DNA from: Alphaproteobacteria bacterium SO-S41
GTDB taxonomy: Bacteria > Pseudomonadota > Alphaproteobacteria > Micropepsales > Micropepsaceae
Assembly (NCBI GenBank): GCA_019670725.1
Contig: AP024629.1
Span: 1,302,001-1,366,000 of the forward strand
DNA: 64,000 nucleotides
Direction of reading: 5' to 3'
Below the pieces are notes generated by a model. The model was given only the letters and a program-made list of their open reading frames with translations, ran no database searches and was not told where the DNA came from. Position 1 is the first letter of the stretch, and every line of letters begins with the position of its first letter. Shown here in pieces: positions 1 through 64,000 of this stretch. Position numbers and translations under genes: made by a program.

Positions 1-256
1 GTTAAGCCGCCGGAATTTGCAGGCCGCGCGTTGCAAAAACACAAAAAGTTCTTCGAAATCGCGACGAAATAAAATGTATTCGAAAAATAAGTTTTATATC
101 GGGCGCAACCAATTATTTCTGATACTATTTAAGAAATGTCAGCTTGAATCAGGTGCGGTTGGCGCAGTTAAGTTGCGCGTGCGGACGTGTTTTAATTCGT
201 GATTTCGATATTTGGGGTGACTGGCTCCCAATTTTTTAATTGGAAGGTCCGGTACC
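1..256. other. AT-richer noncoding leader
   Basis: No convincing gene is visible here. The stretch is clearly richer in A and T than the rest of the window and precedes the first glycosyltransferase. A 61-codon open frame at 17-202 has lysine/asparagine-rich content unlike real genes of this genome and no recognisable motif, so I treat the region as upstream DNA of the glycosyltransferase gene. Confidence 0.5.
228..247 (+). promoter_or_regulatory. Hairpin touching the ribosome binding site of the first glycosyltransferase
   Basis: CCAATT (228-233) and AATTGG (238-243) form a perfect 6-bp stem with a TTTT loop. The Shine-Dalgarno-like GGAAGG (242-247) overlaps the right arm and lies nine bases before the ATG at 257. 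The stem could mask the ribosome binding site; this is inference from base pairing only. Confidence 0.35.
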
Positions 257-2140
257 ATGGAATTACGACCATCAAGTTTTCAAGAATCGACAGCACAAGA
301 TCGTGCGGTGATTTGGCTTGATGTGACGGATTTGCTGGAGTTTTTGGACGAAGTCGGCCATGTCACCGGCATCCAGCGAGTCCAGATCGCCCTTCTCGAG
401 AGAGCCCTCAATACGGTCCGGGCTGTCGCCATCGTTGGCGCCGCGGAAGCGGTGGTTCAGCCGATCATTCTCCACGGTCCGCAGGGCAAGGTAAGCCGCA
501 GCGTCCTGAGCGAAGACGTCGATGCCGTTTTAGGCCTTCTCAAGGGCGAGCAGGTGGATGCGGTTGCCCTACGCCTCGCGCTCCGTGCCTGTTTCGACAA
601 TTCGCAGACCGTCGATATTGCAGCGAACGACATCTTCGTGCTGACCGGCGCGTTCTGGAACTACCCCTTTTACGTCACCGACGTCGCAAATCTTGCCAGC
701 CGCGGCACCAAGATCGTCGTTGTGGCCTATGACATCATCCCTATCATCGCCCCTGAATATTGTGTCGAGCAGCTCGCGCGTCACTTCCAGATGGCGTTCA
801 GCCGGATCGCGCCCTTCGTCTCGCTCTTCATGTGCATCTCGGAATACACGGCGCTCACAGTGAAGGCCTATCTGGCCGAGCACGGTCTCACCGGCGCCCG
901 GGTCGAGGTCTTTCCGCTGGGCCATAGCCTGGACAAGCCGAGCTTCGATGAACGCACCGCTCAGGACACCAAGGATAGTCTGATTGCGCGCGACCACCGG
1001 TTCCTGGAGAAACGATTCTGCCTGTCTGTCGGGACGATCGAGGGCCGAAAGAATCTGGGCTTTCTTTGCGACGTCTGGAAGGAGCTGCGGGTCCAGCTCG
1101 GCCCGGCCAACGTTCCCGACCTGATCCTGGCCGGCCGTCCTGGCTGGAACGTGGAGAATCTTCTCCAGATCATCGCCATCCGCAATATGCCGGACAAATA
1201 CATCCACATCATCCATGGGCTGACGGATGCCGAGCTCGAGCTGCTGTATCACGAGAGCGAGCTGACTCTGTTTCCGAGCGTGCTGGAAGGGTGGGGGCTG
1301 CCGGTGGGTGAGGCGCTCTGCCGCGGCAAGGTCTGCATCGCTTCCAACACCTCGTCGATCCCGGAAGTCGGCGGCGAATTCGCCGACTACATTGATCCGC
1401 TGAATATCCGCGACACCGTGAGCAAGGTCGCAAGCTACATCCAGGATCCCGCCAAACGCCGCGCGCGCGAAGCCCATATCCGGGCCAATTTCGTGCCGCG
1501 CGGCTGGGATGAGGTGTGGGAGGACTTCGCCGCCAAGGTGCGCCCTCTGGTCGAGGCCGGTCTTGCCGCGCCGGACGTGTCGGCGTCGCCATTGCCATCG
1601 GTCGGAGCGCGCTTCGCGGAAGGCCAAGTCTATCGCATCAGCGATGATCGCGGCTTTCCCAACGAAGCCGCCATGGCGCTGATCGACAACTGGTATGGGC
1701 CCGAGAGCTGGGGCATCTGGAGCGCCGGCGCGCGATCAACAGTTCGCCTGATGCTGGGCGGTGAAGGCGTCGGGTATGAAGGTCCCGCTGAAGTGGATCT
1801 CCAACTCAAAGCAGCGCCGTGGCTGGCCGGCATGGAGGTTGATATCTTCAGCGGCGGTATCCGCGAACCGCTGGCGCTGACACCGCTCAGGCGCCTACAG
1901 CTCGGCGGCGCGCCTTCATGGTTTCGTATCATCGTCACGCCCGTCGCGGGCCAGATCGAGCTGACGTTTCGCTGCCTCAGTCCCGTGGTCCCTTCCGACG
2001 GCGTCGATTCACGGGCCCTCGGCATCGGCTTTTCCAGCTTCTGCTGGCTGCGCAGTGGAACCCCGGAAAATCTGCTGATCAGGCTGCGCTCGCTGGAGCA
2101 GCGGACGCTTGGCCAGAATTTCGAACAGTCTTTTGCCTAA
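257..2140 (+). CDS. Family 4-type glycosyltransferase with C-terminal beta-rich extension
   Basis: A 627-residue protein with no signal peptide or membrane segment, so probably a cytoplasmic enzyme that transfers a sugar from a nucleotide donor. The GT-B donor-binding half starts near residue 257 with SVGTIEGRKNL, and EGWGLPVGEAL near residues 343-353 is the typical E-x7-E signature of GT4 enzymes. After the glycosyltransferase fold, residues of about 460-610 form a separate domain rich in beta-type patterns (GIWSAGARSTVRLML) that I cannot name; similar tails occur on polysaccharide glycosyltransferases. The ATG at 257 follows GGAAGG. The next gene begins 12 bases downstream, so the two are probably co-transcribed and act on the same surface glycan. 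Confidence 0.85.
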   Translation: MELRPSSFQESTAQDRAVIWLDVTDLLEFLDEVGHVTGIQRVQIALLERALNTVRAVAIVGAAEAVVQPIILHGPQGKVSRSVLSEDVDAVLGLLKGEQVDAVALRLALRACFDNSQTVDIAANDIFVLTGAFWNYPFYVTDVANLASRGTKIVVVAYDIIPIIAPEYCVEQLARHFQMAFSRIAPFVSLFMCISEYTALTVKAYLAEHGLTGARVEVFPLGHSLDKPSFDERTAQDTKDSLIARDHRFLEKRFCLSVGTIEGRKNLGFLCDVWKELRVQLGPANVPDLILAGRPGWNVENLLQIIAIRNMPDKYIHIIHGLTDAELELLYHESELTLFPSVLEGWGLPVGEALCRGKVCIASNTSSIPEVGGEFADYIDPLNIRDTVSKVASYIQDPAKRRAREAHIRANFVPRGWDEVWEDFAAKVRPLVEAGLAAPDVSASPLPSVGARFAEGQVYRISDDRGFPNEAAMALIDNWYGPESWGIWSAGARSTVRLMLGGEGVGYEGPAEVDLQLKAAPWLAGMEVDIFSGGIREPLALTPLRRLQLGGAPSWFRIIVTPVAGQIELTFRCLSPVVPSDGVDSRALGIGFSSFCWLRSGTPENLLIRLRSLEQRTLGQNFEQSFA

Positions 2141-2152
2141 GGACCCACTTAC

Positions 2153-3685
2153 ATGAAAATCGATCATCACAACGTTGCCTGGTCTGCCGCAACTCCCGCC
2201 TCAGAACGCGACGTTCGCGCGGCTTTCACCCAACTCCTGAAGCGCGAGCCGGAATCCGCCGAAATTGTCCAGAACTGGCTAGGACGGAAATGGTCCCTAG
2301 GCGACCTCGCCCGCTATGTGCGTGGGTCGGCCGAATTCGCCGATCGCAGCGCGAAGGCACTGATGCCGCTGCTGCTGAAAACGGACCGATATCAGGCAAT
2401 CTACGGCCTGCCACATCTAAGCCTTAAGGACGCGCGCGATTGCGTCGATCGGTGTGTAGCGGTGACGGAAGCGTTCGAGCGTCTGTTCGGGCTGACCAAT
2501 CTGGCACATCTCAAGGTCGCCGATATTGGTTGCTCGCTCGGCTATCCCTCGCTCTATCTCGCCGATCGCGGGGCCGATGTGACGGGCTATGACTTCCGCA
2601 AAGAGAACGTGGATTTCTGCCGCGGGGCCGCCGAGATCCTGGACATTCCCGCTAAGTTCAATCTCGCGGTGTTCGACTGGCCGCTCGCGCGGCAGCTGGT
2701 CGCAGACGGCACGAATGTCGTGCTGCTTTGGAGCGTGCTGCATCATGTGATCGAGCAGCTCGGCTTTGTGGAAACCAAGAAGATTGTCGCCTATCTGCTC
2801 GCCAGTGGCGTCACGCTGGTCTGCGAGCTCGCGCATGCCAACGAAGACGTCACGCATAAATGGCGCGAAACGCTACCTGCGAATGAGTTGGACCTGTTCG
2901 ACTCGAAATCCGTGCAGGTATCGAACATCGGCAATTTCGTTGCGCTCTCCGGGATCTCGCAGCGGAACATGTATGTGGCGCAGATGGCGGGCGTGACGCT
3001 GTCGCCGCTGGCCTCGGAGCGGCAGCCGGAGCGTAGTGGCGGGGCGGCGCCGGTGCGGATCGGTCCGCTCACCTTTTCGGGCATCTCGCATGTCGGCGTG
3101 CCGTTCAAGCAGTACGCATCGACCGAGGATCTCTTCGTCAAGTTCTTCCGCTACGGTGCGGCCAACCGGTTCGACGTGCTGCGGCGCATGGAAGCCGAGT
3201 TCTTCGCCAACAAATTGCTGGCCTCGACCGGCTTGCTGCCTAAGCTTCAGAGCGTGTCACGCGCGCCCAACTTCGTGGGACTTGCCTTCGACAAGGTAAA
3301 GGGTGCGCAGGGGCTTATCGAGTGGAGTCGCAAGGCCGACATGGTCCAGCGCCGGTCAATGGCGATCAAGATTGCCGAAGGCTATGCGACGATCGCAAAG
3401 CAGTCGCTCTACTGGAACGATTGCCGCGACCACAACATCCTTGTCGGCAAGGATGGGCGCGTCATCTTCATTGATTTTGAGTTGGCCAGCCCGCTGGAAT
3501 CCGAAGACAACGCCCGGCGGGCGCGCTGGCTGCTCTGGCATCTGTGCACGAATGCCAAGTGGGACAGTTCTTATGTGTCCCATCTGCCAACCAGTGAACT
3601 GCCTGACCTGCCCAAGTTTGCCCCAAACGACCTGAGGGCCACCTGGGTCCGGATCGAGCGGCTTATTCCCACTGGCGCGGCATAG
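2153..3685 (+). CDS. DUF4214-like / SAM methyltransferase / kinase-like fusion
   Basis: This 510-residue protein appears to join three modules. Residues of about 20-70 resemble the DUF4214 repeat seen in surface-polysaccharide proteins. Residues 120-290 carry a class I methyltransferase motif I (DIGCSLGYPSLYLADRG) and a downstream LLWSVLHHV. Residues 320-490 look like a small-molecule or LPS-type kinase: WNDCRDHNILV near 421-431 matches the catalytic loop (H/CRDxxxxNIL) and IFIDFELA near 438-446 matches the metal-binding DFG-like segment. The glycosyltransferase directly upstream suggests methylation and phosphorylation of a glycan end, as known for O-antigen chain-terminating methyltransferase/kinase proteins. 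That role is inferred. Confidence 0.75.
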   Translation: MKIDHHNVAWSAATPASERDVRAAFTQLLKREPESAEIVQNWLGRKWSLGDLARYVRGSAEFADRSAKALMPLLLKTDRYQAIYGLPHLSLKDARDCVDRCVAVTEAFERLFGLTNLAHLKVADIGCSLGYPSLYLADRGADVTGYDFRKENVDFCRGAAEILDIPAKFNLAVFDWPLARQLVADGTNVVLLWSVLHHVIEQLGFVETKKIVAYLLASGVTLVCELAHANEDVTHKWRETLPANELDLFDSKSVQVSNIGNFVALSGISQRNMYVAQMAGVTLSPLASERQPERSGGAAPVRIGPLTFSGISHVGVPFKQYASTEDLFVKFFRYGAANRFDVLRRMEAEFFANKLLASTGLLPKLQSVSRAPNFVGLAFDKVKGAQGLIEWSRKADMVQRRSMAIKIAEGYATIAKQSLYWNDCRDHNILVGKDGRVIFIDFELASPLESEDNARRARWLLWHLCTNAKWDSSYVSHLPTSELPDLPKFAPNDLRATWVRIERLIPTGAA

Positions 3686-3873
3686 GCTCAACGCGACTGC
3701 CTGCGCATTACCCTGGCGCTCCCCTACGTTCAAAAGGGAAATGCCCCCTAGGATCAGCGGGCGGCGATCTGCAAGCCTGGTTCAGGTTGGCAGGCAGTCC
3801 GCAGGGCTGGGGGTTTTCTGCACTGCAATAAGCCCTTGCAGGGATAGAGTTTGTCGTCTTTCATCCTATTCGC

Positions 3874-5397
3874 ATGTCCACGGAAGACCCCGTTCTTTCC
3901 CCTGAAGCGATTGAGCCGCCGGATGACGAAGCGGCAGGCGGCCGCTTCGCGCGGCCGGGCATCGACGAGCCGTTCGATGCCTATGTGCTCGACCAGACCT
4001 ATGACGAGTGCTTCCAGGCCAATCGCTGGTCGCGGCCGCATTATGCGCCGCTGCACGAATTGCTGAGCTCGCTGCCCGTCGAGGAGATCCAGCGGCGGCA
4101 ACTGTCCTGCGAGCAGAGCTTCCTGCATCAGGGCATTACCTTCACGGTCTATGGCAAGGACAGCTCGACCGAGAAGATCATCCCGACCGACCTGCTGCCC
4201 CGGATCATCACGGGCAAGGAATGGGACGAGGTGGAGAGGGGGTTGAAGCAGCGCATCGCGGCGCTGAACCTCTTCCTCGCCGACATCTACGGTCCTGGCC
4301 GGGCCGTGAAGGACGGGATCATTCCCGCCGAACTCGTCTATGGCGCCAAGCATTTCCGCAAGGAGATGGTGGGCGTGGAGGTGCCGCGGGGCGCCTATGT
4401 CAGCGTGTGCGGTACCGACCTCATCCGCGACGAGGCGGGCAAGTTCGTGGTGCTGGAGGATAATCTCCGCGTGCCCTCGGGCGTCAGCTACATGCTGGCC
4501 AATCGCGAGGTGGTTCGGCGGGCGTTTCCGGCGCTGTTCCGGTCGAGCCGCGTGCGTCCGATCGAGCGCTATCCACAATTGCTGCTGGAGACGCTGCGCA
4601 GCCTGGCGCCGCCGGGACGCGAGAATCCGCGCATCGTGCTGATGACGCCGGGGGTCTTCAACTCCGCCTATTACGAGCACACCTTCCTGGCGCGCCAGAT
4701 GGGCATCGAGCTGGTCGAGGGGCGCGATCTCGTCGTGCAGGACGGCATGGTCTGCATGCGCACGACCAGCGGACTGGAGCGGGTGGACGTCATCTATCGC
4801 CGGATCGACGACGACTTCATCGATCCCTTGGTCTTCCGTGCCGATTCGGTGCTGGGCGTGCCCGGCCTCTTCGGTTGCTACGCCAAGGGCAATGTCGTGA
4901 TCGCCAATGCGATGGGCAACGGCGTCGCCGACGACAAGGCGGTCTATGCCTATGTGCCGGCGCTGATCAAATACTACCTCGGCGAAGACGCGATCCTCGG
5001 CAATGTCGAGACGTATCTGTGCCGTGAGCCGAAGCAGCTCGAGTATGTGCTCGCCAATCTCGACAAGCTGGTCGTGAAGGCCGTCGGCGAGAGCGGGGGC
5101 TACGGCATGCTGGTCGGGCCGCATGCGAGTGCGCAGGAGCGTGTGGAGTTCGGCGAGAAGGTGAAGGCCGATCCCGAGAACTACATCGCGCAGCCGACGA
5201 TCTCGCTCTCCCGCGCGCCATGCTTCATCGACGGGAAGTTCGAGGCGCGGCATATCGATCTGCGACCCTTCATCCTGGCGGGCGCGGAGACGGTGGTGGT
5301 GCCCGGCGGATTGACGCGCGTAGCGCTGCGCCGCGGCAGCCTGGTCGTCAATTCGAGCCAGGGCGGCGGGTCCAAGGATACCTGGGTGCTGGAATAA
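3874..5397 (+). CDS. Circularly permuted type 2 ATP-grasp protein
   Basis: A 507-residue protein of the DUF404/DUF407 type. [16 protein letters not shown] near residue 192 and [12 protein letters not shown] near residue 408 are typical of this ATP-grasp group, which is predicted to form peptide or amide bonds. The family travels with alpha-E proteins, as here, in operons proposed to make a peptide tag or small peptide. The first ~35 residues are acidic and low in complexity. The ATG at 3874 has no strong Shine-Dalgarno, so the start is less certain than the rest. The stop codon overlaps the start of the alpha-E gene (TAATG). Confidence 0.93.
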
Positions 5398-6380
5398 TGC
5401 TGAGCCGCGTCGCCGAAAGCCTCTACTGGATGGCGCGCTACGCGGAACGGGCGGAGCATGGTGCGCGGCTGTTGCGCGTGCGGCTGGAGGCGATGGTCGA
5501 GCAGGGGGATATTGAATCCTCCGAAGGCTGGCGGCGGACGCTGTACGGGCTGGCCGACATCTCGCCGGAAGATCCGTCGGCCGATCCGCGCGACATCACG
5601 TTCCGCGTCGGCTTCGACCGGATGAATCTCTCATCGACCATGAGTGCGGTCGTCGCGGCGCGCGACAATGCGCGGCAGGTGCGCGAGCAGATCAGCAGCG
5701 AGATGTGGGAACACATCAACAAGGAATATCTGCGGCTGACGTCGCTCGATTTCGACTGGGTGTGGTCGGGCAATCCTGCGCAGACCTTCATCGATATCGG
5801 CGACGGCATCTGGATGTTCCAGGGCATCACCCATTCGACCATGCGTCATGGCGAGGGTTTCGATTTCATTGAGCTCGGGACCTATATCGAGCGGGCGCAG
5901 TTGGTCGCGCGGCTGCTGGATGTGTATCTCTCGCCGGCGCAGGACGACGGGCCGAAATTCGCGGCGCCGGGTTACTTCGACTGGATCAACCTGCTGAAGC
6001 AGTGCACGGGCTTCGAGGCCTACTGCAAGGTCTATACGGCGCAGATCGCGCCGCGAAAAATTGCGGAGTTCCTGATCTTCGATCCGGAATTCCCCCATTC
6101 GGTGCGCTTCGCGGTCGACAAGGTGCAGTCGGCGCTGGAGCAAATCGCGCCCGGCGCGCCGCAGACCCGCCGCGCGGCCTGTGCGCGGATGGCGGGGCGG
6201 TTGAAGGCGTTCGTCGATTTCACCTCGATGGACGAGATCGCGGCGGGCGGCATCCAGCCCTTCCTCGCCAGTGTGCTGAAGCAGTGCGAGGCGATCCACG
6301 GGGCAGTGTACGAGTCCTACATCACCTATGGCCGCGAAGAGCAGGCGGCGAGCCAGACGCAGACCCAGACGCAGGGTTAG
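5397..6380 (+). CDS. Alpha-E domain protein (DUF403)
   Basis: A 327-residue, largely helical protein that begins [20 protein letters not shown], the hallmark of the alpha-E family. It shares one base with the stop of the ATP-grasp gene, which signals translational coupling. In other bacteria the pair is accompanied by a transglutaminase-like peptidase; none follows here. Instead the 3' end overlaps by four bases the end of a convergent gene for a papain-like protein. The exact reaction is not established for the family. The C-terminus ends in a short Q/T-rich repeat. Confidence 0.93.
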   Translation: MLSRVAESLYWMARYAERAEHGARLLRVRLEAMVEQGDIESSEGWRRTLYGLADISPEDPSADPRDITFRVGFDRMNLSSTMSAVVAARDNARQVREQISSEMWEHINKEYLRLTSLDFDWVWSGNPAQTFIDIGDGIWMFQGITHSTMRHGEGFDFIELGTYIERAQLVARLLDVYLSPAQDDGPKFAAPGYFDWINLLKQCTGFEAYCKVYTAQIAPRKIAEFLIFDPEFPHSVRFAVDKVQSALEQIAPGAPQTRRAACARMAGRLKAFVDFTSMDEIAAGGIQPFLASVLKQCEAIHGAVYESYITYGREEQAASQTQTQTQG

Positions 6381-7000
6381 GCGGTCCGCACCGCCGCCAG
6401 GAAGAACATCTGCTGGGCTTCGGCTTCGGTGAGGACGCGGCGGTTGGGGCTGGTGGGCCAGGGGTCGCGCACGATGGCCTGCAAGATGCGGTAATTGCCG
6501 TAGCGATCCTGCGCGAAGGTGATCGCCGTCAGCAGAACTGCATGGTTGAGCGCGCCGAGGATGAGCGGGCGATTGGCGATCAGTTCCTGCGCGGCGACCA
6601 CGGCGGCATCCGGGCGCCAGATGCCTTCGTTCGCATCGATCAGGATCTCGGCATTTGTGGTGAAGCGGCGGCCTTCGCGGGTCTGCCAGGCGCCACTGGC
6701 GGCCGCGGCGATGGTGGGGCCGAAGGCGGGGGCGCAGACCGGCTGGTCGTAGACGCGGCGGACGATGTCCTCCTGCGAGACGCGGTAGCCGCCGAGCGCG
6801 AAGATCGATTCGACGCACGCCGCCCAGCACCAATAGAGGCATTCCTGCTGCGCCGTCGTGACATGCGGATCGATCTTGAGCCCGACCTCGCAGACCTCGA
6901 CATCGTCATACGGCATGCAGGCGCGGTCGGCGCGGGCGGTCGCGGCACAGGCGGCGGCGCCGATCAGCGTTGTCAGGAACTGGCGCCTTGGAATGCGCAT
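6377..7000 (-). CDS. Tat-exported papain-like cysteine peptidase-family protein
   Basis: A 207-residue protein starting at the ATG at 7000. PRRQFLT at residues 4-10 followed by a hydrophobic stretch and ATARA is a good twin-arginine signal peptide, so the mature protein should be periplasmic. QQECLYWCWAACV holds the Gln-(x5)-Cys-Trp arrangement of papain/C39-like peptidases, with Cys58 as likely nucleophile; ALNHAVLL supplies a candidate histidine and RDPWP the third residue. Extra cysteines (28, 37, 54, 62) may form disulfides. It is convergent with the ATP-grasp/alpha-E pair and may take the place of the usual transglutaminase-like partner, but that link is only positional. Confidence 0.75.
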   Translation of the reverse strand: MRIPRRQFLTTLIGAAACAATARADRACMPYDDVEVCEVGLKIDPHVTTAQQECLYWCWAACVESIFALGGYRVSQEDIVRRVYDQPVCAPAFGPTIAAAASGAWQTREGRRFTTNAEILIDANEGIWRPDAAVVAAQELIANRPLILGALNHAVLLTAITFAQDRYGNYRILQAIVRDPWPTSPNRRVLTEAEAQQMFFLAAVRTA

Positions 7001-7080
7001 TCTGCGTCTCCCACTGCGCGGGCTGCGCAGGGGATGTTGATGATGGGGATTCCCGGCGGATTTGCGGCGCGTGTGTGGCT

Positions 7081-7992
7081 CTATTTCAGCGCCGGGCGCG
7101 GCTTGCGGTAGCGCAGCGCCTCGACCAGCACGGCGAGGGCCGGTGAGGCCTGACGGCGGCTGGGATAATAGAGGTGATAGCCGGCGAATGGCGCACACCA
7201 GTCGTCGAGCACGCGCACCAGCCGGCCCGCCTTGATGTGCTCGAGGGCGCGATTCTCCATCACGAAGGCGAGGCCGAAGCCGTCGAGCGCGGCGCGCAGG
7301 ATCATGGTGATGTCGTTGCAGATGAACTGGCCGTCGACGCGCACGTCGATCGCGCGGCCGTTCTTTTCGAACTCCCAGGCATAGAGATTGCCGAGCGTCG
7401 TCTGGCGCAGGTTGATGCAGGCGTGCTGGGTGAGGTCGTGCGGTGTCTTGGGCGGCTTGCGGCCCTTCAGATAGGACGGCGCGGCGACGACGATGAGGCG
7501 AAGGTCCGGACCGATCGGCACCGCGATCATGTCCTTCGCGATGTTCTCGCCGAGACGAACGCCGGCATCGAAGCGGCCGGCGACGATGTCGGTGAGCGAG
7601 GAATCGAGCATCAGCTCCACTTTGATGTCGGGATATTGAGGCAAGAGGCGGCTGAGGCAGGGCCAGAGAATGGTCTCGGCCGCCTGGGCGCTGGTGTTGA
7701 TGCGGAGCGTGCCGGAGGGCTTGTCGCGCAGCTCGCTGAGCGCATCCAGCTCCGCGCCGATCTCATCGAAATGCGGGCCGACCGTGCGCAGCAGGCGCTC
7801 GCCCGCCTCGGTCGGTGCGACGCTGCGCGTGGTGCGGGTGAGGAGGCGGAGACCGAGCCGCTCCTCCAGCCCGCGCATTGTGTGGCTGAGCGCCGATTGC
7901 GAGATACCGAGCTGGGCCGCCGCCTTGGTGAAGCTGCGCTCGCGGGCGACAACGAGAAAGGCGGCGAGGTCCTTGATGTCCTGGCGGGCCAT
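7081..7992 (-). CDS. LysR family transcriptional regulator
   Basis: A 303-residue protein with an N-terminal winged helix-turn-helix (FTKAAAQLGISQSALSHTMR, residues of about 18-37) and a substrate-binding domain with the AAPSYLKGR segment near residue 167. It is divergent from a carboxymuconolactone decarboxylase gene and an aldo/keto reductase gene, the usual arrangement for a LysR protein controlling its neighbours. An ATTA-N7-TAAT palindrome in the shared promoter region is a candidate operator. The effector is unknown. Confidence 0.95.
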   Translation of the reverse strand: MARQDIKDLAAFLVVARERSFTKAAAQLGISQSALSHTMRGLEERLGLRLLTRTTRSVAPTEAGERLLRTVGPHFDEIGAELDALSELRDKPSGTLRINTSAQAAETILWPCLSRLLPQYPDIKVELMLDSSLTDIVAGRFDAGVRLGENIAKDMIAVPIGPDLRLIVVAAPSYLKGRKPPKTPHDLTQHACINLRQTTLGNLYAWEFEKNGRAIDVRVDGQFICNDITMILRAALDGFGLAFVMENRALEHIKAGRLVRVLDDWCAPFAGYHLYYPSRRQASPALAVLVEALRYRKPRPALK

Positions 7993-8021
7993 TCATGAAT
8001 CCTGCTCATGGCGACATGCCG

Positions 8022-8036
8022 ATTATACGGCCTAAT
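8022..8036. promoter_or_regulatory. Candidate LysR operator
   Basis: ATTA-TACGGCC-TAAT is a T-N11-A dyad of the type bound by LysR proteins. It lies 30 bases upstream of the lysR-type start codon and about 95 bases upstream of the divergent gene. The call rests on symmetry and position only. Confidence 0.4.
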
Positions 8037-8130
8037 CGCGGACGACCGCGCCCCCTAAATTCGTTGCGTGGACGCGCGGCGCATGAAGCGGCCGCGGCGA
8101 TCACGCCTTCCCAAACCGGAGGATCAAGAC

Positions 8131-8455
8131 ATGGCGGAAGATAAGGCTCCCGCACCCCGTCCATTCGCGGCCGTCGCGCCGGCGCTGGCCGACTATACCG
8201 AGAAGGTGCTGTTCGGCGATGTCTGGGAACGGCCCGGGCTTTCCAAGCGACCGGAGCCTCATCACGGTGGCGACGCTGGTGGCGCTCTACCGGGTCAATG
8301 AGTTGCCGTTCCACCTGAAGCGGGCGCTGGAGAACGGCGTGACGCGGGACGAGCTGGTTGAGGCGATCACCCATCTCGCCTTCTATTCGGGCTGGCCGAC
8401 CGCGGCGACCGCGGTGGGGATCGCCGAAAAGGTCTTCAAGGAAGCAGGAGTCTAG
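8131..8455 (+). pseudogene. Carboxymuconolactone decarboxylase family gene with a frameshift
   Basis: The first half, starting at the ATG at 8131 behind GGAGG (8118-8122), reads ...LFGDVWERPGLSKR. The second half continues one frame later as DRSLITVATLVALYR... through FKEAGV. The family normally has ERPGLSKRDRSLIT without a break. Around 8248-8252 the sequence reads aagcgaccgg where aagcgcgaccgg would keep the frame, so loss of one CG from a CGCG run explains it. Either the gene is recently broken or this is a sequence error. An intact product would be a peroxiredoxin-like CMD protein of about 108 residues, co-transcribed with the following reductase. Confidence 0.8.
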
Positions 8456-9448
<993 letters not shown>

Positions 9449-9454
9449 GGTCGC

Positions 9455-11188
9455 CTAAGGCGCGCGATAGGCGAGGTCGGCGGCGACGCGGGGGATGATC
9501 CCGCTCCAGTCGCCGAAGGCCGCCGGCGAATAGACATGGCTGGCGCGATACCAAGGATAGTGATCGGTGCCGAGCTGCGGCCAGACGGGGCCGGCGGTGA
9601 GGAACCAGATCTCGGTGCCGACCGCGCCCGCCATCGCCGCGGCGGCGGTCGGGGCGGAGATCGCGAGGTCGCAAGCGGCGGAGAGCGCGGCGGCCCCTTC
9701 GAGATCGTTCTTGAGATCGAGACCCTCGACCTGATGGATGGTGACGCCGAAGAGCTCGTGGGCGCGGGCGATCTCGGCGGACGCGTCGCCATATTGCAGG
9801 TTCACGAAGGCGACGTTGGGCGTCTTCAGGATCGGCGCCCAGAGGTCGATGGCGCTGAAATATTTCTGGCGATGCGCGTTGATCATCATCGAGCGCCAGC
9901 AGATGCCGACGATGACGCGGCCGTCCTGGGGCAGCGCGGCGCGCATCTCGGCGACGCGGGCCTGGTCGGGCGTCAGGAACGCCTTGCCGGGGAAGGCGTC
10001 CAGCGTTTTGCGAAGTTGAGGCAGGGCGCTGCCGAGCGGCAGGACATAGTCGGGCTTGCCGGCCCAGGGGGCGAGGCGGAGATCCTTGCCGTTATGCTTG
10101 GCAACGAAATAGTTGCCGACTTCGGCCGTAGGGAAGGAGCGCGCGAAAAGTGTCCGCATGCGGCTGTCGACGGCGATCTTGAGCTGGCCTGCGGGGCCGA
10201 TCGCGGCGGCGATGTCGGGCAGGGTGTTGGCGAACATGACCTCGTCACCGAGGCCTTGCTCGCCCATCACGAGCACGGATTTGCCGGCGAGATCCTCGCC
10301 TTTCCAGAACGGTGCGTCGATGCCGTAGAGCATGGAGGCACGGTGCTGGTGGTGGTGGCGGACCTCGTACGCGGCGAAGCCTTCGGCAAGGCGGCCCATG
10401 GCGATCAAGCAGAGCGCCTTGGCGTGTTCGGTCTCCAGCCGGTCGCGCGGCTCCTGATGCAGCGACATCGCGGTCTCGTAGGCGGCAAGGGCCTCCTCGA
10501 GCGGGCCGGTGTGGTGGAGGCCATAGCCGAGATTGTGCCAGGCGCGCGTGAAGTTCGGATCGAGCCGCAGGGCCTCGCGATAGAAGGTCGCGGCCTGGCC
10601 GAAATCGCTGAGCTCGACGAGGATGGTGCCGAGCGTGTTCCAGAGCAGCGGCTGCTCGGGCATGCGGTAGATGGCGTCGCGGCAGATCTCGATCGCTTCG
10701 TCGAAGCGCGACTGGTCGCGGAGGACGCCGGCGAGATTGTTCCAGCCCATCGGCGTGCCGGGCGCCATTTCGCAGGCGAGGCGGAAGAACTTCTCCGCGA
10801 CTTGGTGCAGGTCCATGCGCCAGGCGGCGAGGCCGAGATTGAGGTAGAGGTCGGTGTCGGTGGGGTCGAGCTGAAAGGCGCGCTCGTACATCTCCATCGC
10901 GCGGCCGATCTCGCCCAGATGATCGAGGCTGAGGGCCAGCATGTGGAAGGCTTGGCCCGATTTCGGGTCGGCGCCGGTGGCGTCGACCGCAAGCATCGCC
11001 GATTTCGCGTAGTCGGCGCGGCGGAAAGCGGCGATCGCCTTGCGCAGATGCTTGTGGCAAAGGCGCTGGGCAGCGTCGGAGATGCCGCCGGCCGCCGTCG
11101 TCTTTTCGGCGCGGGCGAGGAATTCGGCTTTGGCGTCGGCGCCGGTCGCCCACGCGCCCTTGGCTTCCGCGGCCTCGTTGGCGGCCAT
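9455..11188 (-). CDS. flmG: FlmG-like TPR glycosyltransferase (flagellin glycosyltransferase candidate)
   Basis: A 577-residue protein. Residues of about 45-290 are consecutive tetratricopeptide repeats (for example GRAMEMYERAFQLDPTDTDL and AATFYREALRLDPNFTRAW). Residues of about 330-577 resemble a GT-B glycosyltransferase half (VIVGICWRSMMINAHRQKYF; AISAPTAAAAMAGAVG). Caulobacter FlmG has this architecture; its TPR part binds flagellin and its catalytic part adds pseudaminic acid. Here the gene is divergent from flbT-flaF and the flagellins, and pseB/pseC lie nearby, which supports the same role. A paralogue lies at 30211-31698; the two share a near-identical 27-bp stretch in the TPR region. 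Confidence 0.7.
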   Translation of the reverse strand: MAANEAAEAKGAWATGADAKAEFLARAEKTTAAGGISDAAQRLCHKHLRKAIAAFRRADYAKSAMLAVDATGADPKSGQAFHMLALSLDHLGEIGRAMEMYERAFQLDPTDTDLYLNLGLAAWRMDLHQVAEKFFRLACEMAPGTPMGWNNLAGVLRDQSRFDEAIEICRDAIYRMPEQPLLWNTLGTILVELSDFGQAATFYREALRLDPNFTRAWHNLGYGLHHTGPLEEALAAYETAMSLHQEPRDRLETEHAKALCLIAMGRLAEGFAAYEVRHHHQHRASMLYGIDAPFWKGEDLAGKSVLVMGEQGLGDEVMFANTLPDIAAAIGPAGQLKIAVDSRMRTLFARSFPTAEVGNYFVAKHNGKDLRLAPWAGKPDYVLPLGSALPQLRKTLDAFPGKAFLTPDQARVAEMRAALPQDGRVIVGICWRSMMINAHRQKYFSAIDLWAPILKTPNVAFVNLQYGDASAEIARAHELFGVTIHQVEGLDLKNDLEGAAALSAACDLAISAPTAAAAMAGAVGTEIWFLTAGPVWPQLGTDHYPWYRASHVYSPAAFGDWSGIIPRVAADLAYRAP

Positions 11189-11336
11189 CAGTGCTGCTCC
11201 AGATATGGCGCGATAAGGCGTTCACCTTGGTTAAGGAGTTGTGAACCGCCGTGATGCGACTCTCACAGAATCAATCGCGCGCGTTGATGCGCTCTTAACC
11301 CAGAGCGCCCTAACGTCCTGGCCGCAGGGAACCCGT

Positions 11337-11765
11337 ATGCCGCTTAAACTATCGCTAAAGCCGCACGAGAAATTCGTCGTCAACGGCGCCGTGATGACCA
11401 ATGGCGACCGCAAGGCCGAGGTCATCATCCAGAACCGGGCGTCGATCCTGCGGGAGAAGGACATCCTGCAGCCGGCCGATGCGCAGACGCCGCTGCGCCG
11501 CGTCTATTTCCCCATCCAGATGATGTATCTGGAGTCCTCCTCAGGGGGCGAGAATATCGACGCCTATTACGACACGTTCGCCGACCGCATGGCGGACTTC
11601 ATGGGCGTGATCTCCAATCCCGACGTCATGGCCGCCTGCGTCGCGATCAGCCGCGACGTGCTGGGCGGGCACTATTACCGGGCACTGATGACGTGCCGCC
11701 GGTTGTTCGACTACGAGCAGGAAAGACTCAATTATGCCCCTGAAAGCGTACCAGCAGACGCTTAA
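11337..11765 (+). CDS. flbT: Flagellin mRNA regulator FlbT
   Basis: A 142-residue protein that begins [19 protein letters not shown] and contains [16 protein letters not shown] and [10 protein letters not shown], typical of FlbT. In Caulobacter FlbT binds the 5' leader of flagellin mRNA and represses its translation and stability until the hook is complete. I chose the ATG at 11337, which gives the family's normal length. The 3' end overlaps flaF by 32 bases, so the two are translated together. Confidence 0.95.
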
Positions 11766-12093
11766 GGCGACCGAGAACCCGCGCGACCTGGAATACCGTT
11801 TGTTCGGCCAGGTCACGCGGGCGCTGCTCGATATCACGCCCCTGCCGCGCAACGATCCCAAGGTGATCGAGGCGATCGACTGGAATCGCCGCGTGTGGAC
11901 GGCGATGGCGAACGACTGCGCGAGCGAAGGCAATGCGATGCCGCCGACGCTGCGCGCGGGGATCATCTCGCTGTCGATGTTCGTCGGGCGCTATTCCTCG
12001 CAGGTCATGGCGAGCGCCATGCCGGTCGATCCGCTGGTCGAGATCAACCGCATGATCATGCAGGGCCTCGCGACCCGCGCCGCCGCGGCGTAG
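11734..12093 (+). CDS. flaF: Flagellin biosynthesis protein FlaF
   Basis: A 119-residue helical protein ([20 protein letters not shown] ... [15 protein letters not shown]) of the FlaF family. FlaF acts with FlbT: in Caulobacter it promotes flagellin synthesis or secretion and counteracts FlbT. The gene starts inside the 3' end of flbT and precedes the three flagellin genes. Confidence 0.95.
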
Positions 12094-12199
12094 GCCCGCC
12101 ACTACAATCTGAGAAATCGAGATCGGGCGCGACGGCAGGACTGCCGTACGCGTCCTATTGCGCCCACCTCGGCAGATAGCGCCGGGCAGCGTCGGCCCG

Positions 12200-12214
12200 C
12201 GGCATGAATTGCCG
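12200..12214. promoter_or_regulatory. FlbD ftr-like palindrome before flagellin 1
   Basis: CGGCA-TGAAT-TGCCG is a perfect 5-bp inverted repeat with a 5-base gap. Its centre lies about 69 bp upstream of the -24 GG of the sigma-54 promoter at 12275. The same element occurs before several flagellar operons in this window, as expected for a FlbD-type enhancer. Confidence 0.6.
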
Positions 12215-12274
12215 GGTCGGCCGATTGCGGCCTCAAATCGTCTTTTATATTCAAAGGCTTGCCGCCGTTAACCT

Positions 12275-12289
12275 TGGCACGCGTGTTGC
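12275..12289 (+). promoter_or_regulatory. Sigma-54 promoter of flagellin 1
   Basis: TGGCACGCGTGTTGC matches the sigma-54 consensus (TGGCAC-N5-TTGC) exactly, with the -24 GG and -12 GC twelve bases apart. Transcription should start near 12301, leaving a ~60-base leader. Confidence 0.85.
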
Positions 12290-12300
12290 GACCTAGACGC

Positions 12301-12329
12301 CAGGCAGAAGCCTGCGAGCAAAACGCTCG
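12301..12329 (+). promoter_or_regulatory. Tandem hairpin leader of flagellin 1 (possible FlbT target)
   Basis: Two adjacent stems start at the predicted transcript end: CAGGC-AGAA-GCCTG (12301-12314) and CGAGC-AAAAC-GCTCG (12315-12329). The second stem and the following AATCCAG...AGAACGGA recur in the flagellin 2 leader. FlbT is known to act on flagellin 5' leaders, so this is a plausible binding structure. Confidence 0.55.
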
Positions 12330-12360
12330 ACACCAATCCAGCCAGAACGGACGGAAAACA

Positions 12361-13182
12361 ATGCTTAGCGTGAACACTAACGTGGGGGCGATGATCGCCC
12401 TCCAGAACCTGTCGAAGACCAACAGCCAGATGGCCGAGACCCAGAACCGCATCAATACAGGTATGAGCGTCGCGACCGCCAAGGACAATGGCGGCCTCTA
12501 TGCGATTGCCCAGACGATGCGCGGGGATGTCGGCGCCCTGACGGCGGTCGGACAAAGTCTCAATCGCGCCAAGAGCATCGTCGATGTTGCTCTGGCGGCC
12601 GGCGAGACAATTTCCGACCTGATCGTCCAGATGAAGGAGAAGGTCGTTGCAGCCGCCGACTCGTCGATTGATACGACGAGCCGGAAGGCCTTGAACGAGG
12701 ATTTCGTGGCGCTGCGCAAGCAGTTGGCTTCGATCGTTACGAACGCTTCGTTCAACGGTACCAACCTCATCAACAACACGACAACCCGGCTGCAGTCGCT
12801 CGCGTCTGCTTCGGGCTCGCGGTTGACCACCCTGGGTGAGAACCTGTCGCTGAGCGGATCGATCGTAACGATCGCGAACACGGCGACGATCCTCACCCAA
12901 TCGGGCGCGTCGACGATGATGGCCACCGTCAACACCTCGCTCAACAACCTGAACCAGGCGCTGGCGCGACTCGGTACGGGATCGAAGCGCCTTGCCTTGC
13001 AGGAAACCTTCGTGACCAAGCTGTCGGACAGTCTGAAGGGCGGTATCGGCAATCTCGTCGATGCCGACCTGGCGGTCGAAAGCGCCCGCCTCCAGTCGCT
13101 GCAGGTCAAGCAGCAGCTGGGTCTGCAGGCGCTCAGCATCGCCAACTCGGCGCCTCAAACGGTGCTGTCGCTGTTCCAGTAG
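12361..13182 (+). CDS. Flagellin 1
   Basis: A 273-residue flagellin, exported by the flagellar type III apparatus to build the filament. The N-terminal D0/D1 region begins MLSVNTNVGAMIALQNLSKT with NRINTGMSVATAKDNGG; the C-terminal D0 helix ends QALSIANSAPQTVLSLFQ. There is almost no variable central domain, as usual for alphaproteobacterial flagellins. The ATG at 12361 follows ACGGAAAACA. Serine/threonine-rich stretches around residues 140-190 offer O-glycosylation sites. It has its own sigma-54 promoter and terminator. Confidence 0.97.
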   Translation: MLSVNTNVGAMIALQNLSKTNSQMAETQNRINTGMSVATAKDNGGLYAIAQTMRGDVGALTAVGQSLNRAKSIVDVALAAGETISDLIVQMKEKVVAAADSSIDTTSRKALNEDFVALRKQLASIVTNASFNGTNLINNTTTRLQSLASASGSRLTTLGENLSLSGSIVTIANTATILTQSGASTMMATVNTSLNNLNQALARLGTGSKRLALQETFVTKLSDSLKGGIGNLVDADLAVESARLQSLQVKQQLGLQALSIANSAPQTVLSLFQ

Positions 13183-13216
13183 GCCTTCGAATCGGGTTCG
13201 AAAAGACCCAAGAGTA

Positions 13217-13250
13217 TGAAGGGGCGGCCGCAGGGCCGCCCCTTTCTTTT
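13217..13250 (+). terminator. Terminator of flagellin 1
   Basis: AAGGGGCGGCC-GCAG-GGCCGCCCCTT is a perfect 11-bp stem followed by a T-rich TCTTTT run, a strong intrinsic terminator 35 bases after the stop codon. Confidence 0.9.
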
Positions 13251-13324
13251 CATCCGCACGCGGAAGATTTTGCCGGGTGATTTCTGCCGGGCAGGCAGAA
13301 AATTCTGCTTAAGGCCAGGTTACT

Positions 13325-13339
13325 AGGCAGGTGCTGCCT
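13325..13339. promoter_or_regulatory. Variant ftr-like palindrome before flagellin 2
   Basis: AGGCA-GGTGC-TGCCT differs from the CGGCA-N5-TGCCG element only in the outermost base pair, which changes on both arms and keeps the symmetry. It is centred about 65 bp upstream of the sigma-54 -24 box, the same spacing as at flagellin 1. Extra half-sites (TTCTGCCGG) lie just upstream around 13284-13292. Confidence 0.45.
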
Positions 13340-13395
13340 GCACAAAGTGCCGCAAAGCCGAGTCACACGGTGGTGAATGGAAATTAATGCCGGGC

Positions 13396-13410
13396 TGGCA
13401 CGGCGGGTGC
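13396..13410 (+). promoter_or_regulatory. Sigma-54 promoter of flagellin 2
   Basis: TGGCACGGCGGGTGC has a perfect -24 box and a -12 box of GTGC instead of TTGC, with the correct 12-base GG-to-GC spacing. Confidence 0.75.
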
Positions 13411-13422
13411 GTTCGGGATGGC

Positions 13423-13454
13423 AGGGGCAAAACGCCCTTCGAGCAGAACGCTCG
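13423..13454 (+). promoter_or_regulatory. Tandem hairpin leader of flagellin 2 (possible FlbT target)
   Basis: A first stem, AGGGGC-AAAAC-GCCCTT at 13423-13439 (one G-T pair), is followed at once by CGAGC-AGAAC-GCTCG at 13440-13454. The second stem is nearly identical to that of flagellin 1; the first has a different sequence but the same place and shape, which suggests the structure itself is kept. Confidence 0.55.
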
Positions 13455-13480
13455 TCACAGATCCAGAACGGAGACTACCA

Positions 13481-14305
13481 ATGGCTCTCGGTGTTAACAC
13501 CAATATGGGCGCGATGATCGCCCTGCAGAACCTCTCGAAGACCAATTCCGAACTCCAGACCGTCCAGGGCCGCATCAACACCGGCCTTTCGGTTGCTGGC
13601 GCCAAGGACAACGGCGGTCTCTACGCCATCGCCCAGGCGATGCGCGGCGACGTCGCCTCGCTCGGCGCGGTCTCGACCAGCCTCAACCGCGCGAAGAGCG
13701 TCGTGGACGTCGGCCTGGCGGCCGGTGAATCCATCTCCGACCTGCTCGTGCAGATGAAGGAAAAGGTTGTCGCCGCCCAGGACGCGTCGATCGACACGAC
13801 CTCGCGCAACGCGCTGAACGAAGACTTCGTCGCCCTGCGCAAGCAGATGGCCTCGATCGTCTCGAACGCGTCGTTCAACGGCAAGAACCTGATCAACACG
13901 GGCACCGGCTTCGCCGCCATCGCGAGCGCCAACGGTTCGTCGAAGATCTCGGTCAACGCCGAAAACCTGTCGCTGTCGGGCTCGGTCGTCACGATCACAT
14001 CGACCGCGACGATCAACACGCAGGCCAAGGCCTCGACGATGCTGGCGACGCTGAACGCCTCGCTCTCTAACACCAACCAGGCGCTCGCGCGTCTCGGCTC
14101 GGTGTCGAAGCGCCTGGACACGCAGCTGTCGTTCAACACGAAGGTCTCCGATGCGCTGACGTCCGGCATCGGCAACCTCGTCGACGCCGACCTCTCGGTC
14201 GAGTCCGCGCGCTTGCAGTCCCTCCAGGTCAAGCAGCAGCTTGGTCTCCAGGCGCTGTCGATCGCGAACTCGGCGCCGCAGACGGTCCTGAGCCTGTTCC
14301 GCTAA
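13481..14305 (+). CDS. Flagellin 2
   Basis: A 274-residue flagellin closely related to flagellin 1, beginning MALGVNTNMGAMIALQNLSK and ending QALSIANSAPQTVLSLFR. D0/D1 regions are complete and the middle is a short Ser/Thr-rich linker. I chose the ATG at 13481, which sits behind AACGGAGA and matches its paralogues. Codon use is very biased to C-ending codons, which suggests high expression and the main filament subunit; that is inference. Confidence 0.97.
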   Translation: MALGVNTNMGAMIALQNLSKTNSELQTVQGRINTGLSVAGAKDNGGLYAIAQAMRGDVASLGAVSTSLNRAKSVVDVGLAAGESISDLLVQMKEKVVAAQDASIDTTSRNALNEDFVALRKQMASIVSNASFNGKNLINTGTGFAAIASANGSSKISVNAENLSLSGSVVTITSTATINTQAKASTMLATLNASLSNTNQALARLGSVSKRLDTQLSFNTKVSDALTSGIGNLVDADLSVESARLQSLQVKQQLGLQALSIANSAPQTVLSLFR

Positions 14306-14391
14306 GCGGATAGGAGGCCCCTCCCAAACTGACTGGAAGGGGTCTCCAACCGCTTGACGGCAGGTCCAACCTCGTACGGGAGGTGGAGGAC

Positions 14392-14733
14392 ATGATCGAA
14401 GCACTGAGTGGAGTGACGGCGACGACGCCCACCGAACGCGTATTGGCGCCTGCGGCAAAACCGCAGGCAGAGGCGGTCGAGGCTCAGCCGCAAGGCATCG
14501 CGCCCAAGGCCGCGGAAGCTGTCGAAAACGCGTTGAAGGCACTCGATCCGCCGATCATGGGCCAGAACGAACGCCTGAGCATTTCCCGCGACGAGAAAAC
14601 GGGATTGTTCATCTACTCCAGCGTCGACCGCGAAACCGGCAAAGTGGTTCGCCAGTGGCCGGTCGAGAGCATGCTGCAGTTCAAGGCCTATATACGCGAG
14701 ATTTCCGGCGTGATGGTCGATCGCCAGGTCTGA
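14392..14733 (+). CDS. FlaG-like flagellar protein
   Basis: A 113-residue protein between flagellin genes. The C-terminal half (NERLSISRDEKTGLFIYSSV ... VVRQWPVESMLQFKAYIRE) matches the FlaG pattern; the N-terminal half is Ala/Pro-rich and disordered. FlaG proteins influence filament length in other bacteria, but the mechanism is unclear. The ATG at 14392 has GGGAGG eight bases upstream; a GTG at 14383 is an alternative start. It is followed by a strong terminator. Confidence 0.8.
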   Translation: MIEALSGVTATTPTERVLAPAAKPQAEAVEAQPQGIAPKAAEAVENALKALDPPIMGQNERLSISRDEKTGLFIYSSVDRETGKVVRQWPVESMLQFKAYIREISGVMVDRQV

Positions 14734-14761
14734 CCCCCACGCACAAAGTTCACGCTCAACT

Positions 14762-14795
14762 CGGCCCGCGGCGCAATCCGCGGGCCGTCTTTCTT
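14762..14795 (+). terminator. Terminator after the FlaG-like gene
   Basis: CGGCCCGCGG and CCGCGGGCCG form a perfect 10-bp stem with a CGCAAT loop, followed by TCTTTCTT. It ends the flagellin 2 / FlaG-like unit. Confidence 0.9.
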
Positions 14796-14905
14796 GCTCG
14801 GCAAAAATGACCGGGCCATGACGGGTCTGCCGACCGGCGGCGGGGTGCACTGACCAGCGCCTCAAGATTGTTCAATTATATCAAATACATAAAATGTGGC
14901 GCGGC

Positions 14906-14920
14906 TGGCCCGGGCTTTGC
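14906..14920 (+). promoter_or_regulatory. Sigma-54 promoter of flagellin 3
   Basis: TGGCCCGGGCTTTGC keeps the GG and GC pairs at 12-base spacing and a TTTGC -12 box; the -24 box has C for A at one place. Only an imperfect ftr half-site (CGGCA at 14799-14803) is seen upstream. Confidence 0.7.
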
Positions 14921-14935
14921 TCTCTTAACCATGCA

Positions 14936-14952
14936 CGCCGCGGACTGCGGCG
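14936..14952 (+). promoter_or_regulatory. Leader hairpin of flagellin 3
   Basis: CGCCGC-GGACT-GCGGCG forms a 6-bp stem with a five-base loop just inside the predicted transcript. It differs in sequence from the flagellin 1 and 2 leaders and is single rather than tandem. Confidence 0.4.
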
Positions 14953-14973
14953 GTCTGGGAGTGGAGAAGCCGT

Positions 14974-15807
14974 ATGGTTATGTCGGTCAACACCAATGTC
15001 GGCGCGATGATCGCGCTGCAGAACCTGAACGCCAGCTCGCGCGAGCTGGACATGACCCAGAACCGCGTCTCGACTGGCCTGAAGGTGATGGGGGCCAAGG
15101 ACAATGCCTCCGTCTACGCGATCGCCCAGGGCATGCGGGCCGATATCGGCGCGATGAACGCGGTGACCTCCAGCCTCAACCGGGCCAAGTCGATCACCGA
15201 CGTGGCGCTGGCCGGCGGCGAGACAATTTCGGACCTCCTCGTCCAGATGAAAGAGAAGGTCATCGCGGCCAACGACGCCTCGGTCGACACCACGGCGCGG
15301 GCCGCGCTCAACGAAGACTTCAAGGCGCTGCGCAGCCAGATCGCCTCGATCGTCGCGAATTCGAAGTTCGACGGCGCGAACCTTATCAACGGCTCGGTCA
15401 CGACCGGCATCGAAATGCTGGCCGACGCCGATGCGACCAGCGCGATCACGCTGATCCCCGAAAACCTGTCGGTCGGCGGCTCGATCCTGACGATCAAGAG
15501 CACGACCTCGCTGACGACGCTGGCCGCCGCCTCGGGTGCGCTGGCGCTGGTCAATGCCAGCCTTTCCAACGTCAACAGCGCGCTCGCGCGGATCGGCTCG
15601 ATCGGCAAGAAGGTCGACCAGCATCTCGTCTTCGTCGGCAAGCTGAGCGACTCGCTGAAGGGCGGCGTCGGCAACCTGGTCGATGCAGACATGGCGGTTG
15701 AAAGCGCCAAGCTGCAGGCCTTGCAGATCAAACAACAGCTCGGCGCCCAGGCGCTGTCGATCGCCAACTCGGCGCCGCAGATCATCCTCTCGCTGTTCCA
15801 GGGATAG
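14974..15807 (+). CDS. Flagellin 3
   Basis: A 277-residue flagellin, more diverged than the other two. It begins MVMSVNTNVGAMIALQNLNA and ends QALSIANSAPQIILSLFQG, with NRVSTGLKVMGAKDNASVYA in D0/D1. The start at 14974 could also be the ATG two codons later (14980), which would match the paralogues exactly. Its own sigma-54 promoter, different leader and terminator suggest separate dosing or a different place in the filament. Confidence 0.96.
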   Translation: MVMSVNTNVGAMIALQNLNASSRELDMTQNRVSTGLKVMGAKDNASVYAIAQGMRADIGAMNAVTSSLNRAKSITDVALAGGETISDLLVQMKEKVIAANDASVDTTARAALNEDFKALRSQIASIVANSKFDGANLINGSVTTGIEMLADADATSAITLIPENLSVGGSILTIKSTTSLTTLAAASGALALVNASLSNVNSALARIGSIGKKVDQHLVFVGKLSDSLKGGVGNLVDADMAVESAKLQALQIKQQLGAQALSIANSAPQIILSLFQG

Positions 15808-15834
15808 CGGCCGCTTCTTCGCCGCTCTGTCGCG

Positions 15835-15872
15835 TAACGCCCGCCGGCCCCACCCGGCGGGCGTTATGTTTT
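15835..15872 (+). terminator. Terminator of flagellin 3
   Basis: TAACGCCCGCCGG and CCGGCGGGCGTTA form a perfect 13-bp stem with a six-base loop, followed by TGTTTT. It separates flagellin 3 from the convergent pseC. Confidence 0.92.
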
Positions 15873-15900
15873 GGGAGTTCGCACCGGAGAGGAGAGTCGC

Positions 15901-17103
15901 CTAGCCGCCGAGCGCGGCGGTTAGCGCCTTGGCGACCCGGAGGACGTCGCTCTCTGTCATCGCGGCGAAGAGCGGCAGCGAGAGGCAGCCGGCGTAATAG
16001 GCGTCTGCGCCGGGGAGTTCGAGGCCGGGGGCGCGGGCGGCGTAATAGGGTTGGCGATGGACAGGGATGTAGTGGACCTGGCTGCCGATGCCGGCCTCGG
16101 CCAAGCGGCCCATGACTGTCGCGCGATCGACGCCGGCGGCGGCGAAGTTGATCTTCACCGCGAGCAGATGCCAGCCGGCTTCGCCATGAACGGGTTCGGC
16201 GGGCGGGGTGACGAGCGGGGCGAGCGGCGCCAGAGCTTCGCGGTAGAGCGCGACGAGGTCGCGGCGCTGGCGGACGAAGCGGGCGAGCTTCTTCAACTGC
16301 GAGATGCCGAGGGCGCAGAGAATGTCGGGCGCGCGGTAGTTGAAGCCAGGCTCGTGGAGTTCGTAGAACCAGGGATTGCCAGCGCCGTCAGCTTTCTTGC
16401 TTTCGGGGAGACGGAAGGCATCGGCTTCGCGGATAAGACCGTGACTGCGGTCGCGGCGGAGGCCGGCGGCCATGGCCGCGTCATTCGTGGTGATCGCGCC
16501 GCCTTCGCCCATGGCGATGGTCTTGACAGGATGGAAGCTGAAGCAGGTGAGATCGCCATAGGCGCAGGCGCCGACCGAGCTGTCGCCTTGCGTGCCGCCG
16601 ACGGCGTGGCAGGCATCCTCGATGACCCAGAGGCCCCAGGACTTTGCCAGTTCGGAAATCCCCGCCATATCGCAGGACGGGCCGTTGAGATGGACGGGGA
16701 AGACGGCGCGGGTGCTGGTGGGCGCGCGGCGGAGCGCGTCGAGCAGGGTCGCGGGCGTCATCAGGCCGGTGACTGGATCGACATCGGCGAAAACGACCTC
16801 GGCGCCGCAATAGCGCACGGCATTGGCGGTCGCGACGAAGGTGAGTGAGGGGACGATGGCGGTCTGGCCGCGGTCGAGCTTGATCGCGCGGGCCGCGAGA
16901 TGTAGCGCGGCGGTGCCGTTGGAGACGACGACGGCTTCGGCCGCGCCGGTGGTTTTCGCAAAATCGGCTTCGAAGCGCGGGACCAGCGGGCCGGTCGTCA
17001 GATAAGGCGAGAGCAGCGCCTCGCGCACGGCTTCCAGATCGTCGTCCTCGATGGTCTGGCGGCCATAGGGCAGGAAGGGCTGCACGTCGCCGGCCGGCTT
17101 CAC
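15901..17103 (-). CDS. pseC: PseC: UDP-4-amino-4,6-dideoxy-N-acetyl-altrosamine transaminase
   Basis: A 400-residue PLP-dependent aminotransferase of the DegT/DnrJ/EryC1 type. Lys194 in SFHPVKTIAMGEGG is the PLP-binding lysine; EDACHAVGG holds the Asp that contacts the pyridine nitrogen. Second step of pseudaminic acid synthesis: it adds an amino group at C4 of the PseB product. It overlaps pseB by four bases (ATGA) and is the last gene of a long minus-strand operon, convergent with flagellin 3. Its Caulobacter counterpart is FlmB. Confidence 0.92.
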   Translation of the reverse strand: MKPAGDVQPFLPYGRQTIEDDDLEAVREALLSPYLTTGPLVPRFEADFAKTTGAAEAVVVSNGTAALHLAARAIKLDRGQTAIVPSLTFVATANAVRYCGAEVVFADVDPVTGLMTPATLLDALRRAPTSTRAVFPVHLNGPSCDMAGISELAKSWGLWVIEDACHAVGGTQGDSSVGACAYGDLTCFSFHPVKTIAMGEGGAITTNDAAMAAGLRRDRSHGLIREADAFRLPESKKADGAGNPWFYELHEPGFNYRAPDILCALGISQLKKLARFVRQRRDLVALYREALAPLAPLVTPPAEPVHGEAGWHLLAVKINFAAAGVDRATVMGRLAEAGIGSQVHYIPVHRQPYYAARAPGLELPGADAYYAGCLSLPLFAAMTESDVLRVAKALTAALGG

Positions 17104-18206
17104 GGGAAGGCGTCCGCGAGCATCGCCTGGAGGCCGCGCGCATCGAGCGCTTCGGTGTTCTGGTCGCTGGCATAGCAGAAGCCGTCGGGCACCGCGCGGG
17201 CGCCGGCATCGGCATATTCGCCGCGCAACGTGCCCCAGGAGGGCAGGATCACGTAGCGGTCGGTCATCTCCAGCGTCTGGCGGGCGACATCTTCGGGGAT
17301 CATCACCTCATGCAGCTTCTCGCCGGGGCGGATGCCGATGATGCGCTGGGTGAGACCGGGCGCCATGGTCTCGGCGAGTTCGGTCATCTTGAGGCTGGGG
17401 ATCTTGGGGACGTAGATCTCGCCGCCCTTCATCATCGCCATGGAGGAGAGGACGAGGTTCACGCCTTGGGTCAGCGTGATCCAGAAGCGCGTCATGCGGG
17501 CGTCGGTGATGGGCAGGTCAGCCGCGCCTTCGCCGATCATCTTCTCGAACATCGGGACGACGGAGCCGCGCGAGCCGATGACATTGCCGTAGCGCACGAC
17601 CGAGAAGCGCGTGCCCTCCGCGCCCGCCAGATGATTGGCGGCGACGAAGATCTTGTCGGAGGCGAGCTTGGTCGCGCCGTAGAGATTGACGGGGTTGGCG
17701 GCCTTGTCGGTGGACAGCGCCAGCACCTTCTTTACGCCGCGCGCCAGCGCCGCATAGACGATGTTCTCGGCGCCCAGGATGTTGGTGTGGACGCATTCGA
17801 GCGGATTGTACTCGGCGATCGGCACCTGCTTCATCGCGGCAGCGTGGATGACGTAGTCCACATCGCGCATCGCCATGTCGAGGCGGTCGCGGTTGCGCAC
17901 GTCGCCAATGAAATAGCGCATGAACGGGTAACGTTCCTGCGGGAAGACCTGCGCCATCTCGAACTGCTTCAGCTCGTCGCGGCTGAAGATGATGAGCCGC
18001 TTGGGCTTGTACTCGGCGATGACCTGCTCGACGAAGGCCTTGCCGAACGAGCCGGTGCCGCCGGTGACGAGGACGGTCTTGTTGTTGAGATCGATCGAGG
18101 GATTGCGGAAATCGCGGCGGCCGATCCACGACATGAGGCGGCCATAGGCGGGCGACACGCCAGGTGCGAGCGGAGCGGCCGCGAGGGTCTTTGAAAGAGC
18201 CGTCAT
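17100..18206 (-). CDS. pseB: PseB: UDP-GlcNAc 4,6-dehydratase (5-inverting)
   Basis: A 368-residue extended SDR enzyme. VLVTGGTGSFGKAF near residues 44-57 binds NADP. Asp167-Lys168 (STDKA) and Tyr176/Lys180 (YGATK) reproduce the PseB/FlaA1 active site with its exact spacing. It starts pseudaminic acid synthesis from UDP-GlcNAc. The N-terminus is about 40 residues longer than usual (normal start near NNKTVLVTGG); an internal Met25 could be the true start. A 55-base gap separates it from the GH57-like gene, so an internal promoter is possible. The Caulobacter homologue is FlmA. Confidence 0.92.
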   Translation of the reverse strand: MTALSKTLAAAPLAPGVSPAYGRLMSWIGRRDFRNPSIDLNNKTVLVTGGTGSFGKAFVEQVIAEYKPKRLIIFSRDELKQFEMAQVFPQERYPFMRYFIGDVRNRDRLDMAMRDVDYVIHAAAMKQVPIAEYNPLECVHTNILGAENIVYAALARGVKKVLALSTDKAANPVNLYGATKLASDKIFVAANHLAGAEGTRFSVVRYGNVIGSRGSVVPMFEKMIGEGAADLPITDARMTRFWITLTQGVNLVLSSMAMMKGGEIYVPKIPSLKMTELAETMAPGLTQRIIGIRPGEKLHEVMIPEDVARQTLEMTDRYVILPSWGTLRGEYADAGARAVPDGFCYASDQNTEALDARGLQAMLADAFP

Positions 18207-18261
18207 ACTATCGTTGCGACCGGTCAGCTTGAGATCAACGGGCAGAGTGCGCCGCCGCGGG

Positions 18262-20331
18262 TTAACAAGCGTTTACCCTGTTTAATGCGAGGGACGTGCG
18301 GACGGTGCGCAGGCCCGAGGGCGTATCGGGCTTGCGGGTTTCGTCCATTTCGAGCGCGGAGAGCATCATGCGGCAGAAGGTCTGGCCGTGCACGGTGCGA
18401 TGCTCGACGAGGCCTATGACGGCTGATGTGGCGAGATCGGCGGTGAGCTCGATCGCGTTGATGCCGTCGTCGAGCTGCAGCAGACCCTCGGTCATGCCGA
18501 CGCCGGCGCGGCAGGAGATCAGGAACGAGACGGCGGCGCCGAGATCGACGGTCGTGCCGAAGAGCGGGAAGCGCTCCAGCGCGCGACCACCGTTGTGGGT
18601 GCGGTAGGCGAGCTGGGTCATGTCGAAGGCGTCGGGCTTCAGCGTCACATGGCCGAGGCGCAGCGAGCCCTTGCCCCAGGACGGCCAGTGGAAGGTCGTC
18701 TCGATGTCGAGGCGCGGCGCGTTGGTCGGGATGCGTAGGATCTTCTCTATGGGGCCGAGTGGGGTGTCGATGCGGGCGGTGAGGGTGATCGTGCCGTCCG
18801 GGCCGGTGGACGAGATCGGGTCGCACCATTCGAGGTCGGTGATCTTGGGCTCGCCGGGACCTTCGAAGACGCAATTGCCGGTATACCAGTCGGCCGAGAG
18901 CGCGATGTCGTCGATCTCGCCATGCGCGAGGCCGCCGATCAGCGGACGCTCGTTGGGCCGGCCCATAGACGCGACGGCGAGGCCGCGACGCTTGTCGAGG
19001 ACGAGGCGGAGGGCGGAGGTTTCGATGAGGATGTGGCGGGTGTCGGACGAGAGGGTGGGATGAACAATGTCCGTCATCCCGGCCGCAGCGGAGCGGAGAG
19101 CCGGGACCCAGGGGCCGCCACCACCGGTGTTTGCGGCCCCTGGGTCCCGGGTCTCGGACGCCTCCGGCGACCTCGCCCGGGATGACAATTCACTTACGAA
19201 CGCTTCGAGTTCGGCGCGGAACTTAGCCCAGCGCTTCTCGGTGATGTGGGTGCGGTAGTCGCTGGACCAGAGGTGGAGGAGGGTGCGCCAGTCGGCGTCG
19301 GAGGCCGTGGGCCCAAGCGCGCGTAAAGCGCGGTGGCACTGGGTGTTGGCCCAGAGGTCGTCGCGGCCCGAGGAGGACCAGCGGGTGAGGTTGTATTTGG
19401 GCTGCTTCTTCACCGGCACCGGGTTGGAGGGCGCTTCGAGAACCAGCGGGTTGTTGGCGTTCGTGTTCGTGGCGGCGGTGGCGAGGGCTTCGCTCGGCAG
19501 GACGATATTGATGCCACGCTCGGCAAGCGCGCGGAGGCCGTCGGCGACGACCTGCCATTCGCCCATGACGATCTTGTCTTCCGTCGCGAAGCGGCTGGGC
19601 CGGAAGTCGAAGCATTCGGCGTCGTTGGTGTAGAGCGCGAAGACCCGGTCGACCGGGCCGCGATGCGCGGCGATGTAATCGACATAGGTGTCGCGGTCGA
19701 TGTCGCCATGCGCGAGGCGCTGCAGCTTCTGGAAGGCAATGGTGTTCGACCAGAGCAGACCGATCTCGGACCCGTCGGCGCCGATGGCGCGCTGGGGGTG
19801 GTAGCGCCAGTGGCGGTTCCACTCCGGGTGATGTGCGGCGCAGTCGTCCCAATCCATCACCACAGCGCTGTAGCCGGCGGCGCGATAGAGCGGGACGAGA
19901 CCGCCTGACCAGGCCTGTTCGTTGATGAGGGCAATGGTGGGGCGGATGCCAAGCAACGCCTCGTAGGTGGCGAGGCCGAGGGCGAGATTTTTCTCGACTG
20001 CGGCGGCGGGCATCAGCGGACCGATCGCCTGGGCATAGCCGGAGCCGATGAATTCGATGTGTCCATTAGCGATGAGGCGGCGGAGGCGGGCGATCCAGGC
20101 GGGATCGATGTCGCGGATGATTTCGAGCGTGAGGCCCGTCGCCTCGATGCCGAGCTTGAGGCCGCCTTCGGCGAGGTCGAGCAGCGGCGTGTAGCAGCGC
20201 GCGATCACGGTGGGGCGCTGTTCCTCCTCGATCGAAGAGAACATGAGGTTCAGGTGAAAGAGGACATAGCCGGTGAGCACGCCGGTGCGGCGCGGGCGGA
20301 CGGGGCGCGAGAGCGGCTCGATCAGCGTCAT
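18262..20331 (-). CDS. GH57-like glycoside hydrolase/transferase with in-frame repeat insertion
   Basis: A 689-residue protein. The N-terminal ~330 residues follow the GH57 pattern: GHIEFIGSGYAQAIGPLMP, then ALINEQAWSGGLVPLYRAAG and a following VVMDWDD; the Glu in NEQAW is the likely nucleophile. The C-terminal ~270 residues look like a beta-sandwich (GPIEKILRIPTNAPRLDIET). Between them, residues of about 382-420 are encoded by a 114-bp palindromic genomic repeat that preserves the reading frame and adds an Arg/Gly/Pro/Ala-rich linker. The gene overlaps the ATP-grasp gene by four bases. It may process or transfer the glycan made by this locus; the substrate is unknown. Confidence 0.8.
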   Translation of the reverse strand: MTLIEPLSRPVRPRRTGVLTGYVLFHLNLMFSSIEEEQRPTVIARCYTPLLDLAEGGLKLGIEATGLTLEIIRDIDPAWIARLRRLIANGHIEFIGSGYAQAIGPLMPAAAVEKNLALGLATYEALLGIRPTIALINEQAWSGGLVPLYRAAGYSAVVMDWDDCAAHHPEWNRHWRYHPQRAIGADGSEIGLLWSNTIAFQKLQRLAHGDIDRDTYVDYIAAHRGPVDRVFALYTNDAECFDFRPSRFATEDKIVMGEWQVVADGLRALAERGINIVLPSEALATAATNTNANNPLVLEAPSNPVPVKKQPKYNLTRWSSSGRDDLWANTQCHRALRALGPTASDADWRTLLHLWSSDYRTHITEKRWAKFRAELEAFVSELSSRARSPEASETRDPGAANTGGGGPWVPALRSAAAGMTDIVHPTLSSDTRHILIETSALRLVLDKRRGLAVASMGRPNERPLIGGLAHGEIDDIALSADWYTGNCVFEGPGEPKITDLEWCDPISSTGPDGTITLTARIDTPLGPIEKILRIPTNAPRLDIETTFHWPSWGKGSLRLGHVTLKPDAFDMTQLAYRTHNGGRALERFPLFGTTVDLGAAVSFLISCRAGVGMTEGLLQLDDGINAIELTADLATSAVIGLVEHRTVHGQTFCRMMLSALEMDETRKPDTPSGLRTVRTSLALNRVNAC
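19073..19186. repeat. Palindromic interspersed element inside a coding gene
   Basis: The outer arms are GTCATCCCGG (19073-19082) and CCGGGATGAC (19177-19186). Inside, an 18-bp perfect stem (19101-19118 with 19133-19150, core GGGACCCAGGGGCC) encloses a 14-base loop. The element is 114 bp, divisible by three, and has no stop codon in the host frame. An element with the same plan (GTCATCC ends, GGACCCA inner hairpin) lies at 34571-34692. Confidence 0.85.
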
Positions 20332-21560
20332 GCCGCGGCGACCTTGGCGATGTCGAAGCGGATGGTGGCGATGGCGCGGGCGGCGTTCGTCTGGGCGTCC
20401 GCCACGGTGTCGCCGGTCGCGAGGATCATCGCGGCGCGGGCGGCGCTGGAGGTGGCGGACGGGATGATGTCGCCGGCCTGCTTGCTGACGGTGACTTCGA
20501 TGATGCCGGGGAGAGTGCGGGCTTCGTCGACGCCGTGGATCGCGTCAATGCGGCCGGCGTCGGGGAAGACGTAGCGCTGGACGATGGGGCGCTCGTGGTT
20601 GGGCGTGAGGTCTGCGGGCGTCACGGGTTCGCCGAGGGCGAGCTTCATGACGGCGCCGACGAAATCGACGCCGGTCGAAAGCGGGATTTCACGGGTGCAG
20701 AAATAGCCGCCGCTGAGGCGCGCGGCGAGTTCGATCACATGCGCCTTGCCGGCGTGAACGACCATGTCGCCCTTGTAGTTATGGTTGGCGATGCCGAGCG
20801 CCTTCGCGGCCGAGGTGACGGTGGCTTCGACATTGGCACGAATGGCGGGGGCGACGTGGCTGGGCAGGTCGCCGCCGTTTTCGACGAACCAGGGGGCGAA
20901 GCGGTCCAGATATTCGTAGTTCCGGTCGCTGAAGCCGGGCGTGTAACCGGTGCCGCCCAGGAGAATGGATTCGGTCGAGATCTGGGGGCCGGAGAGATAG
21001 GCCTCGACCATCACGCGGCCGGTGGGGGACTGGGCCTTGGCTTCGGCGTAGGCGGTGGCGGCGTCGCGGCCGGTGTTCATCCGCTGCACGCCGCGGCCGC
21101 CGCGGCTGTCGACGGGTTTGACGACGAGATCGAGACCGCGCTCAAGCATCGCGAGCTGGAGATCGGCGGCGTCGCGTAGCGGGGCATACCAGGGGATCGG
21201 GACGCCGTGCGCCTTCAACCGGTCCTTCATCGCGAGCTTGTCCATCGCGAGATGGGCGGTTTCCTCGCTGAGGCCGCGCAGGCGCAGGCGCTGAGCCACC
21301 GCCGCGACGGTATGAGGTACGTCGGCGCCCATGCAGATGACGCCGTCAATGGGGCGGACGGTGCGGTGATAGAGTTCGGCGGCGTTGGCGGTGGCGCGCG
21401 CATCGTAGGTGGAGGCGACGAGGTGCGCGTCGGCAAGTGTAAAGCCCGGCGCGTTCGGATCGCCGTCGCTGACGACGACGTGATAGCCGAGTGCCTTCGC
21501 ATGGGCGATGCCATGCGTCGCCTCGATCCCGCCACAGACGATGAGGATCGCCTTCTGCAT
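20328..21560 (-). CDS. ATP-grasp domain ligase
   Basis: A 410-residue protein with the carbamoyl-phosphate-synthase-like ATP-grasp layout: an N-terminal Rossmann part (ILIVCGGIEATHGIAHAKA), the nucleotide-binding VVKPVDSRGGRGVQRM near residue 140, and ELAARLSGGYFCT near residue 270 for metal/carboxylate binding. Such enzymes join a carboxylate to an amine or thiol through an acyl phosphate. In a sugar locus it could attach an amino acid to an amino sugar; this is inference. It starts within the stop of the SDR gene (TGATG) and overlaps the GH57-like gene, so it is part of the operon. Confidence 0.88.
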   Translation of the reverse strand: MQKAILIVCGGIEATHGIAHAKALGYHVVVSDGDPNAPGFTLADAHLVASTYDARATANAAELYHRTVRPIDGVICMGADVPHTVAAVAQRLRLRGLSEETAHLAMDKLAMKDRLKAHGVPIPWYAPLRDAADLQLAMLERGLDLVVKPVDSRGGRGVQRMNTGRDAATAYAEAKAQSPTGRVMVEAYLSGPQISTESILLGGTGYTPGFSDRNYEYLDRFAPWFVENGGDLPSHVAPAIRANVEATVTSAAKALGIANHNYKGDMVVHAGKAHVIELAARLSGGYFCTREIPLSTGVDFVGAVMKLALGEPVTPADLTPNHERPIVQRYVFPDAGRIDAIHGVDEARTLPGIIEVTVSKQAGDIIPSATSSAARAAMILATGDTVADAQTNAARAIATIRFDIAKVAAA

Positions 21561-22315
21561 CAGAAGTAGAGGCCCCCGTTCACGTTGAGGGTCTGGGCGG
21601 TGATGTAGGAACTGGCGTCGCTGCAGAGGAAAGCGACGGCGTCGGCGACTTCGGCGGTGGTGCCGACGCGCTTGAGGACGATGTTCTGGGCGGCCTGCTG
21701 GACGCTGGCGGCGGCCATGCCGGCGGCGGCCATGTCGGACTGGACGAGGCCGGCGGCGACGACGTTGGAGCGGACTCCTCTGTCGGCGCCGAAACGGGCG
21801 ATGACCTGGGCGAGCGAGATGAGACCGGCTTTCGAGGCCGCGTAGTGCGCGGTGCGCGGGCCGCCATACTGGCCGCTGACCGAACCGATATGCACGATCG
21901 CGCCGCCGCCCGCTGCTGCGAGGCGCGGCAAAGCGAGCTGCGAGCAGATGAAGGGGCCTTTGAGATTGGTGGCGAGGATCTCGTCCCAGTCTTCGTCGGT
22001 CACCTTGTCGAAGTCGGTCGGCTTGTTGATGCCGGCATTGTTGATGAGGGCGCGGAGCGGGCCGAACTTCTTTTCCGCTTCGTCGAGCGCGGCCGAGACG
22101 GAGGCACGGTCGGTGACGGTGAGCTGCTGCGGTGTCGCATTGCCGCCATTCGCGACGATCTGCAGGCAGGTGCGGCGAGCCTCGTCGATGTTCGAGTGAT
22201 AGGCGACGACGACGGAGGCACCGGCCTCGGCCAGGCGCAGCGAGATGGCGCGGCCGATGCCGCGGCTGCCGCCGGTGACGAGGACGCAGCGGCCCTTGAG
22301 GTCGATGTCAGCCAC
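21560..22315 (-). CDS. Short-chain dehydrogenase/reductase
   Basis: A 251-residue classical SDR. The start is a GTG at 22315 that overlaps the end of the transketolase gene by eight bases. VLVTGGSRGIGRAI near the N-terminus binds NAD(P), LINNAGI follows the fourth strand, and HYAASKAG holds the catalytic Tyr and Lys. It resembles FabG-type 3-oxoacyl reductases, but its place between transketolase and ATP-grasp genes points to reduction of a keto-sugar. Substrate unknown. Confidence 0.92.
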   Translation of the reverse strand: MADIDLKGRCVLVTGGSRGIGRAISLRLAEAGASVVVAYHSNIDEARRTCLQIVANGGNATPQQLTVTDRASVSAALDEAEKKFGPLRALINNAGINKPTDFDKVTDEDWDEILATNLKGPFICSQLALPRLAAAGGGAIVHIGSVSGQYGGPRTAHYAASKAGLISLAQVIARFGADRGVRSNVVAAGLVQSDMAAAGMAAASVQQAAQNIVLKRVGTTAEVADAVAFLCSDASSYITAQTLNVNGGLYF

Positions 22316-23273
22316 GGCGCTTGCGGGCCATGGCGCGCTTCGCCGCGGCGGCGATATGCGGGGCGGTGAGGCCGTATTTCTCGGCGAGCTCATCGGGCTC
22401 GCCCGATTCGCCGAAGACGTCGCGGACGCCGACGAACTCGATGGGGCAGGGCCGCGTCGCCGCCATGGCTTCGGCGACGGCGCCGCCGAGGCCGCCATGG
22501 ATGTTGTGGTCTTCGCAGGTGACGATGGCGCCCGTCTCCTCGGCGCAGCACGCGATGAGGTCGGTGTCGATCGGCTTGATCGTCGCCATGTTGACCACGC
22601 GGGCGGAGATGCCCGCGGCCGCAAGGCGTTCGGCGGCTTCCATCGCGCGGGCGACTTCGACGCCGCAGGCGATGAGCGTGACGTCGTTGCCGTCGCGGAG
22701 AATATGGCCCTTGCCGATCTTGAAGGAGTGGCCGTCGGTGTAGACGCTGCGCGCGGGGCTGCGGCCGGTGCGCATATAGACGGGGCCGTCGAAGTCGAGC
22801 ACGGCTTCGGTGGCGAGCGCCATCTCGTGCGGGTCGGCGGGTGAAATGACGGTCATGCCGGGAATGGCGCGGAAGGCGGCGAGGTCTTCCAGCGCCTGGG
22901 CCGAGCCGCCATCGGGGCCGACATCGAGGCCGGGATGCGAGGCGACGATCTTCACGTTGCGCTTGGCGTAAGCGATCGAGAGGCGGGCCTGTTCGACGGC
23001 CCGGAGGCAAAATACGGCGAAGGTGGTGACGACGGGGACGAGGCCGGTGGCGGCCATGCCGCCGGCGACGGCCATCATGTTCTGCTCGGCGATGCCGAAC
23101 TGGAAGAAGCGCGCGGGATGGCGCTTGCGGAAGTGATGCAAGCCGGTGCCGCCGGCGATGTCGGCATCCAGCGCGACGACGCGCGTGCGGGTTTCGGCGA
23201 GGGCGGCGAGCGCCTTACCGAAGGATTCGCGCAAGGAGTCGCCGGACTGGGCGATGAGGGCGGGGGCGCTCAT
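22308..23273 (-). CDS. Transketolase, C-terminal subunit
   Basis: A 321-residue protein holding the pyrimidine-binding and C-terminal domains of transketolase. FGIAEQNMMAVAGGMA contains the catalytic Glu that activates thiamine diphosphate; ASHPGLDVGPDGGSAQALED is typical of the split form. It overlaps the N-terminal subunit by four bases (ATGA), so the two are made together and form one enzyme. Such split transketolases move a two-carbon ketol unit; inside a sugar operon this suggests modification of the glycan precursor rather than the pentose phosphate pathway. Confidence 0.93.
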   Translation of the reverse strand: MSAPALIAQSGDSLRESFGKALAALAETRTRVVALDADIAGGTGLHHFRKRHPARFFQFGIAEQNMMAVAGGMAATGLVPVVTTFAVFCLRAVEQARLSIAYAKRNVKIVASHPGLDVGPDGGSAQALEDLAAFRAIPGMTVISPADPHEMALATEAVLDFDGPVYMRTGRSPARSVYTDGHSFKIGKGHILRDGNDVTLIACGVEVARAMEAAERLAAAGISARVVNMATIKPIDTDLIACCAEETGAIVTCEDHNIHGGLGGAVAEAMAATRPCPIEFVGVRDVFGESGEPDELAEKYGLTAPHIAAAAKRAMARKRRG

Positions 23274-24160
23274 GGTGTCATCCAGAGATCGATGTCGGAT
23301 TGGCTGGCGCCGAGTTCGGTGAGGGCATGGCGGGTTTCGTCGGGCTTCATCTTCACGCTGCCGTGCCAGAGCGCTTGGTCTTCCATGTAGGAGACGCCTT
23401 TGCCCTTGAGAGTGTGGGCGATGATCATGGTCGGCTGGTCGGGCGTTTCGGCGGCGGTCGTCAGCGCGGCGAGGATGGCCTTGATATCGTGGCCGTCGAT
23501 CTCGAGCGCATTCCAGCCGAAGGCGCGCCATTTCGCGGCGAAGGGCTCGAGCCCCATGATGTTGGCGTTGCGGTCGTCGGACTGCAGCTTGTTGTAGTCG
23601 ACGATGGCGCAGAGATTGGAAAGGCCGTGATGGGCGGCGCACATCGCGCCTTCCCAGATCTCGCCTTCCTGGCATTCGCCGTCGCCGAGCAGCGTATAGA
23701 CGCGGGCGTCGATGTACTGGTGGCGAAGGCCGAGGGCCATGCCGATGGCGGCGGAGAAGCCCTGGCCGAGCGAGCCGGTGCTGGTCTCGCTGAGCGGCAT
23801 GTCGAGAACGTGCGGGTGGCCCTGCGCCTTGGTGTTGATGCGGCGGAGGGCGAGCGGGATCTCGTCGGACACATAGCCGGCGGCGGCCCAGGCGGCGTAG
23901 AGCGCGGGCGCGGCGTGGCCTTTCGAGAGGACGAAGCGGTCGCGGGTGGGATCGGTGGCAGCGCCGCCGGGAATGTTGAGCTCAGTGGTGTAGAGCGCTG
24001 CGAGGAGGTCGGCGCAGGAGAGCGAGCCGCCGGGATGGCCGGAGCCGGCGCGATAGATTCCGGCGACCGCAAGCTGCCTTGTGCGCGCCGCGGCGGCGGC
24101 AATGCGCGGTACCGGATCGGGCACGGGAGGTGTGGTGGAGGCGCGGCGAAGTGCAGTCAT
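23270..24160 (-). CDS. Transketolase, N-terminal subunit
   Basis: A 296-residue thiamine-diphosphate-binding subunit. LGDGECQEGEIWEGAM followed by VDYNKLQSD is the TPP/metal motif (GDG...N), and SGHPGGSLSCAD lies near the N-terminus. I chose the ATG at 24160 (MTALRR); a GTG at 24187 is an alternative that adds nine residues. It works with the C-terminal subunit encoded directly downstream. A 73-base gap separates it from the alcohol dehydrogenase gene; that gap contains TTAC-N7-TTAAC, close to a CtrA box. Confidence 0.93.
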   Translation of the reverse strand: MTALRRASTTPPVPDPVPRIAAAAARTRQLAVAGIYRAGSGHPGGSLSCADLLAALYTTELNIPGGAATDPTRDRFVLSKGHAAPALYAAWAAAGYVSDEIPLALRRINTKAQGHPHVLDMPLSETSTGSLGQGFSAAIGMALGLRHQYIDARVYTLLGDGECQEGEIWEGAMCAAHHGLSNLCAIVDYNKLQSDDRNANIMGLEPFAAKWRAFGWNALEIDGHDIKAILAALTTAAETPDQPTMIIAHTLKGKGVSYMEDQALWHGSVKMKPDETRHALTELGASQSDIDLWMTP

Positions 24161-24233
24161 GGCGGGACCTGACAGAGCGTGCCGCACTGTCGTTAACAGG
24201 CGTTACGGACGCGTTAACGAAGATTGACGGGCG

Positions 24234-25397
24234 TTACGTTGCGGCCCGCGGCAGGAACGGCGCGAAGCCGGCGCCGGCGATTGACCAGAGTTCGGCGGGC
24301 TCGACGGGCAGCGGGTTTTCCTTGGTGAGGGTGGTGTCGCGCGCGGCGGTGGCGCAGAGGGCGTCGAGCGAGGGGCGGCGTGCGAGGAAGGCGGTGCGGA
24401 CCTGGCGGTCGAGGTCGAGTTTGGCGAAGGCGTCTTCCCAGGCGGTGATGAAGCGTTCGATGCTCCAGGGGGCGCCCCAAGGCGCGGCGGTGTCGGCGGC
24501 GCGGAAGAGCGGCGTGACGTGATCGCGGACGGCTGGTGCGTAGCTTTCTATCACGGGGCGGAGAAAGACGCGGAGGGTGAGGGGATGCGGCAGCGCGCAC
24601 TGCGCAGCCAGGGACTCGCCCAGCGTGTGTATCATGCCGGTGCGCACGTTGGAGATCGCGACGCCGGCCATGGCGGAGGCTTCCATCAGCGAGAGGAGGA
24701 CGGCGCTGGGCGGTTCATCGCCGCTGGTGACGGAAGGCAAGGCGGCGAGGATGCGCGGCAGGAATCCCTGCGCGAGTGCGTCGGTGAAAACGCTGCGCTC
24801 GCCGCGCGCGATATGGGTTTCCCAGAGGTGGATGGCGGCGTCGAAGGCGCCGAGCAGGAGGCGCTGGGGCTGGCAGGGACGCAGCAGCGCGGGATCGAGC
24901 AGCGTGAGGTCGGGGACGATGCTCCAGCTGCGGGTGGCGATCTTCACGGACGTCGCGGGGTCGCTGACGATGAAGAAGCGGCTGGTCTCGGAGCCCGAGC
25001 CGGCGGTGGTCGCGGCGGCGATCAGTTGGGGCGCGGTCTCGCCGCGCGGGCGATCGCGGATATCGAGCGTGCCGAAGCGGAGCTGGGCAACGACTGCCTT
25101 GGACGCATCGAGGGTCGCGCCGCCGCCGATGGCTAGAATTGTCGTTGGTGGATCGGCGGCGAGGCGTGCGGCGATGGCGGTGACGTCGTCGCGGGTGGGT
25201 TCGCGGGTGATGAGGGCGGCCGCGCCGCCTGCGCTTTTGACGATGTCATGGTCGGCGAAAGCCTGATCGGCGATGACGGCGAGGCTGGCCATGCCGCGTT
25301 CGGCGAGCCGGTTTCCTAGAACGTTTTCACCGGCGACGATGCGGCCGGGCCAGTGGAAGCCCTGCCGCGCCGTGGTGTTGTAGAAGCGCTCGTTCAT
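24234..25397 (-). CDS. Iron-containing alcohol dehydrogenase family protein
   Basis: A 387-residue protein of the Fe-ADH / dehydroquinate-synthase-like fold. ILAIGGGATLDASKAV binds NAD and TTAGSGSETS is the second dinucleotide motif. DAAIHLWE, GMIHTLGE and ALPHPLTL supply the Asp and His residues that normally hold the metal. In this operon it may reduce or oxidise a sugar-phosphate ketone, perhaps the transketolase product. The gene overlaps the upstream FkbM gene by four bases. Confidence 0.9.
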   Translation of the reverse strand: MNERFYNTTARQGFHWPGRIVAGENVLGNRLAERGMASLAVIADQAFADHDIVKSAGGAAALITREPTRDDVTAIAARLAADPPTTILAIGGGATLDASKAVVAQLRFGTLDIRDRPRGETAPQLIAAATTAGSGSETSRFFIVSDPATSVKIATRSWSIVPDLTLLDPALLRPCQPQRLLLGAFDAAIHLWETHIARGERSVFTDALAQGFLPRILAALPSVTSGDEPPSAVLLSLMEASAMAGVAISNVRTGMIHTLGESLAAQCALPHPLTLRVFLRPVIESYAPAVRDHVTPLFRAADTAAPWGAPWSIERFITAWEDAFAKLDLDRQVRTAFLARRPSLDALCATAARDTTLTKENPLPVEPAELWSIAGAGFAPFLPRAAT

Positions 25398-26515
25398 CGC
25401 CCGTCATGGACGCAGAACAGCTCGCATTCATAGACCGCGGCGGGGTGGTGGCCGACATGGATGCGGTAGCCGGGGCAGAGCCGGTCGAGCAAAGCCGGGA
25501 TGCGCCAGAGATGATCGGGCGCGTGATAGGCGGCGATGGCGAGGCCGGGCCGGTCGCGGCGCAGGATTTCGGCGGCGCCTTCGAGCGCGGCGGGATCGTG
25601 GCCTTCGATGTCGATCTTGATGAAATCGACGCGGTCATTGGCGAAGAGGCGGTCGAGCGTTTCGATGCGGATGCTGGCGCGCGCGCCTGCCTTGCCGCGC
25701 AGCGTGGCGCGGGGATCGGTGCCGGCTTCCTCGCTGTCGATCTCGGCGGTCATCGGTGTCGCGCCGGCGCCGAAGGGGACGGGCGTGATCTGTGAGCCGA
25801 AGGCGTGGGTCGCAACGGTGCGTTCGAGCGCGGCGAAGTTCTGCGGCAGGGGTTCCAGCGCGCTGACGCGGGCCTTGCCGTTCAGGCGGCCGAGATAGGC
25901 GATGGCGCTGTCGCCGTCGTAAGCGCCGACATCGACGATGTGGTCGTCGCGGAACGGCCCGAGATCATCGGCGGTGTAGTCGTAATAGCCGTGGAGGCGT
26001 GGGTTCCGGGCGAGGCGGAGCGGGTCCATCGTCCAGCGGAAGGCGGTGAGCGCCTCGACGTAAGCGCGCGACGCGTCGTCGGCGAGGCGGGACGGGAGCC
26101 AGCCGAGATAGTCGGCGGCGTCCGTGAAGGCCGCTTCGCCGAAATGACCGGCGAACATCGGCGAGATGAAGGGGAAGACGGCGTCGGCGGAAATGCCGAG
26201 GCCGCGAAGCTGGCGGGCGATCTCGACCTGGTAGACGGAGGCGATGACGACGGCGGTCGTGCCGTCCATCAGCGCGGGCAGCGCGGCGGGCGCGATGACG
26301 GGGCAGCCGCGGAACTGCGTGCCCTGCTTGGCGGCGCCGTTGTCGGCGAAGGCGATGACGGGAATGCCGTAGCGGGCGAGGACGCGCTCGACTTCATGCG
26401 CGCTGGCGCCGGCGCCGAAGAGGATGGCGCGCTTGAAGCCGGCGAGGGCGTCGATGCCGCGGGGGGCACCGAGGCGGGCGAGGGTGGCGGTTGCCGGTTT
26501 GGCCTGGGCGCTCAT
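25394..26515 (-). CDS. FkbM family methyltransferase with N-terminal Rossmann-like domain
   Basis: A 373-residue protein. The first ~120 residues contain AILFGAGASAHEVERVL, a nucleotide- or sugar-binding-like module. The FkbM methyltransferase part has HIVDVGAYDGDSAIAYL (SAM motif I) and FIKIDIEGHDPAALEGA (family signature). FkbM enzymes O-methylate sugars and natural products. The start at 26515 overlaps the stop of the upstream methyltransferase gene (ATGA). Probably acts on the glycan made by this locus. Confidence 0.9.
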   Translation of the reverse strand: MSAQAKPATATLARLGAPRGIDALAGFKRAILFGAGASAHEVERVLARYGIPVIAFADNGAAKQGTQFRGCPVIAPAALPALMDGTTAVVIASVYQVEIARQLRGLGISADAVFPFISPMFAGHFGEAAFTDAADYLGWLPSRLADDASRAYVEALTAFRWTMDPLRLARNPRLHGYYDYTADDLGPFRDDHIVDVGAYDGDSAIAYLGRLNGKARVSALEPLPQNFAALERTVATHAFGSQITPVPFGAGATPMTAEIDSEEAGTDPRATLRGKAGARASIRIETLDRLFANDRVDFIKIDIEGHDPAALEGAAEILRRDRPGLAIAAYHAPDHLWRIPALLDRLCPGYRIHVGHHPAAVYECELFCVHDGR

Positions 26516-27453
26516 GATTTCACCGCGACGATGGTGGCCTCGCGGCCGAGCCCGGCCGAGGCCAGCGCACCGTAGAAGCGGCGGCGGGCCTCGCCGAGAC
26601 CGGCGGTCTCGAAAGCGAGGTCGAAGGATTTGCGTTTGGCGTGGCAGGCGCGGCCGAGCGCGGGATCGGCGACATAGTCGTCGCCCATCAGCAGGAACGC
26701 TTCCATCGGGAAGCTGGTGAGGCGCTCGACGGGGGTGAAGCCGAGGCGGGTCATCAACGCTGCGAGGGAGTCGAAGTCGAAATAGTTGAGATGGTGCGGC
26801 GGGGCGATCCACCACGGCGCCTGGCCCTTGGCGTCGCGCGCGGCGAGCTGGAGCGGGCTGAAATCGTTGGGCACCGTCAGGCAGATGACGCCGCCGGGAT
26901 GCAGCAGGTCGTAGGCGAGCTGCAGCGTGCCGACGGGATCGGCGAGATGTTCCAGCACATTGGTGGCAGCGATGGCGTGTGCGCGGGGCAGGCCGCGCGC
27001 GACGGCCTCGGCGACGGTCGTATTGTGCACGGTCATGCCGCGCGCTTGGGCAAAGGCGGCGGCGCGGCGCGAGGGTTCGATGCCGATGGCGGTCCAGCCC
27101 TTGGCGGTCGCGGCTTCCAGGAAGAAGCCGGGGCCGGAGCCGATCTCGATGAGCACGCCGGGCTTGCGGCCGAGCGCGCGCGCCATGGCGTCGAGGCGGT
27201 CGTGCTGGACGAGCTGTGCCCAATCCTGGTCGGTGCGGGCGTCCTGGAGATAGGTGGGCTTGGCGTCGCTGTAGTAGTTTTCGGCGTATTCGGTGGCGAG
27301 CGCGGCGGCATCGGGCAGCGGCACGGCGTGGCGGAAACCGCAGGTGCGGCACGCGATGATGTCCATGCCGTTGGCATGACCGTCGACCGGGCCGGCATGG
27401 CCGTTCCAGTCGGTCTCGCTCATCGTGCGCGGTGCGGGCGCGGCGGCGCTCAT
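26512..27453 (-). CDS. Class I SAM-dependent methyltransferase
   Basis: A 313-residue protein, first gene of the ten-gene minus-strand sugar operon. VLIEIGSGPGFFLEAA is SAM motif I; ATNVLEHLADPVGTL and GGVICLTVPNDFS follow as in sugar methyltransferases. A single CxxC (CRTCGF) near residue 36 may be a remnant of the zinc-binding N-terminus found in sugar C-methyltransferases. It is divergent from the NeuB-like gene. Substrate unknown. Confidence 0.88.
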   Translation of the reverse strand: MSAAAPAPRTMSETDWNGHAGPVDGHANGMDIIACRTCGFRHAVPLPDAAALATEYAENYYSDAKPTYLQDARTDQDWAQLVQHDRLDAMARALGRKPGVLIEIGSGPGFFLEAATAKGWTAIGIEPSRRAAAFAQARGMTVHNTTVAEAVARGLPRAHAIAATNVLEHLADPVGTLQLAYDLLHPGGVICLTVPNDFSPLQLAARDAKGQAPWWIAPPHHLNYFDFDSLAALMTRLGFTPVERLTSFPMEAFLLMGDDYVADPALGRACHAKRKSFDLAFETAGLGEARRRFYGALASAGLGREATIVAVKS

Positions 27454-27563
27454 GTCTGCGTATCCCCGGTTGCAGCATTCGCACCCGTCGCACTTGAGAA
27501 TTCGTTAACGCGGAGCGGCGATGCTCACGACTCATTGACCATAAGTGTCCAGTACCCCTTTCC

Positions 27564-28421
27564 ATGCCGGTCCATTTCTGCGCCGAGGTTTCGTCCAATC
27601 ACGCCCGTGACCTGACACGGTGCCTCGCCTTCGTGGACGCCGCGGCGGATGCGGGCTGCGATTCCGTGAAGTTCCAACTCTTCAAGCTGGACGAGCTGTT
27701 CGCGCCGGAAATCCTGGAGCGGAGCGCGAAGCATCGCGCGCGGCGCGAGTGGGAATTTCCAGTCGAATTGCTGGCGCCGGTCGCCGAGCATTGCGCGGCA
27801 CGTGGCATCCAGTTCGCATGCACGCCATTCTATCTGGATGCCGTCGCAGCGCTCCGGCCCTATGTCGCGTTCTACAAGATCGCGTCCTATGAGCTGCTGT
27901 GGGACGATCTGCTGATCGCCTGCGCGAAAACGGGCAAGCCCGTGGTGCTCTCGACGGGCATGGCCGATCTGGACGAGATCAGGCACGCTGCGAAGGTGCT
28001 GCGCGACGCCAATGCCTCCGCCATTCGCCTACTGCACACGGTGTCCGCCTATCCGACACCGCCTGGCGAGGCGAACCTCGCCTCGATCGACATCATTCGC
28101 CGCGCGACCTGGTGTCCGGTCGGGTGGTCGGACCACACGGTCAGTCCCGGTGTCATCCATCGCGCGATCCATCGCTGGGGCGCGGGGTTCATCGAGTTTC
28201 ACCTGGACCTTGATGAGACGGGTGCGGAATACGCCTCGGGACATTGCTGGTTGCCGGAACAGATCGCGCCGGTGATCAAGGCGGTGCGCGAGGGCGAGAC
28301 GGCCGACGGTTCGGGGTTGAAGACGGCGGCGCCGTCGGAGCTGTCGGATCGCGAGTGGCGGGCCGATCCTGTGGATGGGCTGAGGCCGCTGCGCCGTGTG
28401 CGCGCGGATTGGGCGGCGTGA
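27564..28421 (+). CDS. N-acetylneuraminate/pseudaminate synthase family protein lacking the SAF domain
   Basis: A 285-residue TIM-barrel enzyme of the NeuB/PseI family, which condenses phosphoenolpyruvate with an amino sugar to give a nine-carbon acid. HFCAEVSSNHARDL matches the N-terminal motif; GWSDHTVSPGV and FIEFHLDLDETG carry the two metal-binding His residues, and LSTGMADLDEI is conserved. It ends after the barrel; the ~60-residue SAF (antifreeze-like) domain that completes the active site in known PseI and NeuB is absent. No strong Shine-Dalgarno is seen. The stop overlaps the next start (TGATG). Confidence 0.88.
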   Translation: MPVHFCAEVSSNHARDLTRCLAFVDAAADAGCDSVKFQLFKLDELFAPEILERSAKHRARREWEFPVELLAPVAEHCAARGIQFACTPFYLDAVAALRPYVAFYKIASYELLWDDLLIACAKTGKPVVLSTGMADLDEIRHAAKVLRDANASAIRLLHTVSAYPTPPGEANLASIDIIRRATWCPVGWSDHTVSPGVIHRAIHRWGAGFIEFHLDLDETGAEYASGHCWLPEQIAPVIKAVREGETADGSGLKTAAPSELSDREWRADPVDGLRPLRRVRADWAA

Positions 28422-30214
28422 TGCGGATCGCGGCGATCATCCAGGCGCGGATGGGCTCGACGCGCCTGCCGGGCAAATCGCTCATGCCGATCGCGGGGAA
28501 GCCGCTGATTTGGCACATCGTGCACCGGCTGAAAGCCTCGCGGCGGATCGATTCGATCGTGCTGGCGACTTCGACCAATAGCGGAGACGACGCGCTGGCG
28601 GTGTGGGCGGCTGAGAATGGCGTCGTCTGCGTGCGTGGGCCGGAGGACGATGTGCTGGGGCGCTTCGCGCTCGCGGCGGACGCGTGCGACCCGGATATCA
28701 TCGTACGGGTGAATGCCGATGCGCCGCTGATCGACGCACGCTTTATCGATGCGATGTTGGACGCGATGATCGCCGAGGACGCCGACTTCGTAATGCTGGC
28801 GCCGGGGACGACGGCTGCGCATGACGGCGTCGATCCGATGAGCCGGCGAGCGCTCGATCTGATGCTGAAGGAAGCGCGCGAGGACCCGGTGGCGCGCGAG
28901 CATGTCACCGGCTGGCTGAAACTGAATTCGCACCGCATCAAGGTTGCCCTCATGACCCCCGATCCCGCCTATGCCTTCGAAGGGGCGCGGCTGTCCGTCG
29001 ATACGCCCGCCGACGCCGCCTTCATTGAGGCGGTCTATGATCGGCTGGAGGCGCAGGCGGGCGAGGCCTCGTTGACCGATCTCATCGGGCTGCTGCGACG
29101 CGATCCCAAGCTGCTCGCGATCAACGGCCATGTGAAGCAGAAGGCAGTGACGGCGATCAGCGCGAATGTGCTGATCCGCTGCGACGGCGGGAATGCGCTG
29201 GGGCTTGGCCATGTGAAGCGCTGCCTCAATCTGGCGAAAGCGTTGCGCGACGGGCAGGGCTTTGGCGTCACCTTCGCGATGATCGGCGAAGAGAGTGCCG
29301 TGGAGTTGGTGCGCGCTGCCGGCTTTGCCCGGCTCGCCAAGCCGCGCGATCAGAGCGAGCGCGACTGGCTGGCAGATGCGTTGCGTCAGACGGGGGCGGC
29401 GGCGCTGGTGCTGGATGTCAGGACCGAGCTGTCGGAGGGCGACGTGCGCGATCTCCGCGCCGAGGCGCCGCTGATCGTGGCGCTGGACGACGGCTCGCCG
29501 CGACGGCTGGGCGCGCATCTCGCGGTCTACGCGCCGGTGCCGCAGACACGCTCGCTGGCGTGGCCGCATGGCGATGTCGATCTGTGCGTCGGCTGGGGCT
29601 GGTCGCTGATGGGCAGCGAGGCGTGGCGCCAGCCGCGGCCGCTGGATGCCGGGCGCTGCACCTTGCGGGTGCTGGTCGCGATGGGCGGCAGCGATCCGCA
29701 GGGGCTGACGGTGCGCGCGGTGAAGGCCGTGGCGGCGGCCGGGCGCCGCGTGACGCCGGTCGTGGTGATCGGTCCCGCCGTGGCGTTTCCTGAGGCGCTC
29801 GCCGATGCCTGCCAGGCGGCGGCGCCGGATGCGGATATCCGTTTTGCACCGGAGACCCTGATGGACGTCGCGGCGGAATGCGACCTTGCCGTGTTGGCAT
29901 TTGGCGTTTCCGCCTATGAATGCGCGCATGTCGGCGTGCCTGCGCTGTATCTCGGCCTGACGTCCGATCATGCGCTGTCGGCGCAGGGTTTCGACGATGC
30001 GGGGTTCGGGGTGAATCTGGGCGTCGTGGGTGTGCTGCAGGACAAGAAATTGAGCGATGCGATCTTCGCGCTCGCCGCCGATCCCGAGCGCCGGCGCGCG
30101 ATGGCGGCGGCAGGGCGGCTGGCGATCGACGGGCGCGGCGCGGAGCGGCTGGCGCAGGAGATTGCGCGCCGGGTGAGCACGAATGCCGAGGTCAGGCGGG
30201 CTAAGGCTGGCTAA
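28421..30214 (+). CDS. SpsF-type cytidylyltransferase fused to PseG-like hydrolase
   Basis: A 597-residue two-domain protein. Residues 1-235 are a nucleotidyltransferase: IIQARMGSTRLPGKSLMPI is the SpsF signature and RVNADAPLIDARF holds the metal-binding Asp. Residues of about 245-590 match PseG, the hydrolase that removes UDP from the trideoxy sugar: RCDGGNALGLGHVKRCLNLA with the catalytic His near 264, and GVSAYECAHVGVPALYLGL. PseG acts before and the CMP-transferase after the NeuB-type synthase encoded just upstream, so the fusion brackets that step. It overlaps the convergent TPR gene by four bases. Confidence 0.88.
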   Translation: MRIAAIIQARMGSTRLPGKSLMPIAGKPLIWHIVHRLKASRRIDSIVLATSTNSGDDALAVWAAENGVVCVRGPEDDVLGRFALAADACDPDIIVRVNADAPLIDARFIDAMLDAMIAEDADFVMLAPGTTAAHDGVDPMSRRALDLMLKEAREDPVAREHVTGWLKLNSHRIKVALMTPDPAYAFEGARLSVDTPADAAFIEAVYDRLEAQAGEASLTDLIGLLRRDPKLLAINGHVKQKAVTAISANVLIRCDGGNALGLGHVKRCLNLAKALRDGQGFGVTFAMIGEESAVELVRAAGFARLAKPRDQSERDWLADALRQTGAAALVLDVRTELSEGDVRDLRAEAPLIVALDDGSPRRLGAHLAVYAPVPQTRSLAWPHGDVDLCVGWGWSLMGSEAWRQPRPLDAGRCTLRVLVAMGGSDPQGLTVRAVKAVAAAGRRVTPVVVIGPAVAFPEALADACQAAAPDADIRFAPETLMDVAAECDLAVLAFGVSAYECAHVGVPALYLGLTSDHALSAQGFDDAGFGVNLGVVGVLQDKKLSDAIFALAADPERRRAMAAAGRLAIDGRGAERLAQEIARRVSTNAEVRRAKAG

Positions 30215-31698
30215 CGCGCGAGGAGCGCGAGGATCTTCTCGAAGACGATGCGCCACTGGCCGGCGTGGTCGGGGGTGACGCAGGCGACGGCGGGCATAAA
30301 GGGCTCGCGGTCGGCGCCGAGGCTGGTCCACGAGCGGTAGTGCAGCGCCTTATAGGTGGGCACGCCGAGCGCGCCGGCCATCGCGGCGACGGCGGTGGGC
30401 GCTGAGACGACGGCGTCGAGCACCGAGAGCATCGCGGTCGTGCGGTCGAGCTCGTTCTTCTGATCGAGTTCGGGCGGCATGATCAGTGTCTTGCCGCTGA
30501 GCTCCTCGATCGCGCGGATTTCGCTGAGCTCCGCGCCGTATTGCGCGACGACGAAGGTGGCGTCGAGCTTGCCGGCGAACTGCGCCCAGCGCGCGAGAGG
30601 CGCGTACTGGCTGTCGCGTAGGCCGCCCTTGAGGCCGCTGCGCCACGAGATACCGATGACGGGCTTCGTGCCCAGCGACTTCCGCCAGGTGGACCAGACG
30701 GCGCGTTCAATGGCATCGGGCGTCAGCCAGGGCTGCGGATCGCGGGGTTTGCCGCCGCAGAGCATAGGCAGGCTGGCGAGATCGATCGAGAGCGTCGCGC
30801 CATGATCCCAGGCGGAGTCGCAGGAGAGCGTCGCGCCCTCGCGGCGCACCTTGCGGCCGGCGACGGTGACGCCGGGAAGCGAGCGGGCGAACAGGGCTTC
30901 GAGGCGCGGGTCGCATTCGAGCGCGACGGGACCGTCGGCGAGCAGTTGCGGGATGAACGAGGCGAAGGCGATCTGGTCGCCGACGCCCTGTTCCACCATC
31001 ACGAGAAGCTTCGCGCCGTTGCGGGGCGTGCCGTCCCAGCGGGCCGGGGCGCCGCGGCGTTCGATGACGCGGCCGGGGATCTTCAGGCGGTATTCGTAGT
31101 CGCGCCAGCCGGCCTCGACATCGCCCTTGGAGAGCAGCGCCAGCGCGCGGTTGACGCGAAGCTGGGCGTTCTCGGGCGCGCGGCGTACGGCTTCGTCGTA
31201 GAGCGCCAGCGCTTCGGTGATCTCGCCGGCGTCGAAGACGAGATCGGCGAGATTGCCGCGGGCCTCGACCAGTTCGGGATTGAGGCGCAGGGCCTCGCGA
31301 TAGAAGGTCGCGGCGTTCTCGACGTCACCGGTCTCGCGCACGGTGTTGCCGAGCGCGAGCCAGAGACCGGTGATCTCGGGACTGCGCGACAGCGCTTCGC
31401 GGAGCGCGTCGACCGCGTCGCCGTGATGCAGCATGGCGGAGAGGGCGCGCGACAGGCTGATCGTCGCTTCGTGGCGGGTGGGGGCGACGCGCAGGGTTTC
31501 GCGGAAGAACTGGGCAGCGGCCTGGTGGAGGCCAAGCTGGGCGGCGGCTTCACCGAGCGCGTAGAGAACTGAGGGGTTCTCAGGCTCGTGGGCAAGCGCC
31601 TGCTCCAGCGCGCCGATCGCCTCGGCGTGCCGGCCAGCTTCGAGCGCGGAGACACCGTCTTCGTAGAGGCGTCCCGCCTGGGAATGGACCGCGGCCAT
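30211..31698 (-). CDS. TPR glycosyltransferase, paralogue of the FlmG-like protein
   Basis: A 494-residue protein with the same plan as the protein at 9455-11188: TPR repeats over residues of about 5-200 (AATFYREALRLNPELVEAR), then a GT-B-like part (VIGISWRSGLKGGLRDSQYA; SAPTAVAAMAGALGVPTY). I chose the ATG at 31698 behind GAAGG. It is divergent from the IN-motif/propeller protein, as its paralogue is divergent from the flagellin block, so each may modify a different exported flagellar protein. That assignment is inference. Confidence 0.75.
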   Translation of the reverse strand: MAAVHSQAGRLYEDGVSALEAGRHAEAIGALEQALAHEPENPSVLYALGEAAAQLGLHQAAAQFFRETLRVAPTRHEATISLSRALSAMLHHGDAVDALREALSRSPEITGLWLALGNTVRETGDVENAATFYREALRLNPELVEARGNLADLVFDAGEITEALALYDEAVRRAPENAQLRVNRALALLSKGDVEAGWRDYEYRLKIPGRVIERRGAPARWDGTPRNGAKLLVMVEQGVGDQIAFASFIPQLLADGPVALECDPRLEALFARSLPGVTVAGRKVRREGATLSCDSAWDHGATLSIDLASLPMLCGGKPRDPQPWLTPDAIERAVWSTWRKSLGTKPVIGISWRSGLKGGLRDSQYAPLARWAQFAGKLDATFVVAQYGAELSEIRAIEELSGKTLIMPPELDQKNELDRTTAMLSVLDAVVSAPTAVAAMAGALGVPTYKALHYRSWTSLGADREPFMPAVACVTPDHAGQWRIVFEKILALLAR

Positions 31699-31721
31699 GG
31701 TGGTACCTTCGCGCGGCTGGC

Positions 31722-31736
31722 TTAACGAGGCGTTAA
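31722..31736. promoter_or_regulatory. Candidate CtrA box between the TPR glycosyltransferase and propeller genes
   Basis: TTAA-CGAGGCG-TTAA has the exact TTAA-N7-TTAA spacing recognised by CtrA. It lies 24 bases before the TPR gene and about 100 bases before the propeller gene. Confidence 0.45.
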
Positions 31737-31802
31737 GCATGGTTAAGCCGAGGGATTTTCTTTAGTTCCCCTTAACGCCCCGGGGGGCACAATTGCCGCA
31801 GG

Positions 31803-31826
31803 CGGAGCCATGTCTCCGTGCGGAGG
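31803..31826 (+). promoter_or_regulatory. Alternative hairpins at the ribosome binding site of the propeller gene
   Basis: CGGAG (31803-31807) can pair with CTCCG (31814-31818). The same CTCC can instead pair with GGAG of the Shine-Dalgarno GGAGG (31822-31826) through a four-base loop. The two pairings exclude each other, so the leader could switch the start at 31834 on or off. Confidence 0.3.
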
Positions 31827-31833
31827 ATTGATC

Positions 31834-34551
31834 GTGGCCATCGTCTCGATGGACCTTTCAGCGTTGGCCGGTTTTACCGGCTATACGAACATGATGCTCG
31901 CGGCGTCGCGGGCCTCGCGCGCGGCTGCGTCCAAGGAAGCGACGCCCGCGGCGAACACGATCCCCGCCGATGTCAAGACGCCCTGGGATACCAGCGTTTC
32001 GACCAGCGACACGGCGCGGCTCGTCAAGGCGATGCAGGCGAAGTCGCTGATCGACATCCACGATTCCAGCTTCGACAAGGAAGGCGTCTCGGACGACTAC
32101 AAGAAGCTGTTCGCGCTCTACAAAGGTCTCTCGACGCTGCAGACGCTGGCCAATGCGGCGGCGGACACGAAGGCGCCGGCTGGCACGCTCGCCGGTCTGA
32201 ACAAGCGCTTCCAGGACGGCTTCGCGCAGATCACGAAATACACGAGCGGGCTTGAGCTCGACACGCTGAGCCTGCTGACCGGGCCCAAGCAGACCGCGGC
32301 GAAATCGACCGGTGTCGTGTCGCGCTCGACCTCGGCCTTCACCAGCAATCCCGTGGTGCAGGGCGATGCGCAGGCGAGCATGCCCGCGCTGGAGAACGCC
32401 TCGCCATTCACGATCACGGTCAAGCGCGGCAACGGCACCGCGACGAACGTCAATATCGACCTGTCCGAGATGACGGGAACGCGCAATATCGGCAACACGA
32501 TCAATTTCATCAACGGCAAGCTGGCGGCGGCGGGTATCCAGACGCGGCTGCAGCGCGTCGACGTGACGCCGGCCGATACCAACACCAAGGATACGATCAC
32601 GCCGACCAAGCAGTACGCGGTGCGGGTGAACGGCTATGCCAGCGAGACCGTGAGCTTCGCGGCGAGCGACACCTCGACCGCGCTCTACATGGCGAACCAG
32701 GGCAAGGGCGCGGGCGAGCTGCGCAAGCTCGATGTCGACGGCGCGGCGCCGGCCACCGTCTACAAGGCCGCGATCGGCTCGAGCGACGGCGACATGAACG
32801 TCAAATCGACCGTCGTGGACGGCGAGGGCAATGTCTTTGTGATGGGCACGACCGCCGCCGATATCGGCACGCAGGTCAACCAGTCGTCGTCCAGCGACGT
32901 GATGGTCAAGAAGTACGACTCGGCGGGCAATCTGCTGTGGTCGAAGCTGCTGGGCGCGACGACGGCCGCCGACGGGCTGGCGCTCGCGGTGGACAGCAAG
33001 GGCGCCGCGGTCATTGCGGGCCAGATCACAGGCAAGCTGGGTACTGCGATCTCGGCGGGCGGCAAGGACAGCCTGGTCGTCAAACTGAATTCCGCCGGCG
33101 AGGAAGTCTTCGCGCGGCAGGTCGGCTCGGCGCTGGACGACGGCGCGACCGCGATCACGATCGGTCCGGACGACGCGATCTATGTGGGCGGTCAGGTCAA
33201 GGGCAAGATGGCGGGCGCGGCTGGCTCGATCGGCGGCACCGATGCCTATGTCATCAAATACGACACCAAGGGCACGCGGGTTTATACGCGCCAGTTCGGC
33301 ACCGAGGGCGACGATCGCGTCGCGGCGATGACCATCGACGATGCCGGCGATCTCGTCGTCGCCACGACCGAAGGCGGGCAGGGCGTCGTGCGCAAGTTCT
33401 CGACGGCCAATGCGACCAGCCCGGAAATCTGGAGCCAGACGCTGGGCAACCTGTCGGGCGGCGGCGCGATCGCCGGCCTGGTTGCGGAGAACGGCTCGAT
33501 CTACGTCGCGGGTTCGACCTCCAACGACAGTCTCACCGGCGGAGGAGCGACCATCGCGACGGCCAGCAGCGGCGGCGTGGACGGGTTCGTCTTCAAGCTG
33601 GACGATTCGGGGAGCAGCGTCGCCTCGGATTTCGTCACCTATCTCGGCACCAACGGCAGCGACCGGATCAACGGGCTGGCGGTTTCGAACGGGCGTATCT
33701 TCGTCGCTGGCGACACCAAGGGCACGCTGCCCGGCGCGACGGCGACCCATCCCGACACGCAGAACGCCTTCGCGGCGGAGATCGACGCGACCGGTGCACA
33801 GGTCTGGGCGTCGCAGTTCGGCGTGACGACGGGCGAGGGCTACGGCAGGGGTCTGGCGGTCGATACTGGCGGCGCCTCAGTACTGGACGCGCTGGGCCTG
33901 CCCAAGGGCACGCTGAAGCCGGGCGGCCAGGCGCACACGATTACCGCGCAGACGACGGCGCGGGCGGGCGACTATTTCACGATCCAGCTCAACGACTATG
34001 CGGCGCGCAAGATCACCATCGATCCCGGCGAGACGATGACCTCGCTGGTGCGCAAGCTGAATTCGGTACTGGGTCTCAACGGCAAGGCCAGCATCGCGCG
34101 CACCGCGGCGGGCGACACGCTGAAGATCGAGCCCAAGGAAGGGCAGACGGTCAAGCTGAAGGCCGGCGCCGGCAATCTGGACGCGCTGGCGGGGCTTGGG
34201 CTTTCGGCCGGGCAGTTCACGGTGGAATCCGACGACAAGACGGCGGCCGATTCCGATGCGCTGCCGACTTATGCCCTAGGGCTGAAGGCGTCGTACTCGC
34301 TGCTCTCGACCGATAGCGCAGCGACGGCGCGGAGCGCGATCGAGGCGGCGATGTCGGCGATCCGTACCGCCTATCGCGAGCTCACCATGGACCCGGCGCT
34401 AAAGAAGCAGATGGCCGAGGCCGACAGCGCCGAGAAGAAGGGCAAGACCGGCGGCACCGTGCCGGCCTATCTCCAGGCCCAGCTCGCCAACTACAATTCC
34501 GGCCTGCAGCGCCTGACGGGCGGCTCGAGCACGACGAGCTCGCTTCTCTAG
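31834..34551 (+). CDS. Flagellin-IN-motif / beta-propeller hybrid protein
   Basis: A 905-residue protein starting at a GTG (31834) with GGAGG seven bases upstream. Residues of about 190-235 (FTITVKRGNGTATNVNIDLS...) and 713-800 (ITIDPGETMTSLVRKLNSVL ... LAGLGLSAGQF) resemble the flagellin hook IN motif found in FliD and related axial proteins. Residues of about 310-690 are a run of SBBP-like propeller blades (GSAKDxx-type repeats such as DAYVIKYDTKGTRVYTRQFG). The ends are helical (IRTAYRELTMDPALKKQMAE) and there is no Sec signal peptide, as in flagellar axial proteins exported by type III secretion. It may be a filament cap, hook-associated or filament-decorating protein. I know no named family with this plan. 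Confidence 0.7.
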   Translation: MAIVSMDLSALAGFTGYTNMMLAASRASRAAASKEATPAANTIPADVKTPWDTSVSTSDTARLVKAMQAKSLIDIHDSSFDKEGVSDDYKKLFALYKGLSTLQTLANAAADTKAPAGTLAGLNKRFQDGFAQITKYTSGLELDTLSLLTGPKQTAAKSTGVVSRSTSAFTSNPVVQGDAQASMPALENASPFTITVKRGNGTATNVNIDLSEMTGTRNIGNTINFINGKLAAAGIQTRLQRVDVTPADTNTKDTITPTKQYAVRVNGYASETVSFAASDTSTALYMANQGKGAGELRKLDVDGAAPATVYKAAIGSSDGDMNVKSTVVDGEGNVFVMGTTAADIGTQVNQSSSSDVMVKKYDSAGNLLWSKLLGATTAADGLALAVDSKGAAVIAGQITGKLGTAISAGGKDSLVVKLNSAGEEVFARQVGSALDDGATAITIGPDDAIYVGGQVKGKMAGAAGSIGGTDAYVIKYDTKGTRVYTRQFGTEGDDRVAAMTIDDAGDLVVATTEGGQGVVRKFSTANATSPEIWSQTLGNLSGGGAIAGLVAENGSIYVAGSTSNDSLTGGGATIATASSGGVDGFVFKLDDSGSSVASDFVTYLGTNGSDRINGLAVSNGRIFVAGDTKGTLPGATATHPDTQNAFAAEIDATGAQVWASQFGVTTGEGYGRGLAVDTGGASVLDALGLPKGTLKPGGQAHTITAQTTARAGDYFTIQLNDYAARKITIDPGETMTSLVRKLNSVLGLNGKASIARTAAGDTLKIEPKEGQTVKLKAGAGNLDALAGLGLSAGQFTVESDDKTAADSDALPTYALGLKASYSLLSTDSAATARSAIEAAMSAIRTAYRELTMDPALKKQMAEADSAEKKGKTGGTVPAYLQAQLANYNSGLQRLTGGSSTTSSLL

Positions 34552-34570
34552 TACAACTCTCTCAAACTCC

Positions 34571-34692
34571 GTCATCCTTGGACGATCCGAAGGATCGATC
34601 CGAGGACCCATGCCTGAGTGGTTGTCGTTGAGCTTTTGCCTGAAGCACTCAGGCATGGGTCCTCGGGTTCCGCTGCGCGGCCCCGAGGATGA
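34571..34692. repeat. Palindromic interspersed element after the propeller gene
   Basis: Outer GTCATCC (34571) and GGATGA (ending 34692) enclose a perfect 20-bp stem (34601-34620 with 34646-34665, core GGACCCATGCCTGAG) and a 25-base loop. The plan matches the element at 19073-19186. Its strong hairpin may also end transcription between the convergent propeller and cytochrome genes. Confidence 0.8.
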
Positions 34693-34708
34693 AAGTGTGG
34701 GGAGGTGG

Positions 34709-35215
34709 CTACTTCGCCGCCGTCTCGGGCATCACCACCGTCTGATACGGGGCCTTGGGCGTTTCGCCCCAGCCCACCGGCGCGACTTCCGCCTCGTTGC
34801 TGATCGGCGCGAGGCTCTTGAGATACGCGGCGATGGCGTAGGCGTCGTCATCGGTCAGCACGCCATAGGCCATCCAGGGCATCGACGGGATCAGCTGGCG
34901 GCCGTCGGGTCGCGTGCCGGTGCGCAGCGTTTTCACGATGTCGTCTTCAGACCATTTGCCGAGACCCGTCTCGTCGTCCGGCGTCAGGTTGGGCGCCCAG
35001 AAATAGCCAAGGCCGGGAATGGCGAAGCCGACATCGCTGCCCGCGAGCGTCTTGCTGAAATCCGGCTTGCCTAGGAAGACGCCGGGGGTGTGGCAGTCCG
35101 AGCAGGCCATGATGGTGACGAGATATTCGCCGCGTTTCACCTTGGCGGCGTCAGCGGCGGCGGCCGGGCCGCAAATGGCGAGCGCCGCGGTGGCGGCGAG
35201 AAGCAAACGGATCAT
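34709..35215 (-). CDS. Cytochrome c family protein
   Basis: A 168-residue periplasmic protein. A Sec signal peptide (residues 1-21, cut after AAAA) precedes one haem-binding motif, CSDCH at residues 38-42. PSMPWMAYG supplies candidate methionine ligands. It resembles small diheme-less cytochromes linked to alcohol or sugar dehydrogenases. I chose the ATG at 35215 behind GGGGAA. It stands alone between two flagellar blocks; the partner enzyme is not in the window. Confidence 0.88.
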   Translation of the reverse strand: MIRLLLAATAALAICGPAAAADAAKVKRGEYLVTIMACSDCHTPGVFLGKPDFSKTLAGSDVGFAIPGLGYFWAPNLTPDDETGLGKWSEDDIVKTLRTGTRPDGRQLIPSMPWMAYGVLTDDDAYAIAAYLKSLAPISNEAEVAPVGWGETPKAPYQTVVMPETAAK

Positions 35216-35339
35216 CGGACGTTCCCCAAGCAAGACATGCGGCCCCCCGCATGTGCATCGGGATCATTGCCGCACCGCGTCCTACATAAAGAGGACCCAT
35301 CGCCGCAGTGACGATGGACACGTCGGCGGCAGAGGCGCG

Positions 35340-35762
35340 TCAGATCTTGCGGTTGATGGCGATGGGCGTCGCCTTGGCGCGATAGGAGGCGCCGCCGGAC
35401 GCGCCGTAGGAGGATTTCGGCGCGCGCTGGCGGGCGGCTTCGTCGGCGATCGTCTTGACGATGCCCTCGCTGACGCGGCGCATGCGTGCGATGAGACGCT
35501 GGTGGCGGTCGAGCGAGGCGTTGAAGCTGGCGGTCTCTTCGCGCAGCCGTTCGATCCGGTCGCGGCTGGATTTCTTGACCGCGGCGGGGTCGGACTTCAC
35601 CGCCTGCATCTCGCGCGAATAGAGCAACGAGAGACGGGTGCGCTCTTCTTCGAACTCGCCGATGCTGTTGGGCTGATGCGCCTCGATCAGCGAGATCTCG
35701 CGTTCGACGAGCGCGGAGAGGCGCCGGGTGAGATCGAGGATGACGTCGATGCGATCACTCAT
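35340..35762 (-). CDS. FlgN/FlbY-like flagellar protein
   Basis: A 140-residue, mostly helical coiled-coil protein (LTRRLSALVEREISLIEAH; SLYSREMQAVKSDPA). Its length, helix pattern and place after flgI and flgJ match the FlgN-type chaperone or FlbY of Caulobacter, which serve hook-associated or basal-body proteins. The start at 35762 overlaps the flgJ-type gene by eight bases (ATGAGTGA), so they are coupled. Confidence 0.65.
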   Translation of the reverse strand: MSDRIDVILDLTRRLSALVEREISLIEAHQPNSIGEFEEERTRLSLLYSREMQAVKSDPAAVKKSSRDRIERLREETASFNASLDRHQRLIARMRRVSEGIVKTIADEAARQRAPKSSYGASGGASYRAKATPIAINRKI

Positions 35763-36129
35763 GCGTCTCCAGCCCCATGCTCGCCGCGGCCGCCTGTACA
35801 GGACTTGCCGCCGGCTTGTCGTTGCGCAGCCCCTGCATGCGCAGCATCTCGCCATAGACCGCGTCGGAAATGCCGACGCCGCCGCTCTTGGTGATTTCCT
35901 TGCCGACTTCCTGGATCATCAGCGAGCGGAACACCGCCTCGCCATTGCCGCCGCCGAACATGCCGTCGGTCTTCAGGCCCTGGAACATCGGTTCCAGCAT
36001 CTGGGAGACGAAGACGGATTCAAAATCCTGGCTCGCCTTTTTCGCGGCCTCGCGCTGCTGGTTCTGCAGCGTGGTGCCGAGGGAGGCGAGCGGCTTGGTC
36101 TCGACCGGGGCGACGGTGAAGCCCATCAC
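35755..36129 (-). CDS. flgJ: Rod-binding protein (FlgJ N-terminal type)
   Basis: A 124-residue protein equal to the N-terminal rod-binding half of FlgJ: ASQDFESVFVSQMLEPMFQG and MFGGGNGEAVFRSLMIQEVG are the family signatures. The muramidase half found in enterobacteria is absent, as is usual in alphaproteobacteria. It is needed for rod assembly in the periplasm. It overlaps flgI by four bases. Confidence 0.93.
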   Translation of the reverse strand: MMGFTVAPVETKPLASLGTTLQNQQREAAKKASQDFESVFVSQMLEPMFQGLKTDGMFGGGNGEAVFRSLMIQEVGKEITKSGGVGISDAVYGEMLRMQGLRNDKPAASPVQAAAASMGLETHE

Positions 36130-37256
36130 ATCACCTCGATTTCGGCCTGCAGCGCACCCGCCGCCTTGATGGCCTGGAGGATCGAGATCATGTCGCGCGG
36201 GCCGATGCCGAGCGCGTTGAGGCCGTCGACGAGCGACTGGAGCGAGACGCTTTCCTCGACGACGGTGAGTTTCCGGTCCGAGCTGTCGTCGACGGTCACG
36301 TCGCTTCGCGGCACGGTGACGGTCTCGGCCCCGTCGGGCGCAAGGGGCAGGGGCTGGCTGACCTGGGGCGCCTCGGTGATCTTGATGGTGAGGTTGCCCT
36401 GGGCGATGGCGACCTTGCTGACGCGGACCTCGGCACCCATGACGATGATGCCGGATTCCTCGTCGATGACGATCTTGGCGGGCTGGTCGGGATCGACGCG
36501 GAGCTGTTCGATGTCGGTCAGCAGCGCGACCACATCGCCGGGGCCGCGATGGGGGAGGACGAGTTCGACCGTCGCGGGATTGGTCGCGATCGCCGCGCCG
36601 CCGCCGAGCATGCGGTTGATGGCGTCCTCGATCCGCTTGGCGGTCGTGAAGTCGGGGTTGCGCAGCGAGAGGCGCATGCGCTCGAGGCTGGAAAGCTCGA
36701 ACGGCACTTCGCGCTCGACGATGGCGCCCGAGGCGATGCGGCCGCTGGTCGGGACGCCGCGCTCGATCGAGGCGGCCTGCGCCTCCGCCTTGAAGCCGCC
36801 GACCGCGATCGGGCCCTGGGCGACCGCGTAGATCTCGCCGTCGGCGGCGAGGAGCGGGGTGACGAGGAGGGTGCCGCCCTGGAGGCTCTTAGCATCGCCA
36901 AGGGCCGAGACGGTGATGTCGATCCTGGAGCCCTGGGCCGAGAAGCCGGGGAGGCTGGCGGTCACCATGACGGCGGCGACGTTCTTGGTGTTGAGAGTAG
37001 CGCCCCGCGTGTTGACGCCGAGGCGCTCCAGCATTGACTGCACGGATTGCAGGGTGAAGGGCGAGTTGCGGAGCGAGTCGCCGGTGCCGTTGAGGCCGAC
37101 CACCAGGCCGTAGCCGACAAGCATGTTGTCGCGCACACCTTCGACGTCGGCGAGATCCTTAATGCGCGAAAAGGCGAAGGCGGAGGGGGTGCCGAGCGGC
37201 GAGAGGGCCAGCGCAAGGGCGGCGAGGATCGCGAGCAGGCGGCGGATCGGCTTCAT
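36126..37256 (-). CDS. flgI: Flagellar P-ring protein FlgI
   Basis: A 376-residue protein that forms the peptidoglycan ring around the rod. A Sec signal peptide (residues 1-~27, ending PSAFAF) is followed by IKDLADVEGVRDNMLVGYGL, the typical N-terminus, then TVPRSDVTV and VDGLNALGIGPRDMISILQA near the C-terminus. The ATG at 37256 fits the signal peptide. It heads the flgI-flgJ-flgN-like operon and has a sigma-54 promoter at 37310-37324. Confidence 0.97.
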   Translation of the reverse strand: MKPIRRLLAILAALALALSPLGTPSAFAFSRIKDLADVEGVRDNMLVGYGLVVGLNGTGDSLRNSPFTLQSVQSMLERLGVNTRGATLNTKNVAAVMVTASLPGFSAQGSRIDITVSALGDAKSLQGGTLLVTPLLAADGEIYAVAQGPIAVGGFKAEAQAASIERGVPTSGRIASGAIVEREVPFELSSLERMRLSLRNPDFTTAKRIEDAINRMLGGGAAIATNPATVELVLPHRGPGDVVALLTDIEQLRVDPDQPAKIVIDEESGIIVMGAEVRVSKVAIAQGNLTIKITEAPQVSQPLPLAPDGAETVTVPRSDVTVDDSSDRKLTVVEESVSLQSLVDGLNALGIGPRDMISILQAIKAAGALQAEIEVM

Positions 37257-37309
37257 GGCGCTTGCGTTTCTCGCTGGCGGTTCGGGCAGACTTCCCCGGT
37301 CCCCGCCTT

Positions 37310-37324
37310 GCGAACGGCGTGCCA
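37310..37324 (-). promoter_or_regulatory. Sigma-54 promoter of flgI
   Basis: On the minus strand the sequence reads TGGCACGCCGTTCGC: a perfect -24 box and TCGC at -12, with correct 12-base spacing. It faces flgI, whose start is about 55 bases downstream of the -12 box. Confidence 0.7.
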
Positions 37325-37374
37325 CGGTTAACGGGCGGATTTCCGCGTCCGGGCCGGCCAACGTCTTGGGCCGG

Positions 37375-37389
37375 CGGCAAAAACTGCCG
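37375..37389. promoter_or_regulatory. FlbD ftr-like palindrome between flgI and fliX
   Basis: CGGCA-AAAAC-TGCCG is centred about 59 bp upstream of the flgI -24 box and 94 bp before fliX, in the shared upstream region. Confidence 0.6.
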
Positions 37390-37475
37390 GGCCGTCAATG
37401 ATTGTTAGGGGAGTGTTAACGATGAAAGCGCGACTCTCCCCCTAGCTGCAACGCTCCGAAAGCCACCCGCGCCCG

Positions 37476-37892
37476 ATGCGTATTGAAGGTCCCCGCCGCC
37501 CCGACTCAGTCGGCAAGTCCGGTCCCGCGAAAGCGGGCGCGGCCGGCGGTTCGTTCTCGATCGAACAATCGCCCACCTCGCGGGCGGCTGCGGCGTCGTC
37601 GGCCAGCATCCAGGTTGCGGCGCTCGATTCGCTGCTGGCCCTCCAGGAAACGACCGACCCGACGACCGGCAAGCGCCGGGCGGTACGCCGCGCGACCGAC
37701 ATGCTGGACGTGCTGGACGACATCAAGATCGGGCTGCTTTCCGGCGCGATTCCGCGTCAGGCGCTGCACCGGCTGACGACGCTGGTGGCCGAGCGGCGCA
37801 ACGATTTCAACGAGCCGGGTCTGCAGGACGTGATCGACGAGATCGACCTCAGGGCCCAGGTCGAGCTCGCCAAGCTGGAATATGCGGCGTGA
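37476..37892 (+). CDS. fliX: Flagellar assembly regulator FliX
   Basis: A 138-residue protein with a disordered N-terminus and a conserved C-terminal half (LDDIKIGLLSGAIPRQALHR; LQDVIDEIDLRAQVELAKLE). In Caulobacter FliX couples completion of early flagellar structures to FlbD activity, and so controls sigma-54 genes. The divergent arrangement with flgI is the same as in Caulobacter. FlbD itself is not in the window. Confidence 0.93.
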   Translation: MRIEGPRRPDSVGKSGPAKAGAAGGSFSIEQSPTSRAAAASSASIQVAALDSLLALQETTDPTTGKRRAVRRATDMLDVLDDIKIGLLSGAIPRQALHRLTTLVAERRNDFNEPGLQDVIDEIDLRAQVELAKLEYAA

Positions 37893-37900
37893 TGTCGCCC

Positions 37901-37921
37901 GGGGGCCTCTCGCAGGCCCCC
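37901..37921 (+). terminator. Terminator of fliX
   Basis: GGGGGCCT-CTCGC-AGGCCCCC is a perfect 8-bp stem nine bases after the fliX stop, followed by GTTGTG. The T-run is weak. Confidence 0.65.
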
Positions 37922-38001
37922 GTTGTGCCGCAATCGGCTCCTAGATATACACCGCCTCGCGAAGGGCCAGGCTTCGCCTCTTAGGGGAGGGACTGCGGCG
38001 C

Positions 38002-38418
38002 ATGGGTATTATGTTGCCGGCCGACTATCGGCCGTCTGACGACGAGCCGTTCATGAACGAGCGCCAGCGGGAATATTTCCGGCGCAAGTTGAAGGACTGG
38101 AAAGAAGAAATCCGCAAAGAGAGCCGCGAAACGGTGGCCAGCCTGCAGGTTGAAACTGTCCAGCACGCCGATTTGACCGATCGGGCCTCGCACGAATCCG
38201 ACCGCAACCTCGAACTGAGGACGCGGGACCGCCAGCGCAAGCTGATCTCCAAGATCGAAGCGGCGCTGCGGCGGATCGACGACGGGACCTACGGCTTCTG
38301 CGAGGATACGGGCGAGCCGATCTCGCTCCGCCGCCTCGACGCGCGGCCGATCGCAACGCTGTCGATCGAGGCGCAAGAGCGCCACGAACGACGCGAAAAG
38401 GTCTATCGCGACGAATAA
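38002..38418 (+). CDS. DksA/TraR family protein with degenerate zinc finger
   Basis: A 138-residue protein of the DksA family, which binds the RNA polymerase secondary channel. The N-terminal coiled coil (NERQREYFRRKLKDWKEEIR) and LISKIEAALRRIDDGTYGFC are typical. Of the four zinc ligands only Cys100 in GFCEDTGEPI remains; the others are replaced (Thr, and no Cys after RPIATLSIEAQE), as in the cysteine-poor DksA forms of alphaproteobacteria that fold without zinc. It lies downstream of fliX, separated by a terminator, as in Caulobacter. Confidence 0.9.
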   Translation: MGIMLPADYRPSDDEPFMNERQREYFRRKLKDWKEEIRKESRETVASLQVETVQHADLTDRASHESDRNLELRTRDRQRKLISKIEAALRRIDDGTYGFCEDTGEPISLRRLDARPIATLSIEAQERHERREKVYRDE

Positions 38419-38423
38419 CCGGC

Positions 38424-38450
38424 AAGGGCCGCCTTCACAGGGCGGCCCTT
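38424..38450. terminator. Bidirectional terminator after the DksA-like gene
   Basis: AAGGGCCGCC and GGCGGCCCTT form a perfect 10-bp stem followed by TCGCTTT. The stem overlaps the 3' end of the convergent lipid kinase gene and could stop transcription from both sides. Confidence 0.8.
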
Positions 38451-39364
38451 TCGCTTTCCGGACCGGTCGTGTCGCGGCCGACCAGCGGGATCGCGTCCTG
38501 CAGCATCACCAGCCTGACCGGTGGCGCCAGGGCGATTCCTTCGCCGTCGAGCGCGACGACGAGCGGGTTGCGGCCATCGACATCGAGGCTGGGCACGTTG
38601 AAGTCATGGACCCTGGTGTGATTGCGCCAGGTGTCGGTGAAGATGGCGCGGACCGCGAGCCAGGTGAGCTGCCACCAGCCGCGCGGCGAGGCGGCGGCGC
38701 AGTCGAACGAGGCGGGGTCCGCCTTGTCGCCCGATCGGAACAGCATCTCGTCGATCGATTTGACCGAGACCATCAGCGCGGCGCAGCGCTCCTGCTGCCC
38801 ATCCGGCGTCGTGTAGACGATGCGCGGCGCGAAGATCCCGCGGCGGCCGAGGCGAAGGACATGGCGGAGTGCCGCCCAAACGCCGGACGGCTCGGCGCGG
38901 CTGCGCAGTTTTTCGCGGGCGCGGGCGAGGTGGGGGATCATGCCGAAGCTGGCGCCGACGAAGAAGAGGCGGCCATTGGCCTCGCCGACATCCATGTGGT
39001 GGAGGCGGACCGTACCGGACTTCAGGACGGCGGCGATGGCGAGAAGGTCGGCGTCTTCGCCCCAGAGACGGCGGGCGAGGATGTTCTTGGTGCCGCCGGG
39101 CAAAGCGGAGGAGATGAAGCCCATGCCGCGCGCCATTTCGGCGATCGCGGTGCAGGTGCCGTCGCCGCCGATCGGCAGGACGACTTTCGCGCCGGCCTCA
39201 ACGGCCTGCTTGACGTTGTCTGCCATCTCCTTGCCGGAGCCGGTGTAGATGCCGATGAGACGCGCGCCGAGCGCATCGCAATAGGCCGCAGCAACCGTGT
39301 CGGCGCCGAGTTTGCGGACGCTGCCGGCCTTGCGGTTGATGACCACGGCGACGCGGTCGAGCAA
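38435..39364 (-). CDS. Diacylglycerol/lipid kinase family protein
   Basis: A 309-residue protein of the DagK/YegS type. VVINRKAGSV near the N-terminus and VVLPIGGDGTCTAIAEMARG with the GGDGT nucleotide motif near residue 67 are diagnostic; LPGGTKNILARRL follows. The family phosphorylates membrane lipids using ATP. The start is uncertain: the TTG at 39364 gives the shown length, no ATG is near, and the frame stays open upstream as far as the stop of the small upstream frame. Confidence 0.85.
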   Translation of the reverse strand: MLDRVAVVINRKAGSVRKLGADTVAAAYCDALGARLIGIYTGSGKEMADNVKQAVEAGAKVVLPIGGDGTCTAIAEMARGMGFISSALPGGTKNILARRLWGEDADLLAIAAVLKSGTVRLHHMDVGEANGRLFFVGASFGMIPHLARAREKLRSRAEPSGVWAALRHVLRLGRRGIFAPRIVYTTPDGQQERCAALMVSVKSIDEMLFRSGDKADPASFDCAAASPRGWWQLTWLAVRAIFTDTWRNHTRVHDFNVPSLDVDGRNPLVVALDGEGIALAPPVRLVMLQDAIPLVGRDTTGPESERAAL

Positions 39365-39420
39365 AGGCGCGGCGGTTTCAAAGGGAGAGGCGATGAGCGT
39401 GTCCTGACCAATCGCCGCCG

Positions 39421-39561
39421 TCAGGGTGCGGCGGCCGTTTGCGAGACCGGCTTGAACATGTCCAGCGCGGCGCGCGTGGTGCTGCCGTCGCGCGACAAGG
39501 CGACCAGCGCGATGATGGTGCCGGCGCAGAGCAGCCAGCCGGCATTCTTAAGTGACGTCAT
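39421..39561 (-). CDS. Small single-pass membrane protein candidate
   Basis: A 46-residue frame starting at the ATG at 39561 (MTSLKNAGWLLCAG...) with one hydrophobic stretch over residues 8-22 and a short polar tail. It lies directly upstream of the lipid kinase on the same strand. I see no family signature. Ribosome binding site weak. Confidence 0.4.
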   Translation of the reverse strand: MTSLKNAGWLLCAGTIIALVALSRDGSTTRAALDMFKPVSQTAAAP

Positions 39562-39622
39562 GCCCGAGCCCAGATTTCCCGACTCGCAAACGCGCAGGAG
39601 GCCGAGAGGTTCCCGCCAATAC

Positions 39623-39650
39623 GAAGGCCGGGGATTGCGCCCCGGCCTTC
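39623..39650. terminator. Hairpin, possible terminator of the flgF-G-A-H operon
   Basis: GAAGGCCGGGG-ATTGCG-CCCCGGCCTTC is a perfect 11-bp stem about 150 bases after the flgH stop. Neither side has a clear T-run, so terminator function is uncertain. Confidence 0.45.
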
Positions 39651-39749
39651 GGTCTTCCCTGAAAATGCCTCGGGTAGTTGACTACCCTAAAGCCCCCACC
39701 TCAGGGCCGGCTCGCCGGCGGGCGGCGATCTCCAAAGCCCTTAAAGTGG

Positions 39750-39797
39750 CGCATCGTCCTTACGGAAAACCGGCGACCACTTTTCCGGGCCGATGCG
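39750..39797. repeat. Interspersed imperfect palindrome at the end of flgH
   Basis: CGCATCG (39750) pairs with CGATGCG (39791-39797), and inner CGGAAAA (39763-39769) pairs with TTTTCCG (39781-39787). The ACCACTTTTCCGGG core resembles short repeats that I recall as common in Rhizobiales-type genomes. It ends two bases before the flgH stop codon. Confidence 0.5.
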
Positions 39798-39799
39798 TC

Positions 39800-40540
39800 C
39801 TAGAACGGCCAGAGGATGTCGAGCGCCTGCTGGCCATAGCGGGGCTGTTGTACGTCGGTGATCTGGCCGCGGCCGCCATAGGAGATGCGGGCCTCGGCGA
39901 TCTGGGTGTGGTTGATCGTGTTGTTGTTGCCGATGTCCTCGGGGCGGACGATGCCGCCGATCAGCAATTCGCGGACCTCATAGTTCACCCGAACTTCCTG
40001 GCGACCCTGGATGACGAGATTGCCATTCGGCATCACCTGGGTGACGACGGCGGCGATGGTGAGGTTGATCTTCTCGTTGCGGTCGACGCTGCCGGTGCCC
40101 TTGCTGGCGCTGTCGGAATTCATCGAGAGCAGGCTCGAAGGATCGACGGCATCGGGCAGGACGCCGCCGAGCTTGCTTTCGAGGCCGAGGAAATTGGGGA
40201 TACCGGACTCTTCGGAATTTGTGCGGCCGCGGCTGGAGGTGTTGGCGACCTTGGCGTTGTCGTCGATCTGGATGTTGACGGTCAGGATGTCGCCGATGCG
40301 CTGGGCGCGCTGATCCTTGAAGAAGGTGCGGTTGCCGGCGCGCCACAGCGAGTTCGGCTGGTAGGCGACCTGCTGCGCTTCGGGCATCGGCATCGAGACG
40401 GGCACGTAGTCGGGCGCGAGGGTGGGGTCGCGCACCGGCGTCATGCCGGGGGTCGCGCCGATCTGCTCAAGGCGATCGACGGTGTTGCAGGCGGAGAGCG
40501 CCAGAGCGGCGCCGAGCACGGAAAGACGGACGATACGCAT
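39800..40540 (-). CDS. flgH: Flagellar L-ring protein FlgH
   Basis: A 246-residue outer-membrane lipoprotein that forms the L-ring. LSAC at residues 15-18 is the lipobox with Cys18 as the acylated residue. FKDQRAQRIGDILTVNIQID and NGNLVIQGRQEVRVNYE are FlgH signatures, and it ends ARISYGGRGQITDVQQPRYG as expected. Last gene of the flgF-flgG-flgA-flgH operon, ten bases after flgA. Confidence 0.97.
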   Translation of the reverse strand: MRIVRLSVLGAALALSACNTVDRLEQIGATPGMTPVRDPTLAPDYVPVSMPMPEAQQVAYQPNSLWRAGNRTFFKDQRAQRIGDILTVNIQIDDNAKVANTSSRGRTNSEESGIPNFLGLESKLGGVLPDAVDPSSLLSMNSDSASKGTGSVDRNEKINLTIAAVVTQVMPNGNLVIQGRQEVRVNYEVRELLIGGIVRPEDIGNNNTINHTQIAEARISYGGRGQITDVQQPRYGQQALDILWPF

Positions 40541-40550
40541 GACGGTTTCC

Positions 40551-41225
40551 TTAGTTCAGCGCGATGTTCTGCGGTGAGACAGTGACGGAGCCGGCGCCGG
40601 TGACGACGGCATCGACCTGGGTGTGGGACTGGACGTTCAGCACCGGCACGCTGTCGCCGACGCCGCCATTGGCCATCGCCTTGCCGCGCGAGGTGAGTTC
40701 GACGCCGGGCACGCGGTAGACCATGGTGACGGCGTCGCCCTTGCGGATGACGATGGGCTTTTCGAAATCGAGGCTGCGAAGGGCGACGCCCGGGCGGAGC
40801 TGGCGGCGGGCGCTGAAGCCGACGATGTCGGCGGAATCCGTGATGGCGCCGCGGGTTACGCGGGATTGGGCCATGCGGACAAACACAAGATCTTCTGCAT
40901 TAGCGATCTCGCCGGACTGCAAAGCGCGGGTGAGGACGGGGACGTCGACGCCGGCCTCGACCTTGCCCTGCAGGCCGAAGACGCGTCCGGTGGGGAGGGT
41001 GATCTGCGCGTTGAAGCGGCCGGTCGTCGCATCATAGGCGATCGAGGCGAAGGTGACGGTCTCTGGCTCGAGATTGGCGGGCAGGCGGCCGACGATCGAG
41101 ACGGCGCCGTCGCCGGGCGCGCCCTTGGCGACGAGCTGGTCGAGCAAAGCTTCTTCCATGGTCAGCGCGCTGGCGGGCGCGAGGAAGGCAAGCGCGGCGG
41201 CAAGGACGGCGGCAATGCGGATCAT
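40551..41225 (-). CDS. flgA: P-ring chaperone FlgA
   Basis: A 224-residue periplasmic protein with a signal peptide (residues 1-~20, ending ASA) and a SAF-type C-terminal domain (RQLRPGVALRSLDFEKPIVI; GDAVTMVYRVPGVELTSRGK). FlgA helps FlgI assemble into the P-ring. It lies between flgG and flgH, three and ten bases apart, in one operon. Confidence 0.95.
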   Translation of the reverse strand: MIRIAAVLAAALAFLAPASALTMEEALLDQLVAKGAPGDGAVSIVGRLPANLEPETVTFASIAYDATTGRFNAQITLPTGRVFGLQGKVEAGVDVPVLTRALQSGEIANAEDLVFVRMAQSRVTRGAITDSADIVGFSARRQLRPGVALRSLDFEKPIVIRKGDAVTMVYRVPGVELTSRGKAMANGGVGDSVPVLNVQSHTQVDAVVTGAGSVTVSPQNIALN

Positions 41226-41228
41226 GGC

Positions 41229-42017
41229 CTAGCCCCTCAGACGCGAGGTCATCGACATCATTTCGTCGGAGGTCGAGATCACCTTGGAGTTCATCTCGTA
41301 GGCGCGCTGCGCCGTGATGAGGCTGGTGATCTCAGCGACGGGATTGACGTTCGAGGTTTCGAGGAAGCCCTGCATCAGCGTGCCGATGCCGGTCTGGCCG
41401 GGCGTGCCGATGACCGCCGAACCGCTGGCGGCGGTTTCGAGGAAGAGGTTGTCGCCGGTCGCTTCGAGACCGGCCTCGTTGATGAAGGTCGCGAGGTCGA
41501 GCTGGCCGACCTGCTGCGGCGTCGTCTGGCCGGCGATGCGGACCGTGACCTGGCCCTGCTGGCTGATCGAGATGTCGGTCGCGTCCTGCGGGATCGTGAT
41601 GCCGGGCTGCACCGTGTAGCCGTCGGGCGTCACAAGCTGGCCTTCGGCGGAGCGGCCGAGCGCGCCGGCGCGGGTATAGGCCTCTTCGCCGGTCGGCAGC
41701 TGGATGCGGAAATAGCCGCGGCCCTGGATCGCCACGTCGTAGGGATTCTCGGTGAAGTTGAGGTTGCCCTGCTCCATCGAGCGCGAGATCGCGGCCGGCT
41801 TCACGCCGAGGCCGATCTGGATGCCGTAGGGCACGATCGTGCCGGAGGTCGAGGTCGAGGCGCCGGGGCGCTCGAGATTCTGGTACAGAAGGTCCTGGAA
41901 CTCCGCCCGCTGCTGTTTGTAGCCGGTGGTGTTCATATTCGCGATGTTGTTCGAGATGACCTCGACATTGAGCTGCTGGGCCAGCATGCCCGTCGCAGCG
42001 ATGTTCATCGAACGCAT
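41229..42017 (-). CDS. flgG: Distal rod protein FlgG
   Basis: A 262-residue axial protein. It begins MRSMNIAATGMLAQQLNVEV with ISNNIANMNTTGYK, and ends SLITAQRAYEMNSKVISTSDEM, both typical. It forms the distal rod and is exported by the flagellar type III apparatus. It follows flgF by 26 bases. Confidence 0.97.
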   Translation of the reverse strand: MRSMNIAATGMLAQQLNVEVISNNIANMNTTGYKQQRAEFQDLLYQNLERPGASTSTSGTIVPYGIQIGLGVKPAAISRSMEQGNLNFTENPYDVAIQGRGYFRIQLPTGEEAYTRAGALGRSAEGQLVTPDGYTVQPGITIPQDATDISISQQGQVTVRIAGQTTPQQVGQLDLATFINEAGLEATGDNLFLETAASGSAVIGTPGQTGIGTLMQGFLETSNVNPVAEITSLITAQRAYEMNSKVISTSDEMMSMTSRLRG

Positions 42018-42043
42018 GATCTATGCTCCCCGCCGCGCCATCA

Positions 42044-42784
42044 TCAGACCCGCTCGCCCAGTTTCTGGACGGCGCGGCGCGTCAAATCCTCGCCCGCGTT
42101 CAGGAGCTCGGTTGAGGCCTGATACGAACGCATGGTCTCGATCATCCGCACCATCTCGACGACGGGCTGGACGTTGGATTGTTCAAGCATGCCCTGCGCG
42201 ACGACGTTGCCGTCGACGGGAATGGGCGCTTCGTCGGTCTCCCACAGGGAGTTGCCGACGGTCTTGAGGGTCTGCGGGTTGGCGAAGGAAACGACGCCGA
42301 GACGATTGCGCACGCCTTCTTCCGACGAGATCGTGCCGTCGCGGGCGATGGTGATCTCGCTTTCCTCGTTGCTGAAGACGATCTCGGCGCCGCCGTCGTC
42401 GAGCACGGGATGGCCGTCGGTCGTGACAAGGCGGCCGGTGTCGTCGAGGCCGAACTTGCCGTTGCGCGTGTAGCGCGGGCCGTCGGGCGTCGAGACCGTG
42501 AAATAGCCTTCGCCCTCGATGGCGACGTCGAACTTGTTGCCGGTGGTCGTCAGTTCGCCGTTCGACATGTCGTGCACGGCGAGCGCGTCGCGGACGAAGG
42601 AGAGCGGCTCCTTGCGGTGGCCGATTTCCTTTTGCACGTCGACATGGACGATGTGTTCCTCGAACACGGGGCTCTCGCGCTTGAAGCCGGTCGTGTTCAT
42701 GTTCGCGATATTGTTGGAGATGACCTCCATGGTGCGCCGCGCGACCATCTGGTTCGACAGGCTGAGCAGCAGCGCGTTGTCCAC
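42044..42784 (-). CDS. flgF: Proximal rod protein FlgF
   Basis: A 246-residue axial rod protein. I chose the GTG at 42784 (reading VDNALLLSLSNQMVARRTME) because it has GAAGGGA upstream and gives the normal FlgF N-terminus; an ATG eight codons earlier is an alternative. ISNNIANMNTTGFK and the C-terminal VRMIETMRSYQASTELL are typical. First gene of flgF-flgG-flgA-flgH, with a sigma-54 promoter at 42857-42871. Confidence 0.95.
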   Translation of the reverse strand: MDNALLLSLSNQMVARRTMEVISNNIANMNTTGFKRESPVFEEHIVHVDVQKEIGHRKEPLSFVRDALAVHDMSNGELTTTGNKFDVAIEGEGYFTVSTPDGPRYTRNGKFGLDDTGRLVTTDGHPVLDDGGAEIVFSNEESEITIARDGTISSEEGVRNRLGVVSFANPQTLKTVGNSLWETDEAPIPVDGNVVAQGMLEQSNVQPVVEMVRMIETMRSYQASTELLNAGEDLTRRAVQKLGERV

Positions 42785-42856
42785 GGTAAGCCAATCCCTT
42801 CGATTCATGCGCCGGCCTTGCAGGGCCGGCCAAGGCTTTTGCCTCGATCGTTAACC

Positions 42857-42871
42857 GCAAGCGCCGTGCCA
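42857..42871 (-). promoter_or_regulatory. Sigma-54 promoter of the flgF operon
   Basis: The minus strand reads TGGCACGGCGCTTGC, a perfect match to TGGCAC-N5-TTGC with 12-base GG-GC spacing. Transcription should begin near 42845, about 60 bases before flgF. Confidence 0.88.
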
Positions 42872-42923
42872 AGGTTAAGCCGTTGATTTTGCTGGGATGG
42901 CATACCAAAGGAGGTCGGCACTG

Positions 42924-42938
42924 CGGCAACATCTGCCG
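42924..42938. promoter_or_regulatory. FlbD ftr-like palindrome between flgF and the aquaporin gene
   Basis: CGGCA-ACATC-TGCCG is centred about 61 bp upstream of the flgF -24 box. It is also 63 bp upstream of aqpZ, but probably serves flgF. Confidence 0.65.
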
Positions 42939-43000
42939 TGCGCGGCGGGGCATTCTCGGTTAGCGTGACCGCCGCCATTCCAGGGCGTAGGGGAGAGACA

Positions 43001-43705
43001 ATGTCACTGACGCGTAAGCTCGCGGCCGAGTTCATCGGCACATTCGTATTGGTGCTCGGCGGTTGCGGCTCGGCCGTGCTGGCGGCCAAATTCGGGGAAA
43101 CCAATCTGGGCATCGCCTTCGCCGGCGTCAGCCTTGCCTTCGGCCTGACCGTGCTGACGATGGCCTATGCCGTCGGCCATATCTCGGGCGGCCACTTCAA
43201 TCCGGCAGTGACGCTGGGCCTGGTCGCGGCCGGGCGCGCCAGCCCGCTGGATGCGGGTCCCTATATCCTCGCCCAGGTCGTGGGCGCGATCGCGGCGGGC
43301 GGCGTGCTGTTCTTCATCGCCTCGGGCCAGGCTGGATTCGTGGCGGGGGGCTTCGCCTCGAACGGGTTCGGCGACCTGTCGCCGGGCAAATATTCCATGG
43401 TTTCCGCGGCCGTCATCGAGTTCGTGCTGACCGCCGTGTTCCTGGTTGTGATCGTCGGTTCGACCAGCGCCAAGGCGCCGGCCGGCTTTGCGCCCATCGC
43501 CATTGGCCTGGCGCTGACGCTGATCCACCTGATCTCGATCCCCGTGACCAATACCTCGGTCAATCCGGCCCGTTCGACGGGCGTCGCGATCTTCGCCGAC
43601 ACGGCGGCGCTGTCGCAGCTCTGGCTGTTCTGGATCGCCCCGATCGCCGGCGGTGTCGTCGGCGGCTTCATCGGCCGCCTGCTGAACGCCGAAAAGGACG
43701 AGTAG
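43001..43705 (+). CDS. aqpZ: Aquaporin Z
   Basis: A 234-residue inner-membrane water channel with six membrane segments. The two pore motifs are HFNPAVTLG and SVNPARSTG, and the N-terminus ([20 protein letters not shown]) is typical of AqpZ. The ATG at 43001 follows GGGGAGAG. It sits between the flgF and fliL operons without obvious functional link to them. Confidence 0.96.
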
Positions 43706-43720
43706 GCTTACCCAAATACC

Positions 43721-43735
43721 CGGCAATTTCTGCCG
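43721..43735. promoter_or_regulatory. FlbD ftr-like palindrome before fliL
   Basis: CGGCA-ATTTC-TGCCG; adding the flanking C and G gives a 17-base palindrome (43720-43736). Just downstream is a CtrA-like box. No sigma-54 promoter is seen here, so FlbD might repress rather than activate, as it does at early promoters in Caulobacter. Confidence 0.55.
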
Positions 43736-43739
43736 GTGC

Positions 43740-43755
43740 CTAACGAGCCGTTAAC
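43740..43755. promoter_or_regulatory. CtrA-like box before fliL
   Basis: CTAA-CGAGCCG-TTAAC deviates from TTAA-N7-TTAAC by one base. fliL/fliM are CtrA targets in Caulobacter, which supports the call. Confidence 0.5.
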
Positions 43756-43821
43756 CATCGGCTCATAGCTTGGCCCCGAGGCGGCGCGGACATGGGTCTG
43801 CGCCGCCATTGGGATTACCAC

Positions 43822-44343
43822 ATGGCCAAGGCCAAGAAAGAAGCCGAAGCGCCCGCCGAGGGCGCCGACGGCGCCGAGAAGCCGGCGAAGAAGAAGCGCG
43901 GCCTCGTCATGACATTGGTGATGTTCGGCCTGCCGGCGCTGCTGGTGCTGGGCGGCGCGGCCTATTTCTTCCTGCTGTCGGGCGGCGAAGAGCCCGCCGA
44001 GGGCGAGCACGGCGCGGAGCACGCCGAGGCGGGTCCGCCGCCGGTGTTTGTCGATCTGCCCGATATGCTGGTCAACCTGACCGCGGCCGGCGGCGAGCGC
44101 GCGGTGCTGAAGCTCGTGGTCGCGCTTGAGGTCAAGGACGCGGAGGTCGCCGCGGCGATCGATCCGGTGATGCCGCGGGTGATCGACAATTTCCAGGTCT
44201 TCCTGCGCGAGCTGCGGGTCGAGGACCTCAGCGGTTCGGCGGGCATGTTCCGCCTGAAAGAGGAACTGGTGCGCCGCGTGAACCTCGCGGTCGCGCCCTC
44301 GGAAGTCCGCGACGTGCTGTTCAAGGAAATGCTGATCCAATGA
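43822..44343 (+). CDS. fliL: Flagellar protein FliL
   Basis: A 173-residue single-pass inner-membrane protein at the motor. A lysine-rich cytoplasmic start (MAKAKKEAEAPAEGADGAEK) precedes one membrane helix (residues of about 31-50), an acidic linker and the stomatin-like FliL domain ending EVRDVLFKEMLIQ. It supports stator function and swimming. I chose the ATG at 43822 rather than one ten codons upstream. It overlaps fliM by four bases. Confidence 0.93.
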   Translation: MAKAKKEAEAPAEGADGAEKPAKKKRGLVMTLVMFGLPALLVLGGAAYFFLLSGGEEPAEGEHGAEHAEAGPPPVFVDLPDMLVNLTAAGGERAVLKLVVALEVKDAEVAAAIDPVMPRVIDNFQVFLRELRVEDLSGSAGMFRLKEELVRRVNLAVAPSEVRDVLFKEMLIQ

Positions 44344-45389
44344 GCGGCGACGACGACAGCCACGACTGGGATGCCGCACTGGCGGAAGACGGCGCGAAGA
44401 ACGACGCGCCACAATCCGACCGCGTCCTGAACCAGGACGAGATCGACAGCCTGCTCGGTTTCGATGCGATCGACGATGACGGGTCCGACCGGACCGGCAT
44501 CCGCGCGATCGTCAATTCAGCGCTCGTTTCCTACGAACGCCTGCCGATGCTGGAAATCGTCTTCGACCGCCTGGTGCGGTTGATGACGACGAGCTTGCGC
44601 AACTTCACGTCCGACAACGTGGAAGTGAGCCTCGACAATATCTCGTCGATCCGCTTCGGCGACTATCTGAACTCGATCCCGCTGCCGGCGATCCTCGCGG
44701 TCTTCCGCGCGCATGAGCTGGACAATTTCGGGCTCTTCACGATCGAGTCGAACCTCATCTATTCGATCGTCGACGTACTGCTGGGCGGGCGGCGCGGCAC
44801 CGCGGCGATGCGCATCGAGGGCCGGCCCTACACGACGATCGAGCGCAGCCTGGTGCAGCGCATGATCGAAGTCGTCATGCACGACATGCAGCAGGCGTTC
44901 GAGCCGCTGTCGAAGGTGAACTTCACGCTGGACCGCCTGGAGACCAATCCGCGCTTCGCGGCGATCGCGCGGCCCGCCAATGCGGCGATCCTGGTAAAGC
45001 TGCGCATCGACATGGAAGATCGCGGCGGGCGCGTCGAGCTGCTGTTGCCCTATGCGACGCTGGAGCCGATCCGCAAGCTGCTGCTGCAGCAGTTCATGGG
45101 CGAGAAGTTCGGCCGCGACTCCATCTGGGAAAGCCACCTTGCGACCGAGCTGTGGGCGACGCGGCTGCAGATCGATGCGGTGCTGGACGAGCAGACCATG
45201 TCGCTGCGCGATGTCATGAATTTCCAGGTCGGCCAGACGCTGATGCTCAACGCCTCGCCGGATTCGCCGATCGAGCTGCGCTGCGGCGGCATTCCGCTGG
45301 TGAAGGGGCATATCGGCCGGGTCGGGCCGTTCGTCGCGGTCAAGGTCGACCGGATGCTGAAGCGCCCCGCCGGCGCGGCGCAGTTGTGA
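44340..45389 (+). CDS. fliM: Flagellar motor switch protein FliM
   Basis: A 349-residue C-ring protein. The N-terminal LNQDEIDSLLGF binds phospho-CheY; the middle domain has YERLPMLEIVFDRLVRLMTT and GGRRGTAAMRIEGRPYTTIE; the C-terminal SpoA domain has LMLNASPDSPIELRCGGIPL. It controls direction of rotation. fliN is not adjacent, unlike in many bacteria. Confidence 0.97.
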   Translation: MSGDDDSHDWDAALAEDGAKNDAPQSDRVLNQDEIDSLLGFDAIDDDGSDRTGIRAIVNSALVSYERLPMLEIVFDRLVRLMTTSLRNFTSDNVEVSLDNISSIRFGDYLNSIPLPAILAVFRAHELDNFGLFTIESNLIYSIVDVLLGGRRGTAAMRIEGRPYTTIERSLVQRMIEVVMHDMQQAFEPLSKVNFTLDRLETNPRFAAIARPANAAILVKLRIDMEDRGGRVELLLPYATLEPIRKLLLQQFMGEKFGRDSIWESHLATELWATRLQIDAVLDEQTMSLRDVMNFQVGQTLMLNASPDSPIELRCGGIPLVKGHIGRVGPFVAVKVDRMLKRPAGAAQL

Positions 45390-45396
45390 GGCCGTC

Positions 45397-45792
45397 ATGA
45401 ACATCGCGCTTGCCGCCAATCTTCTCGTCGCCGGCCTGCTCTGTGCGGCGATCGTCTGGGCGATCATTCTCGACCGCCGCCTGCGCGATCTGCGCTCGGG
45501 CCGCGACGGGGTGAAGCAGGCGGTGATGGATCTCGCCGGCGCCGCGGCGCGGGCGGAGGCGGCTGTCGCCTCGCTCCGCCAGGCCGCCGAGAAATCCGGC
45601 GTTGAACTCGCGGCGCAGCAGGCGAAGGCTCATGCCGCCGCCGAAGAACTGGGCCTGCTGGTCGGTGCGGCCGAGGGTCTCGCCGATCGCCTGACGACCG
45701 CGCGGGCCGCGCCTGTGAGGGCGACTGCAGTGCCGCGTCCCGAAGCGCCGCGCGCCGCCGCGCCGCTGCGCGAACTGCGTGGCGCCAGATGA
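45397..45792 (+). CDS. DUF6468-type flagellar operon membrane protein
   Basis: A 131-residue protein with one N-terminal membrane helix (residues of about 3-25), a conserved LDRRLRDLRSGRDGVKQAVM segment, then a coiled coil and a Pro/Ala-rich tail. This matches the DUF6468 proteins found after fliM in alphaproteobacteria. Function unknown; the place suggests a motor-associated factor. It overlaps the next gene by four bases. Confidence 0.8.
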   Translation: MNIALAANLLVAGLLCAAIVWAIILDRRLRDLRSGRDGVKQAVMDLAGAAARAEAAVASLRQAAEKSGVELAAQQAKAHAAAEELGLLVGAAEGLADRLTTARAAPVRATAVPRPEAPRAAAPLRELRGAR

Positions 45793-46550
45793 CCATGGAC
45801 GTGCCGCGCCGCGGTTTGAGGTTCCTGCCGACCGCAGTGGTGATCCTGACATTGCTGCTGGCGCTGAAACTGGCGGGCTTCGGCACGGAGGTCGCGGCGC
45901 TGTTCGGGTCGCGCACCGCGCGCGCCGAAGAACCGGCGGCTGCGCCTCACGAAGAGAGCAAGCCGGAAGCAGCGCACGCGGACGCGCCCGCCGACGCGCA
46001 TGCCGAAGATCCCGCGCCGGCGGACAAGCCGGACGCCGCGACGGCCGGGCCGACCGCTTCGGAAGCCGATGTGCTGGAGAGCCTTGCGATCAGGCGCGAA
46101 CAGCTCGACGCCCGCGAGCGTGAACTCGACATGCGCGAGAAGGTGATCGCCGCGGCCGAGAAGCGCGTGGAAGAACGCATCGTCGAGCTGAAATCGATCG
46201 AGGCGAATATCGAGACGATGTTCGGCAAGCGCGACGAGCAGGAAGAGACCCAGCTCCTCAGCCTGGTGAAGACCTATGAGGCGATGAAGCCGGCGCAGGC
46301 GGCGCAGATCTTCAACAAGCTGGATCTCAACGTTCTGCTGGACGTGGTGAGCCGGATCAAACCGGCCAAGGCGGCGCCGATCCTCGCCGCGATGGACCCG
46401 GTGCGCGCTGAAGAGGTGACGGTCCATCTCGCGCGCCGCTACCAGATTCCCAAGACCGCCGATGCCGCGCCACCGGCCGCCGCTGCCGATCCGGCGGCGA
46501 AGCCTGCGCCCGCCGCCCCTGAGGCAGCGGCCCCTGCGCCGGGCGGATAG
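45789..46550 (+). CDS. motE: MotE-like periplasmic motility protein
   Basis: A 253-residue protein with an N-terminal membrane/signal helix (residues of about 10-38), a long acidic linker, a coiled coil (LDARERELDMREKVIAAAEK) and a C-terminal MgtE-N-like helical domain (YEAMKPAQAAQIFNKLDLNV). This plan matches MotE, the chaperone of MotC in rhizobia, and the related protein found next to fliM in other alphaproteobacteria. The tail is Pro/Ala-rich. Confidence 0.75.
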   Translation: MTMDVPRRGLRFLPTAVVILTLLLALKLAGFGTEVAALFGSRTARAEEPAAAPHEESKPEAAHADAPADAHAEDPAPADKPDAATAGPTASEADVLESLAIRREQLDARERELDMREKVIAAAEKRVEERIVELKSIEANIETMFGKRDEQEETQLLSLVKTYEAMKPAQAAQIFNKLDLNVLLDVVSRIKPAKAAPILAAMDPVRAEEVTVHLARRYQIPKTADAAPPAAAADPAAKPAPAAPEAAAPAPGG

Positions 46551-46553
46551 AGC

Positions 46554-49500
46554 ATGATGACGGCGCGTCTCCTTGCGGCGATGCTGGCGGCGGTCCTCGG
46601 GGCCGCCGCACCTGCATTCGCGCAAGAGCCCGCGCCGCGCACGATGACGACGACCGCGCCCGCCGCCGCCGAAGCGAAGCCCGCGCCGAAGAAGCCGCCC
46701 GCAGCGCCGGCCGCCGCGACGCCCGCGCCCGCGACGCCGCAACCGGCCAAGCCGCAAGCCGCAGCCGGCGGGGGCAGCGAGACCATCCGGATTTCGGCGG
46801 ACACCTCGAAGGGTTTTGCCCGCGTCTCGTTCCTGTGGGCGCGTCCCGTCACCTTCGAGGCCTCGATCGCCGACGGTATTCTGATCGTGCGGTTCGCGCG
46901 GCCGTTCAAGTTGGCCTCCGACCAGTTGAAGGTGCCGCTCGACAACTACGCCTCGATCATCCGGCTCGACCCCGACGGACGCACGTTGCGCCTGTCGCTG
47001 ACGCAGAAGGTGCGGCTGCATACGAGCGCGGCCGGGCCGCTGGTCGGCATCGATCTGCTGCCCACCTCCTATCGCGGCGAGCCCGCCGATGTCGTCGATC
47101 CCACCGCGCCGCCGCCGCCCGACCCGGGGCCGATCGCGGTCAAGCTGAAGATCGGTGTCGACACCGACAAGACCCAGCTCAGTTTCGATTGGGGCAAGTC
47201 GGTCAAATACGAAGCGACCGTCAAGGACGGTAAGATCAACGTCGTCTTCGCGCATGGCGGCAGCATCGACGTGACGCGGCTGCAGAAGACGCCGCCGGCC
47301 TTCGTGAAGGGCGCGACGTCCACCGGCGGTGACGACAAGGTGCTGCTGGAGATCACGGTCGATCCGGAATCGCCCGTCGAGCACCGGCAGGACAAGAACC
47401 GCATCGTGTTCGACATCATGGCGCCGCGGAACGACAAGGATGTCGAGCCGGAGATCATCGTGCCGGAGGGCATCCGCCCGACCGCGGAAGGCGAGCCCGA
47501 GCCCGCGCACGAACCGGAACACGCCGAGCCCGCGCCGCACGGCGAACCGGCAGGTCATGACGAGCCGCCCAAGGAAGCGGCGGATGCGCATGAAGGCGAG
47601 ACCGCGCCGCCGGCCGGCAGCGACGGCGCCGCGGTCGCCGACGCCGAGCATGAGGCGGCCGCGCCAGAACCGCCGCACGAGGAGCCCAAGGAAGGTGACG
47701 CGGCGGGGGACGATCACCATGTGGAGGCCGCACCGGCGGAAGATCATCACGCCGAAGCGGCGCCGGCCGAAGAGCATCACGCCGACGAACCGCCGGCCGT
47801 CGCGCCGGACTTCAAGGTGGCGCGCGCCAAGAACGAGATCACGCTGACCCTGCCAGCGCTCGACACCGCCCCGGCCGCGATGTTCAAGCGGGGCGATACG
47901 ATCTTCATCCTCCTGAAGAGCGCGGGGGCGATTGATCCGGACGCGCTGATCAAGGGGAACAAGGATGTCGTCGCGGCGGCGACGGTGCGCCAGGAGAAGG
48001 ACGTCACGGTCTTCTCCATCACGCTCGCCAAGCCCTATGCGGTGACGGCGGGGGTGCTCAGCGACGCCTGGATCGCGACGATCTCGCCCGATCCGCTGGA
48101 TCCGCCGCGGCCCATCGCGCTGCTGCGCGACGCGCGCACGGTGGGGCCGGCCCGGGTGCGGGCGACGCTGGACCGCTCGGGTCCCGTCGTCGAACTCGCC
48201 GATCCCAAAAGCGGCGAGCGGCTGTTGGTCGCGACCGCGTCCGGCGAGCCGCAGGGGATTATCGGCGCGCGGACCTATGTCGATTTCGCCGCGGACCCGA
48301 CGGCGCAGGGCCTGGTCGTGCGGCCCTTCGCGGACGACCTGACGCTCGTGCCGGACGAGCATGATGTGCTGATCTCGAGCCCGGGCGGGCTGACGCTTTC
48401 GGCCGGGACGGTGTCGGACTATGCGCCGGAACGCGCCGCGCTGGGCGATGCGACGCACCCCGCCGCGATGGACTTCAAGGCCTGGGCGGGCGAGGGCGCG
48501 TTCCTGGACGAGCGCAGCCATCGCATCACCGCGATCCATCCGAACGGCGACAACATCACGGAAGCGCGGATCGATCTGGCGCGCTTCTATCTCGCCTATG
48601 ATCTGGGCGCGGAGGCGCTGGGGGCGCTGCAGCTTCTGGTCGCGGATGACGAGACGATTGTCGGCGATCCCTCGTTCCGGGCCTTGCGCGGGGCGGCGCT
48701 GATCCTGCTGGCGCGTCCCAAACAGGCGCTGGACGAGTTCGCCTCTTCCAGCCTCGATGACGATCCCAATGCGGAGCTGTTTCGCGGGGTCGCCGCTGCG
48801 GAGCTGTCGCAGTGGAGCGTGGCGCGCGACGCGATCATTTCCGGCGAGGCGGCGATCGCCGATTTCCGGCCGGACTGGCAGGCGCGGTTCCGCGTCGCGG
48901 GGGCGCGCGCGGCGCTGGAGACCAATGCCGTCGATGTCGCCGACCGGATGCTGGGCGCGATGCCGAAGGAGGGCGTACCGCGTCCGTTCGCGATCGAGGC
49001 CGATCTGCTGCGCGGTGAACTCGCGCAGCGGCTGAAGCGCGATGCGGAGGCGCTGCGGCTGTATGGCGAGGTAAAGGCGTCGGGCTATCGTCCGTTGGCG
49101 GTGCAGGCAACGCTGGCCGAGATCGTGCTGCAGGAGCAGACCGGCGAGTTGAAGTCCGACGATGCGATCAAGGCGCTTGACGATCTGCGCTGGCAGTGGC
49201 GCGGCGACGGGCTGGAACTGGGCGTGCTGCACAAGCTGGCCGGTCTGCAGGTCGCCAAGGGCGACTATCGCAACGGGCTGCAGACGATGCGCGCAGCGGT
49301 GCTCGGCTTCCCCGAGGAAGACGAGGCGCGGCGCATCGGGACGGAAATGTCGGCGGTGTTCGAAGACCTCTTTCTGCGCGGCAAGGCCGATGCGCTGCCG
49401 CCGATCCAGGCGCTCGGGCTCTACTACGACTTCAAGGAATTGACGCCGATCGGCACGCTGGGCGACGAGATGGTGCGCCGCCTGGCTGATCGGCTGATCG

Positions 49501-50165
49501 CCGTTGACCTGCTGGAGCAGGCGGCGGAATTGCTGCAGCACCAGGTCGATCGCCGGCTCGACGGCGTCGCCAAGGCGCAGATCGCGGCCAAGCTGGCGGC
49601 GGTGTACCTGATGGACCGCAAGCCCGAGAAGGCGCTGGCGGCACTGCGGGCCTCGTCGCAGACGCGCCTGCCGGACGATCTTGCGGGCCAGCGCCGCTTG
49701 CTGATGGGACGGGCGCTCAGCGATCTCAAACAGTATGACGCGGCGCTGGAAGCCTTCGAGCAGGACGACTCACCCGAAGCCTTGCGGCTGCGCGCCGATG
49801 TGATGTGGGCTGCGACGCGCTGGGTCGAGACGGCGGCGGCAGTGGAAGTCCTGATCGCCGGGCGCGAGAAGAACCCGGCGCCGCTGGACGCGACCGATCG
49901 CTACGACATCCTGCGCGCCGCAGTCGCCTATACGATGGCGGATGACGACAAGGGCCTTGCGAGCCTGCGCGACCGCTTCGTCGCGATGATGGCGAACGCG
50001 CCGGAGGCGGCAGCGTTCGAGGTCGTCACCCGCGCCGTCGATCCCTCGGGCGTCGCCTTCCGCGATACCGCCAAGGCGATCGCGGGCACGGACACGCTGG
50101 ATGCCTTCCTGCAGAGCCTGGGCCTCGGCCGTCCCGCCGCGGGCACGGCCGAAGCGACGCCCTAG
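46554..50165 (+). CDS. Large periplasmic AMIN-like/TPR protein of the motility operon
   Basis: A 1203-residue protein. A signal peptide (residues 1-24, ending PAFAQ) is followed by a Pro/Ala linker, then beta-rich AMIN-like repeats (residues of about 77-300, such as TIRISADTSKGFARVSFLWA), an acidic and histidine-rich stretch (residues of about 320-420, with EDHHAEAAPAEEHHADEP), a further beta-rich segment, and a TPR-like helical solenoid over residues of about 650-1150. AMIN domains bind the cell wall. It starts three bases after motE, so it probably belongs to the fliL operon and may help place the motor in the envelope. The 3' end overlaps a convergent SDR gene by four bases. Confidence 0.8.
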   Translation: MMTARLLAAMLAAVLGAAAPAFAQEPAPRTMTTTAPAAAEAKPAPKKPPAAPAAATPAPATPQPAKPQAAAGGGSETIRISADTSKGFARVSFLWARPVTFEASIADGILIVRFARPFKLASDQLKVPLDNYASIIRLDPDGRTLRLSLTQKVRLHTSAAGPLVGIDLLPTSYRGEPADVVDPTAPPPPDPGPIAVKLKIGVDTDKTQLSFDWGKSVKYEATVKDGKINVVFAHGGSIDVTRLQKTPPAFVKGATSTGGDDKVLLEITVDPESPVEHRQDKNRIVFDIMAPRNDKDVEPEIIVPEGIRPTAEGEPEPAHEPEHAEPAPHGEPAGHDEPPKEAADAHEGETAPPAGSDGAAVADAEHEAAAPEPPHEEPKEGDAAGDDHHVEAAPAEDHHAEAAPAEEHHADEPPAVAPDFKVARAKNEITLTLPALDTAPAAMFKRGDTIFILLKSAGAIDPDALIKGNKDVVAAATVRQEKDVTVFSITLAKPYAVTAGVLSDAWIATISPDPLDPPRPIALLRDARTVGPARVRATLDRSGPVVELADPKSGERLLVATASGEPQGIIGARTYVDFAADPTAQGLVVRPFADDLTLVPDEHDVLISSPGGLTLSAGTVSDYAPERAALGDATHPAAMDFKAWAGEGAFLDERSHRITAIHPNGDNITEARIDLARFYLAYDLGAEALGALQLLVADDETIVGDPSFRALRGAALILLARPKQALDEFASSSLDDDPNAELFRGVAAAELSQWSVARDAIISGEAAIADFRPDWQARFRVAGARAALETNAVDVADRMLGAMPKEGVPRPFAIEADLLRGELAQRLKRDAEALRLYGEVKASGYRPLAVQATLAEIVLQEQTGELKSDDAIKALDDLRWQWRGDGLELGVLHKLAGLQVAKGDYRNGLQTMRAAVLGFPEEDEARRIGTEMSAVFEDLFLRGKADALPPIQALGLYYDFKELTPIGTLGDEMVRRLADRLIAVDLLEQAAELLQHQVDRRLDGVAKAQIAAKLAAVYLMDRKPEKALAALRASSQTRLPDDLAGQRRLLMGRALSDLKQYDAALEAFEQDDSPEALRLRADVMWAATRWVETAAAVEVLIAGREKNPAPLDATDRYDILRAAVAYTMADDDKGLASLRDRFVAMMANAPEAAAFEVVTRAVDPSGVAFRDTAKAIAGTDTLDAFLQSLGLGRPAAGTAEATP

Positions 50166-50935
50166 AAATTCACGCGCCGCGAGATCGCGCCATCGACCAG
50201 CAGATTGACGCCCGTTGTGTAGGACGAGGCGGGGCTGGCGAGGAAAACGGTGGCGTTGGCGATCTCCTGCGGCGTGCCCGCGCGTCCCGTCGGGTTGCGC
50301 GCGATCGCGGTCTTGAAGACGTCCGGCATGTTGGTCTCGACCATGTTCCAGAGACCGCCTTTGAAATAGGTCATGCCGGGCGAGACCACGTTCACGCGGA
50401 TATGCTTGGGCGCATATTGCCGCGCGAGGCCCTTGGCGTAGTGGATGAGTGCCGCCTTGATCGGGCCGTAAGAGCCGCCGGAATCCGACTCTGCCGCCGA
50501 GACCGATGAGATCATGATGAAGCAGGCGTCGCCGTTTTTGGCGCCGGCGTCGATGAGGAAGGGTTTGGCGGCATCGAAGGAAGCGACGGCGCCGCCCATG
50601 ATGTCGAGCTTGAAGTTCTGCATCCAGGCTTCCTCGTCATTGCCCTGCGCCATCGCGCCGGCATTGGAGATGAGGATGTCGAGCCCGCCGAGTTCGGTTG
50701 CGGTGTCGGCGATCCAGCTGCGCAGCGTATCGGCATCAGTGATGTCCACCGCGCCACCAAGGGCGCGGACGCCGTGCTTCTGGAGTTCGGCCACGGCCTC
50801 GTCGACCTGGCCGGGATTGCGCGCGCAGATCGCGATGTCGGCGCCTTCGGCGGCGAAGGTTTCCGCGATGGCGCGGCCGATGCCGCGCGTGCCGCCAAGG
50901 ACGATCGCCTTCTTGCCCTTGAGGTGGAGATCCAT
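50162..50935 (-). CDS. Short-chain dehydrogenase/reductase
   Basis: A 257-residue classical SDR with IVLGGTRGIGRAIAETF (cofactor), LDILISNAGAM and SYGPIKAALIHYAKG carrying the Tyr-x3-Lys pair. The C-terminus ends GVNLLVDGAISRRVNF, typical of the family. It lies next to two small monooxygenase-type genes on the same strand and is likely a catabolic enzyme. Substrate unknown. Confidence 0.93.
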   Translation of the reverse strand: MDLHLKGKKAIVLGGTRGIGRAIAETFAAEGADIAICARNPGQVDEAVAELQKHGVRALGGAVDITDADTLRSWIADTATELGGLDILISNAGAMAQGNDEEAWMQNFKLDIMGGAVASFDAAKPFLIDAGAKNGDACFIMISSVSAAESDSGGSYGPIKAALIHYAKGLARQYAPKHIRVNVVSPGMTYFKGGLWNMVETNMPDVFKTAIARNPTGRAGTPQEIANATVFLASPASSYTTGVNLLVDGAISRRVNF

Positions 50936-50998
50936 GTGACGCGCTCCAGTGATTTTCGCGCGGCACTTTAGGGATCGGCGGGTGGGAGTCGAGAGGTC

Positions 50999-51343
50999 TC
51001 AGCCATGCAGCGCGCGGCTGTCGGCGGGCGCTTCGGCGCGATCGGCGAGACCGTAATCGCGCATGACGGCGGCGATGCGGAGGCGGTAGCCGGCAAAGAT
51101 GCCCGCGCGGCCAGCGGCCTGGGCGATGCGGTGCTCGCCTTGTGTGCGCCAGGCGGCAACGGCGGCCTCGTCGCGCCAGAAGGAGAGGGAAAGGAGCTTG
51201 CCCGGCGTCGCGAGGCTTTCGAAGCGTTCGATGGAGAGGAAGCCGTCGATCCCGTCGAGCAGCGGGCGAAGGCGTGCGGCGAAATCTAGATAAGCGCTGC
51301 GTTGTCCCTCGCGCGGCTCGACTTCGAAAATGACCGCGATCAC
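50999..51343 (-). CDS. Antibiotic biosynthesis monooxygenase (ABM) domain protein
   Basis: A 114-residue ferredoxin-like fold protein: [20 protein letters not shown], then [20 protein letters not shown] and [20 protein letters not shown] are the ABM signatures. Members oxidise small aromatic compounds without a cofactor or act as dimeric stress proteins. The start overlaps the NIPSNAP-like gene by four bases, so they form an operon. Confidence 0.9.
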
Positions 51344-51648
51344 GGCTGAACTGGGGTGAGGAAGGTGCGCTCCTCGCTGAGGATGAAGCGGTCACGCTGC
51401 GCCGTGGCGAAGTTGGCGGCGCCGGCAGTGTGGGTCTTGAGGCGGGCACGATAGGCCTCATAGGTCGCGAGGCTGTCGAACGAGATGAGGGCGAGCGCGA
51501 TAGTGGTGGTGCCCTCATGCGGCATGAAATAGCCGATCAGGTCGCCGCCGCAGGCGGGGATGATGGTCAGCCAGTTGCGCGCATAGGCTTCGAAGGCCTC
51601 GCGCTGGAAGGGATCGATGACATAGCGGATGCAGCAGGTGACGGTCAT
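51340..51648 (-). CDS. NIPSNAP family protein
   Basis: A 102-residue protein ([40 protein letters not shown]) with the NIPSNAP/ABM-like alpha-beta fold. The ATG at 51648 follows AAGGAG. It is divergent from an ArsR-type regulator and leads the operon with the ABM gene. Role unknown. Confidence 0.88.
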
Positions 51649-51698
51649 GGGGCTCTCCTTCGTGAGAGGTGAGGTTAGGCGATTGCCGGGCGAGGACG

Positions 51699-51716
51699 GT
51701 TCGATTAGGATCGAAC
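51699..51716. promoter_or_regulatory. Candidate ArsR-family operator
   Basis: GTTCGAT-TAGG-ATCGAAC is a perfect 7-bp inverted repeat ending one base before the ATG of the regulator gene, in the divergent region. Position suggests self-repression and control of the NIPSNAP/ABM operon. Confidence 0.55.
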
Positions 51717-51717
51717 T

Positions 51718-52395
51718 ATGAAATCCGGCCCTGATATCGCCGCCGTCGCTTCGCTGCTGGGCGATCCGGCGCGCGCTAATATGCTGACCGCGCTGATGGA
51801 CGGCGCGGCGCTGACCGCGGGCGAGCTGGCGCGCCATGCCGGGGTGACAGCGCAGACGGCGAGTTCGCATCTGGCGAAGCTGCAGGCCGGCGGGCTGATC
51901 GCCGCGCGCAAGCAGGGCCGGCACAGCTATTTCGCGCTCGCGGACGAAGATGTCGGCAGCGTGCTGGAAGCCCTGATGGGGTTGGCCGTACGTGCCGGGC
52001 TGGGACGGACGCGGCCCGGCCCCAAGGAGCCGGAATTGCGGCTGGCGCGGGTCTGCTACGACCACCTCGCGGGCGACATGGGCGTGGCGCTGTTCGACCG
52101 GCTGCTGGCGCGCAAGCTGATCGCGGGCGTGGGCGAGGAGATCGCGCTGACGAAGACGGGCAGCGCCTTCGCGGAAGATTTCGGCGTCGATCTAGGCGCG
52201 CTCGAAAAGGCCAAGCGGCCGGTCTGCAAGGCCTGTCTCGACTGGAGCGTGCGGCGCAGCCATCTGGCAGGCGGGCTGGGCGCGGCGCTGCTGCAGCGGT
52301 TCTATGAGCTGAAATGGGCGGCGCGCGTCGAGGGCACGCGCATCGTGTCGTTCACGCGCAAGGGCCGCGCGGCGTTCGAGGACGCCTTCGCGTAG
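51718..52395 (+). CDS. ArsR family transcriptional regulator
   Basis: A 225-residue protein. The winged helix at residues 5-75 has [16 protein letters not shown] and [20 protein letters not shown]. The C-terminal ~140 residues include [20 protein letters not shown], the pattern of a larger ArsR subgroup that usually sits beside ABM or NIPSNAP-type genes, as here. The Cys pair (CKAC) could sense a metal or thiol-reactive compound. It ends one base before the convergent fliP. Confidence 0.92.
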
Positions 52396-53139
52396 CTACA
52401 TCCCGTAACTGGCGGCGAGACTGCCGACGATCAGTCGCCAGCCATCGACCAGCACGAAGAAGATCAGCTTGAACGGTAGCGAAATCGTTACCGGCGGCAG
52501 CATCATCATGCCCATCGACATCAGCAGCGAGGCGACGACGAGGTCGATGATGAGAAAGGGCAGGAAGACCATGAAGCCGATTTCGAAGGCCCGCCTCAAC
52601 TCGCTGATCATGAAGGCCGGAACGAGCACGGTCAGCGGGGTTTCGGCAGCGGTCGCGGGCGGGGTCTTCTTCGAGAGGTCGAAGAACATCGCGAGATCGT
52701 CCTGACGGGTATGCGCCAGCATGAAGGTCGCGACCGGCGCGGTGGAACGGTTGAAGCCTTCCTCGAGCGAGATCTCCTCGTTCATCATCGGGCGGATGCC
52801 GTTGTCCCACGCCTGCTGCAGCGGGTTCGCCATGATGAAGGCGGTGAGGAAGAGCGCGAGCGAGGTGATGACCGTGTTGGGCGGGCTCTGCTGGAGGCCG
52901 ATCGCGGTGCGCAGCAGCGATAGCACGACGACGATGCGGATGAAGCTCGTCGCCATGATGAGGATCGAGGGCGCGACCGAGAGCAGGGTGACGAGGAGGA
53001 CGAGCTGGACGATGCGGCCGGTGAGGCCTTCGCCGCCGCCGAGATCGACCGTCACGGACTGCGCCAGCGCGGTGTCGGCGAAGGTCAGCGCGAAACACGC
53101 CGCGGCGACGCCCAGCGTCCACCACTTCATCAGTCTCAT
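52396..53139 (-). CDS. fliP: Flagellar export protein FliP
   Basis: A 247-residue export-gate protein with a cleavable signal peptide (residues 1-~26, ending TALAQ) and four membrane helices. VTLLSVAPSILIMATSFIRI and LVPAFMISELRRAFEIGFMV are family signatures. It overlaps fliO by four bases. Confidence 0.97.
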   Translation of the reverse strand: MRLMKWWTLGVAAACFALTFADTALAQSVTVDLGGGEGLTGRIVQLVLLVTLLSVAPSILIMATSFIRIVVVLSLLRTAIGLQQSPPNTVITSLALFLTAFIMANPLQQAWDNGIRPMMNEEISLEEGFNRSTAPVATFMLAHTRQDDLAMFFDLSKKTPPATAAETPLTVLVPAFMISELRRAFEIGFMVFLPFLIIDLVVASLLMSMGMMMLPPVTISLPFKLIFFVLVDGWRLIVGSLAASYGM

Positions 53140-53411
53140 GGCGCCGCCTCCGCGGGAATGCCGGTCTCGATCACCGTCTCGCCGGTGGCCGAGAGGATGA
53201 CGAGGTGTTCGATGCCGTCGCGGCGCAGCAGGACGAGCTGGCGCCTTGCGTCGAGGCGGCGGGCTTCGACGATGGAGAGCCGTTTGGGACCGGCCGTCGT
53301 CATGGCGAGGCCGCCGAGACCGAAGCGGCGCATCGCCCAGGCGGCGAGCAGGACGAGGCCCAGCACGGCGCCAAGCGCCGCGGCCATCCGAATGAGGGCG
53401 TCGAGTTCCAT
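53136..53411 (-). CDS. fliO: Flagellar export assembly protein FliO
   Basis: A 91-residue protein with one N-terminal membrane helix and a cytoplasmic part (KRLSIVEARRLDARRQLVLL; HLVILS) typical of FliO. It helps FliP assemble. I chose the ATG at 53411; one four codons upstream is possible. It is divergent from flgB across a promoter region rich in TTAA. Confidence 0.85.
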   Translation of the reverse strand: MELDALIRMAAALGAVLGLVLLAAWAMRRFGLGGLAMTTAGPKRLSIVEARRLDARRQLVLLRRDGIEHLVILSATGETVIETGIPAEAAP

Positions 53412-53436
53412 GCGGCGCACCATTGGTTAACCGTGG

Positions 53437-53452
53437 TTAACGGCGCGTTAAG
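53437..53452. promoter_or_regulatory. CtrA box in the fliO/flgB region
   Basis: TTAA-CGGCGCG-TTAAG has exact CtrA spacing (N7). The region from 53427 to 53522 contains seven TTAA words in total, far more than expected in this GC-rich DNA. Confidence 0.6.
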
Positions 53453-53481
53453 CGAGGTTAACGGGGGGCGATTCATCTCTC

Positions 53482-53497
53482 TTAAGAGTCGCTTAAC
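53482..53497. promoter_or_regulatory. CtrA box before flgB
   Basis: TTAA-GAGTCGC-TTAAC matches the full CtrA consensus TTAA-N7-TTAAC. It lies 62 bases upstream of the flgB start. Confidence 0.7.
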
Positions 53498-53503
53498 CGC
53501 GAT

Positions 53504-53518
53504 CGGCACATTCTGCCG
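53504..53518. promoter_or_regulatory. FlbD ftr-like palindrome before flgB
   Basis: CGGCA-CATTC-TGCCG lies directly after a CtrA box and 40 bases before flgB, the same pairing of elements as at fliL. The downstream position fits a repressor role. Confidence 0.55.
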
Positions 53519-53558
53519 GTTAATGGCGCGTCAACCATGACGGGCCGCGGAATGCGCG

Positions 53559-53969
53559 ATGGACATCTCCAAGCTGCCCTTGTTCGAGACGATGCGGGAG
53601 CGCCTGTCGTTCCTGACGGCGCGCCAGACGGTGCTGTCCGAGAACGTCGCCAACGCCAATACGCCGGGCTACGAGGCCCGCGATGTCGAGGCGCCGGACT
53701 TTGCGGCGCTCGCGGCGGGTGAGGCCACAGGCGGGGCAACCTCGCTGGCGATCACCAATCCCGGGCACATGACGGCCCGGTCGTCGGGGGCCGAGGGCTT
53801 CCGCATCAAGGATATGCCGGACGCCGAATCCACGCCCAACGGCAATTCGGTGAATCTAGAAGACCAGATGATGAAAGTCTCGTCGGTCCAGATGGACTAC
53901 GCGACCGTTACCCAGCTCTACAAGAAGGCGATGGGCATGATCCGTATCGCCGCCGGCGGACAGCGGTAG
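53559..53969 (+). CDS. flgB: Rod protein FlgB
   Basis: A 136-residue axial protein of the proximal rod. RLSFLTARQTVLSENVANAN with TPGYEARDVEAPDF is the N-terminal signature, and MMKVSSVQMDYATVTQLYKK the C-terminal one. First gene of flgB-flgC-fliE-fliQ-fliR-flhB, downstream of CtrA-type boxes. Confidence 0.95.
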   Translation: MDISKLPLFETMRERLSFLTARQTVLSENVANANTPGYEARDVEAPDFAALAAGEATGGATSLAITNPGHMTARSSGAEGFRIKDMPDAESTPNGNSVNLEDQMMKVSSVQMDYATVTQLYKKAMGMIRIAAGGQR

Positions 53970-53980
53970 AGGCGCCCTAG

Positions 53981-54394
53981 ATGGATATCACCAAGTCGAT
54001 GGCGACCGCGGCGAGCGGCATGAAGGTCCAGTCGGACCGCATGCGCGTGATCGCCGAGAACATCGCCAATGCCAGCTCCACCGCCGCCGGCGCGAACGGC
54101 CAGCCCTATCGCCGCCAGGTCGTCACCTTCAAGGAAGCGATCGACAAGGAAACCGGCGCAGGCATCGTCGAGGTCGGGCGGATCGTGCGCGACAAGTCGG
54201 ACTTCCGCCTGTCCTACAATCCCGGCCATCCCGCCGCGAACGCGGCGGGTTATGTCACCATGCCCAACGTCAATCCGCTGATCGAGATGACGGATATGCG
54301 TGAGGCGCAGCGGGCCTATGAAGCGAACCTCAATGTGATCGATGCGGCGCGCTCGATGATGTCGCGCACGCTCGATCTGCTGCGCAGAGGCTGA
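53981..54394 (+). CDS. flgC: Rod protein FlgC
   Basis: A 137-residue axial rod protein: SMATAASGMKVQSDRMRVIA with ENIANASST, and MPNVNPLIEMTDMREAQRAY at the C-terminus. It follows flgB by 11 bases and precedes fliE by 11. Confidence 0.96.
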   Translation: MDITKSMATAASGMKVQSDRMRVIAENIANASSTAAGANGQPYRRQVVTFKEAIDKETGAGIVEVGRIVRDKSDFRLSYNPGHPAANAAGYVTMPNVNPLIEMTDMREAQRAYEANLNVIDAARSMMSRTLDLLRRG

Positions 54395-54405
54395 AGGACT
54401 AGGCC

Positions 54406-54702
54406 ATGGCCATCGATATCGCGACCGCACTGCGCGCCTATTCACAGGCGCCGAAGGCCGACACGGCGACCGAGACCGGCGACAAGGGCGGCTTCGGCGA
54501 CGTGCTGAGCAAGACCCTGTCCGACGCGGTGAAGACCACGCGGGCCGGCGAGGCCGCGATGAGCGCCAGCGCCGCGGGCAAGGCCGATCTGGTCGACGTG
54601 GTGACCGCGGTCTCCAACGCCGAAACGACGCTGGAAACGGTCGTCGCGCTGCGCGACCGGGTGATCTCGGCCTATCAGGACATCATGCGCATGCCGATCT
54701 GA
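54406..54702 (+). CDS. fliE: MS-ring/rod junction protein FliE
   Basis: A 98-residue protein: FGDVLSKTLSDAVKTTRAGE and VDVVTAVSNAETTLETVVAL with the final VISAYQDIMRMPI are typical of FliE, which joins the rod to the MS-ring. Confidence 0.95.
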   Translation: MAIDIATALRAYSQAPKADTATETGDKGGFGDVLSKTLSDAVKTTRAGEAAMSASAAGKADLVDVVTAVSNAETTLETVVALRDRVISAYQDIMRMPI

Positions 54703-54744
54703 TCGGTTTCCCGCATTCACGCAAAGGCCAGAAGGGCCAACGAC

Positions 54745-55008
54745 ATGACAGGCGCAGAAGCGCTCGATATTGCGAGAGATTCGATCTGGGTCCTGCTGCT
54801 GGTCTCAGGCCCGATCATGCTGGTCGCGCTCGCCGTTGGCACGGCGATCGGCATATTGCAGGCGCTGACCCAGGTGCAGGAGGCGACCATCGTCTTCGTG
54901 CCCAAGATCTTCGCGGTCTTCCTCGTCCTGCTGCTGATGCTGCCCTTCATGGCGCAGCAGCTCAGCTCCTACATGAACGAGATGTTCGCCCGCATCGGCT
55001 CGTATTAG
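54745..55008 (+). CDS. fliQ: Flagellar export protein FliQ
   Basis: An 87-residue export-gate protein with two membrane helices. GPIMLVALAVGTAIGILQAL and QEATIVFVPKIFAVFLVLLL are FliQ signatures. AGAAGGG precedes the start. Confidence 0.96.
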   Translation: MTGAEALDIARDSIWVLLLVSGPIMLVALAVGTAIGILQALTQVQEATIVFVPKIFAVFLVLLLMLPFMAQQLSSYMNEMFARIGSY

Positions 55009-55017
55009 GCGCGGCCT

Positions 55018-55791
55018 GTGCCCGGCATTCCCATTCTCGACACGGTGCTGCCGCAGCAGATTTTCGCGTTCCTGCTGCTGTTCGCGCGCGTCGGTGCCCT
55101 GCTGATGGTGTTTCCGGGGATCGGCGAGGGGTTCGTCAGCCCGCGCTTCCGTCTGGGGCTCGCGATCGCTGTCGCGTTCCTGATGATGGGGCCGCTGTCG
55201 GCGCGCTTGCCGGCGCTGCCGACGGACGGCGGCAGTCTGCTGCTGCTGATCGGAATCGAGTCGCTGGTCGGGCTGTCGATCGGCATCGCGGCGCGACTGC
55301 TGCTGACCTCGCTGAACGTCGCGGGCAATGTGATTGCGATGCAGACGGGGCTCGGCTTCGCGATGAGCGTCGATCCGACCCAGGGGTCGCAGGGCGCGAT
55401 CGTCTCGACCTTTCTCGTCACGCTGGCGATCGTGATGATCTTCATCAGCGGCGCCCACACGCTGCTCTTCGGCGCGATCATGCGGTCCTATGACCTGTTC
55501 CCGCCGGGAACGGCGGCGCCCGTTGCGGACTTTCTGGAACTGGTGGTGCGCTTCGTCTCGGCGAGCTTCCTGCTGGGCATCGAGCTGTCGGTGCCGTTCC
55601 TGGTGCTCAGCCTCGTCTTCTATGCCGGGCTCGGCGTCGTCGCGAAGATGATGCCGCAGTTCCAGGTCTTCTTCATCTCGATGCCGCTGTCGATCCTGGC
55701 GGGGTTCGGGTTGTTGCTGCTGCTGATCGGCTTGATGATGCAGATCTTCCTCGACCGGTTCGCCGAGTCGTTTTCGGGGCTGGCGAACTAG
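55018..55791 (+). CDS. fliR: Flagellar export protein FliR
   Basis: A 257-residue export-gate protein with about six membrane helices. FLLLFARVGALLMVFPGIGE and GFAMSVDPTQGSQGAIVSTF are family signatures. The start is a GTG at 55018, nine bases after fliQ. Confidence 0.95.
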   Translation: MPGIPILDTVLPQQIFAFLLLFARVGALLMVFPGIGEGFVSPRFRLGLAIAVAFLMMGPLSARLPALPTDGGSLLLLIGIESLVGLSIGIAARLLLTSLNVAGNVIAMQTGLGFAMSVDPTQGSQGAIVSTFLVTLAIVMIFISGAHTLLFGAIMRSYDLFPPGTAAPVADFLELVVRFVSASFLLGIELSVPFLVLSLVFYAGLGVVAKMMPQFQVFFISMPLSILAGFGLLLLLIGLMMQIFLDRFAESFSGLAN

Positions 55792-55794
55792 GCC

Positions 55795-56862
55795 ATGGCC
55801 GACGAAAACGACGACGCCCAACGCACAGAAGACCCAACACAGAAACGGCTGTCTGATGCCCGGGAACGCGGCGAGGTCCCCCGAAGTCAGGACGTCGTCA
55901 CCTTCGTCACGCTGAGCGCCGCGACCTTCGCGATCATCATGTGGGGCAGCGATACCGGGAAGGCGTTCCTCGACCGCTTCACCTCCTATATCGCCGCGCC
56001 GGAGGCGATGGATGCGTCGGCGGGGGGCATCCTGAACCTCGCCTGGGGTATCGGCGTCGCGCTGCTCGCCATCCTCGCGCTGCCCTTCGCACTGATGCTG
56101 ATCGCTGCCATCGCGGGGAACCTCGTCCAGGCGCCGCTCCTCTTCACCACCGAGAGGATGAAGATGGACCTCACCAAGCTCTCGCCGGGCAAGGGCTTCT
56201 CGCGGATGTTCGGGGGCGAGGCGCTGGTCAATTTCGCCAAGGGCCTGATCAAGGTGATCTGCGCCGGCGCGGCGGCGGTCTATGCGGTGTGGCCCGACCG
56301 GAACCTGCTGATGTCGCTGGTCGCCTCGGACCCGCGCGGGGCGGGGGCCGCGGCGCTCAGCATGACGACCAAGATGCTGGGGGCGATCCTGGCGGTCGTC
56401 GCCATCTTCGCCGCCATAGACTGGTTCTGGCAGCGCATGTCGTTCATGCGCCGGATGCGGATGTCGAAGCAGGAAATCCGCGATGAAATGAAGCAGTCGG
56501 AAGGCGACCCGCTGGTCAAGATGAAGATCCGGCAGGTCCGCATGGAACGCGGCCGCAAGCGGATGATGGCCGCGGTGCCGACGGCGACGGTGGTGGTCAC
56601 CAACCCGACGCACTACGCTGTCGCGCTGAAATACGAGTCGGGCGGCATGAGTGCGCCCAAATGCGTGGCGAAGGGTGCGGACGCCCTGGCGCTGCGCATC
56701 CGGGAACTTGCCAAGGAGAGCAATGTCCCGGTGATCGAGAACCCGCCGCTGGCCCGTGCGCTCTATGCGGCGGTCGATGTGGACGGAGAAATACCGGTAG
56801 AACACTATAAAGCGGTCGCGCAGATCATCGGGTTCATCATGCGTCAACGATCGCGCTCGTAA
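55795..56862 (+). CDS. flhB: Flagellar export protein FlhB
   Basis: A 355-residue export-switch protein. The N-terminal ERTEDPT-like RTEDPTQKRLSDARERGEVP is followed by four membrane helices and the cytoplasmic domain with the self-cleavage site NPTH at residues 270-273. Cleavage after the Asn switches export from rod/hook to filament proteins. It starts three bases after fliR. No terminator is seen before cckA, 45 bases downstream. Confidence 0.97.
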   Translation: MADENDDAQRTEDPTQKRLSDARERGEVPRSQDVVTFVTLSAATFAIIMWGSDTGKAFLDRFTSYIAAPEAMDASAGGILNLAWGIGVALLAILALPFALMLIAAIAGNLVQAPLLFTTERMKMDLTKLSPGKGFSRMFGGEALVNFAKGLIKVICAGAAAVYAVWPDRNLLMSLVASDPRGAGAAALSMTTKMLGAILAVVAIFAAIDWFWQRMSFMRRMRMSKQEIRDEMKQSEGDPLVKMKIRQVRMERGRKRMMAAVPTATVVVTNPTHYAVALKYESGGMSAPKCVAKGADALALRIRELAKESNVPVIENPPLARALYAAVDVDGEIPVEHYKAVAQIIGFIMRQRSRS

Positions 56863-56907
56863 CGTATCCGAATCGAAAGAGTCCTCAGCGTTTCAAGGGA
56901 CGGACGA

Positions 56908-59151
56908 ATGGCGGCGGAACACGGCATCCAGAGCGGCGACCCCGGCGCCATCGACATGGCGCGTGAGGTCAGGTCGCGGCGCGACGAGCGGCCGGCCGGC
57001 GGCCGGGCGGCGCTGACGCTGTCGGCGTTCTGCCTGGGCATTGCCTTTGCGGCGGCGATCCTGGCCGTCATCTATCATCGTGAAGCGGGTTTCGCCGGGC
57101 TGGCGCTGCTGATCGGCCTGACCGTCGCCGGCGTCGGCGTGCTGGCGGCGATCGCCATGCGGCGCCCCGATACCGGCGCGCGCGACCGCCGGGCGCGGAT
57201 GCTGGCCTCGGCCTTCGAGGGCTTCGTCGATCCGATGGCGATCACCAAGGGCGACGGTACGGTCGTCTTCGCCAACCTTTCCTATCGCGAGATGTGCGGC
57301 GGCAAGGCCTCGCGCATCCTGCCGCCCGAACTCGCCATCCGCCCCGATGCGGACATGGCGGGCCGCTTGTACCGACTGGCGCGCGCGGCCTCGGAAGGCG
57401 GCGCGGCGACGGCGGATATCCGCACCACCGAGGGCGGCGTCGCCCATTGGCGGCGGGTCAGCGTCGAGAGCATGGCGCGCGGCCGGGCCGACCAGCGGCT
57501 GAATTTCTGGCGCTTCCACCCGCTCGCCGACGTCACCACCCGCGAGATGCCGGCCGACGGGGCGGAGGTCGTGGCGCTGCCGGAACGCGTGAGCGAGACC
57601 GCGCCGGAAAACAACGGTGACCGCCAGGCCGCCTTTGCCGATCTTTTCGCCGCCGCGCCCGTCGCGATGGCGCTGGTGAAGCCGGACGGGGCGATCGATG
57701 TCGTCAATGCCAGCTTCGCGCAGTTCGTGAAGGTGGAGAGCACCGACAAGCTCAAGGCGACCGCCTTTATCGATCTCATCGCGCCCGCGGACCGTCCCGA
57801 GGCCGAGCGCATCATCCGCCTTGCAGCGGAGCGCGCCGACGGTGCGGCCTCCGCAGAAGTTACCTTCGCGGCCGGTGGCGCCGCCCAGATCCATGCGCTG
57901 CCCGTGACGACGCCGGACGGCGAGACGGGGTCCGTCGCGCTGCATGTCATCGACATGACCAATCTGCGCTCGATCGAGATGCAGTTCCTGCAGGCGCAGA
58001 AGATGCAGGCGGTCGGCAAGCTGGCCGGCGGCGTCGCGCACGACTTCAACAACATCCTGACCGCGATGAACGGTTATGCCGATCTGCTGCTGCTGCGGCA
58101 CAAGGCGGGCGATCCGTCCTTCGCGGACCTGATGCAGATCCGCAATTCCGGCAACCGCGCGGCGCGGCTGGTGCGGCACCTGCTCGCCTTCTCGCGCCAG
58201 CAGACGCTGACGCCGAAGGTCTATCCGGCCTCGGACCTCATTGCCGACCTTTCGGAAATCCTGAAGCGGCTGCTGACCGAGCGGATCAAGCTGGCGCACG
58301 ACTTCGGCCGCGACCTGTGGCCCGTGCGGGTCGACCAGGCGCAGTTCGACAACATGATCATCAATCTCGGCGTCAACGCGCGCGACGCGATGCCCGACGG
58401 CGGCACGCTCACCTTGCGCACGCGCAATGTCACCGAGGCGGAGTCGAAGGAGCAGGGCTATTCGATCCTGACGCCCGGCGACTATGTACTGATCGAGGTC
58501 GCGGACACCGGCACGGGCATCGCGCCGGAGAACATCGCCAAGATCTTCGAGCCGTTCTTCACGACCAAGGAAGCCGGACAGGGCACGGGTCTCGGCCTCG
58601 CCAGCGTCTATGGTTTCGTCAAGCAGTCCGGCGGCTTCGTGTTCCCGGACTCGACGCTGGGCGTCGGGACGACGTTCAAGATCTACCTGCCGCGCCATAT
58701 CGCGACGGCGGCCCAGGAAGCCGCCGAGCGCGAGGCCGAGGCCGCCAAGGTGGCGGCGCCGGCGCGCGACCTCACGGGCATGGGCACGATCCTGCTGGTC
58801 GAGGACGACGACTCCGTCCGCAGCCTCACCGCGCGGGCGCTCGAAATGCGCGGCTACGAGGTGCTGAAGGCGAGCGGCGGCGAGGAAGCCATCGACATCA
58901 TCAAGGCGTTCGAGAAGCGCATTCACCTGATGGTCAGCGACGTCGTCATGCCCGGTATGGACGGACCCGAGGTCGCCAAGGTCGCCAAGACCATCCGCAA
59001 GGACATGCGCGTGATCTTCATGTCGGGCTATGCCGAGGATGCGTTCCGCAAGCAGGCCGAGATGGACGACGACGTCCACTTCCTCTCCAAGCCTTTCCCG
59101 CTGCAGGAACTCGCCGCGAAGGTGAAGGACGTGATGTCGGCGCCGAACTGA
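56908..59151 (+). CDS. cckA: Cell cycle hybrid histidine kinase CckA
   Basis: A 747-residue membrane sensor kinase. Two membrane helices (residues of about 34-55 and 57-77) are followed by PAS-like domains (about 90-350), a kinase core with GGVAHDFNN and phosphorylatable His378, ATP-binding boxes ([21 protein letters not shown]), and a receiver domain with Asp678 ([12 protein letters not shown]) and acidic residues 632-634. CckA phosphorylates CtrA and CpdR through ChpT, and reverses the flow as a phosphatase. It follows flhB closely and may be read from the same CtrA-linked promoter. Confidence 0.93.
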
Positions 59152-59161
59152 GGCGCACGCC

Positions 59162-61352
<2,191 letters not shown>

Positions 61353-61369
61353 TCCCCCAAAAAACAAAA

Positions 61370-61390
61370 CGGCCGCCTCGCGGGCGGCCG
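61370..61390. terminator. Bidirectional terminator between arylsulfatase and DUF3828-like genes
   Basis: CGGCCGCC-TCGCG-GGCGGCCG forms a perfect 8-bp stem. On the minus strand it is followed by GTTTTGTTTTTTGG, a strong T-run, so it mainly ends the DUF3828-like transcript. Confidence 0.85.
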
Positions 61391-61416
61391 GTTCGTCATT
61401 TGAACTCGAGAGCTGA

Positions 61417-61962
61417 TTACAGGCCGAGATCGGTCAGGGCCTTGGTGATCGAGTATTCGTCGGGCGTGCCGGCCGCGGTGACGATGTCGGCGATGCGCCA
61501 GCCCTCGGCGAGCTTCGCCAGCTTCACGTCGCTGTTGGTTGTGTGGGCGTCGGCGCCGACGATCGTGTCGGTGAAGGTCACGCGCACCGTCGCCGTGGTG
61601 GCGTCGCTGGCGGTCGTGGTGACGGAATCGACCTTGAGGCTCGACCAGTCCTGGGCGGCCATCAGCATGTCGACGTCGATGCCGGGTTCGCCGGAAGCTT
61701 CCATCTTCGCGATCCGGGCGAGGAGTTCGGGCGTCATGTAGGGCGTCGAGGCCGTCAGCCAGTCCGTGCCCATATTGGGGTCGTCATGGGTGGCGTTGAG
61801 AATGGCGAAGTAGCTCTCGTAGAGGCCGCGCACGACGACATCCGGCGCGGTGTCGGCGGCCGGAACCGGCGCGACGGTCGGGACGGGAGCCGCGGGGGCG
61901 GCGGCAAAGGAGACGCCGCCGGCGAGGACGGCCGACAAAGCGAGGCGATAGGCGAGTTTCAT
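61417..61962 (-). CDS. DUF3828-like secreted protein
   Basis: A 181-residue protein with a Sec signal peptide (residues 1-~22, ending AAPA) and a Pro/Ala/Val linker. The folded part (VVVRGLYESYFAILNATHDD; YMTPELLARIAKMEASGEPG) resembles DUF3828, a cystatin/NTF2-like family of unknown role; LMAAQDWSSLKVDSV fits it too. It should be periplasmic. Expressed alone. Confidence 0.75.
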   Translation of the reverse strand: MKLAYRLALSAVLAGGVSFAAAPAAPVPTVAPVPAADTAPDVVVRGLYESYFAILNATHDDPNMGTDWLTASTPYMTPELLARIAKMEASGEPGIDVDMLMAAQDWSSLKVDSVTTTASDATTATVRVTFTDTIVGADAHTTNSDVKLAKLAEGWRIADIVTAAGTPDEYSITKALTDLGL

Positions 61963-62070
61963 GGGGGAACCGGGGACAGGGTGAGATGCACTCTTGTCCG
62001 CCCACAGTGTGGCGCTGGCAAGGCTGGCGCAGCGGCTTGGTAAAAAGAGCGCGCCCGGCTAGAAGCCGCC

Positions 62071-62415
62071 ATGATCACGCTCTATGGCATCCCGAACTGC
62101 GACACGGTGAAGAAGGCGCGGACCTGGCTGGAAAAGGCCGGCAAGGCCTACAGCTTTCACGACTACAAGACGGCCGGCATCGACCGGGCGCATCTCAAGG
62201 CCTGGATCGCCGATCACGGCTGGGAAAAGGTGCTGAACCGCGCCAGCACGACGTTCCGGGCCCTTGATGACGCGGACAAGGACGGGCTGACGGCCGACAA
62301 GGCGATCCGGTTGATGATCGCGCAGCCCTCGATGATCAAGCGGCCGGTGCTCGACCTCGGCAAGCGCACGATCGTCGGCTTCAAGCCGGAGATTTATGCC
62401 GAGGCGTTCGCCTAG
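62071..62415 (+). CDS. ArsC/Spx family reductase-like protein
   Basis: A 114-residue thioredoxin-fold protein. GIPNCDTVKKARTWLEKAGK holds the single conserved Cys10; PSMIKRPVLDLGKRTIVGFK is the C-terminal signature of the YffB-like branch. True arsenate reduction is unlikely without an ars operon; YffB-type proteins act as glutathione-dependent thiol reductases. A stand-alone gene before the channel gene. Confidence 0.9.
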   Translation: MITLYGIPNCDTVKKARTWLEKAGKAYSFHDYKTAGIDRAHLKAWIADHGWEKVLNRASTTFRALDDADKDGLTADKAIRLMIAQPSMIKRPVLDLGKRTIVGFKPEIYAEAFA

Positions 62416-62510
62416 GACGCGAAGCCGCAGCGCCAAGCGTTGAAATCACAGCCTTCGGCTGCTTTACCGGACGACAGAGTGGATGCGAGCCGGGCGTCCG
62501 GCGGGGGATC

Positions 62511-64000
62511 ATGGAAAAGCGTGTCTCGTGGGCCGAGCGTCTGCGCTACGGGTTCGACAAGTCGATGGCCGCGGGGCCGATCGCGCTGATCGGGTGGCTG
62601 AGCTTCGTCACGCTGGTGGTGATCGTGATCGCCGCCTTCATCCTGGATGTCGGCGGGCTCACCACCGAGGGCGGCGAGCCGATGAGCTATGCCGAGGCGT
62701 TCTGGCAGACGCTGATGCGCACCATGGATGCGGGCACCATGGCCGGCGATGCCGGCTGGACGTTCCGCATCGTGACGCTGGCGATCACGCTGTCGGGCAT
62801 CTTTATCTTCTCGGCGCTGATCGGCCTCTTGAGTTCGGGCATTTCGGAAAAGCTGGGCGAGCTGCGCAAGGGGCGTTCGCGGGTGCTGGAGCGCGGCCAT
62901 ACCGTGATCCTCAACTGGTCGCCCTCGATCTTCGACATCATCTCGGAACTCGCGATCGCCAATGAAAGCGAGAAGCGGCCCCGGCTCGTCATCATGGCGA
63001 ACAAGGACAAGGTCGCGATGGAGGACGAGATCGCGGCGAAGGCGCCCGATCTCGGCAGGCTGAAGATCATCTGCCGCAGCGGCGATCCGACCGATCTCTA
63101 CGATCTGCAGATCGTCAGTCCCGACGAGGCGAAATCGATCATCGTGCTGTCGCCGGAAACGGACGATCCGGATTCGCAGGTGATCAAGACGGTGCTGGCG
63201 CTGGTCCACGCGCCGGACCGCGCGACGAGCAAGTACCGGATCGCCGCGGAAATCCGGAATGCGTCGCGGGCGAAGGTCGCGCGCAAGGTGGGCGGCAGCG
63301 AGGCGCAGCTGGTGCTGGCCGACGATCTCATCGCGCGGATCATCGTGCATTCCAGCCGTCAGTCGGGACTGAGCGCGGTCTTCTCGGACCTGCTCGATTT
63401 CTCGGGCTGCGAGATCTATGTCGCGGCGCCCGGCGCGCCGCCCGCCGCGACGTTCGGCGCAGCGCAGGCATCCTACGAGAACCAGGCGCTGATCGGCATT
63501 TGCGACGCCGAGGGCCGCGTCAGGCTCAATCCGGCGCCCGATACGGCGCTGACGCATGCGACGCGGATGATCGTCATCGCGGAGGACAATTCCGCCATCG
63601 CGACCTCGACGCCGCCGCCCGATGCGGTGGATGAGGCGGCGCTGAAGGCCATCGCACCGAAGCCGCTCGCGCCGGAGCGCACGCTGGTGCTGGGCTGGAA
63701 CCGGCGCGGGCCGACGATCGTCTCGAGCCTGACGCGCTATCTGCCGGCAGGATCGGCGGTGACCGTGGTGGCCGACTATCCGGGCTTGACGAATGACCTG
63801 GCGGCCCTTGCCGGCGCGGCGCCTGGGATCGAAGTGACGGGCCGCACGGGCGATAGCTCGAGCCGCGAAGTGATGCTGGAGCTTGGCCTTGCGAGCGTTC
63901 AGCGGGTGATCGTGCTCAGCTCCAGCGACCAGATGGCGGTGCAGGCGGCGGATACGCGCGCGCTCGTCACGCTGCTGCATCTGCGCGAAATCATCGACGA
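62511..64000 (+). CDS. CASTOR/POLLUX-type ion channel with NAD-binding domains (partial)
   Basis: The gene starts at the ATG at 62511 behind GGGGGA and runs off the window with no stop in 496 codons. The N-terminal part has two membrane helices (about residues 22-44 and 88-112) with a pore-like loop (FWQTLMRTMDAGTMAGDAGW), followed by a conserved region (GHTVILNWSPSIFDIISELA) and two Rossmann-like RCK domains (TLVLGWNRRGPTIVSSLTRY). This is the plan of CASTOR/POLLUX/DMI1-type cation channels and their bacterial homologues. The missing C-terminus probably completes the second regulatory domain. Confidence 0.85.
   Translation, partial: MEKRVSWAERLRYGFDKSMAAGPIALIGWLSFVTLVVIVIAAFILDVGGLTTEGGEPMSYAEAFWQTLMRTMDAGTMAGDAGWTFRIVTLAITLSGIFIFSALIGLLSSGISEKLGELRKGRSRVLERGHTVILNWSPSIFDIISELAIANESEKRPRLVIMANKDKVAMEDEIAAKAPDLGRLKIICRSGDPTDLYDLQIVSPDEAKSIIVLSPETDDPDSQVIKTVLALVHAPDRATSKYRIAAEIRNASRAKVARKVGGSEAQLVLADDLIARIIVHSSRQSGLSAVFSDLLDFSGCEIYVAAPGAPPAATFGAAQASYENQALIGICDAEGRVRLNPAPDTALTHATRMIVIAEDNSAIATSTPPPDAVDEAALKAIAPKPLAPERTLVLGWNRRGPTIVSSLTRYLPAGSAVTVVADYPGLTNDLAALAGAAPGIEVTGRTGDSSSREVMLELGLASVQRVIVLSSSDQMAVQAADTRALVTLLHLREIID

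Follow-up and report, generated by a model that had tools for sequence, protein, structure and literature searches.

A CGTC-class REP dimer carried in frame within the linker of a GH57-family gene in an alphaproteobacterial genome

Palindromic repeats lying in frame within protein-coding genes have long been known in Rickettsia (reviewed in PMC10969869 and PMC2229807). According to Di Nocera et al. 2013 (PMC3733652), REPs of the GTAG and CGTC classes are also found inside genes in several free-living species, including the alphaproteobacteria that the authors name E. lithoralis and S. alaskensis. That paper also reports different REPs at about the same site of recB in two Xanthomonas species and suggests that a position in linkers or loops makes in-gene REPs neutral. 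It further describes the CGTC REPs as mainly alphaproteobacterial, mostly arranged as head-to-head dimers and without a dedicated transposase, and places RPE-4 and RPE-6 of Rickettsia in the CGTC superfamily. The kind of finding presented here was therefore already known from free-living alphaproteobacteria in 2013, contrary to the original prediction, which knew of no general report in such organisms. What our analysis adds is a census of a complete genome, a count of reading frames, the structural context of the inserts and the observation that the same protein loops are hit by different repeat families across genera.

The element studied here lies in a stretch of 64,000 nucleotides (the window) from the genome of Alphaproteobacteria bacterium SO-S41, which consists of a single contig of 4.44 Mb. 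The segment at window positions 19073-19186 is a true palindromic repeat of exactly 114 bp with outer ends GTCATCCCGG / CCGGGATGAC, and the longest stem without a mismatch measures 18 bp (CCGGGACCCAGGGGCCGC, element positions 29-46 paired with 61-78). Length, inner stem and ends are all as originally predicted. Folded as the transcript of its host gene, the element reaches -92.5 kcal/mol, with a z-score of -6.8 against dinucleotide shuffles. The parts of the element and the host gene are listed below.

19073..19186, + strand: whole element, a head-to-head (outward-tagged) dimer of two CGTC-class REP units, 114 bp; about 60 copies in the genome, with a YGTC tag at both outer ends
19073..19110, + strand: left REP unit, with tag GTC, arm ATCCCGGC...GCCGGGAC and tail CCA; short canonical form GTCATCCCGGCCTTGAGCCGGGATCCA in the 102-bp copy at genome position 1878417
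19141..19186, - strand: right REP unit, inverted, with tag GTC, arm ATCCCGGG...CCCGGGAC and tail CCA
19073..19082, + strand: left outer inverted repeat, GTCATCCCGG
19177..19186, - strand: right outer inverted repeat (CCGGGATGAC on the + strand)
19101..19118, + strand: left arm of the 18-bp perfect inner stem
19133..19150, - strand: right arm of the 18-bp perfect inner stem
18262..20331, - strand: host gene for a GH57-family protein of 689 aa with an intact ORF, residues ~382-420 derived from the element

Window positions 12347-15759 hold three similar copies with flagellin-like N-termini (SVNTNVGAMIALQNL), which are spaced about 1.1-1.5 kb apart and are 71-77% identical.

A similarity search of the genome with the element returned 40 scored copies of 81-100% identity, nearly all of full length. 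The pattern GTCATCCCGG-N70-100-CCGGGATGAC occurs at 42 places while the reversed control pattern occurs at none, and the element is thus not a product of chance. A covariance model based on 30 copies finds about 62 distinct sites in the genome at E < 0.01, and the 60 well-bounded copies form the set analysed here. Most of them are 112 or 113 bp long, with variants of 101-103, 111, 114-116 and 121-127 bp. In copies of 125-127 bp (e.g. G000:C1:2728198-2728324, where G000 is the window genome) an extra hairpin of the CCCTCGGGTTTAACCCGAGGG type is nested in the loop of one REP unit. Within the genus, good scores of the covariance model are confined to the congeners G001 and G004; G002 barely scores and G003 does not, which points to a recent expansion or turnover of the family; the expansion has taken place mainly in the lineage of the window genome. 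No clear target-site duplication is seen at the 60 copies (3-base matches occur at 4 of 60 copies, where shuffles give 1.1, and 5-base matches at none). The flanks of these copies show a weak mirrored preference beyond the ends, approximately CYMMYC on the left (Y-rich) and its complement on the right (R-rich), which could reflect either a target preference or eroded ends. A literature search for the end sequence of the element found nothing related.

Analysis of the copies groups the element with the CGTC REPs, apart from the RAYT-driven REPINs and the CIR repeats. A unit of a CGTC REP bears its CGTC (or TGTC/CCTC) tag at one end. The base preceding GTC is C in 42 and T in 16 of the 60 copies (C or T in 58/60), and the base following GAC is G in 41 and A in 19 (G or A in 60/60), giving YGTC tags on both ends. 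The sequence GTCATCCCGGCCTTGAGCCGGGATCCA in the 102-bp copy consists of the tag, an 8-bp stem opening with AT, a 5-base loop and a CCA tail; this stem, ATCCCGGC/GCCGGGAT, agrees by its length and AT start with the 8-9 bp stem used to define CGTC REPs. The stem of the standard unit keeps ATCCCGG/CCGGGA, its first A standing opposite C and not T, and the unpaired tails (GGGACCCA / GGGATCCA) fit CCA. In copies of 101-103 bp the left unit has the 5-base loop CTTGA; copies of 112-114 bp have no loop of 4-5 bases. The YGTC tags together with the canonical hairpin of the short copy identify the element as a head-to-head dimer of CGTC-class REPs with enlarged loops. The outer CGTC/TGTC tag, the AT as first stem bases, the CCA tail, the 8-bp stem and 5-base loop (CTTGA) of the short copies, and the head-to-head arrangement are all shared with the CGTC REPs of Di Nocera et al. 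2013 (PMC3733652). A mostly intergenic distribution with some genic copies and the lack of a dedicated transposase (judged here from PF01797) are shared as well. However, most copies in the window genome have structured loops of about 18 bases or more, unlike the loops of 4-5 bases by which the four published families are defined; the same paper allows other loops in some families (PMC3733652). The species of the window genome does not appear in the parts of that survey consulted.

Like REPINs, the element is an inverted pair of REPs that forms a long hairpin and is dispersed within one genome. However, its tag is YGTC and not GTAG, and the Y1 transposase/RAYT family (PF01797, the sole transposase family searched) has no match in the window genome, its congeners or G005 (G000-G005), in a search that was positive in controls and in other relatives. 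CIR repeats of Caulobacter and Brucella are similarly about 110 bp long, alphaproteobacterial and strongly structured, but they contain GANTC and are absent from genes (PMC2229807), whereas GANTC is present in just 2 of 30 copies here. With the RPEs of Rickettsia the element shares a palindrome of the ~100-150 bp size range, insertion in frame into unrelated genes and the addition of tens of residues. In-frame copies within conserved protein genes, as in RPEs, are present here in two genes, and the Rickettsia-like behaviour suggested at the outset is supported. In contrast, genes hold almost half of the RPEs of Rickettsia conorii (PMC10969869) against 2 of 60 copies here, and the peptides encoded by the two genic copies differ, as do their frames. 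The tie to RPE-4 and RPE-6 is one of tag class, as given in PMC3733652.

The host protein belongs to GH57 (Pfam PF03065, E 5.8e-15), and its structural model resembles GH38 mannosidases and a GH57 4-alpha-glucanotransferase. Its ORF runs through the element without a stop or frameshift, in agreement with the proposal of a stop-free, frame-neutral insertion with a length divisible by three. The element corresponds to nucleotides 1146-1259 of the CDS, and the approximately 38 residues that it encodes are rich in Ala, Gly, Arg and Pro, as expected, and also in Ser. Relatives of the GH57 protein are present in 22 other genomes, and the segment is absent from all those aligned, including four congeners. 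In the alignment the linker sits between a conserved WSSDxRTHIT...RW helix and a RHIxIET strand. It is 25 residues longer than that of the nearest orthologue (congener G003) though the element supplies 38, which implies that about 13 ancestral linker residues have been lost or are different. The AlphaFold model of the protein has a mean pLDDT of 88.6 with a confident core. In this model the insert has a pLDDT of 38-44 and no secondary structure, and it follows the final helix of the catalytic part (ending at 386/393) and precedes the beta part, whose first strand is at 426. Model and alignment thus agree with the predicted position between a catalytic, helical part and a beta-rich part. The low pLDDT suggests that the insert is probably disordered, although a low value is partly expected because the aligned relatives lack those residues.

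We scanned all copies with a codon-score model trained from known genes, a scan that very short coding flanks would escape. Coding, stop-free flanks on the same strand were found at only 2 of the 60 sites, the GH57 gene and a second gene whose product is a Methyltransf_28 protein (PF02636, E 2.8e-60) related to the NDUFAF7/MidA methyltransferase. The copy in this MidA-type gene is 111 bp long (G000:C1:1752871-1752981; L108:2872-2982) and adds 37 residues that are absent from 19 orthologues. In the structural model these residues form a loop between strands 180-189 and 232-235 with a pLDDT of 43-59, the core being again confident. Each of the two copies has a length divisible by three and no stop, and its two flanks share one frame. 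They are read from the same strand, though in different frames, and share no peptide.

No copy among the 60 was seen to split a gene out of frame. Multiples of three account for both genic copies and for 10 of the 58 others (Fisher one-sided p 0.037), a weak test with two genic copies, but one that fits the prediction that only frame-neutral insertions into linkers are kept. No genic copy was found among 12 copies in G001 and G004 and 24 loci in relatives (a few of which overlap). Long ORFs that cross or enter the copies at genome positions 3289901, 1824608 and 3271249 were considered and rejected as genic insertions, since they look like antisense frames or gene ends. One of these copies, of 112 bp (G000:C1:3289901-3290012; L112:9402-9513), is crossed by a frame of 543 codons that is coding-like in its left part and not in its right part; it is possibly a gene whose 3' end now enters the element.

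The same two loops carry other repeats in relatives. The GH57 linker of the congener G001 contains in frame a different palindrome of about 180 bp with TGATCCTCCCC/GGGGAGGATCA ends (L034:2649-2828); partial relatives of it are numerous in both G001 and the window genome. In G029, from another genus, the GH57 linker holds an in-frame hairpin repeat (L050:2617-2678) with 63 matches in its own genome. In G005, a member of a third genus, a CTCCCC-type hairpin (L146:2060-2125) with 50 matches in that genome occupies the same MidA loop as the GTCATCCCGG copy of the window genome. The CTCCCC palindromic family is present at 26 places in the window genome, which are intergenic with no clear genic copy. 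Together with the two copies of the window genome, the GH57 linker accounts for three in-frame repeat segments and the MidA loop for two, five in all; these loops were chosen for examination because the first matches lay there.

The reading that we favour, at a probability of roughly 0.85, is that a selfish, non-autonomous head-to-head dimer of CGTC-class REPs, about 112-114 bp long and present at some 60 sites, landed in the GH57 linker without disturbing the frame, and that other genic insertions were mostly lost or never arose. Such dimers would have inserted widely in the genome as mobile DNA, one 114-bp copy entering the flexible linker. The enzyme would stay at full length because the insertion is a multiple of three and its frame contains no stop, and it would gain a segment of about 38 residues, Ala/Gly/Ser/Arg/Pro-rich and likely disordered. 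Nearly all other genic insertions would have been purged by selection, or would never have happened, leaving the intergenic copies and the two in-frame copies in the GH57 linker and the MidA-type loop. If made and working, the GH57 enzyme thus probably carries a floppy stretch of 38 residues read from selfish DNA.

It could be argued that the segment is a native low-complexity linker, an ordinary part of the protein family with only the appearance of a repeat, since linker length varies from 78 to 130 residues (aligned stretch) among orthologues. However, dozens of other copies in the genome match the DNA of the segment at 81-89% identity, and these copies together with the absence from orthologues refute this reading, to which we assign next to no probability. 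Pseudogenes are generally prone to insertions, and the insertion might be one of the lesions of a decaying host gene. Against such decay, 689 codons remain open, and differences from congeners are concentrated at the third codon position (0.349 against 0.159 and 0.131 at the other two, relative to G003), although this divergence covers mostly the time before the insertion; we regard decay as very improbable. The possibility that the insert was adopted for a function, as a regulatory hairpin of the mRNA or as a useful linker, and kept by positive selection would agree with its very stable hairpin and with the different palindromes in the same linker of relatives. However, the different frames of the two genic copies indicate that no common peptide was selected, a search for a terminator-like site in the element found none, and an Rfam search returned only GC-hairpin look-alikes (microRNA, sRNA) far under the gathering scores. 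Other orthologues also manage without the insert, and adoption appears unlikely to us.

Somewhat less improbable, though still a minority view, is that genes are avoided, or special sites targeted, at the insertion step, in which case the distribution requires no selection on frame. A gene-avoiding mechanism would yield a similar distribution without selection, and the weak Y-rich/R-rich flank preference is in line with it. However, neither genic copy breaks its frame, and repeats of other families likewise occupy the same loops of relatives in frame. The frame pattern is consistent with a loss of frame-breaking insertions, with two cases being too few to tell selection from insertion preference.

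The REP dimer in the GH57 linker is a clean example from beyond Rickettsia that can be checked: the genome is complete and almost all copies can be classified, and the rule that only frame-neutral insertions in loops survive therefore becomes countable. The two loops, with different repeats in different lineages, offer natural insertion experiments on enzyme linkers. Tentatively, and with slightly less than even odds, certain protein loops may be recurrent landing sites into which unrelated palindromic families insert in frame, independently by lineage, so that in free-living alphaproteobacteria new linker segments would arise naturally and repeatedly from REP dimers. The finding also cautions against taking peptides of this sort in annotated proteins for domains, as they are selfish DNA.
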